Notes under the pieces: model-generated | What the model was told of the DNA's origin: nothing | What the model saw: the letters and a program-made list of their open reading frames with translations, nothing else | The model's database searches: none | Translations under genes and position numbers: made by a program | Assembly: GCA_013112535.1 (NCBI GenBank) | Contig: JABFGI010000001.1 | Coordinates: forward strand, 124,001 to 188,000 | Length of the DNA stretch: 64,000 nucleotides | From: Pseudomonadota bacterium | GTDB taxonomy: Bacteria; Pseudomonadota; Gammaproteobacteria; Eutrophobiales; Eutrophobiaceae | Direction: 5' to 3' | Shown here: one piece after another, positions 1-64,000 of the stretch | Position numbering within the stretch: position 1 is the first letter of the stretch | How the letters are laid out: each line of letters starts with the position of its first letter

Positions 1-363
1 CAGAACATAATCGAAGAAATTGGTTTGAAAGGGCTAACAAAAGAATTAGCCAGTAACTGCGTAATCAAGTCAAAGACTGATACTAAAATTGAATTGGCAT
101 TAACGACTTCACAAGAACATTTATTAAACAAAAGTCAGCAGGATCGAATTGAGCAGGCGATTAAAACAAAATTTGGTGAAGGTATGATGTTAGAGATCGT
201 ATTGGAAGATTCTGACAATGAAACACCAGCGGAAGCAAATGCGAGATTGGAACGTGAACGCCAAAAAGCAGCTAAAATCTCAGTACAAAATGATCCTAAT
301 GTGCAGTCATTACTTGATACATTTAATGGAACGATTGATCAGGATTCAATTCAACCGCAATAA
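1..363 (+). CDS. dnaX: DNA polymerase III subunit tau/gamma, C-terminal part
   Basis: The frame is open from the first base and ends at 363, so only about 120 C-terminal residues are present. DnaX is the clamp-loader ATPase subunit of the replicative polymerase, and this part corresponds to the tau-specific region that contacts the polymerase alpha subunit. The piece has a mixed alpha/beta stretch followed by a charged helix rich in Arg and Glu, with no ATPase motif because those lie upstream. The call rests mostly on position, since dnaX-ybaB-recR is a very conserved gene order and ybaB begins 29 bases later. Confidence 0.8.
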   Translation, partial: QNIIEEIGLKGLTKELASNCVIKSKTDTKIELALTTSQEHLLNKSQQDRIEQAIKTKFGEGMMLEIVLEDSDNETPAEANARLERERQKAAKISVQNDPNVQSLLDTFNGTIDQDSIQPQ

Positions 364-392
364 ATAGTTAATTTTGAAGAGGACATAAATCG

Positions 393-716
393 ATGAAAGG
401 TGGTATGGGTAACATCATGAAACAGGCCCAGCAAATGCAGGCCAATATGGAAAAAGTTCAGAAAGAACTGGCAGAAGCTGAAGTTACAGGTGAATCAGGT
501 GCCGGTATGGTTAAAGTAACAATCAACGGTAAGCATGATGTTAAGCGTGTCGAAATTGATCCTGAACTAATGAAAGACGATAAGGAAATGGTTGAAGATT
601 TAGTTGCTGCGGCAGTTAACGATGCAAACCGACGCATTGAAAAAATGTCTCAGGAAAAAATGTCCAGTGTGACAGCAGGTATGGGCTTGCCTCCAGGTAT
701 GAAGCTTCCCTTTTAA
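393..716 (+). CDS. ybaB: YbaB/EbfC family nucleoid-associated protein
   Basis: This 107-aa protein has the usual family length and features: an N-terminal Met- and Gln-rich helix ([18 protein letters not shown]), a central beta segment with the [11 protein letters not shown] motif and a C-terminal helix ending in a Gly/Pro/Met tail. Members dimerise as a tweezer-like fold and bind DNA. The start ATG has a GAGGA ribosome site upstream. It lies between dnaX and recR, probably in one transcript with both, which fits a role linked to replication or repair. Confidence 0.93.
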
Positions 717-744
717 TAGTATTCGCGAAAGACTATTAAAATAT

Positions 745-1338
745 ATGGTCGAACAGACTTTATTAGAGCAATTAGTTGAAGCCTTGCGTGTCATGCCGGG
801 CATAGGTCGAAAATCTGCTCAACGTATTGCACATCAACTGTTGCAACGGAATCGTGATGCTGCAAAGCATCTTTCCAGAATATTGGCTGAAGCCATGGAT
901 CGCATTGGTCATTGCAAACGTTGTCGAACCTATACTGAAAATGAACTTTGCTATCTTTGTGAAAATACGCGACGTGATGATAGTACGATTTGCGTAGTAG
1001 AAAACCCTTCCGATGTTGATGCCATAGAAGAAGCAAATTACAAAGGTCGTTACTTTGTCTTGCTCGGACACCTGTCTCCACTCGATGGCATTGGTCCTGA
1101 TGATATTGGTTTGCACGACTTTCAAAAACTTATTGAAAATGAAGACTTAAAAGAAGTGATACTCGCAACCAGCACGACAGTAGAGGGCGAAGCAACAGCA
1201 CACTTTATTAGTGAAATGTGTAAAGCCAGAGGTAAACAGGTAACACGTATTGCGCATGGTGTGCCGATGGGTGGTGAGCTTGAATATGCTAACAGTCTGA
1301 CCATTGCACATGCATTGGATGGAAGAAGAGAAATTTAA
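745..1338 (+). CDS. recR: Recombination mediator protein RecR
   Basis: RecR works with RecF and RecO to load RecA at gaps coated with single-strand binding protein. The 197-aa protein has all expected parts: a helix-hairpin-helix at residues 16-33 (VMPGIGRKSAQRIAHQLL), a zinc-binding set Cys57, Cys60, Cys69 and Cys72 (C-x2-C-x8-C-x2-C), and a Toprim domain beginning near residue 80 with VVENPSDVDAIE. It is the last gene of the dnaX-ybaB-recR unit. A palindromic hairpin follows 13 bases after its stop. Confidence 0.97.
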   Translation: MVEQTLLEQLVEALRVMPGIGRKSAQRIAHQLLQRNRDAAKHLSRILAEAMDRIGHCKRCRTYTENELCYLCENTRRDDSTICVVENPSDVDAIEEANYKGRYFVLLGHLSPLDGIGPDDIGLHDFQKLIENEDLKEVILATSTTVEGEATAHFISEMCKARGKQVTRIAHGVPMGGELEYANSLTIAHALDGRREI

Positions 1339-1350
1339 GTTTTCTAATTT

Positions 1351-1376
1351 GTCATTCCCGCCTGCGTGGGAATGAC
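1351..1376. repeat. REP-like palindrome after recR
   Basis: A 26-base palindrome has arms GTCATTCCC and GGGAATGAC around a GC-rich centre. It matches the widespread proteobacterial intergenic hairpin family that begins GTCATTCCCGC. It sits 13 bases after the recR stop and could serve as a transcript end or an mRNA stabiliser. A related composite element lies at 27865-27926. Confidence 0.75.
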
Positions 1377-1406
1377 AATATCATTCTTCACAAAGGAGCA
1401 GCCGTT

Positions 1407-1985
1407 ATTAAAACTATCTGGCTAATTATTTTTACAACAGTCTTTATCTGGTCAGCCATTAACCCGAAAGATCAATTCACCTGGTTTCTTGAAGTGGCAC
1501 CGGCCATCATAGGTATTGTTTTATTAGCATCGACTTATAATTCTTTTCGTTTAACATCCTTACTTTATGTTTTTATATTACTGCACTGTATTGTTTTAAT
1601 GATTGGTGGGCATTACACGTATGCTGAAGTCCCTCTTTTTGAAGGCTTTGAGCGAAACAACTATGACAAAGTCGGTCACTTCTTTCAGGGCTTTGTCCCT
1701 GCTTTGTTAGCAAGAGAAATATTAATACGTAAACAAGTTGTTAATGGTAAAGCATGGCTTAATGTTTTCATTGTTTCCATTTGTTTAGCGTTCAGTGCGG
1801 TTTATGAATTGATTGAATGGTGGGTGGCAGAAGCAACCGGTGAAAATGCAGAAGCGTTTCTTGGTACGCAAGGTTATGTCTGGGATACTCAGTCAGATAT
1901 GGCAATGGCATTGATAGGTGCAATTACTTCAATTATTTTGTTGTCATATTTTCATGACAAACAATTAAATAAACTTAACGATTAA
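1407..1985 (+). CDS. yjdF: YjdF-family (DUF2238) inner membrane protein
   Basis: A 192-aa membrane protein of the YjdF family with about five predicted hydrophobic segments. Recognisable parts are WSAINPKDQFTWFLEVAP near the N terminus, the polar segment around YDKVGHFFQGFVPAL, and ELIEWW followed by GYVWDTQSDM. The function of the family is not established. The first ATG/GTG/TTG in frame is a GTG at 1494, but that would remove the first membrane segment and the conserved WSAI-P-D-FTWFLEV block. The frame is open upstream, and an AGGAG at 1394-1398 sits 8 bases before an ATT codon at 1407, which I take as the start. The family and the segment boundaries are recognition from pattern; the start codon is inference. 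Confidence 0.75.
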   Translation: MKTIWLIIFTTVFIWSAINPKDQFTWFLEVAPAIIGIVLLASTYNSFRLTSLLYVFILLHCIVLMIGGHYTYAEVPLFEGFERNNYDKVGHFFQGFVPALLAREILIRKQVVNGKAWLNVFIVSICLAFSAVYELIEWWVAEATGENAEAFLGTQGYVWDTQSDMAMALIGAITSIILLSYFHDKQLNKLND

Positions 1986-2007
1986 AGACGTACACTTATT
2001 GACTAGT

Positions 2008-2045
2008 GTAGCAAAATAAGCTACAAACGTAGCAATAATAGCTAC
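2008..2045. promoter_or_regulatory. Twin palindromic operator before the MNT-HEPN pair
   Basis: Two copies of GTAGC-N7-GCTAC occur at 2008-2024 and 2029-2045. Their centres are 21 bp apart, which is two helical turns, so two dimers could bind on one face of the DNA. The second copy ends 5 bases before the first possible ATG (2051), where a ribosome binding site would normally be. The natural candidate binder is the winged-helix protein encoded immediately downstream, as in autoregulated toxin-antitoxin loci. Binding is inferred, not shown. Confidence 0.65.
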
Positions 2046-2050
2046 TATAA

Positions 2051-2641
2051 ATGTATATGTCTTCAAAATTAGCAGAAATATTATTCAAGGATTACCGGCG
2101 ACATGTTCTTGCTCTGTTGTTGTTAAACCCGGATAAACAATATCATGTACGTGAAATCGCCCGACTTACCGGTACAGTCGCAGGCACCTTACATAAAGAA
2201 TTGTCTCGTTTGGCAGAAGCAGGCATTTTAGACAAAAAAAAGAATGGCAATCAGGTGCAATATTTTGCTGATCAGAATTGCCCGATATTTGATGAACTTG
2301 CTAGTATCCTGCGTAAAACTTTTGGAGCGGTAGAAGTCCTGGCTCAAGCATTGGCAACATTAGAAGAAAATATTGATGTTGCCTTGATCTTCGGTTCATT
2401 GGCGAGCGGGAAAGAGACTGCTGCCAGTGATATAGATTTGTTAGTGATTGGAAAAGTAACGTTGGCTGAAGTGGCTAAAGCTGTTTACTCAAGTCAGGAC
2501 GTTTTACAACGCGAAATAAACCCTAAAGTCTATACAAAAAAGGAATGGGAAAAGTTACAGGCAAAAAAAGATGGCTTTGCCAAAGAAGTCATGAAGCAAC
2601 CGAAATTATTTATTAAAGGAGCTAAGGATGAGCTTGAATAA
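2051..2641 (+). CDS. Winged-helix / MNT-type nucleotidyltransferase (antitoxin-like)
   Basis: This 196-aa protein joins two domains. Residues about 10-75 form a winged helix with the recognition segment HVREIARLTGTVAGTLHKEL and a wing around KKNGNQVQYF. Residues about 105-160 hold the minimal nucleotidyltransferase signature: Gly115-Ser116, ten residues, then Asp127-x-Asp129, so the metal site looks intact. In MNT-HEPN toxin-antitoxin systems the MNT partner neutralises the HEPN toxin by transferring nucleotides to it. The next gene, overlapping by 14 bases, is HEPN-like. ATG 2051 and ATG 2057 are both possible starts and neither has a clear Shine-Dalgarno sequence. The fused DNA-binding domain probably acts on the twin palindromes just upstream. 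Confidence 0.8.
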   Translation: MYMSSKLAEILFKDYRRHVLALLLLNPDKQYHVREIARLTGTVAGTLHKELSRLAEAGILDKKKNGNQVQYFADQNCPIFDELASILRKTFGAVEVLAQALATLEENIDVALIFGSLASGKETAASDIDLLVIGKVTLAEVAKAVYSSQDVLQREINPKVYTKKEWEKLQAKKDGFAKEVMKQPKLFIKGAKDELE

Positions 2642-3065
2642 GCTGGCAGGGAAAACACTGGAAAATATCGAACCAGACAGTACAACAATTATACGATTAT
2701 TGAATGCGGCAGAACGTAATATTCAGGATGCACATATCAACAAAGTGAGTGATGAAAACAGATTTGACGCGGCGTATAAATCAATAATGCAATCAGCAAA
2801 TGCAGCATTACAGGCGAATGGCTATAGAACGTTATCCAGTAAACCCGGTCATCATATGACATTAATTCAGTCATTAAGTAAAACAATAGAACTTGATGCC
2901 GATACAATTATTATTCTGGATACATTAAGAAAACAACGTAATGCGACAGACTATTCTGGTCATACTGTTCCGGAAAGTGCGATGAAAGAATGTTTGTCCT
3001 GTGCAGAAAACCTTTTACATGATGTAAGGCACTGGATAGAAAAAAATAATCCCGATCTATTATAA
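2628..3065 (+). CDS. HEPN-like protein (putative toxin partner)
   Basis: A 145-aa all-helical protein whose start overlaps the MNT gene by 14 bases, so the two are probably translationally coupled. The HEPN-type signature lies near residue 104 as R-N-A-T-D-Y with a His at 112. Canonical HEPN ribonucleases have Arg, then Asn/Asp/His, then three residues and His, so here Tyr109 stands where the catalytic His is expected. That leaves open whether it is an active ribonuclease, a variant using His112, or a non-catalytic partner. A Tyr beside this motif is notable because MntA-type enzymes are known to AMPylate a Tyr in HepT toxins. The family assignment is by pattern and context. Confidence 0.65.
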
Positions 3066-3082
3066 AGAATGAATTTATTGAA

Positions 3083-3529
3083 ATGAAAATCTGGGTTGAT
3101 GCCGATGCCTGTCCTGTTGTTATAAAGGAAATATTATTTAAAGCAGCAAAACGAACTGAAGTTGAAATAACTCTAGTTGCCAATCAAACAATATCTATTC
3201 CTTCCTCACCCTATATTAAGTTTCTACTCGTGCCTTCCGGTTTCGATGTGGCTGATAATGAGATTGTAAAGCTGTGTAACGAAGGTGATCTTGTTATTAC
3301 CGCAGACATACCATTAGCAGCTGAAGTGATCGAAAAGGGTGGTCATGCGCTTAATCCGCGTGGCGAAATGTATTCAGCGAATAGTATAAAAGCAAAACTA
3401 ACCATGCGTGATTTTATGGATACCATGCGTTCGAGCGGAATACAAACCGGTGGCCCTCCGGCATTAAACAAAAGTGATCGTATGGCTTTTGCTAATCAGT
3501 TGGATAAGTTTATAACGAAAAACAAATAA
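3083..3529 (+). CDS. yaiI: YaiI/YqxD family protein (UPF0178, DUF188)
   Basis: The 148-aa protein carries the family signature VDADACP at residues 5-11 and the later segment [19 protein letters not shown], followed by [10 protein letters not shown] and the conserved TGGPPAL near residue 129. These Asp-rich motifs suggest a PIN-like nuclease fold, but no biochemical role is established for the family. It begins 17 bases after the HEPN-like gene and could be read on the same transcript, although YaiI proteins normally occur without toxin-antitoxin partners. Confidence 0.9.
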
Positions 3530-3548
3530 TAATATTCTGCTTTCGGCT

Positions 3549-3570
3549 GTGAATTCATTGATTCACTTTT
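3549..3570 (+). terminator. Weak terminator-like hairpin after yaiI
   Basis: GTGAAT and ATTCAC pair across a 6-base loop and are followed by TTTT, 19 bases after the yaiI stop. The stem is short and AT-rich, so termination would be weak. The 10-base palindrome TCTACGTAGA lies at 3588-3597, between this hairpin and the next gene. Confidence 0.3.
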
Positions 3571-3615
3571 AAACAGTAAGTAGAGGATCTACGTAGAATT
3601 CGTTATTCTATATTC

Positions 3616-4299
3616 ATGCTTAAAGAATTCGGACCTTCTCTATATTTAGCTGATGGACCAACCGTATCCTTTTTCGGTTTTCCTTATCCGACTCGCATGG
3701 CAGTGGTTCGGTTATCGAATGACACTGTATGGGTCTGGTCGCCGATAAGATTGACTGAAGAATTAGCCAGTGCGGTTGAGGAAATCGGAAAGGTACATTA
3801 CATTGTCTCACCGAACAAATTACATCATCTTTTCCTGTCCGAATGGGTTGAACGATGGCCAGACGCTCGTCTCTATGCACCGCCCGGTCTGGCGCGTAGA
3901 AAACCCAGCTTACACTTCTATGCAGAACTCAATGACAAGCCTGAAGGTGAATGGTCACAGGACATCGATCAAGTAATATTCCACGGATCCTTTGCGATGG
4001 AGGAGGTTGTCTTTTTTCATCGACTTTCTAAAACTGTAGTTATATGTGACCTTATCCAACGTCATTCAATTTTGGCGATGTCAGGTTGGAAAGGAATGTT
4101 AATGCGTCTCGATGGATTAGTAGGAGAACATGGAAGCACACCTCGCGAATGGCGCGCAAGTTTTCTAAAGCGTGGATCAGCTCGTGCCGCACGTGATAAG
4201 TTGTTGGAATGGAAACCAGAGCGTATGCTAATCGCTCACGGCGAATGTGCACAGACAGAGGCAAGCTCAATAATTGAGAATGCCTTAAGTTGGATCTGA
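3616..4299 (+). CDS. DUF4336 domain-containing protein
   Basis: This 227-aa protein has the architecture of DUF4336 proteins, which look like degenerate metallo-beta-lactamase folds: a start LADGPTVSFFGFPYPTRMAVVRL, then SPIRLTEELASAV, IVSPNKLHHLFLSEW with the His pair, and RMLIAHGECA near the C terminus. The histidines HH and AHGE could bind metal, but no enzymatic activity is known. No clear ribosome site precedes the ATG. It lies 58 bases upstream of an ATC-hydrolase-like gene on the same strand, so a two-gene unit is possible. Confidence 0.75.
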   Translation: MLKEFGPSLYLADGPTVSFFGFPYPTRMAVVRLSNDTVWVWSPIRLTEELASAVEEIGKVHYIVSPNKLHHLFLSEWVERWPDARLYAPPGLARRKPSLHFYAELNDKPEGEWSQDIDQVIFHGSFAMEEVVFFHRLSKTVVICDLIQRHSILAMSGWKGMLMRLDGLVGEHGSTPREWRASFLKRGSARAARDKLLEWKPERMLIAHGECAQTEASSIIENALSWI

Positions 4300-4357
4300 G
4301 TGTTGGCTAAGTCAGATCCATCGTATTCGAATCACTTTAATTTGTTTGGGGATCTTT

Positions 4358-5113
4358 ATGTCAACTCAAATAATAGGTTACTACAACTCACGTAAAGAAA
4401 AACTCTTAAGAGATTTTGATAGGACTACTATCTTAATGAAGGACTCGCTTAATAATCGTTACGGTAGTCAATTTTCCAAAACGCTGCAAAGTGAGGTTCG
4501 TCATGAGTATGAAAAACTCATACCGGATATTCCTTTTATTAAAGGAATACGAGCGAGAATGCTGAACACCTTTCTCCTCATTACAGCACAAGAGCTCGCA
4601 GTTTATAAAGCAATGAAGAAACAGGGAAAGTCATCTACAGAGGCTTGGGAGTTGTGCCACCAAGCTTTAAGATTAAGAGTTGCGAAAATACCCCAATGGA
4701 AGCGATGGCTGTTAAAACGCTTCATGTTTTCCAGCGTAGTAAAAAATATATTTGCACGGCGTGCGCGACAACAGGAAAATGCTGTGTTTGGTGACTTCGA
4801 GATTAAGTACCTTATTGGCGGGGAAGAAGATTTTGATTTCGGAGTCAATTATATACAGTGCGGTAATCACAACTTCATGATGAAACATGGAGGTGAAGAA
4901 TTTTCTCCATACGTCTGTATGTCTGACATTGCCTTGAGTGATGCTATGGAATGGGGTCTTATGCGAACTCAAACACTTGCCGATGGCTGTGATCATTGCG
5001 ATTTCAGGTTCAAGAAAGGAGCGGAAACTAAAATTCACTCTAAAACTCCTGAAGTACAAGTTGCGATAGAAAGTATACTAAATAAGGAAGCCAAAAGAAG
5101 TGTGGATGATTAA
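4358..5113 (+). CDS. L-2-amino-thiazoline-4-carboxylate hydrolase-like protein
   Basis: The 251-aa protein ends with the signature of the ATC hydrolase family: a Cys-x-x-Asp-like start (CMSDIALSDAM) followed by WGLMRTQTLADGCDHCDFRF. The family is named after the ring-opening enzyme of the Pseudomonas L-cysteine pathway, but most members are uncharacterised and the name should not be read as a substrate. The N-terminal half is helical and basic. I chose ATG 4358 over an in-frame TTG at 4346 because the TTGGGGA stretch makes a plausible ribosome site for the ATG. Confidence 0.7.
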   Translation: MSTQIIGYYNSRKEKLLRDFDRTTILMKDSLNNRYGSQFSKTLQSEVRHEYEKLIPDIPFIKGIRARMLNTFLLITAQELAVYKAMKKQGKSSTEAWELCHQALRLRVAKIPQWKRWLLKRFMFSSVVKNIFARRARQQENAVFGDFEIKYLIGGEEDFDFGVNYIQCGNHNFMMKHGGEEFSPYVCMSDIALSDAMEWGLMRTQTLADGCDHCDFRFKKGAETKIHSKTPEVQVAIESILNKEAKRSVDD

Positions 5114-5182
5114 GCGTTTGCATTATGAACTTAATAGACAAATATCAGCTTAGGGTCGGTAGTAGATATTAATATATTTAAA

Positions 5183-5479
5183 TCATTTCTCTAGGTTAAA
5201 ATGATAGAAAGCACTGTTCAAGTAAGCGGTAACATCATCTATCTCTTCATCAAACCAGGCCATTTCTGCCATGATTTCACAGTCATTGATACGTTTACGT
5301 AATGCTTCGTAACTATTAATAATACGATTTTCACGCGTGTAATTTGTTTCATCATGGCAGCGTAAGCAATTTGCATCGTGTAAAGCTTTACCGTTTTCGA
5401 TATCAACAGCCTGCGCAGATGCGCTAAATAACAAAAGCGTTATTAAGCTTACATGTATAAGTTTATTTAAAACTGTCAT
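5183..5479 (-). CDS. Small periplasmic monohaem cytochrome c
   Basis: The 98-aa protein has a signal peptide (hydrophobic residues 8-22, likely cut after SAQA) and one haem site CLRCH near residue 38. A Met that could be the sixth ligand is found in CEIMAEMAWFD. It overlaps the upstream protease gene by 4 bases in an ATGA arrangement, so the two are translationally coupled. The size suggests a small electron shuttle or a haem sensor. No partner oxidase lies nearby, so its role is unknown. Confidence 0.8.
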   Translation of the reverse strand: MTVLNKLIHVSLITLLLFSASAQAVDIENGKALHDANCLRCHDETNYTRENRIINSYEALRKRINDCEIMAEMAWFDEEIDDVTAYLNSAFYHFNLEK

Positions 5480-6720
5480 GCGGTTTGGCTCTTTAAATGG
5501 GCAATCCTGATTGGTGCCGGTGGATGAGAATCATGAAATGCTGAATACAATGGATCCGGTGTTAGTGTATTTGCGTTTTCTCGATAGAGGCTGACTAATG
5601 CTGTAACCAGATTTTCTGATTGTGCCTGACTTGCGGCAAAGTCGTCAGCTTCAAATTCATGTTGACGCGAGATGAATGAGAATATTGGCTGCAAGAAAAA
5701 CGTAAATGCAGGTGACGCGACAACAAATAATAACAAGGCCATATAAGTTGATGGTTGCTCAACACCAAGACCATTGTAGAACCAGGTTTCATTAATCAAC
5801 CAACCGAGTATGCCAAGACCAGCTAAAAAGACGGTACCTAAAATCGCTATACGTTTTTTAATGTGATTACATTTAAAATGTCCTAACTCATGTGCAAGTA
5901 CTGCTTCAATTTCATCGTGACTAAGATCATCAATCAAGGTATCAAAAAAGACAATGCGTTTATTCGCACCAAGACCGGTGAAGTAGGCATTACCATGTGC
6001 CGAACGGGTAGAACCATCCATAACATGAATGCCCTGGCTTTTAAAACCATTGCGCGATAAAAGGTTTTCTATTCGTGTTTTTAATTCGCCTTCTTCCAAT
6101 GGACGAAACTTATTAAATAAGGGGGCAATAAAAGCAGGGTAGGCCCACATCATAAAGATACTAAAGCTTAACCATGTCGCCCAGACATAAAGCCACCAGT
6201 AACTACCACTGTTTTCCATAATCCATAAAACCAGAAGTAATAGAGGTGTGCCGATCAATAATCCAACGATGCCATTTTTAATTATGTCCATGATGAATAT
6301 CTTTGGTGTCATTTTATTAAAGCCAAATGATTCTTCTAATTTAAACGTGCGATAAATCGACATGGGTAAATCAAGCACGGTCATAATGGCAAGAACGCTA
6401 AGAATAAAACCGGTGCCGGTCCAGATTGGCGATAATTCAAATGATCGCCACCAACCATCTAAAAGTTGCAAGCCGCCGCCAACGGTCCATATTAATAAAA
6501 ATACTGAGCCGATAATCAATTCAGTCAGTCCGGTTTTAGACTTGGCTTGTGTGTAATCCGCTGCTTTGTGATGCGCTTCTACCGGAATTTTGTCACTAAA
6601 TGCTTCGGGAACTGTTTCGCGATTTGCCCGAATATGTTTGATATGTCGTTGTACCAGTATCCATTGAACGATGACACTGGCACCCAAGCTGCATAGAAAT
6701 ACGGTAGTAAATAGGTTCAC
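5476..6720 (-). CDS. M48 family membrane metalloprotease (Ste24-like)
   Basis: The 414-aa protein has the length and topology of Ste24/CAAX-prenyl-protease-type enzymes rather than the shorter HtpX. It has several membrane segments, the zinc motif HELGH at residues 277-281, and the third ligand in EFEAD near residue 357. Bacterial members are thought to degrade or mature membrane proteins. It is divergent from orn and is followed by a 4-base-overlapping cytochrome c gene, an unusual pairing. Confidence 0.9.
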   Translation of the reverse strand: MNLFTTVFLCSLGASVIVQWILVQRHIKHIRANRETVPEAFSDKIPVEAHHKAADYTQAKSKTGLTELIIGSVFLLIWTVGGGLQLLDGWWRSFELSPIWTGTGFILSVLAIMTVLDLPMSIYRTFKLEESFGFNKMTPKIFIMDIIKNGIVGLLIGTPLLLLVLWIMENSGSYWWLYVWATWLSFSIFMMWAYPAFIAPLFNKFRPLEEGELKTRIENLLSRNGFKSQGIHVMDGSTRSAHGNAYFTGLGANKRIVFFDTLIDDLSHDEIEAVLAHELGHFKCNHIKKRIAILGTVFLAGLGILGWLINETWFYNGLGVEQPSTYMALLLFVVASPAFTFFLQPIFSFISRQHEFEADDFAASQAQSENLVTALVSLYRENANTLTPDPLYSAFHDSHPPAPIRIAHLKSQTA

Positions 6721-6836
6721 GCGGTTTTTTGCTCCTTAGCAATATTCAGCTATTTGAAAATAAGTCGTTAATTATGTTCATATTATACAAATAGTGGTTA
6801 AAATAAATTATTCAATAAAAATAAAACGGACACATC

Positions 6837-7379
6837 ATGTCACAATCAGAAAATAACCTCATATGGATCGATCTGGAAATGACCGGTCTTGATACCAATA
6901 CTGACTATATTATTGAAATAGCCACGATTGTTACAGATCCTCAGCTCAATATCCTCGCAGAAGGTCCCGTTGTTGCAATTCATCAACCTCAGGAAATTCT
7001 TGATAAAATGGATGAATGGAATACACGACAGCATGGTCAATCCGGTTTGGTCGAAAGAATACAGAAAAGCTCATATAGCGTTGCTGAAGCTGAAAGTATG
7101 ACATTGGAATTCGTCGAGAAGTTCGTTCCCAAAGGTAAATCGCCAATGTGTGGTAATAGTATATGTCAGGATCGACGTTTCATGCACCGTTTGATGCCGG
7201 AATTGGAAGAGTATTTTCTGTATCGGAATCTGGATGTGAGCACAATTAAAGAAATCATGAAACGTTGGGCTCCCGATAAGGAAGGCTATAATAAACAGGG
7301 AAATCATCTTGCCATGGATGACATTCGTGATTCCATCGCCGAATTAAAGTATTACCGCGAACACGTTTTTAAGATTTAA
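6837..7379 (+). CDS. orn: Oligoribonuclease
   Basis: Orn degrades 2-5-nt RNA to mononucleotides and also clears pGpG from cyclic-di-GMP turnover. The 180-aa protein has the DEDDh exonuclease residues: Asp12 and Glu14 in [10 protein letters not shown], a central Asp in CQDRRFM, and the His/Asp pair in [10 protein letters not shown] near the C terminus. Length and motif order are standard. It starts a run of genes (nnr, tsaE) on the same strand, with only a 2-base gap to nnr. Confidence 0.97.
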
Positions 7380-7381
7380 TT

Positions 7382-8881
7382 ATGCCAAATAAACATACAC
7401 GCTTGCCGGTAACTCTCTATTCAGCCGAGCAGGTCAGAGAGCTTGATCGCATCGCTATCGAGGATTTTAAAATCCTCGGTTATACGTTGATGCATCGAGC
7501 AGCCTTATTCAGTTATCAAAAACTGAAAGAAAAATGGCCAAATGCAAATTCAATCACTGTTATTTGTGGTGGTGGTAATAATGCCGGTGATGGTTATGTG
7601 CTAGCCGGTTTGGCCAAGGAAGAAGGCAAGAATGTTAGTGTCTATCATTTATTCGATCCTGCCAGTATGAAAGGGGATGCCGCGAAAGCGTATAAGTATC
7701 TATTAGCCAGTGGTCTTAAATCATCACCATATTCTACAGAGTCATTGAAAAATGGTGATGTCATTGTCGATGCGATATTTGGTACCGGTCTTGACCGAAA
7801 TATCGAAGGTGAATTTGCTGATGTCATTAATATGATTAATTCAACATCAACGCCTGTTATGTCTATCGATATCCCATCAGGATTAAATGCGGACACAGGC
7901 AACATAATGAATGTTGCTGTTAAGGCAGAGCTTACCTCTACGTTTATTGGTTTAAAGAAAGGGTTGTTTACTGCTGATGGTCTGGAATATTCAGGCGAGA
8001 TTAAGTTCAATGATCTTGATGTACCGAAAGAAGTGTATGAACAACTGAATCAAGACAATCAATCTATAAGCAGATTAGAACTGGAAGATTTAGATAACGT
8101 ACTTAAACCACGCCAAAAGAATTCTCATAAAGGTTACTTTGGCCATGTATTGGTTGTCGGTGGTGATGAAGGCTATCTCGGTGCAGCGCGTATGGCAGCA
8201 GAAGCCGCCGCGCGTGTTGGTGCCGGTTTAGTCAGTGTTGCAACAAGAAAGAGTCACGCAAGTCTACTCAGTACGGTAAGACCGGAACTCATGTCACATG
8301 GCGTTGAAACGTTGGATGAGTTAATGCCATTGATTAAAAAAGCAAATGTCATTGCAATTGGTCCGGGTCTTGGACAATCAGAATGGGCTAAATTGTTATT
8401 AGCGCGTGTCTTTGAATCTGAACTGTCATTGGTTATTGATGCTGACGCATTAAATTTATTAACAGAAGAAGAGCAGTCATCACCAAATTGGATCATCACA
8501 CCACATCCGGGTGAAGCAGCACGTTTATTAAAGACGGACTCAAAAACAATTCAGGCAGATAGATTTCAATCTATTAATAAATTACATGAAAACTATCCTG
8601 GGCCAGTTGTCTTAAAAGGTAGTGGTACTTTAATCGCTGATACAGAAGGTGATTTATTTATTTGCGATGCCGGTAATCCGGGTATGTCTTCTGGTGGAAT
8701 GGGGGATGTCTTAACAGGTGTTATTGCTGGCTTGATTGCACAGGGAATCGGTATTAATCACGCCACAAAATTAGGTGTTTGTATCCATGCGAATGCGGCA
8801 GATCGGGCAGCACAGTCTGGAGAAAGGGGAATGATGGCACTGGATTTAATGCCCCATTTACGAAATTTGGTAAATCAGTAA
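7382..8881 (+). CDS. nnr: Bifunctional NAD(P)H-hydrate epimerase / ADP-dependent dehydratase
   Basis: This 499-aa protein repairs hydrated NADH and NADPH. Residues about 20-215 are the YjeF N-terminal epimerase domain (CGGGNNAGDGYVLA, DAIFGTGL). Residues about 240-495 are the ribokinase-like dehydratase with GPGLGQS, HPGEAARLL and the anion-hole segment SSGGMGDVLTGVIAGL. It starts 2 bases after orn and is followed 4 bases later by tsaE, so the three are probably cotranscribed; nnr-tsaE linkage is common in gammaproteobacteria. Confidence 0.96.
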   Translation: MPNKHTRLPVTLYSAEQVRELDRIAIEDFKILGYTLMHRAALFSYQKLKEKWPNANSITVICGGGNNAGDGYVLAGLAKEEGKNVSVYHLFDPASMKGDAAKAYKYLLASGLKSSPYSTESLKNGDVIVDAIFGTGLDRNIEGEFADVINMINSTSTPVMSIDIPSGLNADTGNIMNVAVKAELTSTFIGLKKGLFTADGLEYSGEIKFNDLDVPKEVYEQLNQDNQSISRLELEDLDNVLKPRQKNSHKGYFGHVLVVGGDEGYLGAARMAAEAAARVGAGLVSVATRKSHASLLSTVRPELMSHGVETLDELMPLIKKANVIAIGPGLGQSEWAKLLLARVFESELSLVIDADALNLLTEEEQSSPNWIITPHPGEAARLLKTDSKTIQADRFQSINKLHENYPGPVVLKGSGTLIADTEGDLFICDAGNPGMSSGGMGDVLTGVIAGLIAQGIGINHATKLGVCIHANAADRAAQSGERGMMALDLMPHLRNLVNQ

Positions 8882-8885
8882 ATTT

Positions 8886-9338
8886 ATGTTGTTTTCGCTA
8901 AAGGATGAATCTGAAACAGTCGCGTTAGGCAAAAAAATAGCGGCTGCTATTAAAGGTGGTGAAATCATTTATTTAAGTGGTGAGCTGGGCGCAGGTAAGA
9001 CGACCTTTGTTCGCGGTTTTTTAAATGCCTTAGGCCACTCTGGTAATGTCAAAAGCCCAACTTACACATTAGTTGAACCATATTCGATTGATGATAAAAA
9101 TATCTATCATTTTGATTTATATAGAATAAATGACCCGGAAGAGCTGGAAGCGATGGGTATCCGGGATTACTGTGATGGCGAGTCTGTTTGCTTATATGAA
9201 TGGCCAGAACAAGGCAAAGAAGTGCTCCCTGATGCCGATATTATAATTTCTCTCAGTCATAAAGGTAGCGGTCGAGAAGCCAACATTCAGCCAAATTCAG
9301 CAAAAGGCGAACAGGTTCTTAGTCAAATTTCAGCTTAA
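8886..9338 (+). CDS. tsaE: tRNA t6A37 biosynthesis ATPase TsaE
   Basis: TsaE is the ATPase that drives the TsaB-TsaD complex making N6-threonylcarbamoyladenosine at position 37 of ANN-decoding tRNAs. The 150-aa protein has a Walker A motif (GELGAGKTT) near residue 33 and the family segments SPTYTLVEPY and HFDLYR. It follows nnr by 4 bases. tsaB and tsaD are not in this window. Confidence 0.95.
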   Translation: MLFSLKDESETVALGKKIAAAIKGGEIIYLSGELGAGKTTFVRGFLNALGHSGNVKSPTYTLVEPYSIDDKNIYHFDLYRINDPEELEAMGIRDYCDGESVCLYEWPEQGKEVLPDADIIISLSHKGSGREANIQPNSAKGEQVLSQISA

Positions 9339-9441
9339 ATTTATCCTCTTTTTAAGACGATTTTTGCTCATTTAAAAATGCTATTCTTTATAAAAAACAT
9401 AGATATAGCTTGATTTCTTCAAAAAATATTGAATAATTAAT

Positions 9442-9473
9442 AGTAACTAATAAAAATAGTCAGGATAGTTACT
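9442..9473 (+). promoter_or_regulatory. Hairpin in the leader of the amidase gene
   Basis: AGTAACTA (9442-9449) and TAGTTACT (9466-9473) are perfect inverted repeats around a 16-base loop. The only purine-rich candidate ribosome site (AGGA, 9462-9465) lies in that loop, an unusually long 15 bases before the ATG. A stem would place the AGGA in an exposed loop and shorten the effective spacing. This is inference from sequence alone. Confidence 0.35.
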
Positions 9474-9480
9474 TTATACG

Positions 9481-10785
9481 ATGCGCTTTCTAGTGTTTTA
9501 CAGCTGTTTCTTTTTTTCCTCATTGGTCTTCGCCGGATCAGTGACGGTTGAGAATGTCCGTGTCTGGGCAGCGCCTGACAGTACTCGCGTTGTGTTCGAT
9601 ATCAGTGGCCCGGTTGAACACGAATTATCTTTATTAAAGGAACCGTATAGAACGGTTATCGATCTTAAAGATTCCTCAATGATCAAAGATCCAGTCCAAC
9701 CTGGTAGCGAAGATAAATACCTGCAAGGTATTCGTGCTGCGGCGAGAAACAATGATGATTTGCGTATTGTTCTCGATTTAAAAAAATTCGTTAACTACAA
9801 AAGTTTTCAATTAGAACCAAACAAACATTATGGTCATCGCCTTGTCGTTGATCTATATAGCAACGAACAGAAAGAAACCAGGCCGGTAAATGTCCAGGAA
9901 GAAATCACCAAAGCAAATCTGCCAAGAGATGTCATTATTGCGATTGATGCCGGTCATGGTGGTGAAGATCCCGGTGCAAAAGGTCCTAGTGGTGTTTATG
10001 AGAAAAACGTTGTTTTCAATATAGCAAAGGATCTTGTTGCTGCAATCAATAAAGAACGTGGCATGAAAGCGGTGATGATTCGTGAAGGTGATTACTACAT
10101 GTCTTTACGAAAACGTATTGATAAAGCGCGTGAATATAAAGCCGATCTATTTATGTCTATCCATGCCGATGCGTTTCGTGATCCTAAGGTACATGGTTCT
10201 TCGGTTTATGTTTTGTCAAAGAAGGGAGCAAGTAGTGAAGCCGCAAAATGGTTGGCTGAATCAGAAAACGCATCTGATTTGATTGGTGGCGTCAGTCTCG
10301 AAGGTAAAGACGATGTACTTGCTTCAGTGTTGCTGGATTTATCACAAACCGCCAGTCTGGAAGCGAGTATCGATATTGCTGATCGTGTTTTAAGAGGTTT
10401 AAAAGGTATCGGTAAAGTACATAAACGTACCGTGCAGTCCGCAGGCTTCGCCGTATTAAAGTCTCCCGATATTCCATCAATCCTGATCGAAACAGCATTT
10501 ATTTCTAATCCAAGAGAAGAGAAAAAATTACTCAGTGCATCGCATCGCAAGAATATGGCGAATGCAATGGTGGTTGGGTTAAGGGGTTATTTCAGAGACT
10601 TTGCACCGGAAGGTACTATCCTTGCTTCTCGAAAGCACATCATTGCACGCGGTGAAACCTTATCAACAATCGCTCAACAATATCGTGTCAGCACAAACAC
10701 CTTGCGCCAATATAATGGTCTGAAAGGTGATCTGGTTCGTGTGGGGCAAACGATTAGTATCCCAAGAAGTAGTAGCGGTACATAG
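9481..10785 (+). CDS. amiC: N-acetylmuramoyl-L-alanine amidase with AMIN and LysM domains
   Basis: A 434-aa periplasmic amidase that splits septal peptidoglycan. The domains in order are a signal peptide (about residues 1-18), an AMIN domain (about 22-125) for septal targeting, an Amidase_3 zinc domain from IIAIDAGHGGEDPGA with the Glu in VYEKN and the late IPSILIETAFISNP, and a C-terminal LysM (ARGETLSTIAQQYRVS). AmiB and AmiC are hard to separate by sequence; the C-terminal LysM is seen in AmiB-type proteins, so the symbol is provisional. Position next to tsaE and mutL is the classical one for amiB. Confidence 0.85.
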   Translation: MRFLVFYSCFFFSSLVFAGSVTVENVRVWAAPDSTRVVFDISGPVEHELSLLKEPYRTVIDLKDSSMIKDPVQPGSEDKYLQGIRAAARNNDDLRIVLDLKKFVNYKSFQLEPNKHYGHRLVVDLYSNEQKETRPVNVQEEITKANLPRDVIIAIDAGHGGEDPGAKGPSGVYEKNVVFNIAKDLVAAINKERGMKAVMIREGDYYMSLRKRIDKAREYKADLFMSIHADAFRDPKVHGSSVYVLSKKGASSEAAKWLAESENASDLIGGVSLEGKDDVLASVLLDLSQTASLEASIDIADRVLRGLKGIGKVHKRTVQSAGFAVLKSPDIPSILIETAFISNPREEKKLLSASHRKNMANAMVVGLRGYFRDFAPEGTILASRKHIIARGETLSTIAQQYRVSTNTLRQYNGLKGDLVRVGQTISIPRSSSGT

Positions 10786-10800
10786 ACGTTTAAAGTGTGA

Positions 10801-10827
10801 AAGGTGAAACGTTAAGCGTTTAACCTT
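10801..10827 (+). terminator. Stem-loop between the amidase gene and mutL
   Basis: AAGGT-g-AAACG pairs with CGTTT-a-ACCTT across a 5-base loop, with one mismatch. It lies 15 bases after the amidase stop but lacks a T-run, so it may be an mRNA 3' stabiliser rather than a strong terminator. Confidence 0.35.
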
Positions 10828-10840
10828 ATACTTTAGTTAT

Positions 10841-10858
10841 TACTTTTACTTTTACTTT
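10841..10858. repeat. Short tandem repeat TACTTT x3
   Basis: Three perfect copies of the hexamer TACTTT lie upstream of mutL, between the stem-loop and the start codon. Copy number could vary by slippage and alter the mutL promoter spacing, but nothing here shows that it does. Confidence 0.6.
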
Positions 10859-10883
10859 TCACGTTTAGCGCTCCACGTGTTCT

Positions 10884-12599
10884 ATGCCAGACAATCAAAA
10901 TTTTCCTCGTATTCATCAACTACCTGAGTCGGTTGCGAATCAAATTGCAGCAGGTGAGGTGATTGAGCGTCCTGCTTCGGTGGTAAAAGAACTTATTGAA
11001 AACAGTATTGATGCTGCGGCAAGCAAGATTGATATTGATATTGAAGATGCCGGTATTGGTTTGATTCGTGTGCGTGATAATGGACAAGGGATATATAAAG
11101 ATGATTTACAATTAGCATTACAACCGCATGCGACGAGTAAGCTTTCTGAATTTTCAGATTTATCGCAAATAGCCAGTTTAGGTTTTCGTGGTGAAGCGGT
11201 TCCCAGTATTGCATCCGTTTCTCGTTTTAAAATGACTTCGCGCTTAATGGGTGAGGAACAGGCATGGTCTATTGATAATAATTATAAAATCAAACCTGCT
11301 GCGCATGAAACAGGAACCACTGTTGAAGTACAGGATTTATTTTTTTCTACGCCGGGACGACGTAAGTTTTTAAAAACTGAAAAGACAGAGTTTCTTCATA
11401 TACAGTCATTAATCCGTGCAATTTCTTTAAGTCATTTCTCTACCGGTTTTTTTGTTAAACATGATGGGCAATCTTTATTTCGTTTACCAGCGTGTAATGA
11501 TGATTTTGATCAAAGAATAAAAAATATTTGTGGCAGTTCTTTTTTAACTAAAAGTATTCGTGTTGATGTTGAAAAAGATGGCATGCATCTTTGGGGTTGG
11601 TTGGGTTTAAATGATGTAGCGCGTAGTCAATCGGATAGACAATATTTTTACGTGAATGGCCGAATGGTGCGTGATAAACATGTCAGTCATGCCATACGTT
11701 TGGCTTATGATGATCGTATTGCTGCTGGACGATTTCCGAGTTTTGTATTGCATTTACAGTTAGATCCTTCATTGCTTGATGTGAATGTACATCCGGCTAA
11801 ATCGGAAGTTCGATTTGCAGATACCAGAAATATTCATGATTTTATTTACGGTGCTTTACTGGATAGTTTAAAGCAACCATTGATGTCTGTTGCCCATGAT
11901 AATCAGAGGGATGATCAAAGTGATGTGCAATATGAAATGCAAGTAGATGAGTTTGGTGATCAACAGGCCGTGAATGAAGACGTTGCCAACTATCAGAATC
12001 AAGAAGATCAAACAAATCGATTTAAGCAACTGGATGTGCTGCAAAAAAGAAAACCACCTTCAAACTATTTATCTTTGTTTTCCGGACAATTTGTTATTGC
12101 ATCGGTTGATGACGACCATTATCTGGTTGATATTGCTAAATCCAGAATATTAATGACGACGCTTTATTTGCTAAATAATTTTAATGAAAAGAAAATTATC
12201 AAACGTCCGATATTAGTTCCGGTGAGTTGTGAGTTGTCGGATGATAAGCTTCAGTTAATTGAAAATAATACAGCACTAATTAATCAATGGGGTTTTGAAC
12301 TAGAACAAATATCGCCAACGCAGATGATGGCACGGTCTATACCTTCACGTTTAATGTACGCAGAAACAATTTCCCTGGTAAAAGATTTGTTGGACGCGAT
12401 TTCAAAAAAACAACCTGAAGTAGAAATAGCTGCGATACTTGCACAACACGTTAATGATTCCGGTATTGAATTAAATGAAGAAAGTACCTTGCAGTTATTA
12501 AGTGAAATTAATTTTTATGAAAATAGCGCTAATGATGTACAAAACTTGCCCTGGCGCAAACTTGAAGCATCATTATTACCGTCGCTTTTACAAAAATAA
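10884..12599 (+). CDS. mutL: DNA mismatch repair protein MutL
   Basis: MutL couples MutS mismatch recognition to the downstream nuclease and helicase. The 571-aa protein has the GHKL ATPase motifs VIERPASVVKELIENSIDA, RVRDNGQGI and GFRGEAVPSIASV, then the transducer domain ending near VNVHPAKSEVRF. It has a variable acidic linker (about residues 350-395, rich in Asp and Gln) and a C-terminal dimerisation domain. The DQHA-x2-E endonuclease motif is not visible, as expected for gammaproteobacteria with MutH-type or unknown strand discrimination. Its stop overlaps the miaA start by one base. Confidence 0.97.
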   Translation: MPDNQNFPRIHQLPESVANQIAAGEVIERPASVVKELIENSIDAAASKIDIDIEDAGIGLIRVRDNGQGIYKDDLQLALQPHATSKLSEFSDLSQIASLGFRGEAVPSIASVSRFKMTSRLMGEEQAWSIDNNYKIKPAAHETGTTVEVQDLFFSTPGRRKFLKTEKTEFLHIQSLIRAISLSHFSTGFFVKHDGQSLFRLPACNDDFDQRIKNICGSSFLTKSIRVDVEKDGMHLWGWLGLNDVARSQSDRQYFYVNGRMVRDKHVSHAIRLAYDDRIAAGRFPSFVLHLQLDPSLLDVNVHPAKSEVRFADTRNIHDFIYGALLDSLKQPLMSVAHDNQRDDQSDVQYEMQVDEFGDQQAVNEDVANYQNQEDQTNRFKQLDVLQKRKPPSNYLSLFSGQFVIASVDDDHYLVDIAKSRILMTTLYLLNNFNEKKIIKRPILVPVSCELSDDKLQLIENNTALINQWGFELEQISPTQMMARSIPSRLMYAETISLVKDLLDAISKKQPEVEIAAILAQHVNDSGIELNEESTLQLLSEINFYENSANDVQNLPWRKLEASLLPSLLQK

Positions 12600-13531
12600 T
12601 GTCTGATAAACCATTCGTTATTTTTATTATGGGTCCGACGGCTGTGGGTAAAACAGATCTGGCGGTTTATTTACATGAAAATACTAGCAGCGAAATTATC
12701 AGTGTTGATTCTGCTATGGTTTATCGCGGTATGGATATTGGTACCGGCAAACCTGATAAAGCATTGCTTGCAAAAGCACCTCATCGTTTAATTGATATTT
12801 GTGATCCGAATGAATCTTATTCAGCGGCACGTTTCCAACAAGATGCCCGTACTGCTGTTGAGGAAATTCACGCAAACGGCAATATTCCGATACTGGTAGG
12901 TGGTACAGGACTTTATTTCAGGGCACTCGAACAGGGATTGGCGGAATTACCGGAAGCTAATTATCGAATTCGCGCCAGACTCGAAGAAGAGGGTGAAACA
13001 GAAGGTTGGAACAGTCTGCATGACAGATTGAAGCAAATCGATCCGAAAGCGGCAGCTAGAATAAATGAAAATGATCCTCAAAGAATTCAGCGTGCTCTGG
13101 AAGTCTATGAAATCACAGGAGAAACACTAACAGAATTATTATCTGAAGGTCGTAAACAGCCATTTCCCTATCCCATCAAGAAGATTATTTTATCGCCGGA
13201 AGATCGATCAATATTGCATGAACGCATAAAACAACGATTTTTGGCGATGTTGGAAGCCGGTTTGGTTGAAGAAGTCGAAAAATTGCATCAGCGTTGTGAT
13301 CTATCCCTGGCTATGCCTTCGATGCGAATGGTAGGCTACAGGCAGGTTTGGCGCTATTTGGAAGGACAAACCAGCTTTGATGAAATGCGAGAACACGCAA
13401 TTGTGGCGACACGTCAGTTGGCCAAACGGCAGATCACCTGGTGCCGGAGTGAAAATGATGCTGAATGGTTTGACCCGAACAAACCTGAAATTTTCTCTAA
13501 AATTCTGGAAAAACTTAAGAATTCGCCGTAA
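12599..13531 (+). CDS. miaA: tRNA dimethylallyltransferase
   Basis: MiaA transfers a dimethylallyl group to A37 of tRNAs that read UNN codons. The 310-aa protein has a P-loop (GPTAVGKTDLA), DSAMVYRGMDIGTGKP, HRLIDICDPNESYSAA, the GGTGLY segment and a C-terminal MRMVGYRQVWRYLEG, all in family order. It overlaps mutL by one base and precedes hfq, giving the conserved mutL-miaA-hfq-hflX order. Confidence 0.97.
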   Translation: MSDKPFVIFIMGPTAVGKTDLAVYLHENTSSEIISVDSAMVYRGMDIGTGKPDKALLAKAPHRLIDICDPNESYSAARFQQDARTAVEEIHANGNIPILVGGTGLYFRALEQGLAELPEANYRIRARLEEEGETEGWNSLHDRLKQIDPKAAARINENDPQRIQRALEVYEITGETLTELLSEGRKQPFPYPIKKIILSPEDRSILHERIKQRFLAMLEAGLVEEVEKLHQRCDLSLAMPSMRMVGYRQVWRYLEGQTSFDEMREHAIVATRQLAKRQITWCRSENDAEWFDPNKPEIFSKILEKLKNSP

Positions 13532-13636
13532 ATCGTTTTTATTTGTAATATACTTAACTGAAAATAAGTAGAAATGGTCATACGGTTATCATTGTGTGAC
13601 CCACAATAATAATAATTAGACGGAAGGAGAGTAATC

Positions 13637-13879
13637 ATGAGTAAGGGGCACTCATTGCAAGATCCTTTTTTAAATGCACTTAGAAAAGAGCGAATCCCGG
13701 TATCTATTTTTCTCGTGAACGGTATTAAGCTACAAGGACAAGTAGAATCTTTCGATCAATTTGTCATATTATTAAAAAATTCGGTGAGCCAATTGGTATA
13801 TAAGCATGCTATTTCTACCATTGTCCCAGCGAGAAACGTAAAACTTCCCCGTACCGATGAGGATGGCGAAGAAAGCTGA
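13637..13879 (+). CDS. hfq: RNA chaperone Hfq
   Basis: The 80-aa Sm-like protein has the standard motifs: [29 protein letters not shown] (Sm1, with Gln8, Asp9 and Phe11 of the proximal RNA site) and [12 protein letters not shown] (Sm2). The C-terminal tail is short and acidic, unlike the long tail of enteric Hfq. A strong GGAAGGAGAG ribosome site precedes the ATG. Hfq pairs small RNAs with mRNAs. Confidence 0.98.
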
Positions 13880-13900
13880 ACTTAAATTACTGGTAGTCAT

Positions 13901-15187
13901 TTGGAATCAAAATCCGCTGATATTCAGCGCGCCTTAATCGTTCATGTCGATTTTAAACAATCTGCGGACAACGATGCATTTAGTGAATTTGCTCAATTAG
14001 TCGAATCTTCTGGTCTCGAGATCGTCGATTCGATTAGAGCACCGCGTTCAAATCCCGATGCGCAGCTATTTGTCGGTAGTGGTAAAGCGGATGAAATAGC
14101 AACTAGTGCAGAAGCACAAGCTGCTGATGTGATTATTTTTAATCATTCTCTAACGCCTGCCCAGGAACGCAATCTGGAAAAACATATTAATGTGCGTGTT
14201 ATAGACCGTATAGGACTGATTCTGGATATCTTTGCTCAACGCGCCCGCAGTTATGAAGGTAAGTTACAGGTTGAATTAGCGCAGCTGGAACATCTGTCAA
14301 CACGTTTAATTCGCGGATGGACACACTTGGAAAGACAAAAAGGTGGTATTGGCTTACGTGGACCGGGTGAAACGCAGCTGGAAACAGACCGACGTTTGAT
14401 TGGCGCGCGGATCAAGCTGATTAAGCGACGTTTACAGAAAGTGCATAAGCAACGCGATTTGAGCCGCCAGCAACGTAAGAAAAATGATATTCCTGTTGTA
14501 TCACTTGTCGGCTATACCAATGCGGGCAAATCGACATTATTTAATTATTTGACCGGTGCGAATGTCGAAGCCGCAAATCAGCTTTTTGCGACATTGGATC
14601 CGACATTAAGGCGTATGGAAGTAGCTACGGGTAGAGACATTATTTTAACGGATACTGTCGGGTTTATACGTGATTTGCCCCATGAGTTAGTCGAGTCTTT
14701 TCAGGCGACACTAGACGAAGTAAGAGAAGCAGATTTATTAATTCATGTTATTGATGTGGATAATGAGCAGCGCCAACAACGGATTGACGATGTAAATCAG
14801 GTTATTAGTTTAATTGGTGCGACAGAGGTGACTCAGATTGAGGTATATAACAAGATTGATAATTATCCCGAAATTGGGCCGAGAATAGAGTTATCTGACA
14901 ATGGTCTGAACTCCCGGATATGGCTGTCGTCACATACGGGCAAGGGAATTGAATATTTAAAAGAAGAAATTGCTCGACAAATTAACCAACACAGACAAGC
15001 TCATTATTTGAATATACCGGTGACAGCAGGGCAATTACGCGCCAAACTATTTGATATCGGGGCTGTCAGACATGAAGACGTGAATGAAAAGGGCGGCTGG
15101 ACGATGGAAATTGAACTTGAAGAGTTCAGATTGCATAAATTATGCGAGGAAGCCAGACTAGACATATCACAGTTACGGTTGCAGTAA
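13901..15187 (+). CDS. hflX: Ribosome-associated GTPase HflX
   Basis: HflX splits stalled 70S ribosomes under stress. The 428-aa protein has the N-terminal ALIVHVDF domain, the Gly-rich linker GGIGLRGPGETQLETDRR, and an Obg-type G domain with G1 GYTNAGKST, G3 DTVGFIRDLPH and G4 NKID. I see no closer start than the TTG at 13901; a TTG start would be unremarkable for this gene. It lies 21 bases after hfq and before hflK-hflC. Confidence 0.95.
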   Translation: MESKSADIQRALIVHVDFKQSADNDAFSEFAQLVESSGLEIVDSIRAPRSNPDAQLFVGSGKADEIATSAEAQAADVIIFNHSLTPAQERNLEKHINVRVIDRIGLILDIFAQRARSYEGKLQVELAQLEHLSTRLIRGWTHLERQKGGIGLRGPGETQLETDRRLIGARIKLIKRRLQKVHKQRDLSRQQRKKNDIPVVSLVGYTNAGKSTLFNYLTGANVEAANQLFATLDPTLRRMEVATGRDIILTDTVGFIRDLPHELVESFQATLDEVREADLLIHVIDVDNEQRQQRIDDVNQVISLIGATEVTQIEVYNKIDNYPEIGPRIELSDNGLNSRIWLSSHTGKGIEYLKEEIARQINQHRQAHYLNIPVTAGQLRAKLFDIGAVRHEDVNEKGGWTMEIELEEFRLHKLCEEARLDISQLRLQ

Positions 15188-15269
15188 GGGGCTAGTCGCT
15201 ATTAAGATTCACCTCCTGTTAGCTGCTATTAAACAAAACTACACATAATATTTCCTTGGAGAGTATTAA

Positions 15270-16418
15270 ATGGGCTGGAATGAACCACCTGACGGTAATA
15301 AGGATAAAGATCCTTGGGGCAATCGTGGAAATAACGATGGACCTCCGGATTTAAGCGAAATTATCAATAAAATGCAGAAAAATTTTGGCGGAATATTTGG
15401 AAACCGTCCAAATCGTATTGATAACAACAATTCAATGTTTCCTATTGTTATGGGTATTCTTCTTCTTATAGCCTGGCTTGCGTATGACATTACTTATTTT
15501 ATCGATGAACAGGAACGCGGAGCTGTACTTCGTTTAGGTGCGCATGTTGGAACCCTGGAACCGGGGATAAACTTTAGATTACCCAGACCCATAGAAGATG
15601 TTCTGGTTGTGAATGTTGGACGAGTTCAACGTATGACACACAGAGCTACCATGTTGACACAGGATGAAAATATTGTTGATTTGGAAGTTGCAGTTAAATG
15701 GAAAGTTAAGCAGGACCCTAGCGCTTTTCTTTTTAATGTAAAAGAACCCATTTTAACTTTAAAACAGGTGACGGAAAGTTCCGTACGTGAGGTCATTGGC
15801 AAAAGTAAACTTGATTATGTTTTGACTGAAGGTCGAGCAGAAATTGCAGAGCGACAACGTGCATTGATGAAGCAGATACTTGATGATGAGTATCAAATTG
15901 GTATTCATGTTGAAAGTGTCGAAATGTTGTCTGTTAAACCACCCGAGCAGGTTAAAGCGGCATTTGATGATGCAATTAAAGCAAGAGAAGATGAACAGCG
16001 TTATGTCAACGAAGCAAAAGCCTACCAAAACAAGATAATCCCTATTGCTCGTGGTAACGCAGCGCGCATATTGGAAGAGTCTAGTGCTTATAAGGCGCGT
16101 GTCATTTCAAAAGCAGAAGGTGAAGCCAGTCGCTTCGAACAATTATTGACCGAGTATCGACGTGCACCGGAAGTGACTCGTGAACGGTTATATATCGATG
16201 CCATTGAATCTGTATTTAGTAATTCAAATAAAGTGTTCATTGATAATGATAATGGAAACAGCTTGATGTATTTGCCTATAGACAAACTGATTGAACAGCG
16301 AAAGAACAATAGTTCAAATTCTTCAGCATCTCAATTTAATGATATTACCTCATCCGTCTCATCTTCCCTTGAAGATGCCAGACAGAAATTTGATAGTCGT
16401 ATCAGGGGAGTAAGATAA
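15270..16418 (+). CDS. hflK: FtsH protease modulator HflK
   Basis: HflK and HflC form a membrane cage around FtsH and restrain its access to substrates. The 382-aa protein has a Gly/Pro/Asn-rich cytoplasmic N terminus, one membrane segment at about residues 52-75 (MFPIVMGILLLIAWLAYDI), a prohibitin/SPFH domain (GAVLRLGAH, then QVTESSVREVIGKS), and a coiled-coil with the AYQNKIIPIARG turn. Its stop overlaps the hflC start. Confidence 0.97.
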   Translation: MGWNEPPDGNKDKDPWGNRGNNDGPPDLSEIINKMQKNFGGIFGNRPNRIDNNNSMFPIVMGILLLIAWLAYDITYFIDEQERGAVLRLGAHVGTLEPGINFRLPRPIEDVLVVNVGRVQRMTHRATMLTQDENIVDLEVAVKWKVKQDPSAFLFNVKEPILTLKQVTESSVREVIGKSKLDYVLTEGRAEIAERQRALMKQILDDEYQIGIHVESVEMLSVKPPEQVKAAFDDAIKAREDEQRYVNEAKAYQNKIIPIARGNAARILEESSAYKARVISKAEGEASRFEQLLTEYRRAPEVTRERLYIDAIESVFSNSNKVFIDNDNGNSLMYLPIDKLIEQRKNNSSNSSASQFNDITSSVSSSLEDARQKFDSRIRGVR

Positions 16419-17290
16419 TGTCTACATTTCAAAAAATATTTTTCCCTTTAGTCATTATTATAGTTCTTGGGTCTTTCTTTGTTTTCAAAGTTAACCAGTG
16501 GGAGCAGGCTGTTGTTTTCGAATTTAAAAAAATAGACTCATCAGATTCTGAACCAGGTTTACATTTTATGATTCCGCTTATGAATACGGCGAAGAAATTT
16601 GAAAAACGATTACTTAATCTTGACCAGCCTTCTCGTCGATTCTTAACTTCTGAAAAGAAAGACGTAATTGTCGATTACTATGCCAAATGGCGAATTTCTG
16701 ATGTTGAAAAATTCTATGTTGCCAGTAACGGCGGTAACATCGAATACGCAAAAACAGAATTAATTTCACAAAGCCTGGATCAGGCTTTACGAGATGAATT
16801 TGGTAAACGTACGGTGCAGGAAGTGGTTGCTGGTGAGCGGAATGAAATTCTCAGAATTGTTAAGGAAACCTCTGATCAACTTAAGCAAAGTTACGGTATT
16901 GAAATTGTCGATGTTAGAACCAAGCGTATCGATTTACCGGAGGAAGTCAGTGATAATGTTTATAAACGTATGCGTTCAGAGCGTGTTCGTGTAGCAGAAG
17001 AACTGCGTGCTCAAGGTAAGGAAGCTGCTGAAAGAATTCAGGCAATCACCGACAAGGATCGTGAAGTGATTCTTGCAAATGCTTATCGTGATGCTGAAAT
17101 AAAGCGTGGTGAAGGTGATGCTCAGGCTACTGAGATTTATGCTGCGGCTTACACTAAAGATAAAAACTTTTATTCTTTTTATCGTAGTCTGAATGCATAT
17201 CAAAATAGTTTTAATAACAGTAATGATGTGTTGTTAATTGAGCCTGAATCAGATTTTTTTAGATATTTTAACAATTCAAATGGTCGGTAG
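16418..17290 (+). CDS. hflC: FtsH protease modulator HflC
   Basis: Partner of HflK in the FtsH-regulating complex. The 290-aa protein has an N-terminal membrane segment (about residues 5-24), the SPFH core with GLHFMIPL and the WRISDVEKFY segment, and a C-terminal coiled-coil with GEGDAQATEIYA. It begins at the last base of hflK. The gene order hflX-hflK-hflC-DUF2065 is the usual one. Confidence 0.97.
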   Translation: MSTFQKIFFPLVIIIVLGSFFVFKVNQWEQAVVFEFKKIDSSDSEPGLHFMIPLMNTAKKFEKRLLNLDQPSRRFLTSEKKDVIVDYYAKWRISDVEKFYVASNGGNIEYAKTELISQSLDQALRDEFGKRTVQEVVAGERNEILRIVKETSDQLKQSYGIEIVDVRTKRIDLPEEVSDNVYKRMRSERVRVAEELRAQGKEAAERIQAITDKDREVILANAYRDAEIKRGEGDAQATEIYAAAYTKDKNFYSFYRSLNAYQNSFNNSNDVLLIEPESDFFRYFNNSNGR

Positions 17291-17317
17291 ATTAAATTCA
17301 AAGGATATTCAAAATAA

Positions 17318-17515
17318 TTGTTTGATATTAATTTTACGGACTTGCTGACTGCATTAGCGCTGGTATTTGTGTTCGAAGGTTTGATGCCATTTATAAATCC
17401 AGAGAGTATGCGTAAAGTATATTTATTGGCTGCGCAGATGGATAATCAGACATTACGTTTTTTAGGTGTCACTAGCATGCTGATCGGCTTGATACTGCTC
17501 TATGTTGTGAAATAA
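17318..17515 (+). CDS. yjeT: DUF2065 small membrane protein (YjeT family)
   Basis: A 65-aa protein with two hydrophobic helices: LLTALALVFVFEGLMPFINP near the start and FLGVTSMLIGLILLYVV at the end. It matches YjeT in length, position after hflC, and the GLMPFxNP motif. The start is a TTG with AAAGGA at about 17300. It is thought to be a membrane component of unknown function. Confidence 0.88.
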   Translation: MFDINFTDLLTALALVFVFEGLMPFINPESMRKVYLLAAQMDNQTLRFLGVTSMLIGLILLYVVK

Positions 17516-17530
17516 AATTTTATATTTATT

Positions 17531-18712
17531 ATGACTATAAATAATCGCTGGTTATTGCCGGAAGGTGTTGAAGAAATATTGCCACCGAAGGCAATGCAAC
17601 TTGAACACCTGTGTCGAACAATAATTGATCTGCTTTCAACATGGGGGTATGAATTCGTTATTCCTCCAATGATTGAATACCTTGAGTCTTTACTAACCGG
17701 TACTGGTGAAGATCTTGATTTAAAAACTTTTAAACTTACCGATCAACTGAGCGGTCGTTTGATGGGTATACGTGCAGATATGACGCCACAAGTAGCACGA
17801 ATTGACGCGCATTTATTGAAACGCGATACACCAACCAGACTTTGTTATCTCGGTTCTGTATTACACACTCGCCCCGGCAAGTCTGGTGAAACACGTTCGC
17901 CATTACAATTAGGTGCTGAGCTATACGGTCACGCTGGTGTTGCAAGTGATATTGAGATTGTAAAGTTGATGTTATCAACGCTTCGACATGTTGGTATTAA
18001 TCAGACCTATATTGATCTTGGCCATATCGGTGTTTTCCGTGCATTGAGTACTGAATCAACTTTAAATGATGAACAACAATCTGCCGTGTTTGAAGCATTG
18101 CAACGCAAGGCAAAAGACGAGTTAAAGTCTTTATACAAAGACTGGAATATCAATGACGATGCAAGTAAAGCATTACTTGACCTTGTTGATCTTAATGGTG
18201 ACGTATCTGTATTGAACGAAGCTGAAAAACTGTTTAATAAAATTTCTTCTGAAGTTACTAACTATATTAAAGAAATAAAAGCATTAGCTGACTCTATAAA
18301 AAACGAGTCTGACATCACTATTAATATTGATTTGGCAGAATTGCGTGGTTATCACTATCACACGGGCATGGTCTATACTGCATTTGTTCCAGGTAAGGGA
18401 GAAGGTATTGCCTTTGGTGGTCGTTACGATGATATTGGGAGTGCGTTTGGTCGTGCCAGACCTGCTACCGGATTTAGTCTGGATGTAAAATCATTATTAC
18501 AATTCCAGAATATCGAGAAACCTGTGGCAAAAAGAATTTTTGCTCCGGCTTCTGATGAAGTTTCATTGCAGAGAAAAATTAATGAATTACGAAATTCAGG
18601 GGAAACTGTTGTTCAGGAATTAGCAGGACAACAGGCAACAGCAAGTCAAATGGATTGTGATCAGGAACTCGTGCCGGGTAATGGCGAGTGGGATTTAAAA
18701 GAAATTAAATAA
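17531..18712 (+). CDS. hisZ: ATP phosphoribosyltransferase regulatory subunit HisZ
   Basis: HisZ is a HisS paralogue that binds and regulates the short form of HisG in the first step of histidine synthesis. The 393-aa protein has the class II synthetase-like core (PPMIEYLESL, GIRADMTPQVARIDAH, GRYDDIGSAFGRARPATGFS) but no HisS C-terminal anticodon-binding domain. Its position before purA is typical of gammaproteobacteria that use hetero-octameric HisGZ. hisG is not in the window. Confidence 0.95.
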   Translation: MTINNRWLLPEGVEEILPPKAMQLEHLCRTIIDLLSTWGYEFVIPPMIEYLESLLTGTGEDLDLKTFKLTDQLSGRLMGIRADMTPQVARIDAHLLKRDTPTRLCYLGSVLHTRPGKSGETRSPLQLGAELYGHAGVASDIEIVKLMLSTLRHVGINQTYIDLGHIGVFRALSTESTLNDEQQSAVFEALQRKAKDELKSLYKDWNINDDASKALLDLVDLNGDVSVLNEAEKLFNKISSEVTNYIKEIKALADSIKNESDITINIDLAELRGYHYHTGMVYTAFVPGKGEGIAFGGRYDDIGSAFGRARPATGFSLDVKSLLQFQNIEKPVAKRIFAPASDEVSLQRKINELRNSGETVVQELAGQQATASQMDCDQELVPGNGEWDLKEIK

Positions 18713-18757
18713 TAACATTTGGGGAGAACGATATCACTGGGCGATTATTTATCGTGA

Positions 18758-20080
<1,323 letters not shown>

Positions 20081-20098
20081 GTATTGATAAATAAATTT

Positions 20099-20830
20099 TT
20101 ATCTTCGCATGTGTTCAAATAACCCGTATTCCCATTGTCGGATTGCCATAACAACCGTTGTACCATAACGGTCATTTAACGGTAAGCCTGCGTCACTGTC
20201 ATTTAAGTCATTAAATTCGTTAACCAGCTTTTCCATTTTCTTCTGGAACACAGCATTGGAATTTTCTGCTAGCATGCCATTGATAACGACCAGTCGTTCA
20301 TTGGTTTTATTAAATCGGGCACTAAAAAATTCTTTTTCTACTTTAGATTGAAAGAATTTTTGAATCGGCCCGTTTTCTATCCAGGTAAAATTAGATGTAA
20401 CAAGAAGTTTAATTTTGTTTTTTGGTAGCAAATCGATTATTTTTAGCCGATCCAGTTTTGCCAGATATTGAATACATTCCATTTCTGTAATTTTGTAACG
20501 CGATACAATATCGTTCAGAGTCCAACGATTTAAAACACAGACTGTGACTAACAATAAAGACAAATCATTAACAATTTCCTTTTCCTGCATTTCTGTAAGT
20601 TGGCTAATATTGGACTCGTCTTCTTTCATCAAAGTTAATAAGTCGGTTATTTCAATATCCATACACTGACATAGCTGTTCCAGTCTTTTCAGGGTAAAGT
20701 TCTTTTCAGAAAACATTCGCTTTATACTAGCTTCGGACATATCAATTTTTTTGGCGATATCAGCGTAGGTAAGGCCATGTCCCTTGAGCGCTTTTTTCAG
20801 GGTATTTATCAGATGAAGTGTTTGAGCCAT
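20099..20830 (-). CDS. XRE-family transcriptional regulator
   Basis: The 243-aa protein has an N-terminal helix-turn-helix at about residues 14-50 (GLTYADIAKKIDMSEASIKRMFSE) and a longer C-terminal region without a recognised ligand domain. I chose ATG 20830 over the GTG at 20839 because relatives begin with Met-Ala-x-Thr-Leu-x-Leu-Ile-Asn. It is divergent from the lysophospholipid acyltransferase fusion with a 132-base intergenic region, so it could control that gene and itself. Two AGAAGT hexamers 10 bp apart (20831 and 20841) sit at its start. Confidence 0.8.
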   Translation of the reverse strand: MAQTLHLINTLKKALKGHGLTYADIAKKIDMSEASIKRMFSEKNFTLKRLEQLCQCMDIEITDLLTLMKEDESNISQLTEMQEKEIVNDLSLLLVTVCVLNRWTLNDIVSRYKITEMECIQYLAKLDRLKIIDLLPKNKIKLLVTSNFTWIENGPIQKFFQSKVEKEFFSARFNKTNERLVVINGMLAENSNAVFQKKMEKLVNEFNDLNDSDAGLPLNDRYGTTVVMAIRQWEYGLFEHMRR

Positions 20831-20962
20831 AGAAGTCACTAGAAGTAGTAATTATCAATACGAATAGAACATAAAAACAAGGCAATTACAATATTAGTTG
20901 TTTAATTTAAGACTAATCAGTAGTTTACAGGGAATTAAAAAAATAAGCAGGAGTTCTGTTAA

Positions 20963-23900
20963 ATGAAAGATCTATTTAAATTTCGTGGTTTTCTTCCATA
21001 CATTGTTATGGTTTTTCTAAATGCCTTTGTTGATCTGGGCCATAAGATCATAATCCAGAACACCGTTTTCAAGGTTTACGATGGCCAGGAACAAATAATC
21101 CTTACTGCAATCGTCAATGCATTAATACTCCTGCCATTTATTATGTTGCTATCTCCTGCAGGTTTTTGTGCAGATAAGTTTCCCAAGAATAAAGTCATGC
21201 GTGTCAGTGCATGGGCTGCTGTCGTAATTACACTTTGTATTACCTTGTTTTATTATCTGGGCTGGTTCTGGCCAGCATTTGCCATGACGTTTATGTTGGC
21301 ATTACAAAGTGCATTTTATTCACCTGCTAAATATGGGTACATCAAGGAATTAGTGGGTAAAGATCATTTAGCTTCAGCCAATGGTCTGGTCCAGGCCGCA
21401 ACAACGATCGCTATCCTTACCGGTATATTTGCTTTTTCAATTTTGTTTGAACATTTTCTGGCCGATGTGGTCTTGCTTGACACTTCTTTTTTACTGCAAA
21501 GTATTGCGCCAATAGGTTGGGCATTAGTTGCATTTAGTGTTGTCGAATTATTATTTGCTTATAGCTTGCCGCAAAAACAACCGATTGATGACGCAATGAA
21601 TTTTAACTTGCATACCTATACCAGTGGTTCATATCTAAAATCAAACATGCGCGTTATTACTAATCGTGAAGTTATCTTTTTATCGGTTATAGGCTTGTCT
21701 ATTTTTTGGTCGCTTTCTCAAGTTATGTTGGCAGCATTCCCGGCGCATGCAAAGGAAACAATGGGTATTATGAATACTGTCATGATTCAGGGTACCTTAG
21801 CTTGTGCCGGTATAGGTATTATGATGGGTTCACTTATTGCAGGACGCATTTCGAAAACGCATATTGAAACAGGCATGATACCTATAGGTTCAATCGGTAT
21901 TGCACTTTGTTTAGTCGTTTTACCTATTGTCGATAATATTTATTTTCAGATGCTTAACTTTCTTGCCTGGGGTGTATTTGGTGGTTTATTGCTGATACCA
22001 CTTAATGCATTGATACAGTTCCATGCCGAAGAAGATGAAATGGGCCGGGTTCTGGCTGGTAATAACTTCATACAAAATATTTTCATGTTGAGTTTTCTTG
22101 GCCTAACTGTTTTGTTTGCTGTAGTGGGCATGAACAGTGTTGGGCTTTTTAATATTTTATTGGTCGTCGCGATTGTTGGGACGATTTATACCGTTTATAA
22201 ATTACCACAATCATTAGTCCGTTTTATTGTTAGTTATATTATCGGGCATCGTTATCGTCTTGAAGTGTTGGGTTTAAAAAATATTCCTGAAACAGGTGGC
22301 GTGTTGATGCTAGGTAATCATATAAGCTGGATAGACTGGGGTATTATCCAAATGGCATCACCTCGACCAATACGTTTCGTTATGATTCGTAATATTTATG
22401 AACGTTGGTATCTAAAATGGTTTCTCGATATTTTTAATGTTATTCCTGTATCTGCCGGTGCGAGTAAAGGTGCGCTACAGGAAATTAATAACAGTTTAAA
22501 TAATGGCGATGTTGTTTGTTTATTCCCTGAAGGAACGATTAGTCGTACGGGTCAGTTAGCTGAATTCCAACGTGGCTATGAAAAAGCAGTAGAAAATGCG
22601 AATGCGGTTATATTGCCTTTTTATATTCGAGGTTTGTGGGGCAGCTGGTTTTCTCGCTCAAGTGAAAAACTAAAAAATATCCGTAGTACCGGTATTAAAC
22701 ACGACATCATTGTTTCTTTTGGAGAACAATTACCAACAGAAACAACACCGGAGAATTTAAAGAAACGTATTTTTGATTTATCGATTGATTCATGGGAACA
22801 CTACACTAGTCATCTACCAACAATTGGTTCTGCGTTTATTGACACAGCAAAACGTAATGGTGATGAATTAACCGTTGCAGATTCAATTGCCGGACCATTA
22901 AATGGCAATAAATTTTTAACCGGTGTTATTTGTTTTTCAAGATTGATAAAGAAACAATCTCCAGAACAAAATGTTGGTTTGTTATTGCCCACCAGTAGCG
23001 CCGGATGTATAGCCAACATGGCATGTATTCTTCGTGGTAAGACAGTCGTGAATTTAAACTTCACGGCCAGTCGTGAAGCATTACAAGGTGCAGTAACCAA
23101 AGCAGGTATTAAATCAATTGTTACTTCGCGAAAGTTTATGGAAAAACTGGTTAAGAAGGGAGTTGATTTAAACGATGCCTTCCCCGAAAGCCAGTATATT
23201 TATATGGAAGATCTAAAGAAAGATATTAGCAAAACTACAAGTCTAGCTACGTTCCTGACTGTTTTGGCTTTGCCTGCTTGTTTATTAAAGCTGTTGTATT
23301 GTAAGGAAGTAGATATTAATTCACCTGCTGCCATTTTATTTTCAAGTGGTAGTGAAGGGTCACCAAAAGGTGTCATGTTAAGCCACCGCAATATCATGTC
23401 TAACTTGAAACAGATTTCGGACATGTTAAATACGCAGGACACCGATGTAGTTATGGCAAGCTTACCTTTGTTCCATGCCTTTGGTTTAACAGTAACAACA
23501 TTCATGCCGCTAGTAGAGGGTATACCAATGGTTTGTCATCCTGATCCAACCGATGCAGTTAATATAGCGAAAGCTATAGCCAAATATCGTGCAACCCTTT
23601 TTTGTGGTACATCAACATTTTTACGTCTCTATATTAAGAACCGTCGTATACATCCGCTGATGCTAGAGTCTTTACGAATTGTGATTGCTGGAGCTGAAAA
23701 ATTAAGTCCCGATGTACGTGAAGCATTCAAATTAAAATTCAATAAAGACATTTACGAAGGCTATGGTGCGACGGAAACGACACCGGTTGCCAGTGTTAAT
23801 ATTCCCGATGCACTCGATGTAAATTACTGGCAGGTTCAAAAAGGTAATAAACTCGGAACAGTTGGTATGCCATTGCCGGGTTCCAGTTTCCGCATTGTCG

Positions 23901-24412
23901 ATCCGGATTCATTAGATGAACTGGCAACAAGTGAAGATGGATTAATCCTAATCGGCGGTACGCAAGTTATGTTGGGTTATCTCGATGATGAAGAAAAGAC
24001 CAATGACGTCATTACTGAAATTAATGGAAAGCGTTGGTATAAAACAGGTGATAAAGGTCATCTTGATGAAGACGGTTTCCTGACCATAGTCGATCGCTAT
24101 TCACGCTTTGCTAAACTTGGCGGCGAAATGGTGAGTCTAACCGCAGTAGAAGAAACAATTCGTGCCGCATTAGATAAGCCCGAACTGGAATTGGTTGCGA
24201 TTAATGTCCCGGATGAAAAGAAGGGTGAAAAAATAGTAATTTTGATAGCAGAAGAAATCGAACTTGAAGACATTAAAAAAGCCATGCTCGAAACCAAAGC
24301 AAATCCATTAATGATTCCCTCAGAAGTAAAAGCAGTAGATGAAATACCGAAACTGGGAAGTGGTAAGACTGATTTTAAACTGGCGAAGAAGCTAACACTT
24401 GATAATTTATAA
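20963..24412 (+). CDS. MFS transporter / PlsC acyltransferase / acyl-ACP synthetase fusion (LplT-Aas type)
   Basis: A 1149-aa three-part protein. Residues about 1-410 are an MFS transporter with 11-12 hydrophobic segments, matching lysophospholipid flippase LplT. Residues about 430-620 are a PlsC-type acyltransferase with the HX4D catalytic motif in GNHISWID and FPEGTISRTG. Residues about 640-1140 are an AMP-binding acyl ligase with ILFSSGSEGSPKGV, GYGATETTP and a C-terminal GEMVSLTAVEE; the usual Lys near the end is in GSGKTDFKLAKK. In Escherichia coli, LplT imports lysophosphatidylethanolamine and Aas reacylates it; here both steps are in one chain. A GCAGGAG site precedes the start. Confidence 0.92.
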   Translation: MKDLFKFRGFLPYIVMVFLNAFVDLGHKIIIQNTVFKVYDGQEQIILTAIVNALILLPFIMLLSPAGFCADKFPKNKVMRVSAWAAVVITLCITLFYYLGWFWPAFAMTFMLALQSAFYSPAKYGYIKELVGKDHLASANGLVQAATTIAILTGIFAFSILFEHFLADVVLLDTSFLLQSIAPIGWALVAFSVVELLFAYSLPQKQPIDDAMNFNLHTYTSGSYLKSNMRVITNREVIFLSVIGLSIFWSLSQVMLAAFPAHAKETMGIMNTVMIQGTLACAGIGIMMGSLIAGRISKTHIETGMIPIGSIGIALCLVVLPIVDNIYFQMLNFLAWGVFGGLLLIPLNALIQFHAEEDEMGRVLAGNNFIQNIFMLSFLGLTVLFAVVGMNSVGLFNILLVVAIVGTIYTVYKLPQSLVRFIVSYIIGHRYRLEVLGLKNIPETGGVLMLGNHISWIDWGIIQMASPRPIRFVMIRNIYERWYLKWFLDIFNVIPVSAGASKGALQEINNSLNNGDVVCLFPEGTISRTGQLAEFQRGYEKAVENANAVILPFYIRGLWGSWFSRSSEKLKNIRSTGIKHDIIVSFGEQLPTETTPENLKKRIFDLSIDSWEHYTSHLPTIGSAFIDTAKRNGDELTVADSIAGPLNGNKFLTGVICFSRLIKKQSPEQNVGLLLPTSSAGCIANMACILRGKTVVNLNFTASREALQGAVTKAGIKSIVTSRKFMEKLVKKGVDLNDAFPESQYIYMEDLKKDISKTTSLATFLTVLALPACLLKLLYCKEVDINSPAAILFSSGSEGSPKGVMLSHRNIMSNLKQISDMLNTQDTDVVMASLPLFHAFGLTVTTFMPLVEGIPMVCHPDPTDAVNIAKAIAKYRATLFCGTSTFLRLYIKNRRIHPLMLESLRIVIAGAEKLSPDVREAFKLKFNKDIYEGYGATETTPVASVNIPDALDVNYWQVQKGNKLGTVGMPLPGSSFRIVDPDSLDELATSEDGLILIGGTQVMLGYLDDEEKTNDVITEINGKRWYKTGDKGHLDEDGFLTIVDRYSRFAKLGGEMVSLTAVEETIRAALDKPELELVAINVPDEKKGEKIVILIAEEIELEDIKKAMLETKANPLMIPSEVKAVDEIPKLGSGKTDFKLAKKLTLDNL

Positions 24413-24413
24413 A

Positions 24414-25196
24414 ATGAAAACAACAAAAGAAAAAATTGGTGTTTTATTAATTTTATGTTTTGGAATGATTGTGGTTGTTTCTTTTTTTATAGTGCCTCCG
24501 ATTGCGCAAGATACTATGTACCATCAATTTTCTGATAATAGTACTTATCTTGAGATTCCTAATACATCAAACGTACTATCTAATTTTTTCTTTCTGGTAG
24601 CTGGATGCCTGGGTTTTTTAACTGTATTAAAAAACAAAGATCTTAATATATTGTATGAAAATAAAGCTGCATATATAACGCTCTTCTTAAGTGCCGTATT
24701 AGTTTCTGTTGGTTCAGGTTATTATCATTTATATCCCTCTAACGATACTTTAGTCTGGGATCGACTTCCAATGACAATCGCATTTATGAGCTTGTTTTCC
24801 ATCGTTATAAGTGAGTTTGTTTCCATAAAGATTGGTAAAGCTATTTTATTGCCGATGATACTAGTTGGTATTTTATCGGTTATATACTGGTATATAACAG
24901 AAATGAGTGGAAAAGGTGACCTCCGTCCTTATGTTGCTGTTCAGTTTTTTCCTATAGTCGCGATTCCCGTGATGTTAATTATGTTCACTTCAGTATTCGA
25001 TAAATCAGGTCATTACTGGTGGTTACTTGTTACATATATACTTGCAAAATTATTCGAACATTATGATTTTGTTATACATGATATTTTGCTTGTCATTAGT
25101 GGTCATTCATTGAAGCATATTTCTGCAGCAATTGGCCTTTTCATACTAATTAAGGGTTATCGGACAATTGAAACACTTCCCAGACATACAGAGTAA
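24414..25196 (+). CDS. Ceramidase-like (alkaline ceramidase/CREST family) membrane protein
   Basis: A 260-aa protein with about seven membrane segments. It shows the pattern of alkaline ceramidase-like hydrolases: NTSNVLSNFFFLVAG, then SGYYHLYPSNDTLVWDRLP with His and Asp, and a late GHSLKHISAAIG with two His. In the superfamily these His and Asp residues hold a zinc used for amide hydrolysis. The gene begins one base after the fusion gene stops, so the two are coupled. Whether the substrate is a ceramide, an N-acyl lipid or something else cannot be told. ATG 24414 is preferred over a TTG inside the previous gene. Confidence 0.75.
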   Translation: MKTTKEKIGVLLILCFGMIVVVSFFIVPPIAQDTMYHQFSDNSTYLEIPNTSNVLSNFFFLVAGCLGFLTVLKNKDLNILYENKAAYITLFLSAVLVSVGSGYYHLYPSNDTLVWDRLPMTIAFMSLFSIVISEFVSIKIGKAILLPMILVGILSVIYWYITEMSGKGDLRPYVAVQFFPIVAIPVMLIMFTSVFDKSGHYWWLLVTYILAKLFEHYDFVIHDILLVISGHSLKHISAAIGLFILIKGYRTIETLPRHTE

Positions 25197-25278
25197 TGTT
25201 ATTAAAAAGTTTTCTATAATGATTAATCAACAGGATTATGATGGGATTGATTATCGACGATAAAGGTATTATCAATAA

Positions 25279-25365
25279 TGGTGCCCAGGAGAGGACTTGA
25301 ACCTCCACGGGATTACTCCCACTAGCACCTGAAGCTAGCGCGTCTACCAATTCCGCCACCTGGGC
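25279..25365 (-). tRNA. tRNA-Leu (anticodon CAG)
   Basis: On the minus strand the acceptor arms GCCCAGG and CCTGGGC pair, followed by A and an encoded CCA. The D-arm begins GGCGGAATTGGTAGACGCG, the anticodon stem CTAGC/GCTAG encloses the loop TTCAGGT (anticodon CAG at 25329-25331), there is a long variable arm of class II type (TGGGAGTAATCCC), and the T-loop is GTTCAAGTC. The long variable arm and identity elements make this leucine, reading CUG. Confidence 0.97.
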
Positions 25366-25388
25366 ATATATTAAGAAAGGCACCAAAT

Positions 25389-25503
25389 TTTATGTTGAGT
25401 TTATATTAACTCGTCGCGCTACGCGCGGTCGCATTAATACTAATGTGTCTACCCGCCGTTCACGCCGTCCTGACTACCACGGCATTTGAGCTTCCTGCTC
25501 ATC
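25389..25503. other. Spacer with GC-rich inverted repeats between tRNA-Leu and its remnant
   Basis: This stretch has no gene. It is richer in G+C than its surroundings and contains GCGCTACGCGC-type and GCCGT...ACGGC inverted repeats. It separates the intact tRNA-Leu from a degenerate copy of its 5' end. It may be a decayed repeat or mobile sequence. Confidence 0.4.
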
Positions 25504-25541
25504 ATTCTGCCACTTGGGCACATATTTAGATTGGCACTAAA
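25504..25541 (-). pseudogene. Degenerate copy of the tRNA-Leu 5' end and its upstream flank
   Basis: Bases 25504-25520 match tRNA bases 25350-25366 at 15 of 17 positions, covering the 5' acceptor strand and part of the D-arm. The adjoining 25521-25541 matches the tRNA upstream flank 25367-25387 at 16 of 21. The rest of the tRNA is not recognisable, so it cannot be functional. It looks like a partial local duplication. Confidence 0.65.
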
Positions 25542-25650
25542 ACATCTATCACCTGATAATTGCATACAATTGCATGTGTTATACTGCAGGAATCAGGAAC
25601 CGCGGACTTTAACCAGCCATCCTTATATTGTCAATTTGTCTTAAAAATAC

Positions 25651-27804
25651 ATGTCTAAAAAAAGAAAATCAGAGGAACAACCAAAGCGGAAATTCGACTT
25701 GCCGGAACGTGAAGCCATTATGGACTTTTTGCGTGAAGCAGGGCGGCCGCTGGCACGTAAACAGTTAGCCGATGCTTTTCTTATTCGTGATCCTGAAATT
25801 CGTCGTGCTCTGGGTCGTCGCCTAAAAGCGATGATGCGCGATGGACAATTAATGCGTAATCGTCGTGGTAGTTATGCCTTGATTGAAAAAATGGATTTAA
25901 TAAAAGGGCGTGTGATTGGCCATCCTGACGGTTATGGTTTTGTTGTGCCTGATGAAGGTGGTAAAGATTTATTTCTGTCCGCAAAACAGATGCGAACGAT
26001 TTTAAACGGTGATCGTGTATTGGTCAGGGAAGTCAGCGTTGATAAAAAAGGCAAACGTGAAGGTTCCCTGGTTGAAGTTCTGGAGCGGGCCAATCATCAA
26101 CTGGTCGGGCGGTTTTATGAAGATAGTGGAGTCGCTTATGTTGTACCGGATAATAAACGTATAAATCAAGACTTTTTAATTCCACCGAAAGAAAAGAAAA
26201 AAGCCAAAGATGGACAGTTTGTCGTTATGGAAATTGTGCATCAACCGGAAAAGCATCGGCAGCCGATTGGTAAAATAATCAATGTCATTGGTGACGGTCT
26301 TGAAGGCAGTATGGCCGTTGATATTGCTATACGCAGTTATGAACTGCCTTTTGAATGGCCGCATACTTTAGAATTAGAAACTAAAGATTTGAGAGATAAA
26401 ATAGATTTAGATGATCTCGAAAATAGAAAAGACATTCGTGACCTTCCATTAGTTACCATTGATGGAGCCGATGCACGTGACTTTGATGATGCGGTTTATT
26501 GTGAAAAAGAAGGAAATGGTTGGCGTTTGTTAGTTGCCATTGCTGATGTTTCTCACTATGTAAAAAATAAAACGGCATTAGATAGTGAAGCACGATTACG
26601 CGGCACCTCTGTTTATTTCCCCGACCGTGTTATTCCGATGCTTCCGGAAATATTATCCAATGGTTTGTGTTCACTTAAACCGGAAGTCGATCGCTATAGT
26701 CTGGTTTGTGAATTAAGTATTGATGTAAAAGGCAAGATTAAACGTTCATCATTTTTTAAAGGCATTATTAAATCTGCAGCACGTTTAACCTATGATGAAA
26801 TGCAATCGATAGTTGTCGATAAAGATCAAGCGGCCAGACAAAAACGAGAAAAAATTGTTACGCACCTGGATGATTTGTTTCAGCTCTATCAATGTTTGCA
26901 TGAACAGAGAAAGAAAAATGGATTAATTGATTTCTCTTCAATGGAAGCGAAATTTGAATTTGATGATGAAGGTCATATCGAAGCCATACATCAGGTAGAA
27001 CGAAATGAAGCACATCGCTTGATTGAAGAGATGATGTTGTCAGCCAATGTCGCTGCCGGTGAATTTCTTGAAAAACATGAAATACAGGGTTTGTACCGTA
27101 TACATGACACACCAAAGATTGAAAAACTTGATAATGTCCGTTCATTGTTATCACAAATCGGTTTATCTTTAGGTGGCGGTGAAGAACCCACGTCAAAAGA
27201 CTATGCGAAATTGATGAAAGTGATTCGCCAACGTGAAGATGCGCCCATGCTGGAAACTATTTTATTACGCAGCATGCCGTTGGCAGCTTATAGCATGATC
27301 AATGAAGGACACTTTGGCTTAGGCTTTCCGACTTATTCACACTTTACTTCACCGATACGTCGTTATCCTGATCTCATGGTACATCGTGCCATTGAACATA
27401 TTATTAATGGCAATATTGCCGAAACGTTTGAGTATTCCAAACAGGCCGTACTTGAACTGGCAGAACATTGTTCCATGACGGAGCGTCGTGCCGAAGAAGC
27501 ATCGCGCGATGCGGTTCAACGTCTTAAGTGTGCTTATATGAAAGATAAAGTGGGACAGGAATTTGAAGGTATCGTTAGTTCAGTCACAGCATTTGGTTTG
27601 TTTGTTGTGCTTGATGATATTTTTATTGAAGGATTAATTCATATTAGTAATCTACCGATAGATTATTATCATCACGATGAAGTAACACATACTTTGCGCG
27701 GTGAACGTGGAGGACAAGTTTTTAAATTAGGTCAACGTTTGAAAGTACTGGTTAGTAGAGTTGATATGGATGAACGAAAAATAGATTTTGAATTAATAGA
27801 TTAA
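25651..27804 (+). CDS. rnr: Ribonuclease R
   Basis: RNase R is a processive 3'-5' exoribonuclease that can unwind structured RNA. The 717-aa protein has an N-terminal winged helix (AIMDFLREAGRPLARKQLADAF), two cold-shock domains (GYGFVVPDEGGKDLFL), the RNB catalytic domain (IDGADARDFDDAVYCE with metal-binding Asp residues), and a C-terminal S1 domain (GIVSSVTAFGLFVVLDDIFIEGL). It ends right after S1 and lacks the long Lys-rich tail of the enteric enzyme. rlmB follows, as in many gammaproteobacteria. Confidence 0.97.
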   Translation: MSKKRKSEEQPKRKFDLPEREAIMDFLREAGRPLARKQLADAFLIRDPEIRRALGRRLKAMMRDGQLMRNRRGSYALIEKMDLIKGRVIGHPDGYGFVVPDEGGKDLFLSAKQMRTILNGDRVLVREVSVDKKGKREGSLVEVLERANHQLVGRFYEDSGVAYVVPDNKRINQDFLIPPKEKKKAKDGQFVVMEIVHQPEKHRQPIGKIINVIGDGLEGSMAVDIAIRSYELPFEWPHTLELETKDLRDKIDLDDLENRKDIRDLPLVTIDGADARDFDDAVYCEKEGNGWRLLVAIADVSHYVKNKTALDSEARLRGTSVYFPDRVIPMLPEILSNGLCSLKPEVDRYSLVCELSIDVKGKIKRSSFFKGIIKSAARLTYDEMQSIVVDKDQAARQKREKIVTHLDDLFQLYQCLHEQRKKNGLIDFSSMEAKFEFDDEGHIEAIHQVERNEAHRLIEEMMLSANVAAGEFLEKHEIQGLYRIHDTPKIEKLDNVRSLLSQIGLSLGGGEEPTSKDYAKLMKVIRQREDAPMLETILLRSMPLAAYSMINEGHFGLGFPTYSHFTSPIRRYPDLMVHRAIEHIINGNIAETFEYSKQAVLELAEHCSMTERRAEEASRDAVQRLKCAYMKDKVGQEFEGIVSSVTAFGLFVVLDDIFIEGLIHISNLPIDYYHHDEVTHTLRGERGGQVFKLGQRLKVLVSRVDMDERKIDFELID

Positions 27805-27864
27805 CCGGACTATTGAGTACTATTATTTTTCTTAATACGAATAATCAAGGTATGCCGCTCCAAC

Positions 27865-27926
27865 GTCATGCCCGCGCACGCGGGTATCCGCAAATTATAC
27901 TGGGTTTCCGCCTGCGCGGGAACGAC
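27865..27926. repeat. Composite REP-like element between rnr and rlmB
   Basis: Two GC-rich arms face each other: GTCATGCCCGCGCACGCGGG at the left and TTTCCGCCTGCGCGGGAACGAC-like sequence at the right, with a 20-base AT-rich centre. The arms belong to the same family as the single palindrome at 1351-1376. Such inverted arrays are non-coding, mobile-like repeats in proteobacteria. It could fold as one long hairpin in the rnr-rlmB transcript. Confidence 0.75.
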
Positions 27927-27964
27927 ATGTTAATGAGATAGCAAAGATCATAGGTATTATTTAT

Positions 27965-28717
27965 ATGGCTAAACGAACAGAACAAATTTTTGGCATTCAT
28001 GCTGTGAATCAGATGTTGGAATCATCGCCCGACAGAATTATTAATGCCTGGATTCAGGAAGCGATTAATTCTGATTCCGTACGTGCGATTCATGATGAGA
28101 TGAACAAATTAGGTTTAGCTGTGCAAACGACGCCAAGAACAACCATGAGTCGTATGACAAAAAACGCAAATCATCAGGGTGTGATCATTGAAGTGAAACC
28201 GGCAAAGAAAAAAACAGACAATGATCTGGATGTAATATTGGAGGCCAATAAAGACAACAATCCGTTATATTTGATTCTCGATTCAGTACAGGACCCTCAT
28301 AACTTAGGTGCCTGTATCCGGACGGCCGATGCAGCGGCGGTTACTGCTATTATTATTCCCAAAGATCGTTCCGCCAGTGTTAATGAAACTGTGCGAAAGG
28401 TAGCAAGTGGAGCGGTTGAAAATGTAACGGTGATTTCCGTTGTCAATCTGGTGCGAGCTATAAAGAAAATTAAAGAATCGGGTGTTTGGGTTGTCGGTGC
28501 GGATGGCGTGGCTGAAGAGTCAATCTATGATATGAACCTGACTGTCCCGACGGCCATCATTATGGGAGGTGAAGGTAAGGGTATGCGCGAATCCGTTATG
28601 AAAGAATGTGATTTTGTGGCTGCTTTACCCATTCTAGGACGAATAGAAAGCTTGAATGTGTCCGTTGCAACAGGTGTCATTTTGTACGAGGTTTTGCGTC
28701 AAAGAAGTATCAAATAG
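27965..28717 (+). CDS. rlmB: 23S rRNA (guanosine(2251)-2'-O)-methyltransferase RlmB
   Basis: RlmB methylates the ribose of G2251 in the peptidyl-transferase P loop. The 250-aa SPOUT-class protein has the N-terminal substrate-binding domain (IFGIHAVNQMLE) and the knot motifs ILDSVQDPHNLGACIRTADAA, IIMGGEGKGMRESV and LPILGRIESLNVSVATGVILYE. It follows rnr and ends in a strong hairpin. Confidence 0.97.
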   Translation: MAKRTEQIFGIHAVNQMLESSPDRIINAWIQEAINSDSVRAIHDEMNKLGLAVQTTPRTTMSRMTKNANHQGVIIEVKPAKKKTDNDLDVILEANKDNNPLYLILDSVQDPHNLGACIRTADAAAVTAIIIPKDRSASVNETVRKVASGAVENVTVISVVNLVRAIKKIKESGVWVVGADGVAEESIYDMNLTVPTAIIMGGEGKGMRESVMKECDFVAALPILGRIESLNVSVATGVILYEVLRQRSIK

Positions 28718-28718
28718 T

Positions 28719-28750
28719 TATATTTCCTGATTTAAATTGCAGGAAATATA
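28719..28750 (+). terminator. Stem-loop terminator after rlmB
   Basis: TATATTTCCTG pairs perfectly with CAGGAAATATA (11 bp) across a 10-base loop and is followed by CTTTTC. It starts 2 bases after the rlmB stop and separates rlmB from the ribosomal protein operon. Confidence 0.65.
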
Positions 28751-28800
28751 CTTTTCGGCTCGATTTATCGCTATTTTTGCATTTTTAGTTCGATGACGCG

Positions 28801-28893
28801 TTGCAGTCAGCATTTCAATCCTTTAGAATTCGCGCCACTTTATCCTTGCTTCACTCTGAAATACGGGGAAGCTTTAATCCAAGAGGAATTATA
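28801..28893 (+). promoter_or_regulatory. rpsF leader, candidate S6:S18-binding RNA
   Basis: The bases before rpsF can form GCTTC (28848-28852) / GAAGC (28868-28872) around a loop with ACGGG. An autoregulatory RNA bound by the S6-S18 complex is known upstream of rpsF in many bacteria. I can only see a hairpin with a CGGGG segment in the right place and cannot confirm the consensus. Confidence 0.25.
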
Positions 28894-29364
28894 ATGCGAC
28901 ACTACGAAATTGTGTTTCTGGTTCATCCTGACCAGAGCGAACAAGTCCCTGCGATGATCGATCGCTATAAAGAAATGATCACTGGTAACGAGGGCAAAAT
29001 CCATCGTCTAGAAGACTGGGGTCGTCGTCTTCTGGCTTACCCCATTAACAAAATTCACAAAGCACATTACGTTCTAATGAACATTGAGTGTAACGCTGAT
29101 TCTTTGAAAGAGTTAACTGACGCATTTCGTTATAACGATGCGGTTATCCGTAATCTGGTGGTGAAGAAAGACGAAGCTGTCACCGGCGACTCTCCATTGA
29201 TTAAAATCAAGGAAGAAGAGGCTAAATCAGCACCAAGAGCAACTGAAGAAACCAAGCCTGCCGCTGAAGCAACACCAGAACCCGCTGCAGCTGAAGAAGC
29301 TGTTAAAGAACCTGTTCAGGAATCAGAAGAAGCTTCTGAAACGCCTGAAACTGTAGAAGAATAA
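28894..29364 (+). CDS. rpsF: Small ribosomal subunit protein bS6
   Basis: S6 binds 16S rRNA together with S18. The 156-aa protein begins [18 protein letters not shown] and has the ferredoxin-like core to about residue 100 ([19 protein letters not shown]). A Glu/Ala/Pro-rich acidic tail follows, longer than the Escherichia coli tail. ATG 28894 is chosen because AAGAGGA lies just upstream and relatives begin here; a longer frame upstream is not supported. rpsR starts 14 bases later with no priB between them. Confidence 0.97.
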
Positions 29365-29378
29365 GAGAGGATTAAAAA

Positions 29379-29603
29379 ATGGCTCGTTATTTCAAACGTA
29401 AAAGATTTTGTCGTTTTACTGCAGACGGTGTGATTGAAATTGATTACAAAGATATCAATACACTAAAAAATTATGTTTCTGAATCAGGAAAAATTGTTCC
29501 AAGCCGGATTTCAGGAACCAATGCCCGTTATCAAAGACAGTTATCGACGGCTATCAAGCGTGCGCGTTATCTCGCTTTGATTCCTTACTGCGACGCGCAT
29601 TAA
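29379..29603 (+). CDS. rpsR: Small ribosomal subunit protein bS18
   Basis: The 74-aa protein has the typical short S18 sequence with [33 protein letters not shown] and a basic [22 protein letters not shown] end. It contains a single early Cys and no second Cys-containing N-terminal zinc set. It pairs with S6 on the platform of the 30S subunit. A strong hairpin follows 10 bases after the stop. Confidence 0.98.
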
Positions 29604-29612
29604 TTAATGGTT

Positions 29613-29718
29613 TAAGTTCATCTATAAAGATGAACTTAGAAAAGTTCTGATACATAGATGGTTGCCATCTGTTGGCGTGTCGGAAAAGCCCGGAAATATG
29701 AATCATAAGACGCGGGCT
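29613..29718 (+). promoter_or_regulatory. Structured spacer between rpsR and rplI
   Basis: Three stems lie in this 162-base gap: an 11-bp perfect stem at 29613-29638 (TAAGTTCATCT, loop ATAA), AGATGG-TTG-CCATCT at about 29657-29671, and AGCCCG/CGGGCT at 29688-29693 and 29713-29718. None has a T-run, so they look less like terminators and more like an mRNA processing or attenuation region ahead of rplI. No reading frame is supported here. Confidence 0.45.
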
Positions 29719-29765
29719 GGAAAAGAATCTGTTATCATAAAACTGTATTGAATTGAGGTAGTCTG

Positions 29766-30224
29766 ATGGAAGTTATCTTGCTTGAAAAAGTGCATAAACT
29801 CGGGGCTTTAGGCGATCGAGTCAACGTAAAGCCTGGTTTTGGTAGAAATTACCTGATCCCCAGTGGCAAAGCAGTCTCTGCAACGACTGATAATATTGCC
29901 AAGTTTGATGCTCGTAGAGCAGAACTGGAAAAACAACAACAGGAAGCTATCGCTGAAGCAACAGCACGAGCTGATAAGCTGAATGCGCTCAATGTTTCTA
30001 TCGCGCGTAAAGCGGGCGAAGAAGGAAAGTTGTTTGGATCGGTTGGAACAACGGATATCGCCCAAGCAGCAACTGAGGCGGGTGCTGAATTATCAAAACA
30101 CGAAATAAGACTACCTGAAGGTCCGATTCGCAGCCTTGGCGAGATTGAACTTGATGTTCAATTACATGCTGACGTAACGGCGACAATTAAGGTCAATGTT
30201 GTTGCGGAAGAAGAAAACGCTTAA
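29766..30224 (+). CDS. rplI: Large ribosomal subunit protein bL9
   Basis: The 152-aa protein has the N-terminal L9 signature ([36 protein letters not shown]), a long central helix (about residues 45-75) and a C-terminal RNA-binding domain with [13 protein letters not shown]. Length is standard. It is separated from rpsR by a 162-base structured spacer and has a GAGG ribosome site. Confidence 0.98.
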
Positions 30225-30335
30225 TTTTCTGAATACCGGTAATAGCATTATTATTTAGTTTTCTGGATAGCCTGTTTTTCTAGCAAGGGGCAGGCGTTCT
30301 GAATTTTGGGTTGATTCTCAACTCAGGAGAATTTG

Positions 30336-31739
30336 ATGCAGGAACCGGTACATACATCTTTCTCTCATGATGCTGAAACAGCAGCATTAAAAATACCACC
30401 TCATTCTATTGAAGCCGAACAGGCTGTTCTTGGTGGTGCCTTTCTCGACAAAGAAGCCTGGGATAAAGTCATCGAACGTGTACGTGAAGAAGACTTCTAT
30501 CGTAAAGATCACCGTACTATTTTCCGTGCCATTAGCCAACTGAGTGAAGAAGGCGAGCCCTATGATATTGTTACCGTTGCTGAATGGTTAGAGAATCATC
30601 AGTTACTTGAAGAGGCTGGCGGTATGCGTAATCTTGCCGCTCTGGCCGAAAATACACCGAGCGCCAGTAATATAAGCGCTTATGCGGATATTGTCCGCAA
30701 ACGTTCTATCCTCAGGCAGTTAATTTCTGCGACCACCGACATCAATGACACGGTATTTAACCCACAAGGACGAACCAGCGAACAGATCCTGGAATACGCG
30801 GAACAAACCGTGTTTGAAATTGCAGAAAGAGAAAACCAGGGTAGGAAAAGTTATCACGATATTAAAGAGTATTTAAAAGGCGCACTGGAAAGAATTGATG
30901 AGCTTTTTCATAAAGACAGTCCTATAACCGGTATTGCGACAGGTTATGATGATTTGGATATGAAGACTGCCGGTTTTCAACGTTCCGATTTAATTATTGT
31001 TGCCGGAAGACCCTCAATGGGAAAGACTGCCTTCGCTATCAATGTTGCCGAGAATGCGGCAATCAAAGGTAAAGATAGTGTCGCTATCTTCAGCATGGAA
31101 ATGCCAGGTGAACAACTGGCAATGAGAATGATGTCTTCATTAGGTCGTATAGATCAACATAAGATCCGAACCGGAAAACTGGATGATGAAGATTGGCCCA
31201 GACTTACTTCATCAGTCAGTATCTTGCAAGAATCCAGAATGTTTATTGATGATACGCCTGCTTTAACGCCTTCTGAACTTAGAGCACGTTGTCGTCGTAT
31301 TTCACGTGAACATGGCCTCGACCTTGTTGTTGTCGATTATTTACAATTAATGCAAGTTGCAGGAACGAGCGAAAATCGTGCAACTGAAATTTCTGAAATT
31401 TCGCGTTCATTAAAAGCAATGGCAAAAGAACTTAGTGTTCCGGTGATTGCTTTATCTCAGTTAAATCGTAGTCTTGAACAACGGCAGGATAAACGACCGG
31501 TGATGTCTGATTTGCGTGAATCAGGTGCGATTGAACAGGACGCGGACGTTATTCTCTTTATTTATCGCGATGAAGTTTATGATGAAGAGAGTGTTGATAA
31601 AGGTCTGGCCGAAATTATAATCGGCAAACAACGTAATGGACCTATTGGAAAAGTGAAATTGGCTTTCCGAGGTCAATACACACGTTTTGAAAATTACGTA
31701 GAAGAATATTCTCTTCCTCCATCCGGGTTTTCTGAATGA
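30336..31739 (+). CDS. dnaB: Replicative DNA helicase DnaB
   Basis: DnaB unwinds DNA at the replication fork as a hexamer. The 467-aa protein has the N-terminal helical domain (PPHSIEAEQAVLGGAFLD), a linker, and the RecA-like domain with Walker A GRPSMGKTAF, VVVDYLQLMQ and the C-terminal LSQLNRSLEQR. ATG 30336 with AGGAGA 6 bases upstream is preferred over a TTG 3 bases earlier. There is no intein. Its stop overlaps the alr start by 4 bases. Confidence 0.97.
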   Translation: MQEPVHTSFSHDAETAALKIPPHSIEAEQAVLGGAFLDKEAWDKVIERVREEDFYRKDHRTIFRAISQLSEEGEPYDIVTVAEWLENHQLLEEAGGMRNLAALAENTPSASNISAYADIVRKRSILRQLISATTDINDTVFNPQGRTSEQILEYAEQTVFEIAERENQGRKSYHDIKEYLKGALERIDELFHKDSPITGIATGYDDLDMKTAGFQRSDLIIVAGRPSMGKTAFAINVAENAAIKGKDSVAIFSMEMPGEQLAMRMMSSLGRIDQHKIRTGKLDDEDWPRLTSSVSILQESRMFIDDTPALTPSELRARCRRISREHGLDLVVVDYLQLMQVAGTSENRATEISEISRSLKAMAKELSVPVIALSQLNRSLEQRQDKRPVMSDLRESGAIEQDADVILFIYRDEVYDEESVDKGLAEIIIGKQRNGPIGKVKLAFRGQYTRFENYVEEYSLPPSGFSE

Positions 31740-32815
31740 CACGACCATCAAGGGTAGTCATTGATAAACAGGCTCTAAAACACAATCTCCAACGGGTAAG
31801 GGAGTACGCTCCAAAATCAAAAGTAATGGCCATTATTAAAGCCGATGCTTATGGTCATGGATTAGCTAGAGTCGCTCAAACACTGAACAATGCAGATGCT
31901 TTTGGCGTTGCCTGTCTTGAAGAAGCAGAAGAACTAAGAGCGGCTAATGTAAAAAATACTATTGTCTTACTTGAAGGTCCACATAAATCCATCGATCTTT
32001 CCCGTATAGCTGAACTTCATTTAGATGTTGTCGTCCATAACGAATCTCAATTGGAAATGTTAGAGCAAGCAACGCTTGATAAAGCATTACAAGTATGGAT
32101 AAAAATTGATACAGGCATGCATCGACTAGGGTTTCCGATTGATAAAGCAGATGAAGTATTGAAACGAATTAAAAATTGTACCAACGTAAAACAAACACCA
32201 AAATTAATGACACACTTTGCTACTGCTAATGAACAGGCTAATCTGTTGACTAAAAATCAATTAAAACGATTTAATCTGTTTTGTGAAGAATTAGATTATG
32301 AAAAAACAATGGCTAATTCTGCCGCAGTTATTAATTTCCCTGAGACACATGCCGACTGGATTCGCCCCGGTTTGATGCTTTACGGTGTTTCACCGATGAA
32401 AGAAGGAAGCGCAAGTGACCATGGTTTAAAACCGGTAATGACTCTTGAGTCAGAAATTATCTCTGTACAGCATTTATCTAAAGGTGACTCTGTTGGTTAT
32501 GGTGCAACCTGGTGTTGCCCGGAAGATATGCCTGTTGGTGTAATTGCTGCCGGTTATGGTGATGGTTTTCCAAGGCATGCAAAATCAGGCACCCCAATTC
32601 TGGTTAACGATGTACGTTGCTCATTAATCGGACGAGCTTCAATGGATATGTTAACCGTTGATTTACGCAATCAACCCGATGCAAAAATTGGTGATAAAGT
32701 TGTTTTGTGGGGAGAATCATTACCGATAGAAGAAATCGCTCAGTATGCTGACACCATCCCTTATGAATTAATGTGCGGTGTACATAAGCGTTTGGGTTTT
32801 GTAGAACGTGGCTAA
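31736..32815 (+). CDS. alr: Alanine racemase
   Basis: Alr makes D-alanine for peptidoglycan using pyridoxal phosphate. The 359-aa protein has the PLP-lysine segment AIIKADAYGHG, the IDTGMHRLGFP loop, and GYGDGFPRHAKSG with the catalytic Tyr region, plus GRASMDMLTVDL. It overlaps dnaB by the ATGA junction, so the two are coupled, an order common in gammaproteobacteria (dnaB-alr-radA). Confidence 0.97.
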   Translation: MTRPSRVVIDKQALKHNLQRVREYAPKSKVMAIIKADAYGHGLARVAQTLNNADAFGVACLEEAEELRAANVKNTIVLLEGPHKSIDLSRIAELHLDVVVHNESQLEMLEQATLDKALQVWIKIDTGMHRLGFPIDKADEVLKRIKNCTNVKQTPKLMTHFATANEQANLLTKNQLKRFNLFCEELDYEKTMANSAAVINFPETHADWIRPGLMLYGVSPMKEGSASDHGLKPVMTLESEIISVQHLSKGDSVGYGATWCCPEDMPVGVIAAGYGDGFPRHAKSGTPILVNDVRCSLIGRASMDMLTVDLRNQPDAKIGDKVVLWGESLPIEEIAQYADTIPYELMCGVHKRLGFVERG

Positions 32816-32854
32816 GCATGTGCTCTTTATTGTCTTTTTTCGCGATTACTTCGT

Positions 32855-32902
32855 CAGAACTGTACTCGAATCCTCATGTATTTCATATACACTCCGGTTC
32901 TG
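32855..32902 (+). other. Inverted repeat between alr and radA
   Basis: CAGAAC (32855-32860) and GTTCTG (32897-32902) flank a 36-base stretch in the 149-base gap. There is no T-run and no reading frame, and the surrounding words look like a non-coding repeat. I cannot say what it does. Confidence 0.25.
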
Positions 32903-32964
32903 CGTGCGATTCTTGCTCGTACTCACAAAAAAATACTAATAAATAGACATATGCTAAATAATTA

Positions 32965-34332
32965 ATGAAATCTAAAACGAAATTTCAGTGTAATGATTGC
33001 GGTGCTGAAACGCCAAAGTGGGTAGGACAGTGTCCGGATTGCATGGCATGGAACACATTGCAAGAAACGGTTGTTGAGAAAAAACCATCTTCTAATGTTA
33101 GCCGGTTTCGTGAACATCTGGCCGGTCCTTCAGAAGTTTGTTCATTAGGTGATGTCGATGCCAGCGAAACACCACGACAGGAAACCGGTTTAGCGGAACT
33201 GGATCGTGTTATGGGTGGTGGCCTGGTTAAAGGTTCTGTTACTTTAATTGGTGGTGATCCAGGGATTGGTAAATCAACATTGTTATTACAAACATTGTCC
33301 AGCCTCGATAATTCAAAAATACAAAGTTTATATGTCACGGGTGAAGAATCGGCACAACAAGTTGGTTTACGTGGTCAACGTTTAGGTTTGTCTTTAAATT
33401 CATTGAGGATACTTACTGAAAACCATCTTGAACGAATTCTAAATGTTGCTAATAAAGAGCAAGCGAGAGTTATTGTTATCGATTCAATACAAACTGTTTA
33501 CAGTGATATGTTGCAATCTGCTCCCGGTGCCGTGGCGCAAGTCAGGGAATGTGCTGCGCAACTTGTTCGTTTTGCCAAGCAAACAAATACCGCACTTTTT
33601 TTAGTCGGCCATGTGACCAAAGAAGGCGCTTTAGCCGGGCCTCGCGTATTGGAACATATGGTTGATACCGTGCTTTACTTTGAAGGTGATAGCGGCAGCC
33701 GTTATCGTGTTGTACGTACTGTCAAAAATCGTTATGGCGCAGTTAATGAACTCGGTATCTTTGCCATGACGGATAAAGGGCTAAGAGAAGTGTCTAATCC
33801 ATCGGCAATCTTTCTATCTCGTCATGATGAACATGTTTCAGGTAGTGCCATTATGGTTACAAGAGAAGGTACTCGCCCAATGTTAGTTGAAGTGCAGGCA
33901 TTAGTAGATCAATCTCATTTGGGTAATCCTCGGCGTGTAGCGCTTGGTTTAGAACAAAATCGATTAGCGATGTTACTAGCTGTGTTGAATCGTCATGTCG
34001 GACTTTCTATGGGCGATCAGGATGTTTTTATAAATGTTGTTGGTGGTATGCGTATTACCGAAACAGCAGCAGATCTACCTTTATTACTCGCAATCGTTTC
34101 AAGTTTTAAAAACAAACCCTTGCCAAATGATATGGTAATGTTTGGTGAAATAGGTCTGTCCGGTGAAATACGCCCTGTACAAAACGGTATTGAAAGATTA
34201 AATGAGGCGGCAAAGCATGGTTTTAAACAAGCCTTGATTCCATTTGCAAATAAACCTAAAGAAATAGCCTTCGAAATCAATGTTCAGACCGTCACACACA
34301 TATCGCAAGTAATGGAAAAAGTTGGTCTATAA
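32965..34332 (+). CDS. radA: DNA repair protein RadA
   Basis: RadA promotes branch migration in recombinational repair. The 455-aa protein has an N-terminal zinc finger (CNDCGAETPKWVGQCPDC), a RecA-like ATPase with Walker A GGDPGIGKST, the RadA signature as KNRYG (most relatives read KNRFG), and a C-terminal Lon-protease-like domain (FINVVGGMRITETAADL). It follows alr after a 149-base non-coding gap. Confidence 0.97.
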   Translation: MKSKTKFQCNDCGAETPKWVGQCPDCMAWNTLQETVVEKKPSSNVSRFREHLAGPSEVCSLGDVDASETPRQETGLAELDRVMGGGLVKGSVTLIGGDPGIGKSTLLLQTLSSLDNSKIQSLYVTGEESAQQVGLRGQRLGLSLNSLRILTENHLERILNVANKEQARVIVIDSIQTVYSDMLQSAPGAVAQVRECAAQLVRFAKQTNTALFLVGHVTKEGALAGPRVLEHMVDTVLYFEGDSGSRYRVVRTVKNRYGAVNELGIFAMTDKGLREVSNPSAIFLSRHDEHVSGSAIMVTREGTRPMLVEVQALVDQSHLGNPRRVALGLEQNRLAMLLAVLNRHVGLSMGDQDVFINVVGGMRITETAADLPLLLAIVSSFKNKPLPNDMVMFGEIGLSGEIRPVQNGIERLNEAAKHGFKQALIPFANKPKEIAFEINVQTVTHISQVMEKVGL

Positions 34333-34460
34333 TTATTAAGTTGACCTTCTCGACAATAAGAGTCCGTGTGTTTTTACAAATACTTGGGAACAGATGAATA
34401 ACGACCCAGAGTGCTAATCTCGTAATTAAAAGAGACACCGACATACTCCGAATTTTTTGT

Positions 34461-34498
34461 TTGCTAAATAGTATCTACTTAAATAGCAAGACTTTTTT
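34461..34498 (+). terminator. Terminator-like hairpin after radA
   Basis: TTGCTA (34461-34466) pairs with TAGCAA (34484-34489), with an inner AGTA/TACT pairing, and is followed by GACTTTTTT. It lies 128 bases after radA, before a convergent gene, so it could end radA transcription. The rest of 34333-34540 shows no gene. Confidence 0.45.
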
Positions 34499-34540
34499 CT
34501 ACATATTAAACATTTAATAGAAAGGAATTATTATTCGATG

Positions 34541-34972
34541 TTAATTATACCTTGATGCAAATATTTTTCGGTCTACTTTATTAGCACCTTCTACACACTC
34601 ACCTCTTACATAAGCTTCTTTTCTATTCATTGAGTTACCTAGTTTGATATAACCTTCCCGACAAAAACCCGTTTCAGTCAGTTTTGTTAATAAACCTTGT
34701 TCGATTCTTTCCATAAATTTTCCATCACGGGAACCGTGTCTTGGAGTGCCTCCATCTGGACCATGACCAACGGGTGGCATGCCTCGTCCTCCTTGTTCGG
34801 TACCACCCAGTGATACAGTATAAGTAAATATTTTGAGTCCACTTGGCGTAATTGTCGTTAGTAATTCTTCTTTCATCGGCGGTGGTTCTCTGTCTGGACC
34901 ACGATGATTTCCTGCACATGCTGTTAAACTACAGGCGAGTAAGGTAATAGTGATTAATTTAAATTGTTTCAT
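34541..34972 (-). CDS. Predicted small lipoprotein
   Basis: The 143-aa protein has a lipoprotein signal with LTAC at residues 16-19, so Cys19 would be lipidated. The mature part has an Arg/Pro/Gly/His-rich middle (GGRGMPPVGHGPDGG) and a C-terminal half with two Cys (GFCREGYI, RGECVEG) that could form a disulfide. I do not recognise a family. It lies 111 bases after a Spy-like gene on the same strand and may belong to the envelope-stress module. Confidence 0.65.
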   Translation of the reverse strand: MKQFKLITITLLACSLTACAGNHRGPDREPPPMKEELLTTITPSGLKIFTYTVSLGGTEQGGRGMPPVGHGPDGGTPRHGSRDGKFMERIEQGLLTKLTETGFCREGYIKLGNSMNRKEAYVRGECVEGANKVDRKIFASRYN

Positions 34973-35083
34973 TATTTTTTAATATTTATCATTTGAAAAA
35001 AGCCTTGTAGCAACATATGTTCAACTAAGTTTCGGGGAGGAAGGTCGAGTATGTTTTTTAGCTACAAGGCAAATTATTAATTA

Positions 35084-35620
35084 TTAAGCGTTACCTTCTG
35101 AATCTTTTTTCATTCTTTTCTGATGACGTTTTTCAAACATTTTCTGAATTTTGCTTTTTTGATCATCAGTCAGGTTTGAATGAATCTCATGTTTTGCTTT
35201 CGCTTTCAGTACAATCATTTTTACCATTAAGTCAGCATTCTGTTGCGCTTGTTTGTTAATAGCGGCTTCGTCAAAGTTATCTTGCTTGACGAGTTTTCTT
35301 TCCGCTTTTTTGCCTTCTCTCATTTGTTCCTGTAACTGTTTCAGTTCAGGATTGTACTGATCGATAACCTGACTAATTGATGTTTTTTGATCTTCAGTCA
35401 AATCCAGTTTTTTATCGAGCATGTCCCGTACATGGCTTAAGTCTTTTCCATGTCGCTTATGACCATCACGTTTTTTGTTACATTGCTTAGGTCTATCCCG
35501 GTCTGACTGATCATCATCAGCAAAGCTGTTGGCTGACATCAGGCTTAATCCCAGCATCACTGCTCCGATGAGGGTAAGAACGCGTGTTGATGTAGATGAA
35601 TTTAAAATTGATTTTTTCAT
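35084..35620 (-). CDS. Spy/CpxP family periplasmic protein
   Basis: The 178-aa protein has a signal peptide (about residues 1-34) and two LTxxQ motifs, LDLTEDQKTSI and SNLTDDQKSKI, which define the Spy/CpxP family. Between them is a basic helical segment. A Asp/Arg/Lys/His-rich stretch follows the signal (DRDRPKQCNKKRDGHKRHGK). Family members are chaperones or dampers of CpxA-type sensors. It lies downstream of a CpxR-like regulator and a sensor kinase on the same strand, so autoregulation is plausible. Confidence 0.85.
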   Translation of the reverse strand: MKKSILNSSTSTRVLTLIGAVMLGLSLMSANSFADDDQSDRDRPKQCNKKRDGHKRHGKDLSHVRDMLDKKLDLTEDQKTSISQVIDQYNPELKQLQEQMREGKKAERKLVKQDNFDEAAINKQAQQNADLMVKMIVLKAKAKHEIHSNLTDDQKSKIQKMFEKRHQKRMKKDSEGNA

Positions 35621-35647
35621 GTTTTTCTCCTGAATTCTTTTATCTAA

Positions 35648-35661
35648 TGTTCTTATGAACA
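35648..35661 (-). promoter_or_regulatory. Palindrome in the spy-like leader
   Basis: TGTTC-TTAT-GAACA is a perfect 14-bp palindrome 27 bases before the Spy-like start. It could be an operator or a short leader hairpin. Confidence 0.35.
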
Positions 35662-35728
35662 GTTTCTATTAAGTCAGGGGAAAGTATGGAAGGGAATTGT
35701 GGAAGAAATATGAAGCAATTATGAATCA

Positions 35729-35756
35729 AATTTGACCTTTTTCAGGCTAATTTGAC
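35729..35756 (-). promoter_or_regulatory. Direct repeats before the Spy-like gene
   Basis: The minus strand carries two copies of GTCAAATT with 12 bases between them (starts 20 bp apart, two helical turns). CpxR boxes are paired GTAAA repeats, so a related OmpR-family regulator could bind here. The site lies about 110-135 bases upstream of the Spy-like start and directly after the regulator stop codon. The binder is inferred. Confidence 0.45.
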
Positions 35757-35763
35757 ATGGTAT

Positions 35764-36450
35764 TTATTCGAGTTGTTCGTATTTGTACCCCGCGCCATAG
35801 ATGGAATGTATTAGTTCTACATCAGGCAATACTACATCAATTTTTTTACGCAGTTTTTTGATATGGCTGTCAATTGTGCGATCACCCACTACACGATGAT
35901 CAGAATAGATTTGATCCATTAGTTGATTGCGGGAATAAATACGGCCGGGCGAGGAATACAGTTGTTCAAATAACTTATATTCTACAACTGTTAATTCAAT
36001 TTCATTTTCGCCTATTTTAAGTTTATTGCTTTCTGAAATAAGTTTAATAACGTGTGCATCCTGTAGCGGTTCTTTATTAAACCTTCTTAGTACGGCTTTG
36101 ATTCGGGCAACGACTTCACGTGGGCTAAAGGGTTTGCATATATAATCGTCTGCACCGAATTCCAGACCAAGCAGACGATCTACTTCTTCAACACGGGCCG
36201 TTAACATAATGATCGGTATTTCCGAAAACTCACGAATTTCTCGACAAATTGTCATGCCGTCCTTACCGGGTAACATAATGTCGAGTAAGATCAGATCCGG
36301 TTCGAGTTCTTTTACTTTATCAATCACCTGCAAACCATCATCAATTAAAGAAGTTTCATAATTTGCCTGAACAAGGTAATCGCTTAGTAGTTCAGCAATC
36401 GTCGGTTCATCTTCTACAATAAATATTTTCGCCATGATATTGTCCGTCAT
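35764..36450 (-). CDS. OmpR-family response regulator (CpxR/BaeR-like)
   Basis: The 228-aa protein has a receiver domain (IFIVEDEPTIAELL with acidic pocket, LILLDIMLPGKDGMTI with the phospho-Asp, LTARVEE, and the switch Lys in CKPFSPRE) and a C-terminal winged helix (PGRIYSRNQLMDQIY, VDSHIKKLRKKI-like). Its start overlaps the kinase stop in an ATGA junction; an alternative Met is at 36435, where MAKIFIVEDE begins. It likely drives the downstream Spy-like gene. Confidence 0.92.
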   Translation of the reverse strand: MTDNIMAKIFIVEDEPTIAELLSDYLVQANYETSLIDDGLQVIDKVKELEPDLILLDIMLPGKDGMTICREIREFSEIPIIMLTARVEEVDRLLGLEFGADDYICKPFSPREVVARIKAVLRRFNKEPLQDAHVIKLISESNKLKIGENEIELTVVEYKLFEQLYSSPGRIYSRNQLMDQIYSDHRVVGDRTIDSHIKKLRKKIDVVLPDVELIHSIYGAGYKYEQLE

Positions 36451-37880
36451 GAAACCGGTAACGGAAATGAAATACTAATCCAGAGACCACCCAAAGGTGA
36501 AGCTTTTGCTGATATCCCGCCATCATGCGCTTCAACGATATTATGGCAAATGGATAAGCCAAGACCTGAACCACCGCTCTTACGGTTACGTGATGAATCA
36601 GCACGATATAGTCGATCAAACAATTTTGGACTTTCTTCTTCTGTTACGCCGGGGGACGAATCCATAAAGTCGATAGTAATAGAATTATTATCGGTAGTTA
36701 CTTTTACTTTTAATGTGCCAGGTGCATTTGTATACGTCAGTGAGTTCATCACTATATTAGTAAACAATTGCTGTACACGACGACTGTCACAAAGAACGTA
36801 TATTTGTTCTTTAATGATTTCTTCTTTATCAAGCTGGATTGATTTTTTATCAGCGACGATTTGTAAAGTATCAATAGATTGATTCAGTATCCCGATAATA
36901 TCCTGTGACTCCATTTCATAATTCAAGGCACCGATATCTGACAGGGATAATTCATGCAGATCATCAATCAGTTGATTTAAATGGACAACTTCCTGGTGCA
37001 AGGATTGTAAACGACTGTCATCCATTGTCCTGACGCCATCGATCAAGGCTTCTATTTCACCACGCAGTATGGAAAGTGGTGTACGCAATTCGTGCGAAAT
37101 GTCGGCTATCCATTGCTTACGCGAGTGTTCATTTTTTTCCAACGTTTTTGCCAACAGGTTAAAGTGCCGGGAGAGCTCGCCCAGTTCATCTTTTGATGTG
37201 ACATCGATTCTGGTTTCATAGTTTCCCGCAGCCAGTGCAGTTGTTCCATCGCTGATTCGTTGTATCGGCTTCAATAGATTACGAGATAACACCCAAGCAA
37301 TAATTATTGCAACAGCAATAGCACTTCCTGCAATCAGGAAGAACAATTTTTGCAGGTGTCGCATAAACTTTTGCTGCCTCGGATTGATACTCTTTTCAAA
37401 AGGTTCTCTGGCAAGAAAACCTATGGTCTGTCCATCTAACAAAATAGGCTTTAACGAGTAATCATCAAGTTGATTAAATTTAATATCGCCTATGATGACT
37501 TGTTTATCAGGGTCAAGTAATACGCGTTCAGGTTTTGGTAGTCTGGGAGGATGTCGATCACCTGAAAATCCAGGTGGTTTTGGTGGACGCGAACCTTCTT
37601 CGAAACGCTCTGGTCTACGCTTTGGTTTTCGATGACTTGAAAAAATAAATTCATCCCATAATGAAGGCTTGTCTTGCAGAAAAGTCCAGTCGCCCGAAGT
37701 TTTATATCGGTCAACCAGAGATTCAATCAATAACTTGTCGTTTCGTTCTTCTTCCGCTAGTACGTGTGCTTTAAAGCCACGATCAAATGACCAGCTCATT
37801 AATAACAACATGATAACAATCACGCTGCTAATTGATAACAAAATGGCAAGAACCAGTTTTTTATGGAGAGAAAGTTTCAT
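36447..37880 (-). CDS. Envelope-stress type sensor histidine kinase
   Basis: The 477-aa protein (ATG 37880; an upstream Met at 37916 is possible) has an N-terminal membrane segment, a periplasmic domain with a Pro/Arg-rich loop (KPKRRPERFEEGSRPPKPP) and a second membrane segment. It continues with a HAMP domain (PIQRISDGTTALAAGNYETR), the phospho-His box SHELRTPLSIL and the ATPase motifs with GGSGLGLSICHNIV. It transfers phosphate to the overlapping regulator gene. The Pro/Arg loop is unusual for this family and may bind a ligand or metal. Confidence 0.9.
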   Translation of the reverse strand: MKLSLHKKLVLAILLSISSVIVIMLLLMSWSFDRGFKAHVLAEEERNDKLLIESLVDRYKTSGDWTFLQDKPSLWDEFIFSSHRKPKRRPERFEEGSRPPKPPGFSGDRHPPRLPKPERVLLDPDKQVIIGDIKFNQLDDYSLKPILLDGQTIGFLAREPFEKSINPRQQKFMRHLQKLFFLIAGSAIAVAIIIAWVLSRNLLKPIQRISDGTTALAAGNYETRIDVTSKDELGELSRHFNLLAKTLEKNEHSRKQWIADISHELRTPLSILRGEIEALIDGVRTMDDSRLQSLHQEVVHLNQLIDDLHELSLSDIGALNYEMESQDIIGILNQSIDTLQIVADKKSIQLDKEEIIKEQIYVLCDSRRVQQLFTNIVMNSLTYTNAPGTLKVKVTTDNNSITIDFMDSSPGVTEEESPKLFDRLYRADSSRNRKSGGSGLGLSICHNIVEAHDGGISAKASPLGGLWISISFPLPVS

Positions 37881-38043
37881 TGTCGTATTGTCTGAAAAAA
37901 CAAGGCCAATGACCATGTAAATAATGAACTTTCACATTATTTACTTTTTTTGCTAAAAATCTTTTTTATTGAGGCTGTAGTTGTGAAAGCAGGACAGAAG
38001 TATTAAATATAGAGATATTGAATCAATAAATACAAACTGATAA

Positions 38044-38421
38044 TTACTTTGTCAGCATATGTGATATTTCTCGATCGAGTATTTCTTCATCACCAAGATT
38101 TAGCTCTACCAGCCTTTTTAAATAAGTGACACTATCAAGATCAATATGTTCGCAGCGGAAGCCAAGATGATTTTCACCTGTATGAACAAGCGATACATTC
38201 ATAACTATTTCAACATCGCTGGTGTCCAGAAAAATCGATAATTTATATTCACCTTCATTATCGGAATTCCAATTTTCCGGTACTGAAACTAAAGCACCTT
38301 TTAATGACACATCTAATAGTTTGGATTTCCATTGATTGTTTCCATTTTTCAACGTGGCAGGCGCATCAAACGCGATACGGCTAAACTGACGTTTTTCTGG
38401 AATAGTTGCTTGAAGATTCAT
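38044..38421 (-). CDS. PilZ domain protein
   Basis: A 125-aa single-domain protein with the c-di-GMP motif pair: RQFSR (RxxxR) near residue 11 and DVSLKG ((D/N)xSxxG) near residue 38. It should bind cyclic-di-GMP. ATG 38421 is chosen because AGGAGG lies 5 bases upstream; an upstream Met at 38454 lacks such a site. No diguanylate cyclase is nearby, so its target is unknown. Confidence 0.9.
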   Translation of the reverse strand: MNLQATIPEKRQFSRIAFDAPATLKNGNNQWKSKLLDVSLKGALVSVPENWNSDNEGEYKLSIFLDTSDVEIVMNVSLVHTGENHLGFRCEHIDLDSVTYLKRLVELNLGDEEILDREISHMLTK

Positions 38422-38468
38422 GTTGGCCTCCTGTCTTTCCGTGTATATCGGCAAAAACAGGATATTCT

Positions 38469-39752
38469 TTAACTTTCAGTGTCATCAGCGTCTTCTGGGA
38501 GTAATTTTATTCGGGCCATTTTTACTGCGTTTTCAGATACTTGCGTAATCTCAATTAAATAATTTTCTATTTTCAGAGTAGTACCTGAAGCAGGAATGCT
38601 TTCCAGATGTTCTAACAGTAGTCCGTTTAGTGTTTTTGGGCCTTCTGTCGGGAGTCGCCAATGTAATTGACGGTTTATTTCGCGAAGATGTGCAGAACAG
38701 TCAACCAGATAAGCATCATCATCCTGTTGCTGTATATCCAAATTATAAGTTTGCATATCAGTGGTAAACTCACCAACAATTTCTTCAAGGATGTCTTCCA
38801 GGGTCACTAATCCTTGAATAACACCGTATTCATCGACAACGATACCAAAGCGACGTTTATTCTGTTGGAAGTTCATCATTTGTGTATGCAAAGGCGTGCC
38901 TTTCGGAACAAAATAACAATCGATTAAAATATCTTTAAGCGCATCAATTGTAAGCTCATTTTTGTCATTGAGTAAGCGCGTCATTCGCCGCAGATGAACA
39001 ATGCCAATAATATTATCGATATTATTTTCATAAACAGGTAAACGCGTATGTTGGGCATGACCGATTTGTTCGATAATTTCGTTAATTGGATCGGCCAAAT
39101 CAATAGCTGCGACTTCATTGCGTGGCACCATGATGTCGTCAACGGTGACATTTTCCAATTCAAGAATATTGAGCAGCATGCGTCGGTGACGTTTCGGAAT
39201 CATGGTTCCCGCTTCTCTTACAATAGTCCTTAATTCATCGCGAGTTAGCGGTGTATCGTCTTGATCCTCGAAATGTAGACCAATCAGAGACAATAAACCA
39301 TTAGAAACCCAATTGATTAACCAGACTGCGGGATACGCAATCTTCATCATTGGCCATAATAAATAACTTGCTGGAAAAGCAATTCTTTCCGGTTTCATCG
39401 CCGCCATTGTTTTTGGCATGACCTCAGCAAATATTAAAAACACCATGACCAGAACGATAGGTGCTATCGCGACACCTAAATCGCCCAGAAGTCTTATGCC
39501 AATAACCGTTGCGATTGATGCTGCAAAAATATTGACCAGATTATTGCCAAGTAAAATAAGACCAAATAAACGATCAGGTCTGGCTAGTAACTTTTCAGAA
39601 ATAACGGCGGATCGCTTTCCTTCTTTTGCCAGATGACGTAATCGATAGCGATTTAGGGCAATCATGGCTGTTTCTGAGCTGGAGAAAAAAGCAGAAAAGA
39701 TGATTAAAAGAAACAGGATTCCAAATAGAACCGATAACGGTATGTCGTCCAA
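38469..39752 (-). CDS. corB: CNNM/CorC-type membrane transporter with CBS domains
   Basis: The 427-aa protein has an N-terminal DUF21 membrane domain with three to four helices (LFGILFLLIIFSAFFSSSETA), two CBS domains (about residues 200-320; GIVVDEYGVIQGLVTLEDILEEIVGE) and a C-terminal CorC/HlyC domain. The family is linked to Mg2+/Co2+ transport. It lies between a CcsA-like protein and a PilZ protein, all on the minus strand, which matches the corB-ypjD-ffh neighbourhood. The symbol is provisional. Confidence 0.85.
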   Translation of the reverse strand: MDDIPLSVLFGILFLLIIFSAFFSSSETAMIALNRYRLRHLAKEGKRSAVISEKLLARPDRLFGLILLGNNLVNIFAASIATVIGIRLLGDLGVAIAPIVLVMVFLIFAEVMPKTMAAMKPERIAFPASYLLWPMMKIAYPAVWLINWVSNGLLSLIGLHFEDQDDTPLTRDELRTIVREAGTMIPKRHRRMLLNILELENVTVDDIMVPRNEVAAIDLADPINEIIEQIGHAQHTRLPVYENNIDNIIGIVHLRRMTRLLNDKNELTIDALKDILIDCYFVPKGTPLHTQMMNFQQNKRRFGIVVDEYGVIQGLVTLEDILEEIVGEFTTDMQTYNLDIQQQDDDAYLVDCSAHLREINRQLHWRLPTEGPKTLNGLLLEHLESIPASGTTLKIENYLIEITQVSENAVKMARIKLLPEDADDTES

Positions 39753-39835
39753 AAAAGAATAACCTCATCAATGACCAGTGGCTATTGTGATGGATCTAAC
39801 TACTCTTATTCAAGGATTATTAGGGGATTTTAGCG

Positions 39836-40642
39836 TTATACGCGTTGTAAAATGATTTCGAGAACGAACTTCGAGCCGACATAAGCAAGTAATAACGCTA
39901 AAAATCCACCTAGTGCCCAGCGAATAATGCGTTTGCCACGCCAACCCGCAGTCCAGCGGCCCCATAGCAAAATACAGTAAATGACCCAGGCAACGATTGA
40001 TAGCACTGTTTTGTGTATCAAATGTTGTGCAAACAAGTCATCAATGAACATCATTCCTGAGGCCAGACTCAGGCTTAAGGCGAAAAACCCGATCACTATA
40101 ATCTGGATAAGAAGATCTTCCATTACTTGTAATGGCGGCAGAGCATGCATTATTTTCGCGGGATGTTTCTTTTTAATGAGATCTTCCTGAATGGCAAGCA
40201 TAACGGCCTGTACGGCACTGATCATCAATAAACTGTAGGCACAAATGGACAATAGAATATGGATGCGTAAACCGGTTGATAGCTCATCGGTCAAAATTCG
40301 GGTGTCCGGTATAAATATTTCCAGTAATATTGATGATGCGGCAATTGGAAATAACAGAATTAATAAGTTTTCCAGAGGTCGGAATATCGAGCTAATCAAT
40401 ACAATTGATGCGACCAGGCAGCCAATCAGTGAAGCAGCATTAAAAAAGCCAAAATCCAGTCCATTTGTCACAATGATCGATTGATACAATAGATGTGCGT
40501 GTAAAATAAGGGCAACGGCACCGAAACTCAGGGCAATCGGATGCGTTTTTTTAAAAACCTCTGACATACTATAAATTCTCACGCCTAATAGCGCCGCAGA
40601 GAATAAATACAATAAAACAGCAATTATGGATTGAATACTCAT
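39836..40642 (-). CDS. CcsA/YpjD-like cytochrome c assembly membrane protein
   Basis: The 268-aa protein has eight hydrophobic segments, and a Trp-rich motif of the CcsA type survives only partly (LWGRWTAGWRGKRIIRWALG). The gene is divergent from ffh, as ypjD is in many gammaproteobacteria. These proteins resemble haem-handling CcsA/CcmC but their role is unclear. The C-terminal end carries hydrophobic LALLLAYVGSKFVLEII. Confidence 0.85.
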   Translation of the reverse strand: MSIQSIIAVLLYLFSAALLGVRIYSMSEVFKKTHPIALSFGAVALILHAHLLYQSIIVTNGLDFGFFNAASLIGCLVASIVLISSIFRPLENLLILLFPIAASSILLEIFIPDTRILTDELSTGLRIHILLSICAYSLLMISAVQAVMLAIQEDLIKKKHPAKIMHALPPLQVMEDLLIQIIVIGFFALSLSLASGMMFIDDLFAQHLIHKTVLSIVAWVIYCILLWGRWTAGWRGKRIIRWALGGFLALLLAYVGSKFVLEIILQRV

Positions 40643-40806
40643 ATATTTATGTTTTTAAAGGATATACGGATGATTGCATATTCTGGCGGAGTGTAGAAGT
40701 CTTGATTGTTTTTTCATCGCACTCAGTAAATTTTTTAAGTTATGCGCTGAATAAGATAGAATAACCGATTGTTTTCACATTACTATTACGATGAATTTAG
40801 AAAATT

Positions 40807-42183
40807 ATGTTTGACGCACTTTCAGATAAATTAACACGGGTTTTTAAAGATTTACGTGGTCAGGGCCGTTTGACCGAAGAAAATATCAGTGACGGCTTGC
40901 GCGAAGTGCGTATGGCCTTACTCGAAGCGGATGTCGCATTACCGGTTGTCCGGGATTTTATACAACATGTTAAAGAAAGGGCGCTGGATAAAGAAGTTTT
41001 AACCAGCCTCACGCCAGGTCAGGCATTAATCAAAATCGTTAATGACGAATTGATTTCTCTGATGGGGGAGCAACACGAACCCTTAAAGCTCAATACACAA
41101 CCACCAGCCGTTATACTTCTTGCCGGTTTACAAGGAGCAGGTAAGACAACAACAGCAGCAAAGCTGGGTCGATTAATCAAGGAAAAAGAAAAGAAAAAAG
41201 TCGCGGTGGTCAGTTGTGATATCTATCGACCTGCTGCAATAAAGCAATTACAGACCTTGGCGAATGATAATGATCTGGTCTGGATCGAAAGTAACGAAAA
41301 ACAAAAAGCAACGGATATCGCCAAAAGTGCTATGGATTTTGCCAGAAAACAATTAATTGATGTATTGATTGTCGATAGCGCCGGACGATTGCATATTGAT
41401 GATGAAATGATGCAGGAAATTAAATCTGTGCATGAAGTTTTAACACCAGCCGAAACCATCTTTGTTATTGATAGCATGACAGGTCAGGATGCTGTTAATG
41501 CAGCGGCAGCATTTAATGATGCCTTACCTTTAACAGGATCTATCTTAACCAAGACCGATGGCGATGCGCGTGGTGGTGCAGCGTTAACCGTGAAGCACAT
41601 TACCGGTAAACCAATCAAGTTTATGGGTACTGGCGAGAAGGCAACTGAATTAACAGCCTTCCACCCGGAACGTATTGCATCACGTATATTAGGTATGGGT
41701 GACGTGTTAAGTTTGATCGAAGAAGTTCAGGAAAAGACCGATCAAAAAGAAGCTGAAAAACTGGCGAAAAAACTGAAAACAGGAAAAGGATTTACGCTTG
41801 AAGATTTTCGTGAACAGTTAAACCAAATGAACAATATGGGTGGTATTGCCGGGTTAATGGATAAATTACCGGGTATGAACCAGTTGCCACCGGGTGCAGC
41901 AGCGCAAGTAAATGATAAAGAATTTATCAAGTTAGGTGCTATTATTGATTCAATGACGCGAAAGGAAAAAATTAAACCCGATATTATTAACGGCTCGCGA
42001 AAGAAACGTATTGCCAAAGGTTCGGGTACACAGATTCAGGACATTAATAAACTGTTAAAGCAGTTTAAACAAATGCAGAAAATGATGAAAAAAATGTCAG
42101 GTAAAGGCGGTATGGCAAAAATGATGCGAGGACTCGGTGGTATGGGTGGTCAACTTCCACCTGGAATGCCGCCATTTAAATAA
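40807..42183 (+). CDS. ffh: Signal recognition particle protein Ffh
   Basis: Ffh binds 4.5S RNA and signal sequences to target membrane proteins. The 458-aa protein has the N domain, the G domain (GLQGAGKTTTAAKLG, DIYRPAAIKQL, DSAGRLHIDDEMM, TKTDGDARGGAAL), and a Met-rich M domain (FKQMQKMMKKMSGKGGMAKMM). All are standard. The upstream gap is about 160 bases and holds the divergent promoters. Confidence 0.98.
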   Translation: MFDALSDKLTRVFKDLRGQGRLTEENISDGLREVRMALLEADVALPVVRDFIQHVKERALDKEVLTSLTPGQALIKIVNDELISLMGEQHEPLKLNTQPPAVILLAGLQGAGKTTTAAKLGRLIKEKEKKKVAVVSCDIYRPAAIKQLQTLANDNDLVWIESNEKQKATDIAKSAMDFARKQLIDVLIVDSAGRLHIDDEMMQEIKSVHEVLTPAETIFVIDSMTGQDAVNAAAAFNDALPLTGSILTKTDGDARGGAALTVKHITGKPIKFMGTGEKATELTAFHPERIASRILGMGDVLSLIEEVQEKTDQKEAEKLAKKLKTGKGFTLEDFREQLNQMNNMGGIAGLMDKLPGMNQLPPGAAAQVNDKEFIKLGAIIDSMTRKEKIKPDIINGSRKKRIAKGSGTQIQDINKLLKQFKQMQKMMKKMSGKGGMAKMMRGLGGMGGQLPPGMPPFK

Positions 42184-42228
42184 ACAATTACACAATTTAA
42201 AATTATGAAAGGTATAACGATTTATTAA

Positions 42229-44481
42229 ATGTCAGATAACTCAGAAAAATCCGCACTCGATTATCATCGTTACCCAAAACCTGGAAAAATAGAAATTACA
42301 CCAACCAAGCCGTTGGCAAATCAGCGCGATCTTGCGCTTGCATATAGCCCCGGTGTTGCTGAACCTTGTAAAGCTATCGCAACGGATAGTAGTCTCGTCG
42401 CAGATTTAACGGCACGTTCTAATCTGGTAGCCGTTATAACTAACGGTACAGCCGTGCTTGGCCTGGGTAACATTGGACCCTTGGCAGCAAAGCCGGTGAT
42501 GGAAGGCAAGGGTGTATTATTCAAAAAATTTGCCGGCGTTGATGTTTTTGATATTGAAATCAATGAGACTGATCCGGATAAATTAGTCGAGATTATTGCC
42601 AGTCTTGAACCAACCTTCGGTGGAATAAACCTGGAAGATATAAAATCACCCGAATGTTTTCTGGTGGAAGGTAAGTTACGTAATCGACTCAATATTCCCG
42701 TATTTCATGATGATCAACACGGAACCGCTATTATTGTCGCCGCAGCAGTATTAAATGGACTAAAGATTGTTGATAAAGATATTTCCAAAGTTAAATTAGT
42801 TACAACCGGAGCAGGTGCTGCCGGTATTGCCTGTCTTAAGTTGTTAGTTAAGTTGGGCATGAAAAAAGAAAACATCATTGCTGTTGATCGTGCCGGTGTC
42901 ATTTATCGAAGTCGCCGTGAAGACATCACTCCTCATAAACGTGCGTTTGCCAGCGATACAAAATTAAGAACACTGGCTGAAGTAATGAAAGACGCCGATG
43001 TCTTTTTAGGTTTGTCTGGTCCCGGTGTTGTTAAACAGGAAATGGTCAGAAGCATGGCTGAAAATCCTTTAATCATGGCTTTATCGAATCCTATTCCGGA
43101 AATATTACCCGAAGAAGTATTGGCTGTTCGTGAAGATGCCATTATTGCGACAGGTCGGTCGGATTATCCTAATCAGGTAAATAATGTTTTATGTTTTCCT
43201 TTTATTTTTCGAGGAGCACTCGATGTCGGTGCGACCAAGATCAATGATGAAATGAAAATTGCGATGGTCCATGCTTTGGCAGAATTAGCAACTGAAGAAA
43301 CGCCAGAAGCAGTGGTTGCTGCTTATGGTGGAGAAGATCTTAAATTTGGCAAAGACTATTTAATTCCCAAACCTTTCGATCCACGTTTAATCGTTAAGCT
43401 CGCTCCGGCAATTGCACAGGCAGCAATGGATAGTGGTGTAGCGACTCGACCGATTAAAGATATGGATGCTTATCGACAACATTTAGCCCAATATGTTTTT
43501 GAGTCCGTAATTTTAATGAAACCGATTTTTGAAAAAGCGAAACTCGATCCAAAACGCCTTGTTTATTCCGAAGGTGAAGAAACAAAAATATTACACAGTG
43601 TGCAAGCCGTACTTGATGAAGGTTTAGCCAAACCTGTTGTAATTGGTAATGCCGATAAGATTGAATCACGTATTAAACAGATGGGATTGCGACTTCGTGT
43701 CGATACGGACATAGAAATTATCGATCCTGATGAATATATGAAAAAGAATAAAATTAAAACTACGGGTATTACTGAAATAAATACCTATATTGGTGCTAAT
43801 TTGATTCAGACAGGAGAAGCTGATGCCTTGATTTGTGGTACTAATGGTCATTTTCATGATCACCTTGATCATGTTGTTGAAAAGCTGGGTATCAGTGAAG
43901 AAGTCAATCAGGCTGCTGCGGTGAATGTCTTAATGGTCAAACAAGGTGCTTTTTTTATCTGTGATACAGCAGTCACCGTTGAACCTACAGCAGAACAAAT
44001 TGCAGAAAATACAATATTGGCAGCCGAAACAGTAAAACGTTTTGGTATTACACCACGCGCGGCATTGCTTTCGTTTTCAAATGGTGACGACACCGAATCA
44101 GAAACCAGTAAGAAGATGACTAAAGCAATGGAGATTATAAATAAACAGGATCCTGATTTACAGGTGGAGGCGCCGATACGTGCCGATGCGGCTTTATTAA
44201 GCGATATCAGACGTCGCGTTGTGCCCTATTCAAAGCTGGTTGAAGATGCGAATCTGTTAATTATGCCGAATCTGGATGCCGCCAAGATTGCTTATGATCT
44301 GGTTAAAGTATTAAGCAACGCGACATCTGTTGGTCCAATATTAATTGGCCTGAATAATCCAGTACATATCCTGACACCATCATCGACAGTACGACGTATC
44401 GTCAATGCCAGCGCAATTGCTGTCGTCGATGCGCAGATTAAAGCGAATGAATCGGAGTCTTTGCTAAAAACGGCTAGTTAG
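42229..44481 (+). CDS. maeB: NADP-dependent malic enzyme with phosphotransacetylase-like domain
   Basis: The 750-aa protein decarboxylates malate to pyruvate with NADP+. Residues about 1-425 hold the malic enzyme domain ([42 protein letters not shown]), and residues about 430-745 hold a phosphotransacetylase-like domain that is regulatory in MaeB. It lies downstream of ffh after 45 bases. Its 3' end overlaps the convergent dsbB by 8 bases. Confidence 0.96.
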
Positions 44482-44971
44482 TCTTTCTGATAAAAACAGA
44501 TGTCACATATAAGGTGGCAATCAGAATTAAAGAAAAACAAACCAGGCTCCATTCAGCAATACTGAAACTTAAGAATGTCCAGTGAACTTCAGCACATTCG
44601 CCAGAACCGCTGATAATCATTTTCATGGCATCCATAAAAGGAAAAACTTCCATCATATATTCCAGACCGGGCCCGCATTCTGGTACTTTATCAGCAGGTA
44701 AATGTTGTAACCAGACTTGTCGACCAGCGATACCAACACCGATAAGCGAGGCAAGCAAAGTTAATCCGCTGTAAATATAGCGCATCCACGATCCGGGATT
44801 ATGAATTGCGGCTAACAATGCAATACAGGTAATAGCGATATAACACATGCGTTGAAAGGCACAAAGAGGGCAGGGTTCAATGCCCTGAGCATGTTCCAGA
44901 TAAAGACCAAAACCTAATAATGATAAACAAACAACAAATATGGCGAGATAAAATAGTCTTGTACAGTTCAT
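44474..44971 (-). CDS. dsbB: Disulfide bond formation protein B
   Basis: DsbB reoxidises DsbA with quinone. The 165-aa membrane protein has four helices and the two catalytic pairs: CPLC near residue 34 and a second pair in the periplasmic loop (PECGPGLEYMM and SGEC). Its final bases overlap the end of maeB. DsbA is not in this window. Confidence 0.95.
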   Translation of the reverse strand: MNCTRLFYLAIFVVCLSLLGFGLYLEHAQGIEPCPLCAFQRMCYIAITCIALLAAIHNPGSWMRYIYSGLTLLASLIGVGIAGRQVWLQHLPADKVPECGPGLEYMMEVFPFMDAMKMIISGSGECAEVHWTFLSFSIAEWSLVCFSLILIATLYVTSVFIRKTN

Positions 44972-45044
44972 GATAATTTATTTTTATAGTTTAGTAATTT
45001 TTATATAGTATCCTGTGGACTCGAAAAAATAAAATTTGTTCAAC

Positions 45045-45932
45045 ATGATCAGTATCCGAATCTTTGAAATTAGCTTTCCGATCTTTACTATAGTTCTGGC
45101 AGGATTATTTTACGCACGCAAATTCAAGCCGGATATGACCTTGTCGAATCGTCTGAATATGGATGTCTTCATACCTTGCCTGCTTTTCAGCGTTATTTAT
45201 GAAAAAGCCGGAGTATCAGGTCTGTTTGGTAATCTGGCATTAGGCATTGCTTTGGTCGTGTTGTTATCCGGCATAATCGCATTAGTTATCGCAAAATTAT
45301 TTCAAATTAATGCCAAAACCTTGTGTCCACCGATCATGTTTGCTAATGCTGGTAACCTGGGTTTGCCGCTAGTGATTTTAAGTTTTGGTGATGTTGCATT
45401 GTCCGCCGCAGTTATTTGTTTCGTCGTTTGTAACTTTCTTCATATTACGATAGTGAGTTACTGGCTAAACAAACAGCCAAATTTATTTAAAACATTTTTA
45501 ACACCGTTGATCATGGCCGTTGTGTTAGCAGTGATACTGAGTTTGTTAGAAATAAAAATTCCGAATACGGTATTAGAGCCTATACGTATGATGGGTAATA
45601 TTTGTGTGCCACTCATGTTATTTGCATTAGGTACACGCTTAATCGATCTGAAACTATCAGAATGGAAAACAGGTATGCTTGCAGCACTACTCGCACCGAT
45701 ATGCGGAGTAGCAATAGTATTAGCGATATTACCGTTTATAGAATTAACCAGACTGGAGCAGGGCGCATTATTTTTATTTGGCGCATTGCCACCCGCAGTA
45801 ATGAACTACATCTTCGCCGAACACTACGATCAGGAACCATCAAAAGTAGCCGCAATGGTTTTATTCGGAAATGCGTTTTGTATTATTTCAATACCAATAG
45901 CATTAGCGTATGCATTACCGAGATTTGGATAA
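45045..45932 (+). CDS. AEC (auxin efflux carrier) family transporter
   Basis: The 295-aa protein has about ten membrane segments and the AEC pattern (SNRLNMDVFIPCLLF, FANAGNLGLPLVILSFG, LFGALPPAVMNYIFAEHY). Substrates of this family include organic acids such as malate in some bacteria. The nearby maeB (but dsbB lies between) is suggestive only. ATG 45045 is preferred over the TTG at 45036. A broken gene on the other strand overlaps the 3' end by about 100 bases. Confidence 0.88.
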   Translation: MISIRIFEISFPIFTIVLAGLFYARKFKPDMTLSNRLNMDVFIPCLLFSVIYEKAGVSGLFGNLALGIALVVLLSGIIALVIAKLFQINAKTLCPPIMFANAGNLGLPLVILSFGDVALSAAVICFVVCNFLHITIVSYWLNKQPNLFKTFLTPLIMAVVLAVILSLLEIKIPNTVLEPIRMMGNICVPLMLFALGTRLIDLKLSEWKTGMLAALLAPICGVAIVLAILPFIELTRLEQGALFLFGALPPAVMNYIFAEHYDQEPSKVAAMVLFGNAFCIISIPIALAYALPRFG

Positions 45933-46627
45933 TTATGCTTTTTTGCTTTTTTGTGCCAGTACTGTGCCCCCTTAGGTAAAATTTCTTCAGTTAAAATCTT
46001 ATCGTTAACTTTATTTATTTTTTCATTAACTTTTTCTTGTACATGCTTTACAACCTTTTTAAAACTAACGTCATCGTCTTCAGAAATAATTGAATCGGGT
46101 TGTCGTAATTCATTGTATAATTTAGCAAAGTTATGTTTTTTATTTGGGTGTAAAACTAATGCGATTTTAACTTCTTCAAATTTATCTGCTCCACTATGAG
46201 CTGCAAACTGATGTCTCGCTTTAATTAATAGGTCATGAGTTTCTCTAAACTTTGCTTCTAAATTTTTTCTATGCAACTGAACTTTTCTTCCATCGCAACT
46301 ACTAAAGCATTTTCCATAGAAAGTTAAGGATGCAACGAAAAACCCTTTTATTAAATTAAATCTGCTTCTGTCAGGACTAATTATGGTTTTTTGTTCACGT
46401 TCTTCTGGAGAGTATAATCTGTCTATTTCTTCAAGCCATATTAATATACTGCGTAAATCTTTTTCAATTAATACGTATCCTGCTAGTTGTTGAGCAAGTA
46501 TGCTTGTTATTTCTATTCTTGGTGTTCTACGAAGTTTATAAAAATATTAAGAATGACGTTCGTGAGTATTGTCATCAATAATTTCTCTTACCTTCCAATC
46601 ATCCGGTTTTTTAATATCTCTGTACAT
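45830..46627 (-). pseudogene. Broken HEPN-like gene of an abortive-infection type
   Basis: A 265-codon frame from ATG 46627 to the stop at 45830 is interrupted by one in-frame TAA at 46547-46549, after 26 codons. Beyond that stop the frame stays open for 238 codons but has no ATG, GTG or TTG until a TTG at 46276, so a single nonsense change looks likely. The protein is helical, with R-H-Q-F-A-A-H (an Rx4-6H motif as in HEPN proteins), and Lys/Glu-rich near the end. The last 34 codons are antisense to the AEC gene. I do not recognise a named family. It neighbours brnTA, consistent with a defence or toxin islet. Confidence 0.6.
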
Positions 46628-46684
46628 TATTTTAGTTATACAGATTTTTTGTTAGTTAATGAAAATTATAAAAAGACTCTAAAA

Positions 46685-46939
46685 TTATTTTGCATGCGTT
46701 TCCATATAGGAACGCAAAAGTTTATTGATTCGAGTTTGATAGCCTTTACCTTGTTGTCTGAACCAGTCTACTACGTCTGTATCGAGTCGTATGGTTACGG
46801 ATTGTTTTTCAGGAAGTTTTAATAGAGCATTCTTAAAAAAGGTATCATCTAGTTCAGGGATATCATCAAAGTTAATATCCGAGTCTTTCATGTTATCGAA
46901 CTTTTTTAAATTGGTTTTACCTAATACAGTTTTTTTCAT
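46685..46939 (-). CDS. brnA: BrnA-family antitoxin
   Basis: The 84-aa protein ends in a ribbon-helix-helix-like region: KQSVTIRLDTDVVDWFRQQG followed by YQTRINKLLRSYM, the BrnA signature. The N-terminal half is acidic and would bind the toxin. I chose ATG 46939 (KKTVLGK), which lies inside the end of brnT with a 23-base overlap; a GTG at 46954 is also possible. The BrnTA complex normally represses its own promoter. Confidence 0.88.
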   Translation of the reverse strand: MKKTVLGKTNLKKFDNMKDSDINFDDIPELDDTFFKNALLKLPEKQSVTIRLDTDVVDWFRQQGKGYQTRINKLLRSYMETHAK

Positions 46940-47195
46940 AATATTCTTTTTCACGTTTGGTTGCTTTTCGTGCTGAAACTATTCGAATTGTGTCATTATC
47001 AATTTCTATGTAGACAACGACAATTATTCTATTAAGTATTTGTCCTATTCCAATCCACCGTTCTTCTTCATAATTTTTCCGTGTATCAATGTATGTGAAA
47101 ATAGGATGCTGAAATATTTCAATTGCATCTATAAAATCGATCTCGTGCTTACGAATATTCGCAGCATTTTTTGCTTCATCCCATGCAAATTCCAT
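46917..47195 (-). CDS. brnT: BrnT-family toxin
   Basis: The 92-aa protein has the BrnT pattern MEFAWDEAKNAANIRKHEIDF, a central ERWIGIGQILNRIIVVVYIE, and a C-terminal RIVSARKATKREKEYYE. BrnT is a RelE-like ribonuclease that stops growth by cleaving RNA. It overlaps brnA by 23 bases. A 20-bp palindrome lies 11 bases upstream of its start. Confidence 0.9.
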   Translation of the reverse strand: MEFAWDEAKNAANIRKHEIDFIDAIEIFQHPIFTYIDTRKNYEEERWIGIGQILNRIIVVVYIEIDNDTIRIVSARKATKREKEYYEKNCIR

Positions 47196-47205
47196 TGATA
47201 CATCC

Positions 47206-47225
47206 GTATATACAATTGTATGTAC
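47206..47225. promoter_or_regulatory. Palindromic operator candidate of brnTA
   Basis: A 12-bp perfect core ATACAATTGTAT is extended by GTA and TAC arms on both sides, giving 18 of 20 symmetric bases. It lies 11 bases upstream of the brnT start. The ribbon-helix-helix BrnA dimer is the natural binder. This is inferred from symmetry and position. Confidence 0.6.
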
Positions 47226-47288
47226 AAATGTAGTGCTGATTTAATGGAAAATCAAGGCTTTTTAAGAAAGGTAAGACTAAAATTAGAT

Positions 47289-47471
47289 TTAATCTTTGTT
47301 ATGGTTGGCTTTTTCTTGGTTTATTAATGCTCTAAGTTCATTGTTTACTGATGCTGAATCAGGAAATGCTTTGGCTATATCAGGTTCTAATAGAACGACA
47401 TTAGTACTTTTAGTAAATCTATCCGCATATTTACCACGCTCACCTTTACTAAAATCATATTCGTTTTTCAT
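47289..47471 (-). CDS. Orphan small antitoxin-like protein
   Basis: The 60-aa protein begins MKNEYDFSKGERGKY, the motif at the start of many small antitoxins, followed by VVLLEPDIAKAFPDSASVNNELRALI, which resembles a short DNA-binding or ribbon-helix-helix segment. No matching toxin gene lies next to it; the neighbours are brnT and ygfZ. It may be a relic or may act on a toxin elsewhere. Confidence 0.65.
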   Translation of the reverse strand: MKNEYDFSKGERGKYADRFTKSTNVVLLEPDIAKAFPDSASVNNELRALINQEKANHNKD

Positions 47472-47480
47472 TTTAATTCT

Positions 47481-48443
47481 TTAAGTAGAATAAGGTAATT
47501 CAAGAATAGAAATATCACTATTATTAGATAACAATCTCTCACCAACCTTATCTAATTCAATAACCCCCAATCCATAATAATTTCCATCAATATGAGCTGA
47601 TGAATTAATAACAGTCCCAACTTTATTTTCTGTATTATCTAAATAAATATCATCGCCAACAATTAATTCGTTATCAGATTTAATTGGCTGTAATCGTTTT
47701 TTTACATCGCCGCGGTAATGTAATCGTGCAATAACCTCTTGCCCTGGGTAACAACCTTTCTGATAACTTAAACTTTTTAATGCATCAAGGTTTAACATTT
47801 GTGGTAAAAATTGTTCTTGTGTAGCTGCCGTGACCCACGGCAGGCCGGCGAAAATATCTAATATTTCCCAAAGTGAACCACTGCTAAATTTTGTGTTTAG
47901 CGCAGGTAGTTTTTTTATTAATGCGTCTACACTTCCCGTGATTAAATACCGTCCTGAATTATCAGGATGACAAATAATAACTAAGTCATCTACAGCATGT
48001 ACTCCACCTGCATTGGTTGGAATGTTTGTGCCTAATGATGACAAGTCTTTTATATTAGCGACGTCAAGTAATGGAGATGATTCTGATATGTCTTTTATTG
48101 TCACATTTGATCGCATAACAAACATGGTGAGTCTTTTCTGGACGAATTCTTTTAACTCTTGTTTGAAGAGTAATAAGTAACTGATACCCGTGTTAATAAC
48201 AATAAAGTTTGTAATAACCTGACCTTTGGGGTTACACCATGCAGATAGTTGTGCACCTGGTTTTTCTATCAGCTTTAAATCATTAATAAGCTGACCTTGT
48301 AAAAAAGCATGACGATCATCACCTGTTACTATTAATAACGCAAAACCGGATAGGGGAGAGACGATAGGTGATTTTGTTATATCAATATCGCTATTGTCTT
48401 GAGTCGTTTGTTCTTTAAGAAAGTTTTGCCATGTATCTTGCAT
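47481..48443 (-). CDS. ygfZ: Folate-binding Fe-S maturation protein YgfZ
   Basis: YgfZ, related to GcvT, helps make or repair some Fe-S enzymes using folate. The 320-aa protein has the family motif SYQKGCYPGQEVIARLHYRG near residue 230 with the essential Cys, an N-terminal folate-binding domain, and RHAFLQGQLINDL. It follows sdhE by 10 bases in an operon with sdhCDAB, which links it to succinate dehydrogenase cluster assembly. Confidence 0.94.
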   Translation of the reverse strand: MQDTWQNFLKEQTTQDNSDIDITKSPIVSPLSGFALLIVTGDDRHAFLQGQLINDLKLIEKPGAQLSAWCNPKGQVITNFIVINTGISYLLLFKQELKEFVQKRLTMFVMRSNVTIKDISESSPLLDVANIKDLSSLGTNIPTNAGGVHAVDDLVIICHPDNSGRYLITGSVDALIKKLPALNTKFSSGSLWEILDIFAGLPWVTAATQEQFLPQMLNLDALKSLSYQKGCYPGQEVIARLHYRGDVKKRLQPIKSDNELIVGDDIYLDNTENKVGTVINSSAHIDGNYYGLGVIELDKVGERLLSNNSDISILELPYST

Positions 48444-48453
48444 AGCTAATTTT

Positions 48454-48693
48454 TTATTTTCGTGATTGTTTGATTAGCGTGATGATGTGCATAAGCTCAT
48501 CACTATCGGGTTTGTCTTTGCCCATGATCCAGTTAAGGATATCGAGATCTGCTTCATCGAGCAGTTTTGAAAAAGCCTGTTGTTCATCATCACTTAATTC
48601 ATCGTAATGTTGATCAATGAAATCGCGAAACAGGATATCCATTTCGCGAATTCCACGGCGACAGTGCCAGAGTAATTGCGAACGCTCACCCAT
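48454..48693 (-). CDS. sdhE: Succinate dehydrogenase assembly factor SdhE
   Basis: The 79-aa protein attaches FAD to SdhA. The RGxxE motif is present (RRGIREMD), and the fold is the small helix bundle. It lies 15 bases after sdhB and before ygfZ. The canonical motif suggests normal function. Confidence 0.94.
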   Translation of the reverse strand: MGERSQLLWHCRRGIREMDILFRDFIDQHYDELSDDEQQAFSKLLDEADLDILNWIMGKDKPDSDELMHIITLIKQSRK

Positions 48694-48708
48694 AGCCTTG
48701 AATAGCGA

Positions 48709-49491
48709 TTAAATAGCCCGTGATACCAATAACTTTTTAATCTCGGCAATGGCTTTGGCCGGATTCAAACTTTTTGGACAGGTGTTGGTACAGTTCATAA
48801 TGGTATGGCAACGATAGAGACGGAATGGATCTTCCAGATCATCCAGACGTTCGCCGGTAAATTCATCACGACTATCTGCTATCCAGCGATAGGCTTGTAG
48901 TAATATTGCCGGGCCAAGATAACGATCACTATTCCACCAGTAACTTGGGCAACTGGTTGAGCAGCACGCGCAAAGAATACATTCATATAAACCGTCCAGT
49001 AGTGCACGTTCTTCTTTTGATTGCAGGCGTTCCGCATCAGGCGGTGGTGCTGATTGTGTTTGCATCCACGGTTTAATTGATGCGTATTGTGCATAGAAAT
49101 GGGTCAAGTCTGGCACCAAATCTTTTACGACAGGCATGTGTGGTAATGGGTAGATAGCGACATCACCATTTACGTCTTTAATTGCTTTGGTGCAAGCTAG
49201 CGTATTGGTTCCACCTATGTTCATTGCACAGGAACCGCAAATACCCTCGCGACAGGAACGACGAAAGGTCAGTGTCGAATCGATTTCATTTTTTATATAA
49301 ATAATCGCATCCAAAACCATTGGTCCACAATTATCGAGATTGATTTCAAAGGTATCGAGTCTGGGATTTTCACCTGTATCCGGTTCCCAACGATAAATAC
49401 GAAATGTTCTTTTATTGGTGGCGCCTTCAGCTGCAGCAAAGGTTTTGCCTTTTTGTACTTTGGAATTCTTTGGTAGTGTAAATTCAGCCAT
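48709..49491 (-). CDS. sdhB: Succinate dehydrogenase iron-sulfur subunit
   Basis: The 260-aa protein carries three Fe-S clusters: the plant-ferredoxin-type [2Fe-2S] set CREGICGSC, and [4Fe-4S] and [3Fe-4S] sets in [15 protein letters not shown] and [15 protein letters not shown]. It passes electrons from SdhA to ubiquinone. The start follows sdhA after a 26-base gap. It has standard length. Confidence 0.98.
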
Positions 49492-49517
49492 AACTATTCT
49501 CTGTTGTTATACCGTTA

Positions 49518-51305
49518 TTAATAAACGCGTTTCTTTGGTGGGAATACTTCAACGTCATCTGACAATGTGTACATGTGTACTGGACGATATTCAAAACTAA
49601 CATTACCTTCGCTATCGATTGACGCCAATGTATGTTTCATCCATTTATTATCATCTCGTTCCGGAAAATCTTCACGCGCATGACCACCACGACTTTCTTC
49701 ACGATTCATCGCGCCATGTATACTGACCATGGCACATTGCAATAGGTTTTCGAGTTCCAGTGTTTCTACCAGATCGGTATTCCATACCATACCTTTATCT
49801 TCAACTTTAACATCTGAGAAAGATTCCCAAATTTTGGCCATTTCATTGATACCATGCTGCATTGATTCACCAGTACGGAAAACTGCCGCATCGTTTTGCA
49901 TGGTTCTCTGCATCTTGTCGCGTATTTCAGCGGTTGGCGTTGAACCTTTGTTGTGGCGTAATTTATCTAAACGATCCAGCCCTTCCTGACCGGCATTCTC
50001 AATATCTTTATGCGGCATACCCGGTTTAATATTCTCAGCACAATAATTTGCTGCTGCACGACCAAAAACAATTAGGTCGAGTAATGAGTTAGAACCTAAA
50101 CGGTTTGCGCCATGTACGGATACACAGGCTGCTTCACCAATCGACATAAGGCCTTCAACGACTGTGTCAGGATCACGATCCTTTAGTGTCACGACCTGAC
50201 CATGATAATTGGTTTGTATTCCGCCCATGTTGTAATGCACGGTGGGTATAACGGGGATTGGTTCTTTCGTCACATCAACACCGGCAAAAATTTCTGCCGA
50301 TTCAGCAATGCCCGGTAAGCGTTCGTTGATGACTTCAGGCCCCAGATGTTCAAGGTGTAAGTGAATATGATCTTTATGTTCTCCGACACCGCGACCTTCA
50401 CGTATTTCCATTGTCATCGAACGACTAACAACATCGCGTGATGCTAAATCTTTGGCTGAAGGTGCGTAACGTTCCATAAAACGTTCGCCTTCGGAATTCG
50501 TGAGATAACCACCTTCACCACGGACACCTTCTGTAATCAAGCAACCGGAACCATAGATACCGGTTGGATGAAATTGAATAAATTCCATATCTTGTAGTGG
50601 TAAGCCGGCACGCAAGACCATCGCGTTACCATCACCGGTACAGGTATGAGCAGAAGTTGCCGAGAAAAAAGCACGACCGTATCCGCCAGTTGCCAATACG
50701 ACCTGATGTGCACGAAAGCGATGAATTTTACCGGTTGCCAGATCCCACGCCATAACACCACGACAAACGCCTTCATCCATAATTAAATCGAACGCAAAGT
50801 ATTCAATATAAAATTCTGCTTCGTGTTTTAAAGACTGTTGATAAAGCGTGTGCAAAATGGCATGTCCCGTTCTATCCGCAGCCGCACAGGTACGTTGTGC
50901 TGTACCTTCACCGTAATTAGTTGTCATGCCGCCGAATGGACGTTGATAAATTTTACCTTCTTCTGTTCGGGAAAAAGGAACACCCTGATGTTCTAGTTCT
51001 ATAACGGCAGGTACCGCTTCGCGGCACATGTATTCAATGGCATCCTGGTCGCCTAACCAGTCGGAACCTTTGACGGTATCGTACATATGCCAGCGCCAAT
51101 CGTCCTCACCCATGTTACCGAGTGACGCACTCATGCCACCTTGCGCTGCTACAGTATGACTACGTGTTGGGAATACTTTTGTAATACAGGCAGTCTTTAA
51201 TCCTTTTGCCGCCATACCAAAGGTTGCTCTTAAACCGGCACCACCAGCACCAACAACAACGATGTCATATTTATGTTCAATTATTTCGTATGATGAATTT
51301 GTCAT
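49518..51305 (-). CDS. sdhA: Succinate dehydrogenase flavoprotein subunit
   Basis: The 595-aa FAD protein oxidises succinate to fumarate. It has the dinucleotide fold [15 protein letters not shown], the FAD-linked His in [25 protein letters not shown], and the active-site Arg in REDNEWMKHT-type DDNKWMKHT with the preceding [15 protein letters not shown]. It lies between sdhD (5 bases apart) and sdhB. Confidence 0.98.
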
Positions 51306-51310
51306 TATTA

Positions 51311-51691
51311 TTATGTTCCTAAATAAATCTTGAGCACAGCAATTGCCGCGCTAAGTCCGGCTAAGCAGAGAAGAAATTTAACCAGAATCAGAAAAGCAAT
51401 TTTTTGCCATTCTGATTCTATGTAATCTTCGATAACGACTTGCAAACCCAGTGCAGCATGGTAATAAAGCGAGAATAAGAAGAGCAGTAATAGAGCTGCA
51501 TTAATTGGTTGAGCTATCCAGGCAATGACGGCTGAATATTCAGCGCCAGTAACGGCAACCAGATTATAAATAAACCATAAACTTAGAGGGGCAAGTAAAA
51601 CGGCAGTTAAACGTTGAGCCCACCAATGATGAAATCCTTCTTTTGCTGAACCAAGTCCTCGTACTTTTGCTAATGGGCTTTGCATACTCAT
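51311..51691 (-). CDS. sdhD: Succinate dehydrogenase membrane anchor SdhD
   Basis: The 126-aa protein has three membrane helices ([47 protein letters not shown], and a C-terminal one) with the haem-ligand His in YYHAALG. It helps bind haem b and quinone. It overlaps sdhC by 4 bases and precedes sdhA. Confidence 0.93.
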
Positions 51692-52071
51692 AATACACCT
51701 CCCATAATAACAGTAACGATGGTTAAAATGATGCTGAAGGTAATGACAGCATAACCGGATTTATAGGCTGTTGATATTTCCAGCCCTTTCCCGGTATCCC
51801 AAAACAAATGTCTGATGCCATTGCAAAGGTGGTAAAAAATTGAAAAAACAAAACCGATTAATAGTATTTTTCCATACCAGGCCGTCCAGTGTAGTTGCAA
51901 ATTGGCAAACGCTTCTTCGCTTGTCGCCAATCCTATTAACCAACAGCTTAGAAACAATGAACCAATACTAAGTAACACGCCTGTGCCTCGATGTGTAATT
52001 GACAATATTGATGTCAATTGAGGTTTATAGACTTGTAAATGGGGTGATAACGGTCGTTTCACCGATTCCAT
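51688..52071 (-). CDS. sdhC: Succinate dehydrogenase cytochrome b subunit SdhC
   Basis: The 127-aa protein has RPLSPHLQVYKPQLTSILSITHRGTGVLLS with quinone-site Ser and Arg, and the haem His in the second half (FYHLCNGIRHLFWD). ATG 52071 is preferred over a TTG at 52086 because GAGG lies 9 bases upstream. It begins 82 bases after a tiny DUF1674 gene. Confidence 0.95.
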   Translation of the reverse strand: MESVKRPLSPHLQVYKPQLTSILSITHRGTGVLLSIGSLFLSCWLIGLATSEEAFANLQLHWTAWYGKILLIGFVFSIFYHLCNGIRHLFWDTGKGLEISTAYKSGYAVITFSIILTIVTVIMGGVL

Positions 52072-52153
52072 AATTGATATCCTCAAAAAGTAGTGTGTAA
52101 TTTTTTTTAATTGTTTTAAAACAGTTCTGATTGTTTATGCTTTTAGTTCTTTG

Positions 52154-52309
52154 CTAAAAGTCTATACAGCGTCCTTTTTTTTCCCAATCACCATATCGAG
52201 TTGGTTCAGGTCCTTTTGGACCTCCAATTTCTTTAGGCAGGGAATCTGACTGTTTTTGATCATTTCCGTCCTTGATTTTTTTATTATCAATATTTTTATT
52301 TTCTTTCAT
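52154..52309 (-). CDS. DUF1674 / SDHAF4-like succinate dehydrogenase assembly factor
   Basis: A 51-aa frame reads [16 protein letters not shown], a Gln/Asp-rich linker, then [16 protein letters not shown] and KKGRCIDF at the C terminus. That ending is the DUF1674 signature also found in the eukaryotic assembly factor SDHAF4, which protects free SdhA during assembly. It is the first gene before sdhC on the same strand and could be in the operon. It is too short for most gene finders but the match to the motif is strong. No clear ribosome site is seen at its start. Confidence 0.85.
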
Positions 52310-52329
52310 TTGTTTCTTTTTATCAGTAA

Positions 52330-52358
52330 AACATGAAATATAACATGTTGCACTGCAA
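52330..52358. promoter_or_regulatory. Nested palindromes in the sdh/ygfX divergent promoter
   Basis: AACATG-N8-CATGTT (52330-52349) and TTGCA-C-TGCAA (52348-52358) adjoin in the gap between the divergent DUF1674-sdh and ygfX-like genes. They could be operators for a regulator of the sdh block. No known consensus was recognised. Confidence 0.35.
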
Positions 52359-52442
52359 TGTAAATTGAACCGTTATTTTAACCCAAAAACGCGTTAATAT
52401 CTTTGCTCGAAAACGGAAATATTAGAAGACCAAAATCTGCTC

Positions 52443-52889
52443 ATGGATAAGACAGAAAACCCATTCCTGACTACGATCAGGTTGCCTGTAAAAAAATCTC
52501 GTATCTTGCATCTTATCTTGATGGTTGTGCATATTATTTGCCTGATATTGCCATGGATGACCGGATTAGCCTTATATAACAAGATGATACTCATGTGTGT
52601 GCCGGTCATCAGCTTTTGTTTTTATTTGAATGGACAAGGCAAAAACAATAATAAAAAGGCAGCAATGACGTTAATTTTGAATTCTGGAGATAGCTGGCAG
52701 GTGAAAATGAATGATGGAACAACATGCCATGCTGAGCTGGGTCAAAGTTTGTTTGTTCACCCGTGGTTGACGATAATTTTCCTGATTTTTGATAAACGTC
52801 GAGAAGTTTTTATTTTTACACCTGAAATTCTTGATGCCGACCAATTCCGACGTTTGCGAGTGCGTTTGCGTTTTAAAGTTTGTGATTAG
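52443..52889 (+). CDS. YgfX/CptA-like membrane protein
   Basis: The 148-aa protein has two N-terminal membrane helices (LHLILMVVHIICLILPWMTG and a second of about 20 residues) and a cytoplasmic part ending DADQFRRLRVRLRF. That layout and the C-terminal D-A-x-x-F-R-R-L-R-V-R-L-R pattern match YgfX, which Escherichia coli encodes right after sdhE (ygfY-ygfX, cptB-cptA). Here it is divergent from the sdh operon. The role of YgfX is debated (toxin of cytoskeleton assembly versus membrane partner of SdhE). Confidence 0.7.
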   Translation: MDKTENPFLTTIRLPVKKSRILHLILMVVHIICLILPWMTGLALYNKMILMCVPVISFCFYLNGQGKNNNKKAAMTLILNSGDSWQVKMNDGTTCHAELGQSLFVHPWLTIIFLIFDKRREVFIFTPEILDADQFRRLRVRLRFKVCD

Positions 52890-52892
52890 GGA

Positions 52893-53744
52893 TTAGGAAA
52901 ACGTATTTGTCAGCCAGGCAATCCAGAGTTTTCTCAGAGGTGTCAAACTTATATTTTTATTTAATAAATTACAGCCGTCAGTAAGAATTTCATCGCAGGT
53001 TTTTAAAGCAAATCGGTTAAGAATCAATGCATGTTTCATCTTTTTGCCATCTTTTATTTTTAATCTTTTAAACGTTTGATCTAATCTGTCTTTTAATTCT
53101 ATTAACAGAGGAGAAAAAACTTCTTTTTGATCTATATGTTTACTAGCCGATTCGTGAAGAAGGTTTATTAAATCAGTATGGCTGATATAGCTACATGGAA
53201 TAATGCAACGTGCTTCATTGATGTAAGTATTGGGGTGTTGTAAACAAGCTAAAAAATGTATGAGCGCGCCCATCTCTCGCATGATATCCAGTGATTCTTT
53301 ATCATTATTCAGTTCTTTACCACATTGATACCAGATTTGACCGGTCGTTGATTGGTATAATTCTAAAACAGTATCAAGGTTATCTGTCTGTTCTATAAAT
53401 ATAAAATGATCAAAAAATTCTATAACACTATTAAATGTTGATTTTAAATCCTGATTAATATCGATGCATTCCTGCATTTGGCATGTTACTGGATGTCGGG
53501 CTTGTTGATTAAAAAAGCGTTCAATTTCTTCCTGCCACCATTTTAATTTTATTCGAGCAACACCAGGATCAGAACATTCCTGAATGATTTCGCTAAGTTC
53601 ATACAGAAATGCATGAAATGTAATGATAATAGTCCTGTTTTTTTGCGATTCAAAAACTGTTGCATAATATAGATTTGAACCATCGGGAATGGCTTTATTA
53701 ACGCAATAGTCAAGTGCTGTAGAATCGTTATGACTAGAGGACAT
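52893..53744 (-). CDS. Squalene/phytoene synthase family protein, NDUFAF6-like, probably non-catalytic
   Basis: The 283-aa protein has the family start YCVNKAIPDGSNLYYATVF and DPGVARIKLKWWQEEIERF, as in the mitochondrial complex I factor NDUFAF6. The Asp-rich motifs that bind diphosphate in active synthases are missing: FLYELSEIIQE and CLQHPNTYINEARCIIP stand where DxxxD is expected. It is probably an assembly or binding protein rather than a terpene enzyme. It overlaps gph by 11 bases. No complex I genes are in the window. Confidence 0.75.
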   Translation of the reverse strand: MSSSHNDSTALDYCVNKAIPDGSNLYYATVFESQKNRTIIITFHAFLYELSEIIQECSDPGVARIKLKWWQEEIERFFNQQARHPVTCQMQECIDINQDLKSTFNSVIEFFDHFIFIEQTDNLDTVLELYQSTTGQIWYQCGKELNNDKESLDIMREMGALIHFLACLQHPNTYINEARCIIPCSYISHTDLINLLHESASKHIDQKEVFSPLLIELKDRLDQTFKRLKIKDGKKMKHALILNRFALKTCDEILTDGCNLLNKNISLTPLRKLWIAWLTNTFS

Positions 53745-54390
53745 GAAGCATATCGTTTATTTCTTGTACGCTGGATACCATTGCATCTGCATCCCAGCTT
53801 TTGGGATCTTCATTTTCTTCAATATAACCATACAGTGCGATCATTGTTTTTGTGCCAGCGCGGTTTCCAGCTTCTATATCGCGCTGTGCATCACCAATAT
53901 AAATTGTAGACTCAGGTTTAGCCTTGATTAATTCGCAAGCATGTAAAACTGGAGCAGGGTGTGGCTTACGTTGTTCCAGAGTATCGCCACAGACAACGCA
54001 GGCAGCACGTCGATCAAGAGATAGCGCTTCTAATAACGGAGTCGTAAGCCATGTTGATTTATTAGTAACAATTCCCCATGTTTTATTCTCATTTTCCAAT
54101 GATGCCAATAAATCTTTTATACCATTGTATAAACGCGTTTCTTCTGCGATATGATCAAGATAATAGTTCAGGAACTGCTCACGTATTTCTTCAAAACCGA
54201 TATCTCCTTCTTCAAGATTGAAAGCCAGTTTAATCATGGCATTGCCACCGAGCGAAACGGTTGGGCTAATGACATCTAAAGATAATTCCTCCATGCCATG
54301 TTTCAGGCGAATAGCATTTAGTGCAACGGCAAGATCTGGCGCGGTATCTGCCAAAGTACCATCAAGATCAAAAAGGATGCTGTTTATCAT
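53734..54390 (-). CDS. gph: Phosphoglycolate phosphatase
   Basis: The 218-aa HAD hydrolase has motif I (LFDLDGTLADTAPDL), motif II (IVTNKST), and motif III/IV (RKPHPAPVL, YIGDAQRDIEAGNRAG). Gph removes phosphoglycolate formed by 3' DNA-end repair and photorespiration. It follows ubiG with the start in the ubiG stop region (one base shared). The ubiG-gph pair is common in gammaproteobacteria. Confidence 0.9.
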   Translation of the reverse strand: MINSILFDLDGTLADTAPDLAVALNAIRLKHGMEELSLDVISPTVSLGGNAMIKLAFNLEEGDIGFEEIREQFLNYYLDHIAEETRLYNGIKDLLASLENENKTWGIVTNKSTWLTTPLLEALSLDRRAACVVCGDTLEQRKPHPAPVLHACELIKAKPESTIYIGDAQRDIEAGNRAGTKTMIALYGYIEENEDPKSWDADAMVSSVQEINDMLHVL

Positions 54391-55106
54391 TAACTTCTTA
54401 TTGTATCGATAAGGTAATTAACATCTGTTTTTTTAGTCAAAGAACAGCGATTCAATATGGGGTTATAGTCCATGCCTGCTAAATCGTTAAGTTTTAATCC
54501 TTGCTCATTACACCAACTTACTAACTCAGAAGGACGAATAAATTTTTCATATTGGTGTGTGCCTTTCGGTATCAATTTTAATAAGTATTCACCTGAAAAT
54601 ACTGCAAGCATATAAGCTTTAATGTTTCTGTTTAATGTGGAAAACATGACATGACCACCAGGCTTGACCATTTTTGCACAAGCTTGAATGATAGAAGTTG
54701 GATCGGGTACATGTTCAAGTAATTCCATGCATGTGATTAAATCGAATTTTTCGTGATTACTTTCAAAATTGTTTTCTGAAAGCGCTTCAGCGGTTGTAGC
54801 AAGATAATTTATTTCAATATCGTTATCTGTTGCATGTTTTAATGCTACGTTAATATTTTCTTTACTTGCATCTATAGCCGTAACATTTGCTCCTTGTGTC
54901 GCCATCGCTTCAGAAAGAATGCCGCCGCCACAACCGATATCAAGAACATTTTTGTCCGGTATTTCAATATGGCTTGTTATAAAGGTCAGGCGAACGGGAT
55001 TAATCTGATGTAAAGTTTTAAATTCACCTTTTTCATCCCACCATTGTTCTGATCTGGAAGAAAATTTTTCCAGTTCATCAAAATCGATATTTTCTGTCTT
55101 TTCCAT
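54390..55106 (-). CDS. ubiG: Ubiquinone biosynthesis O-methyltransferase UbiG
   Basis: UbiG makes two O-methylations in ubiquinone synthesis. The 238-aa SAM methyltransferase has motif I (VLDIGCGGGILSEAMA), the later ITCMELLEHVPDP, VKPGGHVMFSTLNRN and the ubiquinone-specific ending DLAGMDYNPI. It lies upstream of gph. Confidence 0.96.
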   Translation of the reverse strand: MEKTENIDFDELEKFSSRSEQWWDEKGEFKTLHQINPVRLTFITSHIEIPDKNVLDIGCGGGILSEAMATQGANVTAIDASKENINVALKHATDNDIEINYLATTAEALSENNFESNHEKFDLITCMELLEHVPDPTSIIQACAKMVKPGGHVMFSTLNRNIKAYMLAVFSGEYLLKLIPKGTHQYEKFIRPSELVSWCNEQGLKLNDLAGMDYNPILNRCSLTKKTDVNYLIDTIRS

Positions 55107-55318
55107 AGATTTATGTCTTATAAAAATTTGTACTTATGAAACTAGTTTAACTTTTTGATACAACATATTGAATAGAAAGTTTTATTTATTAATTTCTGAT
55201 TAAGTCGTTGGTAAGTCACTGTTTTTTAAGATAGATTTTCATTAAACCGTATAGTAATCTCTGGTTCTTATTAGATGTCATCATCATAAATAAAAATATC
55301 ACGCGATAGGGAACAATA

Positions 55319-56041
55319 ATGAATAATAAATTCGTGTCCAGTTTTAAAATGTTAATAGTTGCATCAAGCATGCTTTTCTTATCAGCTTGTGCAACAACAA
55401 ACTCATTAGATGAACGTGATCCTTGGGAAGGATTCAATCGAGGCGTTTATTCATTTAATGAAACAATAGATGATTTTGTATTTGAACCAGTTGGTAAAGT
55501 TTATGACTTTATTACACCGGATATAATTGATGATGGTGTTAGTAACTTCTTCGGTAACATAGCTCAAGTACCCGTGATAGCGAATGATTTATTGCAGTTA
55601 AAATTCGACCAGGCTGTAAACGACACTGTACGTTTATTGATAAACTCTACTATCGGCTTATTTGGTTTCTTAGATATCGCTTCAGAAGGCAACTTGCATT
55701 CAAGTAAAGAAGATTTTGGCCAAACGTTAGCGCATTGGGGCATGGGCTCAGGTCCATATTTGGTTGTTCCTTTCTTTGGTCCTGCTACGGTAAGAGATGC
55801 AGCTGGATTTGCGCTTGATCGAGCTGTATTCAGCCCTGTTGCCTATGTAGATGATGACGCTACGCGGGCCGGTTTATTAACGGTAGAATATATCGATTTT
55901 AAATCCGACATTTTAAGTACAACTAATTTAATTGGTGAAGCATCACTAGATGAATATGATTTTATCAAGAATGCCTATTTTGAAAAACGTGCCAGCCAAA
56001 TTAGTGGTAGCGGATTTGAAGAAGATTTTCCAGCAGAGTAA
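55319..56041 (+). CDS. mlaA: Outer-membrane phospholipid asymmetry lipoprotein MlaA (VacJ)
   Basis: MlaA removes phospholipids from the outer leaflet and hands them to MlaC. The 240-aa protein has a lipoprotein signal with LSAC at residues 21-24 and the MlaA motifs DPWEGFNRGVYSFNETIDDFVFEPVG, FFGNIAQVP and FGQTLAHWGMGSGPYLVVPFFGPATVRD. AGGGA is 6-7 bases before the ATG. The mlaBCDEF operon is not in this window. Confidence 0.96.
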   Translation: MNNKFVSSFKMLIVASSMLFLSACATTNSLDERDPWEGFNRGVYSFNETIDDFVFEPVGKVYDFITPDIIDDGVSNFFGNIAQVPVIANDLLQLKFDQAVNDTVRLLINSTIGLFGFLDIASEGNLHSSKEDFGQTLAHWGMGSGPYLVVPFFGPATVRDAAGFALDRAVFSPVAYVDDDATRAGLLTVEYIDFKSDILSTTNLIGEASLDEYDFIKNAYFEKRASQISGSGFEEDFPAE

Positions 56042-56078
56042 TTTAAAGAAAAATAGCTTTAGATTAAATAGTAATTAT

Positions 56079-56828
56079 TTAATCTACTATAAGACGTGAA
56101 TCATCAATACCAATAGCATTAGCAAATTCGATTAACATTTGTTGTTTCATTTTTGCTTTTTCACTATCGATACTGGATAGTGCTTTTCCTTCCAGGAACT
56201 GTTTGTATATTGATGCTTTCATGCGCTGCATTCGCTTAGTGTCTGCAGCAGAGTTTCTTTCTTCCGGTGTTAATGCAGACCAGGATTCTACAAATTTCCC
56301 CAGGTTTTCTTCGCCCCAGTTTTTTTCATTTAGAAAAGCGCCTATCAATGATTCAGCTGCAGCCGATTCACTTGCGCTAGTCTTGGCAGCAACAGTTGAA
56401 GAGTTATCAACAGTGATTGAATTATCTTTAACTATTGTTGGTTCTGGTGGTTTTGGGTAAAAAAGAATAACTGCAGCGATCAAAGATACGACGATAACGA
56501 CACTCACTATTACGAATATAAAAGGTGATTTTTTATTATTCGTAACCGATACATTTTGGTTTAAAGGGTGAGGTACATTATCAGGTTTATGTGCTGCTGA
56601 GTTTTTAGGGGACGTAATTTGAGTTCTGTCTCTTTCAATACCTTCAGTGATGGCTTCTTCGATATCATTAGAAGGTCTAAGAGGTCCTTCATAATCGATA
56701 GCTTTAACGGAAATGCTGCCTTCAATTATGTCTTTAATCAGTACTGTTCGTGATTTACGATAGCTTTCTTTATCTATCACACCTTTAGCAAAATCCTTTG
56801 CCAGTCCACGTAACGTTTGTTTACTCAT
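56079..56828 (-). CDS. Small membrane protein of the kinase operon
   Basis: The 249-aa protein has an N-terminal SHOCT-like helical pair (about residues 7-36: LAKDFAKGVIDKESYRKSRTV), an Asp/Glu-rich linker, one membrane helix near residues 102-125 and an extracytoplasmic C-terminal region. No family is recognised. The N-terminal module resembles two repeats at the start of the adjacent kinase. It is the last gene of the operon, 17 bases after the kinase stop, so it may be a substrate or scaffold. Confidence 0.65.
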   Translation of the reverse strand: MSKQTLRGLAKDFAKGVIDKESYRKSRTVLIKDIIEGSISVKAIDYEGPLRPSNDIEEAITEGIERDRTQITSPKNSAAHKPDNVPHPLNQNVSVTNNKKSPFIFVIVSVVIVVSLIAAVILFYPKPPEPTIVKDNSITVDNSSTVAAKTSASESAAAESLIGAFLNEKNWGEENLGKFVESWSALTPEERNSAADTKRMQRMKASIYKQFLEGKALSSIDSEKAKMKQQMLIEFANAIGIDDSRLIVD

Positions 56829-56845
56829 TTGAACCCTTTTTATTA

Positions 56846-59800
56846 TTAGCCAACATCTTCACGAATTAATCGAAAGCCAGTTGTTTCATCTGCACTACCG
56901 TCACTATTACGTTCCAGAGATATATCACATTTAGAATGTGCATCTGTATAGGCCCCGCCACGAACAGTCGTTTCATTACCATCGATAACCCATTCCTGAA
57001 CATTACCGATATAATTTTTTAATCCCCAGCCATTTGATTTACCGGTCTTGACGCTGACAATACCGGTACCCTTGATCAATTTCTCATTTACTGATACTCG
57101 GCAATTAAAATCTTTTTTCGGTTGCTTACCTCCAGCATTAGCCGCGTATTCCCATTCATCTTTAGTTGGAATACGATAAGTTTTACCGGTTCTTTCGGAT
57201 AACCATGTCGCGTAAGCTTGCGCCTGCTGCAATGTTATACCCGTCAGAGGATCATTCTTGCGTTCCTTGTCTTTTATTGGCTGACAAGCTCCACTCAAAA
57301 TACAGTATTTACTCCAATCTCCTACAGAAATTTCGTATTTGGCAATAGCAAACGGTTTTTCAAAACTTTCTCCACTAGGAACGACAACCATTAATGGGCC
57401 GCGTGCAGATGAATGTATCATGTCATAACAAATTGCTTTTGCTCGCTTTCCATAACCGGCTAGTCTACTTTCACACTCAGAGTCGCTGTTTATAGGTTCC
57501 CATGGTGTCTCGGTGACAGCCGTAGTTCCGGTTTCACCACTAGGTGTTACTGCAGCGACAGTTAGTTCTTCTTCCTTTTGTCGGATTTTAGGTTTTGTAA
57601 CAGGTTTAAGTTTGGCTATTAACTCATCTAATTTAGCTTCTTCGGCTGCAAATTCCGGGTTATCTACCCATTTCTTTTGTGGACCACGTTGAAATAATTT
57701 CTTTGTAAGTCTTAAGTCATCGTAGTTTTCACCCGCAGCTTCTTTATCTTTTAAGTAGTCTTCGTACTCAAGATTAACAGCTTCTTTTCTTTTAGCTAAT
57801 GCATCTGAGAACTGAGCGAATTGAGGGTGGCTTGCATATTCTGCAGCAGCTTCCTGTTGAATCTGAGTAGCCTGCGTCAGTTTTCCTGCATTGATTGCCG
57901 CGCTAGCAAGGTTAAATTGATCCCATGGTTTTAATTCTAATTGCTTTTTAAGAGCATCAAGAATCTGGTTATCTGGAAATAAACTCGCAGCAGTGTTTGC
58001 CAGACCAGCAGCAGCATTTTCATCCGTTGTCCGTAAAGTATTAATTCGAGCAGCCAAAATATCAGCAGAAGCATTACTAAACTCAGCAAACCTGGCCACA
58101 TTAGCATTAGCAATTTGTCTTACCTTTTCTTTAACATTAGATGGAAAAGTAATGCTGGATTTAAATAGCTCAGTTAATTCAATTATATTGGCTTCCGATT
58201 GATACTCGTTTTTAAGATCGGATAACTCAATATTACTTGGATCAATTTCCAGACCTTTTGTAACGAAGGTATTCGCAATTGAAAATTCTTTATTATTTGC
58301 TGCAGCTTTACCTTTTCTGGCAAAAGCATTTGCTAACATGGGCGCAGCTTCCGTTGTTAAATAAAGGTCATCTGCCGGTAAATCGGCTTTAAATTGTTCA
58401 AAGATTTTCTCTGCTTCGGTTGTATTGTTACCGTCGGTAAAGGACTGGAATGGAATTTTGTTAGCTTCAACACGCGCTATACGATCGGATTCTCTCCGCG
58501 CACTGTCAATAGATGACCTTGTATCAAGTAAACTTTGTAGTCCAGGTGCATAACGTTCACCAATGTCAATATAGTTATCTGCAGCATCAAAACGTTCTAC
58601 CTGTAGGGTTTCATTCGCTTTAGCGATATATAAGTCAGCTATCTGATTGCGATACTGTTCAAGACTGGAACTAATACTTTCATCTTCACCAACTAAACTT
58701 CCTAACTGTTGAATATCTTTAAGTAATACGGCTTCCCATTGAGTATTATCAACTTGTGAATCTGAAAGTGCGGTTTCTATATTATTAATACTTTCTTTTG
58801 CCAGTTCGGTTGCCTTCTGTTTACGTGCTTCGCCTGTCAGTTTTGCCAGTTTTACCTGAGATAATTCTTTGCTCAGTTGTAGACTATTCATCAAATCGCC
58901 AAAATCAGATGCAAAGGCTTCAGCGTCTTCACGCGTTCCTGATTTTTGTATGTTGCCAAGCTCAGTGTCGATAATCGATTTAAACTGATTTGTTAAGGCG
59001 GTAAGTATTTCGCTATTAGGTTTCAAGCCAGAAAGTTCAACGATAGGAGCCTGTTGTTCTTTAAAATCAGATAAATTACTCAATTGGCTTTGTATCACAC
59101 CAAGTTCATTTTCAAGTCTGGCGATAGTTTGAGTCTTTACGATATTGCTCTTCAAATCGATGAGGCGTTGGTCTTCTCCTTTTGAAAATTCGATACCTGA
59201 TTCTACAAGTGTTAGCGCGGTGTCTAAATCACCTTCTTCTATTTTCTTCTGAGCAAGAAGTCGATAAGCATTATTTGCAGAAGGATCGTTAAGGAGTGCA
59301 TTTTCCGGATCAACTTTTTTGATATTGTCTAAAATACTTTTTGTATTTCCAATTAAATTTTCATCCAGTTTTGCAGCTACGTAATCAGTGGTTAAATTAC
59401 TAATGACCTGTTTTTTACTGTCGCTTAAAAGTTCGTTTTTTTCCTGAAGAAAAATTGAGTCAGGGTAGAATTGTTCTATCTCTTTTAAGACATTTTCAAC
59501 ATTAGAATAGTTATAATCACTTTCAGCTGTGACTATGGAGTCAACTACTTCGTCACTAAAATAATTTTGTATCGCTTCTTTCGCTTTATCAGCATCGGCC
59601 ACTGTCGTACGATCGGCTTTTTCAAGTAACTTCATTTCATCAAGTTTGGCTACGATCAATTGTTCATCGCCAACACTTATATCTGCAATCATGTCATTGA
59701 GTTCTTGTTGATGTAAATAATCCATCGCAGGCGCAATCAACATCAAACCAATAATAAGTAAAACACCTGCAGCGATAACAAATGGATTTTTATACCAGGT

Positions 59801-61162
59801 AGCCTTACCTTCAAGCTCTTCCAGAAAATGCGCAACACTAGGACTACGATCTTCACGTTTAAATGCTACTGCGCGTCTTAATGCGCGGTTTTGTTTCTTG
59901 TTCAGTTTCTTTATGTAAGGTGGAATAAGGTTATTTTCCATAGCCTTATTCGCAGGTAATTTATTAAACGGATGTTTTGTTGTTAATAATTCATAGGCAG
60001 TACAACCCAAAGCATAAGTATCATCACGAGTATCAGGTTCTTCACCTTCGAGCATTTCAAGGCTTGCATAAGCAGGAGTTAATGCTCCAAGTTTACCCGG
60101 GTCAAACAATGTTTTTTCAGCTTCGCCAGTAACCGGATTTTTTACAGCACGTGCGATCCCAAAGTCCAATGTTTTAACTATGCCATCATCGCACATGAAG
60201 GCATTGCCTGGTTTGAAGTCGGAATGCACTAATCGACGATCATGCGCATAGATTAGACCTGCACCAAGTTGTTTGATGATCTCATAAGCTTCGTCAAAAT
60301 CGAGACCACCTTTAGGGCGAACCACTTTCTTTATGTAATCTTTCAATTCCATGCCTTCCATCAATTCCATGGTGATGTAGACAGGCGTATTAGGACCACC
60401 AACACGATCGAAATCATAGATGGTTGCAATATTTGGATGAGCTAGTTTTTGTTGCCGGCTTGATTCACGTTGCAGGGAGATAAATGCTTCCGGATGATCT
60501 TTAAAGTCATCATTTAAAAGTTTAATTGCGACATGGGGTTTTTTGTCTTTTGCTTCTGCTTTAAGTAAATCAAGTGCTTTGTAGACTTTACCCATACCGC
60601 CTACACCCAATACTTTTTCAAGCTTAAAACGTTGTTTAATAATTGAACCTACGCCATAACCACCGCTTAAGTCGCCAACAGGGACATTTGGATCATTCCA
60701 TTCTGTACCGGTAGGTCCTGTAGCTGAGGTGATTGATGGTGTTTCAGTATTAGATCCCGGCATACTGATATCAAAAAAATCAGAACTGTCAGATGTTGTA
60801 TTAGCATTTCCATTTTGAGCGGATTTCTCTTCATCACTCATGACAACGGTTGAGTCGGGGGGAGTCACACTATTGTTTTCGGCGACTGAATCCTGGGAAA
60901 AAACGGTAGAGTCTGCTGTTCCAGATGTACCACTTTCTGTTTCAGAAGCATGTGCGCGTCTGAATTCATTAATTTTACGTTTTAATTCTGCATATTGTTT
61001 GTCATCAAGTTTTTTTTCTGCAAAAACTTCATCAAGCTGGGCGAGCATTTTGTTGGCAAACTTGGGGGACTTGGCTAGCAGGACATCCAGTTGTTTGGAC
61101 AATGTCTCCAGCTTCAGCTCACCTTTTGCTAACGCTTCAAGTGCTGTTTTAAAATCAGCCAA
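56846..61162 (-). CDS. Membrane Ser/Thr protein kinase with C-terminal FGE-sulfatase-like domain
   Basis: A 1438-aa protein. Residues 1-70 hold two short SHOCT-like repeats, 71-170 is a Ser/Asp-rich linker, and 180-450 the kinase domain: G186-x-G-G-x-G191, VAIK Lys214, His313-Ser-Asp315 instead of His-Arg-Asp, Asp333-Phe-Gly, and DDTYALGCTAYELL. A membrane helix lies at about 461-483. The next 700 residues are helical and repeat-like, with Lys/Glu/Gln content suggesting TPR or coiled-coil. Residues about 1215-1435 are a formylglycine-generating-enzyme-like domain (YEISVGDWSKYC, IPTKDEWEYAANAG, IGNVQEWV, TTGFRLIRE). The start is TTG 61162 with AAGGAG 7 bases before. The FGE-like part is probably a ligand-binding or structural unit. 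Confidence 0.9.
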   Translation of the reverse strand: MADFKTALEALAKGELKLETLSKQLDVLLAKSPKFANKMLAQLDEVFAEKKLDDKQYAELKRKINEFRRAHASETESGTSGTADSTVFSQDSVAENNSVTPPDSTVVMSDEEKSAQNGNANTTSDSSDFFDISMPGSNTETPSITSATGPTGTEWNDPNVPVGDLSGGYGVGSIIKQRFKLEKVLGVGGMGKVYKALDLLKAEAKDKKPHVAIKLLNDDFKDHPEAFISLQRESSRQQKLAHPNIATIYDFDRVGGPNTPVYITMELMEGMELKDYIKKVVRPKGGLDFDEAYEIIKQLGAGLIYAHDRRLVHSDFKPGNAFMCDDGIVKTLDFGIARAVKNPVTGEAEKTLFDPGKLGALTPAYASLEMLEGEEPDTRDDTYALGCTAYELLTTKHPFNKLPANKAMENNLIPPYIKKLNKKQNRALRRAVAFKREDRSPSVAHFLEELEGKATWYKNPFVIAAGVLLIIGLMLIAPAMDYLHQQELNDMIADISVGDEQLIVAKLDEMKLLEKADRTTVADADKAKEAIQNYFSDEVVDSIVTAESDYNYSNVENVLKEIEQFYPDSIFLQEKNELLSDSKKQVISNLTTDYVAAKLDENLIGNTKSILDNIKKVDPENALLNDPSANNAYRLLAQKKIEEGDLDTALTLVESGIEFSKGEDQRLIDLKSNIVKTQTIARLENELGVIQSQLSNLSDFKEQQAPIVELSGLKPNSEILTALTNQFKSIIDTELGNIQKSGTREDAEAFASDFGDLMNSLQLSKELSQVKLAKLTGEARKQKATELAKESINNIETALSDSQVDNTQWEAVLLKDIQQLGSLVGEDESISSSLEQYRNQIADLYIAKANETLQVERFDAADNYIDIGERYAPGLQSLLDTRSSIDSARRESDRIARVEANKIPFQSFTDGNNTTEAEKIFEQFKADLPADDLYLTTEAAPMLANAFARKGKAAANNKEFSIANTFVTKGLEIDPSNIELSDLKNEYQSEANIIELTELFKSSITFPSNVKEKVRQIANANVARFAEFSNASADILAARINTLRTTDENAAAGLANTAASLFPDNQILDALKKQLELKPWDQFNLASAAINAGKLTQATQIQQEAAAEYASHPQFAQFSDALAKRKEAVNLEYEDYLKDKEAAGENYDDLRLTKKLFQRGPQKKWVDNPEFAAEEAKLDELIAKLKPVTKPKIRQKEEELTVAAVTPSGETGTTAVTETPWEPINSDSECESRLAGYGKRAKAICYDMIHSSARGPLMVVVPSGESFEKPFAIAKYEISVGDWSKYCILSGACQPIKDKERKNDPLTGITLQQAQAYATWLSERTGKTYRIPTKDEWEYAANAGGKQPKKDFNCRVSVNEKLIKGTGIVSVKTGKSNGWGLKNYIGNVQEWVIDGNETTVRGGAYTDAHSKCDISLERNSDGSADETTGFRLIREDVG

Positions 61163-61198
61163 TGTAATACTCCTTACAAAATACTATCACTAAAACGT

Positions 61199-61948
61199 TC
61201 AATCTATATCGATGACGATGGCAGTAACATTATCGCCAGCACCTCTGTCCAGAGTTAAGTCGATTAACTCTTTACAGATTTCTTCAGCACTGCCTTTACC
61301 AAGCATTTCTTCAAATTCAAAATCAAGAGTATGTTTTGTTAAACCATCACTACACAGGAGATATCGATCGCCTTTCTTCATTTCCTGTATGTCCATATCA
61401 AGAAAAAAATTCTGAGCAGCACCTACAGCACGTGTAATCATATTACCATGTGGATGAACGGCCGCTTCTTCTCTCGAGATCAATCCTTGCTCTACATATT
61501 GTTCTACTTGTGAATGATCTGTTGTCATTTGACGTAATTCGTTATCACGTAAACGATATAAACGACTGTCTCCAGCCCATAAATAAACACAGTATTTATC
61601 ATATGCCAGCATCATTACAACGGTACTTCCTATTGTAGTACGTTTAGAGCTTTCGCTGGCTTTCTGAATTAATTTTTTATTAACGTCGATTAACTTGTCT
61701 TCAACATCATCAATGTATCTTTCTAAAGAAATTCCTTCATGTACTTTTTTCAGGGAATTAACAATCATTTGACTGGCAACATCACCACCATCGTGCCCAC
61801 CCATGCCATCGGCAACGACCCACATACCAGCTTCGGATCTTTCCAGTAGCGAATCCTCGTTATGTTTACGAACCTTTCCAACATTCGTTATACCGTACGA
61901 ATGCCAAGAAAGAGACTCTGTATTGCCTTTTGGATTAGATGCAGTCAT
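61199..61948 (-). CDS. PP2C-family Ser/Thr phosphatase
   Basis: The 249-aa protein has the PP2C motifs in order: GKVRKHNEDSLL, WVVADGMGGHDGGDVAS, VYLWAGDSRLYRL, MTTDHSQVEQ, HGNMITRAVGA, LCSDGLTKH and GAGDNVTAIVI. All metal-binding Asp residues appear present. It would reverse phosphorylation by the adjacent kinase. It begins 4 bases after the cyclase-FHA gene stops and is followed by the kinase. Confidence 0.95.
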   Translation of the reverse strand: MTASNPKGNTESLSWHSYGITNVGKVRKHNEDSLLERSEAGMWVVADGMGGHDGGDVASQMIVNSLKKVHEGISLERYIDDVEDKLIDVNKKLIQKASESSKRTTIGSTVVMMLAYDKYCVYLWAGDSRLYRLRDNELRQMTTDHSQVEQYVEQGLISREEAAVHPHGNMITRAVGAAQNFFLDMDIQEMKKGDRYLLCSDGLTKHTLDFEFEEMLGKGSAEEICKELIDLTLDRGAGDNVTAIVIDID

Positions 61949-61952
61949 TTAG

Positions 61953-62861
61953 TTAAGTTGATTTGAGTACGAAAGTAACAACTTCAGTCGGTCCTTCGGA
62001 AAAAGATTTTCCAAGACTGATTCGACCATTACCAGAAATATGCATTTCTTCTCGTCTTAAGAATGCTTCTTCCGCATTATCCATACTAATGTGTGAGCCA
62101 TTTGTACTTTGATCAATAATAAAAAATTTATTACGTCGTAATTCAATACGTACATGTTGTCTTGAAGCCAGTTTTTCATTAACCGGCAAATCACAAGCCT
62201 GGCTTCGTCCCATAACTAATCCTTGTTTATTCTGGTCTAGCACTACAGTTTTACCACCATAACTTACTTCAAGAGAGACCTGAGGAATTTTGGGCATTTC
62301 CTGCAACATACCCGTCGCCATTCGAGTAACATCTTCTTCCTGCCAGATAATTTCAAAGATTTCGATATCTTCTTTTTTGCCTTTAATCGGCGCTCGATCA
62401 ACAAATCGTGTACTGGCGCGCATAATTGGCTGTAACAAATCGACAGTCGATTTTGTCGTGATGATCTGTCCACCTTTAGCCTGAGCTGCCATTCTGGCCG
62501 CGACATTGACCGCATCACCAAATACATCGCCCCCTTCCAATAAAGCCGGACCAAAATGCATACCAACTCTAATCTTTATTTCAGGATTACCTTCTTCACG
62601 CATGTCATTAGCGTCTTCTAACGTTTCCTGCATTTCAGTTGCTGCATTAGCAGCGTCATCAGCTGTTGGAAAAGTACACATAATTTCGTCACCAATCGTT
62701 TTGATGACAGTTCCGTTATGCAGGTGTATTACTTTTGTTAGTAATTCCAGGGTATCAGAAACAGTAACTCTGGCAGTTGCATCACCTAAAATTTCAAACA
62801 AACGGGTACTACCGCTGATATCAGCGAACATGGTGGCAAGATTTGTCGTTTTTGGTGACAT
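61953..62861 (-). CDS. Class III nucleotide cyclase fused to an FHA domain
   Basis: The 302-aa protein has a cyclase domain at residues about 1-190. It carries metal Asp in FADISGST and in GDEIMCTF, a Lys before it (VIKTIGDE) as in ATP-specific enzymes, and the transition-state Asn/Arg in DAVNVAARM, so catalysis looks possible. Residues about 215-300 are an FHA domain (VMGRSQACDLPVNEKLASRQHVRI), which binds phosphothreonine peptides. It is the first gene of the kinase operon, so phosphorylation may gate cyclase output. Confidence 0.9.
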   Translation of the reverse strand: MSPKTTNLATMFADISGSTRLFEILGDATARVTVSDTLELLTKVIHLHNGTVIKTIGDEIMCTFPTADDAANAATEMQETLEDANDMREEGNPEIKIRVGMHFGPALLEGGDVFGDAVNVAARMAAQAKGGQIITTKSTVDLLQPIMRASTRFVDRAPIKGKKEDIEIFEIIWQEEDVTRMATGMLQEMPKIPQVSLEVSYGGKTVVLDQNKQGLVMGRSQACDLPVNEKLASRQHVRIELRRNKFFIIDQSTNGSHISMDNAEEAFLRREEMHISGNGRISLGKSFSEGPTEVVTFVLKST

Positions 62862-63162
62862 ATTATTTGTTATGATTATTCTTTAAAAACATAGAGATAA
62901 TAGCATGAATAGTCATGTCTATCTGCCATTATCATTATTAGTCTATATCTATAATTTCAATTTTAAAAAAGTTAATTTGTATGTCAGGATTACTGTAATT
63001 TAAATTGATAAGCGATAATAGCTATTCAGTAATATTAAGTCGTCATATTACAACATAAAGTTAACAGGTAAAATAAGGTCTAGGCCAAGATTTTATAAAA
63101 ATTAGTAATTTAAGATGATAAGATGACTTTTTATTTCAATAAAAACTCTGTTTGTTTACGTG
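62862..63162. other. AT-rich intergenic region between the cyclase and parvulin genes
   Basis: This 301-base stretch separates the divergent cyclase-FHA operon and the parvulin gene, so it should hold both promoters. I see TATAAT-like sequence near 62952 but no clear -35 pairing, no reading frame and no palindrome worth naming. Confidence 0.5.
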
Positions 63163-64000
63163 ATGCTCAAAAATATTAAAACTCTGTCGGCCATCTTATT
63201 TATCGGACTGATTTTTATCGTTTCTCAAACCTCACAAGTCGCGGCGATATCTGTAAAAGAATTGCTCGGTTTGGAGAAAACTGAACCTGAAGAAAAAAAG
63301 AAAACAATTTCGAGTCAAAAAGAATCAAAAGGAAAGGGAGATTGGGCCCAGACAGCAAATAATAACGCGACACAAAATCAACAAGTTGATTTGGATTATG
63401 TGTCATTGCTAATCGCAAATATGAATGGGCAAGAACGCTCAAAAATTCTGGAAGATTCAAACCTGTTTAAGCAAGTCATTGAAAGTGAAGCAAATAATCA
63501 GTCAACAGTTTCTGCGGCAATAGCAAATAAAGTAGAACAAGACCGTAATGTTGAGTTTTTAATGCGCCGTGGAGCAGAAAACATTTTACGTGAAGCTTAC
63601 CTGAATCGGCTGGTGGCGAGTAAATTACCAGAAAATTTTCCAAGCAATGAACAGATTTCCGAATATTTTGAATCAAACAAACAACAGTTTGTTGTTCCTG
63701 AGCGAATTCACGTCTGGCAGATTTTTTTCAAAAAATCAGAAAAAGCGGACGCTAAAGAAATTGCAGCATTAAAGAAAAAGGCTAACAAAATAATCTCTGA
63801 TATCAAGAAAGGAAACACGGATTATTCAAATATAGCTCTTTCTCAATCTGAACATGAGCAGAGTAAGGCTCTGGGCGGCTACATGGGATTGTTAAAAACA
63901 GGAGATTTATTGCCTGAGATGAAAGGACCCCTTTTAAAATTAAAGGAAGGTGAATTGAGTAAACCTGTTGAGTCGGAGTCAGGTATCCATATATTAAAAC
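63163..64000 (+). CDS. Secreted parvulin-type peptidyl-prolyl isomerase, N-terminal part
   Basis: The frame opens at ATG 63163 and runs past the window end, giving 279 codons. It has a signal peptide or anchor (IKTLSAILFIGLIFIVSQTSQVAA), a charged linker, a helical SurA-N-like domain (about residues 80-170), and the beginning of a parvulin domain: VPERIHVWQIFFKKSE followed by FSNIALSQSEH-type segment and ALGGYMG, ending at SGIHILK. It should fold outer-membrane or secreted proteins. The C-terminal part is outside the window. Confidence 0.8.
   Translation, partial: MLKNIKTLSAILFIGLIFIVSQTSQVAAISVKELLGLEKTEPEEKKKTISSQKESKGKGDWAQTANNNATQNQQVDLDYVSLLIANMNGQERSKILEDSNLFKQVIESEANNQSTVSAAIANKVEQDRNVEFLMRRGAENILREAYLNRLVASKLPENFPSNEQISEYFESNKQQFVVPERIHVWQIFFKKSEKADAKEIAALKKKANKIISDIKKGNTDYSNIALSQSEHEQSKALGGYMGLLKTGDLLPEMKGPLLKLKEGELSKPVESESGIHILK

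Follow-up and report, generated by a model that had tools for sequence, protein, structure and literature searches.

Few two-gene modules of prokaryotes are as common as the HEPN/MNT pairs. In class I, the type VII HepT-MntA systems, the MNT protein AMPylates a tyrosine of the HEPN protein and neutralises its toxicity; the Shewanella pair (SO_3166/SO_3165) has the MNT gene first and the HEPN gene second, as here, and its MntA binds its own promoter, where two palindromes lie near the -35 and -10, and represses it 1.6-fold (PMC4621449). Class II HEPN/MNT pairs had received no biochemical study by 2020 (Yao et al. 2020, PMC7641770), and the part of that article's text that was searched describes neither promoters nor an HTH fusion. 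Makarova et al. surmised in 2009 that a distinct component might have to supply the DNA binding (PMC2701414), and a paper on the L. pneumophila HEPN-MNT pair mentions neither a winged helix nor an operator (PMC11586414). In the type IV AbiE system the winged helix-turn-helix (wHTH) antitoxin AbiEi represses its own operon via promoter inverted repeats and has a nucleotidyltransferase as partner, but the wHTH is fused there to an antitoxin domain and not to the nucleotidyltransferase, no HEPN is involved, and the repeats (11-23 bp) lie far apart (N27 between 11-bp arms), unlike those described below (PMC3985639).

The locus analysed here lies in a window of 64,000 nucleotides (contig JABFGI010000001.1, positions 124,001 to 188,000) from a gammaproteobacterium of the Eutrophobiaceae. 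It resembles class II HEPN/MNT, as far as the searched part of PMC7641770 describes it, in having the same two genes, an MNT with GSX10DXD, a PF05168 HEPN with a conserved tyrosine, and no RX4HXY. It differs from the 2009 guess in that the DNA-binding part is within the MNT protein itself, and from Shewanella MntA, which has no predicted DNA-binding domain and two dissimilar palindromes, in that a fused wHTH here accompanies four matched half-sites in a fixed register. Compared with class II HEPN/MNT and PDC-M05 as described, it is the operator anatomy that is new. We found no description of an operator of wHTH-MNT genes in the literature searched, most subscription journals lying outside its coverage. 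The predicted operator gives class II HEPN/MNT a new promoter anatomy, inside the known theme of antitoxin autoregulation.

The MNT-HEPN module and its twin palindrome

Features of the wHTH-MNT/HEPN locus in window coordinates
Feature	Position	Strand	Remarks
-35 box TTGACT (5/6)	1999..2004	+	17 bp before -10; same in L030
Palindrome O1, GTAGC-N7-GCTAC, GTAGCAAAATAAGCTAC	2008-2024		half-sites 2008-2012 and 2020-2024; in promoter spacer
-10 box TACAAA (4/6)	2022..2027	+	partly formed by inner half-site; TACAAT in several relatives
Palindrome O2, GTAGC-N7-GCTAC, GTAGCAATAATAGCTAC	2029-2045		half-sites 2029-2033 and 2041-2045; over predicted start point
wHTH-MNT gene (PDC-M05A)	2051..2641	+	start at 2051, or at 2057 judging from homologues
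Winged helix-turn-helix domain	residues 8-75, 2072..2275	+	AlphaFold model; ArsR/SmtB/MarR matches
Recognition helix of wHTH	residues 44-56, 2180-2218	+	
Minimal nucleotidyltransferase domain	residues 95-191, 2333..2623	+	Pfam PF18765/PF01909 (Polbeta/NTP_transf_2)
GSX10DXD motif of MNT	residues 115-129, 2393-2437	+	
HEPN gene (PDC-M05B, PF05168)	2628..3065	+	14-nt overlap with MNT gene

Both components of the module were found by the PADLOC models (PDC-M05A, E 5e-77; PDC-M05B, E 1e-63); the families recognised by Pfam, NCBIfam and PADLOC were MNT and HEPN, and none of these scans gave an AbiEi/AbiEii component. AlphaFold models, run with the plasmid rows left out, were obtained with pLDDT 86 for the wHTH-MNT protein and 95 for HEPN. 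The preliminary description of this DNA had given the MNT protein a winged helix of its own, and the model and the Foldseek search agree on it: residues 1-91 match winged helices of the ArsR/SmtB and MarR repressors, which share this fold but not its fusion to an MNT domain, whereas residues 84-191 have the MNT antitoxins 8xeo/8xeh as their best PDB match. The HEPN model matches the fold of 2hsb. A sequence search of the PDB gave only weak matches for the wHTH and none for HEPN. G115, S116, D127 and D129 of the MNT domain are invariant in 56 homologues, so the GSX10DXD of class II is present, and the HEPN protein scores 26.1 bits against PF05168 (cut-off 22), again as in class II. In the HEPN of the window (2937-2954) and in its homologues RNxxxYxG is invariant (R104, N105, Y109, G111), together with R67; no conserved histidine was found among these homologues and RX4HXY is absent, which sets the pair apart from class I and agrees with class II. 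The invariant Y109 is a candidate for the AMPylation site, by comparison with the tyrosine modified in HepT-MntA.

The two palindromes upstream had been described as perfect identical copies, which holds for their 5-bp arms but not for the 7-bp spacers (AAAATAA in O1, AATAATA in O2). Their centres, measured at 2016 and 2037, are 21 bp apart, that is, two turns at 10.5 bp, and the single helical phase assigned to them earlier is correct. Shuffling predicts 0.02 GTAGC-N7-GCTAC sites for the whole window, and none of the shuffles held two. In the 3.05-Mb genome the twin palindrome occurs at one locus, even allowing 3 mismatches, while the single palindrome is found elsewhere in two places, compared with one for the reversed-pattern control. 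A regulon was also considered and was rejected, as a second twin site is absent from the genome and the two single matches are near the control level. The first ATG (2051) lies 6 bp past O2, although on comparison with L030 and L006 the ATG at 2057 is the more likely start. The adjacency of two sites to the start codon was rightly noted, but the arrangement is more than a pair of independent sites, with four half-sites about a central dyad that stand in register with the -35 and -10. No Shine-Dalgarno-like sequence is seen between O2 and the start codon, in keeping with the earlier remark that the palindromes take the place of a ribosome site. Elsewhere in the window, at 1349-1378, an inverted repeat with a 13-bp stem, TTGTCATTCCCGCCTGCGTGGGAATGACAA, follows a recR-like gene and is terminator-like or REP-like.

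Predicted operator geometry and promoter register among homologues

The search upstream of homologous genes that had been proposed as a check was run, and it returned the same-letter twin palindrome with 21-bp spacing in the closest homologues L030 (74% identical) and L006 (64%) and also in L090, L026 and L101, the geometry being kept family-wide. Absence of the palindrome from close homologues, named in the preliminary description as a refutation, was therefore not what the search showed. Remoter homologues have other letters (ACCC/GGGT, GTTCAT/ATGAAC and others) in an identical layout. A score for the agreement of four half-sites was computed at every position and for spacings 12-32 in 123 upstream regions; at spacing 21 the threshold is reached in 79 of them (64%), against 0-5% at each of the remaining spacings (12-20, 22-32) and 0.2% for dinucleotide shuffles at spacing 21. 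This score supersedes an earlier all-dyad palindrome scan, which also peaked at 21 but over a noisy background. Within the closer HEPN-type family 76 of 105 upstream regions score, as compared to 29 of 1956 other windows of the same loci. It may be noted that the homologues counted here are related to one another and are not independent, and that the score threshold and the set of recognition residues were picked after viewing examples; the threshold was kept unchanged for a held-out set of 64 non-identical genes collected later, of which 46 (72%) score at 21, whereas spacings 18, 19, 20, 22, 23 and 24 gave no scoring gene. About 28% of the family falls below the threshold, some with degenerate or mixed but recognisable operators (L008, L042, L044, L103), and in some below-threshold genes, such as L061 and L077, no operator was seen on inspection.

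PADLOC lists PDC-M05 as a candidate, and it is most frequent in archaea (PMC12988326). The module is mobile and in some genera plasmid-borne. Among viral contigs no relatives were found, the phages gave one distant match, which is unannotated, and in the other class sampled around G407 relatives occur in 1 of 240 genomes. On two conjugative Legionella plasmids an aminoglycoside adenylyltransferase-like gene stands right after the wHTH-MNT/HEPN pair (L125, 2472-3293; L126, 2696-3292). On a 4.6-kb plasmid of Legionella adelaidensis (L128) a wHTH-MNT gene with a twin ACCC-type operator has no adjacent annotated HEPN gene and is followed by a GNAT gene.

When the genes were aligned on the centre of their first palindrome (c1), a reference point picked without promoter signals, a fixed promoter register emerged. 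In the GTAGC operator class 77% of the genes share four or more of the six TTGACA bases at exactly c1-17, and 92% share four or more of the six TATAAT bases at c1+6; in the ACCC and GTTCAT classes the TTGACA-like and TATAAT-like sequences stand at c1-14 and c1+9, so that the spacer between them is 17 bp in all three large classes. These fixed offsets and the 17-bp spacer put O1 in the promoter spacer and O2 over the start point. For the window, the position of the -10 would place the transcript start near 2034, inside O2. The proposed promoter was missed by a generic promoter scan, since that scan accepts a -10 only with T in the sixth position. Over 30 ACCC-class genes have an in-frame ATG inside the second palindrome, one base past its centre; as this ATG comes 7 nt after the -10, a leaderless message is predicted. 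A short or leaderless mRNA would explain the absent ribosome site better than a translational block.

Co-variation of operator letters with the winged helix

Pairwise operator distance correlates with wHTH distance (r 0.68), and the partial correlation remains 0.61 (p 0.001) with MNT distance held, as opposed to 0.056 (p 0.14) for operator against MNT distance with the wHTH held. In the 54-gene set the value is 0.53 when both MNT and HEPN are held, and with the wHTH held weaker residual correlations are left (HEPN 0.22, MNT 0.09). The wHTH contains 19 of the 20 alignment columns that best track the operator. For held-out genes, the nearest wHTH was a better predictor of the operator than the nearest MNT domain in 21 cases and a worse one in 6, with 19 ties (p 0.006).

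The same dependence is visible in a natural two-by-two swap, where L046 and L038 have one MNT-HEPN body and L047 and L065 another, but the operator is ACCC in L046 and L047 and GTTCAT in L038 and L065. Within the first body (MNT 68%, HEPN 84% shared) and within the second (MNT 71%, HEPN 80%) the wHTH and the operator differ, whereas the pairs L046/L047 and L038/L065, each with the same operator and 84% wHTH identity, share only 37-38% in MNT and 32-33% in HEPN. Over the four genes, the wHTHs are 84% identical where the operator type is the same and 57-60% where it differs, MNT and HEPN are 68-84% identical in a shared body and 31-39% between bodies, and the breakpoint lies near residue 95. Judged from these sequences, different MNT-HEPN bodies have traded the wHTH domain together with its operator. 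Also, the HEPN of the window is 67% identical to that of L038, though the L038 operator is of another type. Paralogues that share a genome mostly differ in their operators, and insulation among them was tried as an explanation; it is unsupported, because same-genome pairs are not more different (operator difference 0.429) than re-paired members (0.400, p 0.15).

Probable autoregulation and competing explanations

Taken with the promoter register and the co-variation, we consider it very probable that the 38 bp at 2008-2045 are a dedicated autoregulatory operator, at which the gene's own wHTH-MNT protein would bind the four GTAGC half-sites, exclude RNA polymerase and repress the operon of this toxin-antitoxin-like (or defence) module. 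On comparative evidence, the locus has what marks an autoregulated toxin-antitoxin operon, as the operator overlaps the operon promoter and is tied to the DNA-binding domain of the antitoxin. From position, geometry, register, conservation and co-variation, which can be read directly, we infer DNA binding, stoichiometry, repression and the relief signal as follows. Four half-sites around the central dyad would be bound by the wHTH-MNT protein, probably in the form of a dimer of dimers and perhaps joined there by its HEPN partner. With O1 between the -35 and -10 and O2 over the start point, such binding would exclude RNA polymerase and the operon would be repressed; on relief, which a drop in free MNT or a shift in the MNT:HEPN ratio might for example bring about, the pair would be resynthesised.

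The preliminary description had proposed that binding blocks both transcription and translation initiation. For transcription, the conserved geometry and the wHTH co-variation support an operator of the gene's own wHTH over the promoter; for translation the proposal finds no support, since a protein bound to DNA leaves the mRNA uncovered and the transcript is predicted to begin near 2034, within O2. Control at the RNA level, with leader hairpins blocking translation, is likewise highly improbable. A transcript from upstream of 2008 would indeed form a nested hairpin of -14.1 kcal/mol, yet this fold is ordinary against shuffles (z -1.3), and from the proposed promoter O1 is untranscribed because the -35 and -10 straddle it. 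With the start inside O2 the RNA would lack one of the hairpin arms, and the leader predicted for the window shows no structure, its MFE of -2.5 kcal/mol being weaker than that of 198 of 200 shuffles, for which reasons the hairpin was rejected. In many relatives, moreover, the start codon sits in the second palindrome 7 nt past the -10 and no leader exists, and RNA-level control would leave the co-variation of the DNA with the wHTH unexplained.

That another host regulator binds the operator, the wHTH of the MNT protein having some other role, is very unlikely: the letters differ between the genes of related hosts and go with the adjacent wHTH even across swaps, the operator occurs once in the genome of the window, and it also precedes the module copies on the Legionella plasmids (L125, L126). 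We give practically no weight to chance or to a mobile-element repeat such as an insertion end, in spite of the mobility of the module and its plasmid location in some genera, as the window shuffles, the spacing-21 statistics and the held-out replication exclude chance and no further copies are present in the genome. Finally, the wHTH-MNT protein may bind but activate the promoter or keep it poised, which we regard as quite unlikely. wHTH proteins can activate, and the weak -10 of the window, with only 4 of 6 matches, is a point against the repressor reading. However, proteins bound in a promoter spacer or on a start point normally exclude polymerase, and those are the places held by O1 and O2. 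Shewanella MntA, a relative without a wHTH, represses its promoter (PMC4621449).

The arrangement of the half-sites favours a single two-fold assembly over all four. Outer half-sites agree with outer and inner with inner at 10.7 of 14, against 10.0 between the half-sites of one palindrome (p 0.003, relatedness uncorrected). In L042 the outer half-sites read GTTCTC and the inner GTAGC, giving a perfect-looking 38-bp palindrome, and L103, L049 and L094 likewise have GTTCTC outside and GTAGC inside. Only tentatively, and with some doubt, do we extend this to a fuller model in which one two-fold wHTH-MNT(-HEPN) assembly reads the four half-sites and its occupancy reports the MNT:HEPN state, the wHTH and operator form a specificity cassette swappable between bodies, and the operator of ACCC-type genes encloses the start codon of a leaderless message. 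In that event promoter, operator and start codon would be one compact unit in the ACCC-type subgroup, which is a large one.

As the wHTH is within the MNT protein and most genes show their operator in the sequence itself, expression control of PDC-M05 is directly testable. The operator may also serve to locate the promoter and true start codon of the module bioinformatically, and the natural series of wHTH-operator pairs (GTAGC, GTTCAT, ACCC, GTTCTC, GTAACT, GTACTC, GTGCTA and others) together with the two-by-two swap offers a study of specificity change in winged helices.

Two further observations concern operator variants. Mixed operators, with GTTCTC or similar outside and a GCTAC half-site inside, occur in L042, L103, L049, L094, L008 and L044. 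In a sister wHTH-MNT subfamily (~30% identical), 12 of the 13 genes inspected (L016, L017, L018, L019, L020, L024, L025, L028, L096, L099, L119, L123) are preceded by one GTTCT-N7-AGAAC palindrome, likewise 17 bp in size. No neighbouring HEPN gene was found there; mostly polysaccharide ABC-exporter genes come after them (ABC-2 permease and ATPase, named by eye from sequence), and in the remainder a sugar aminotransferase or other genes.
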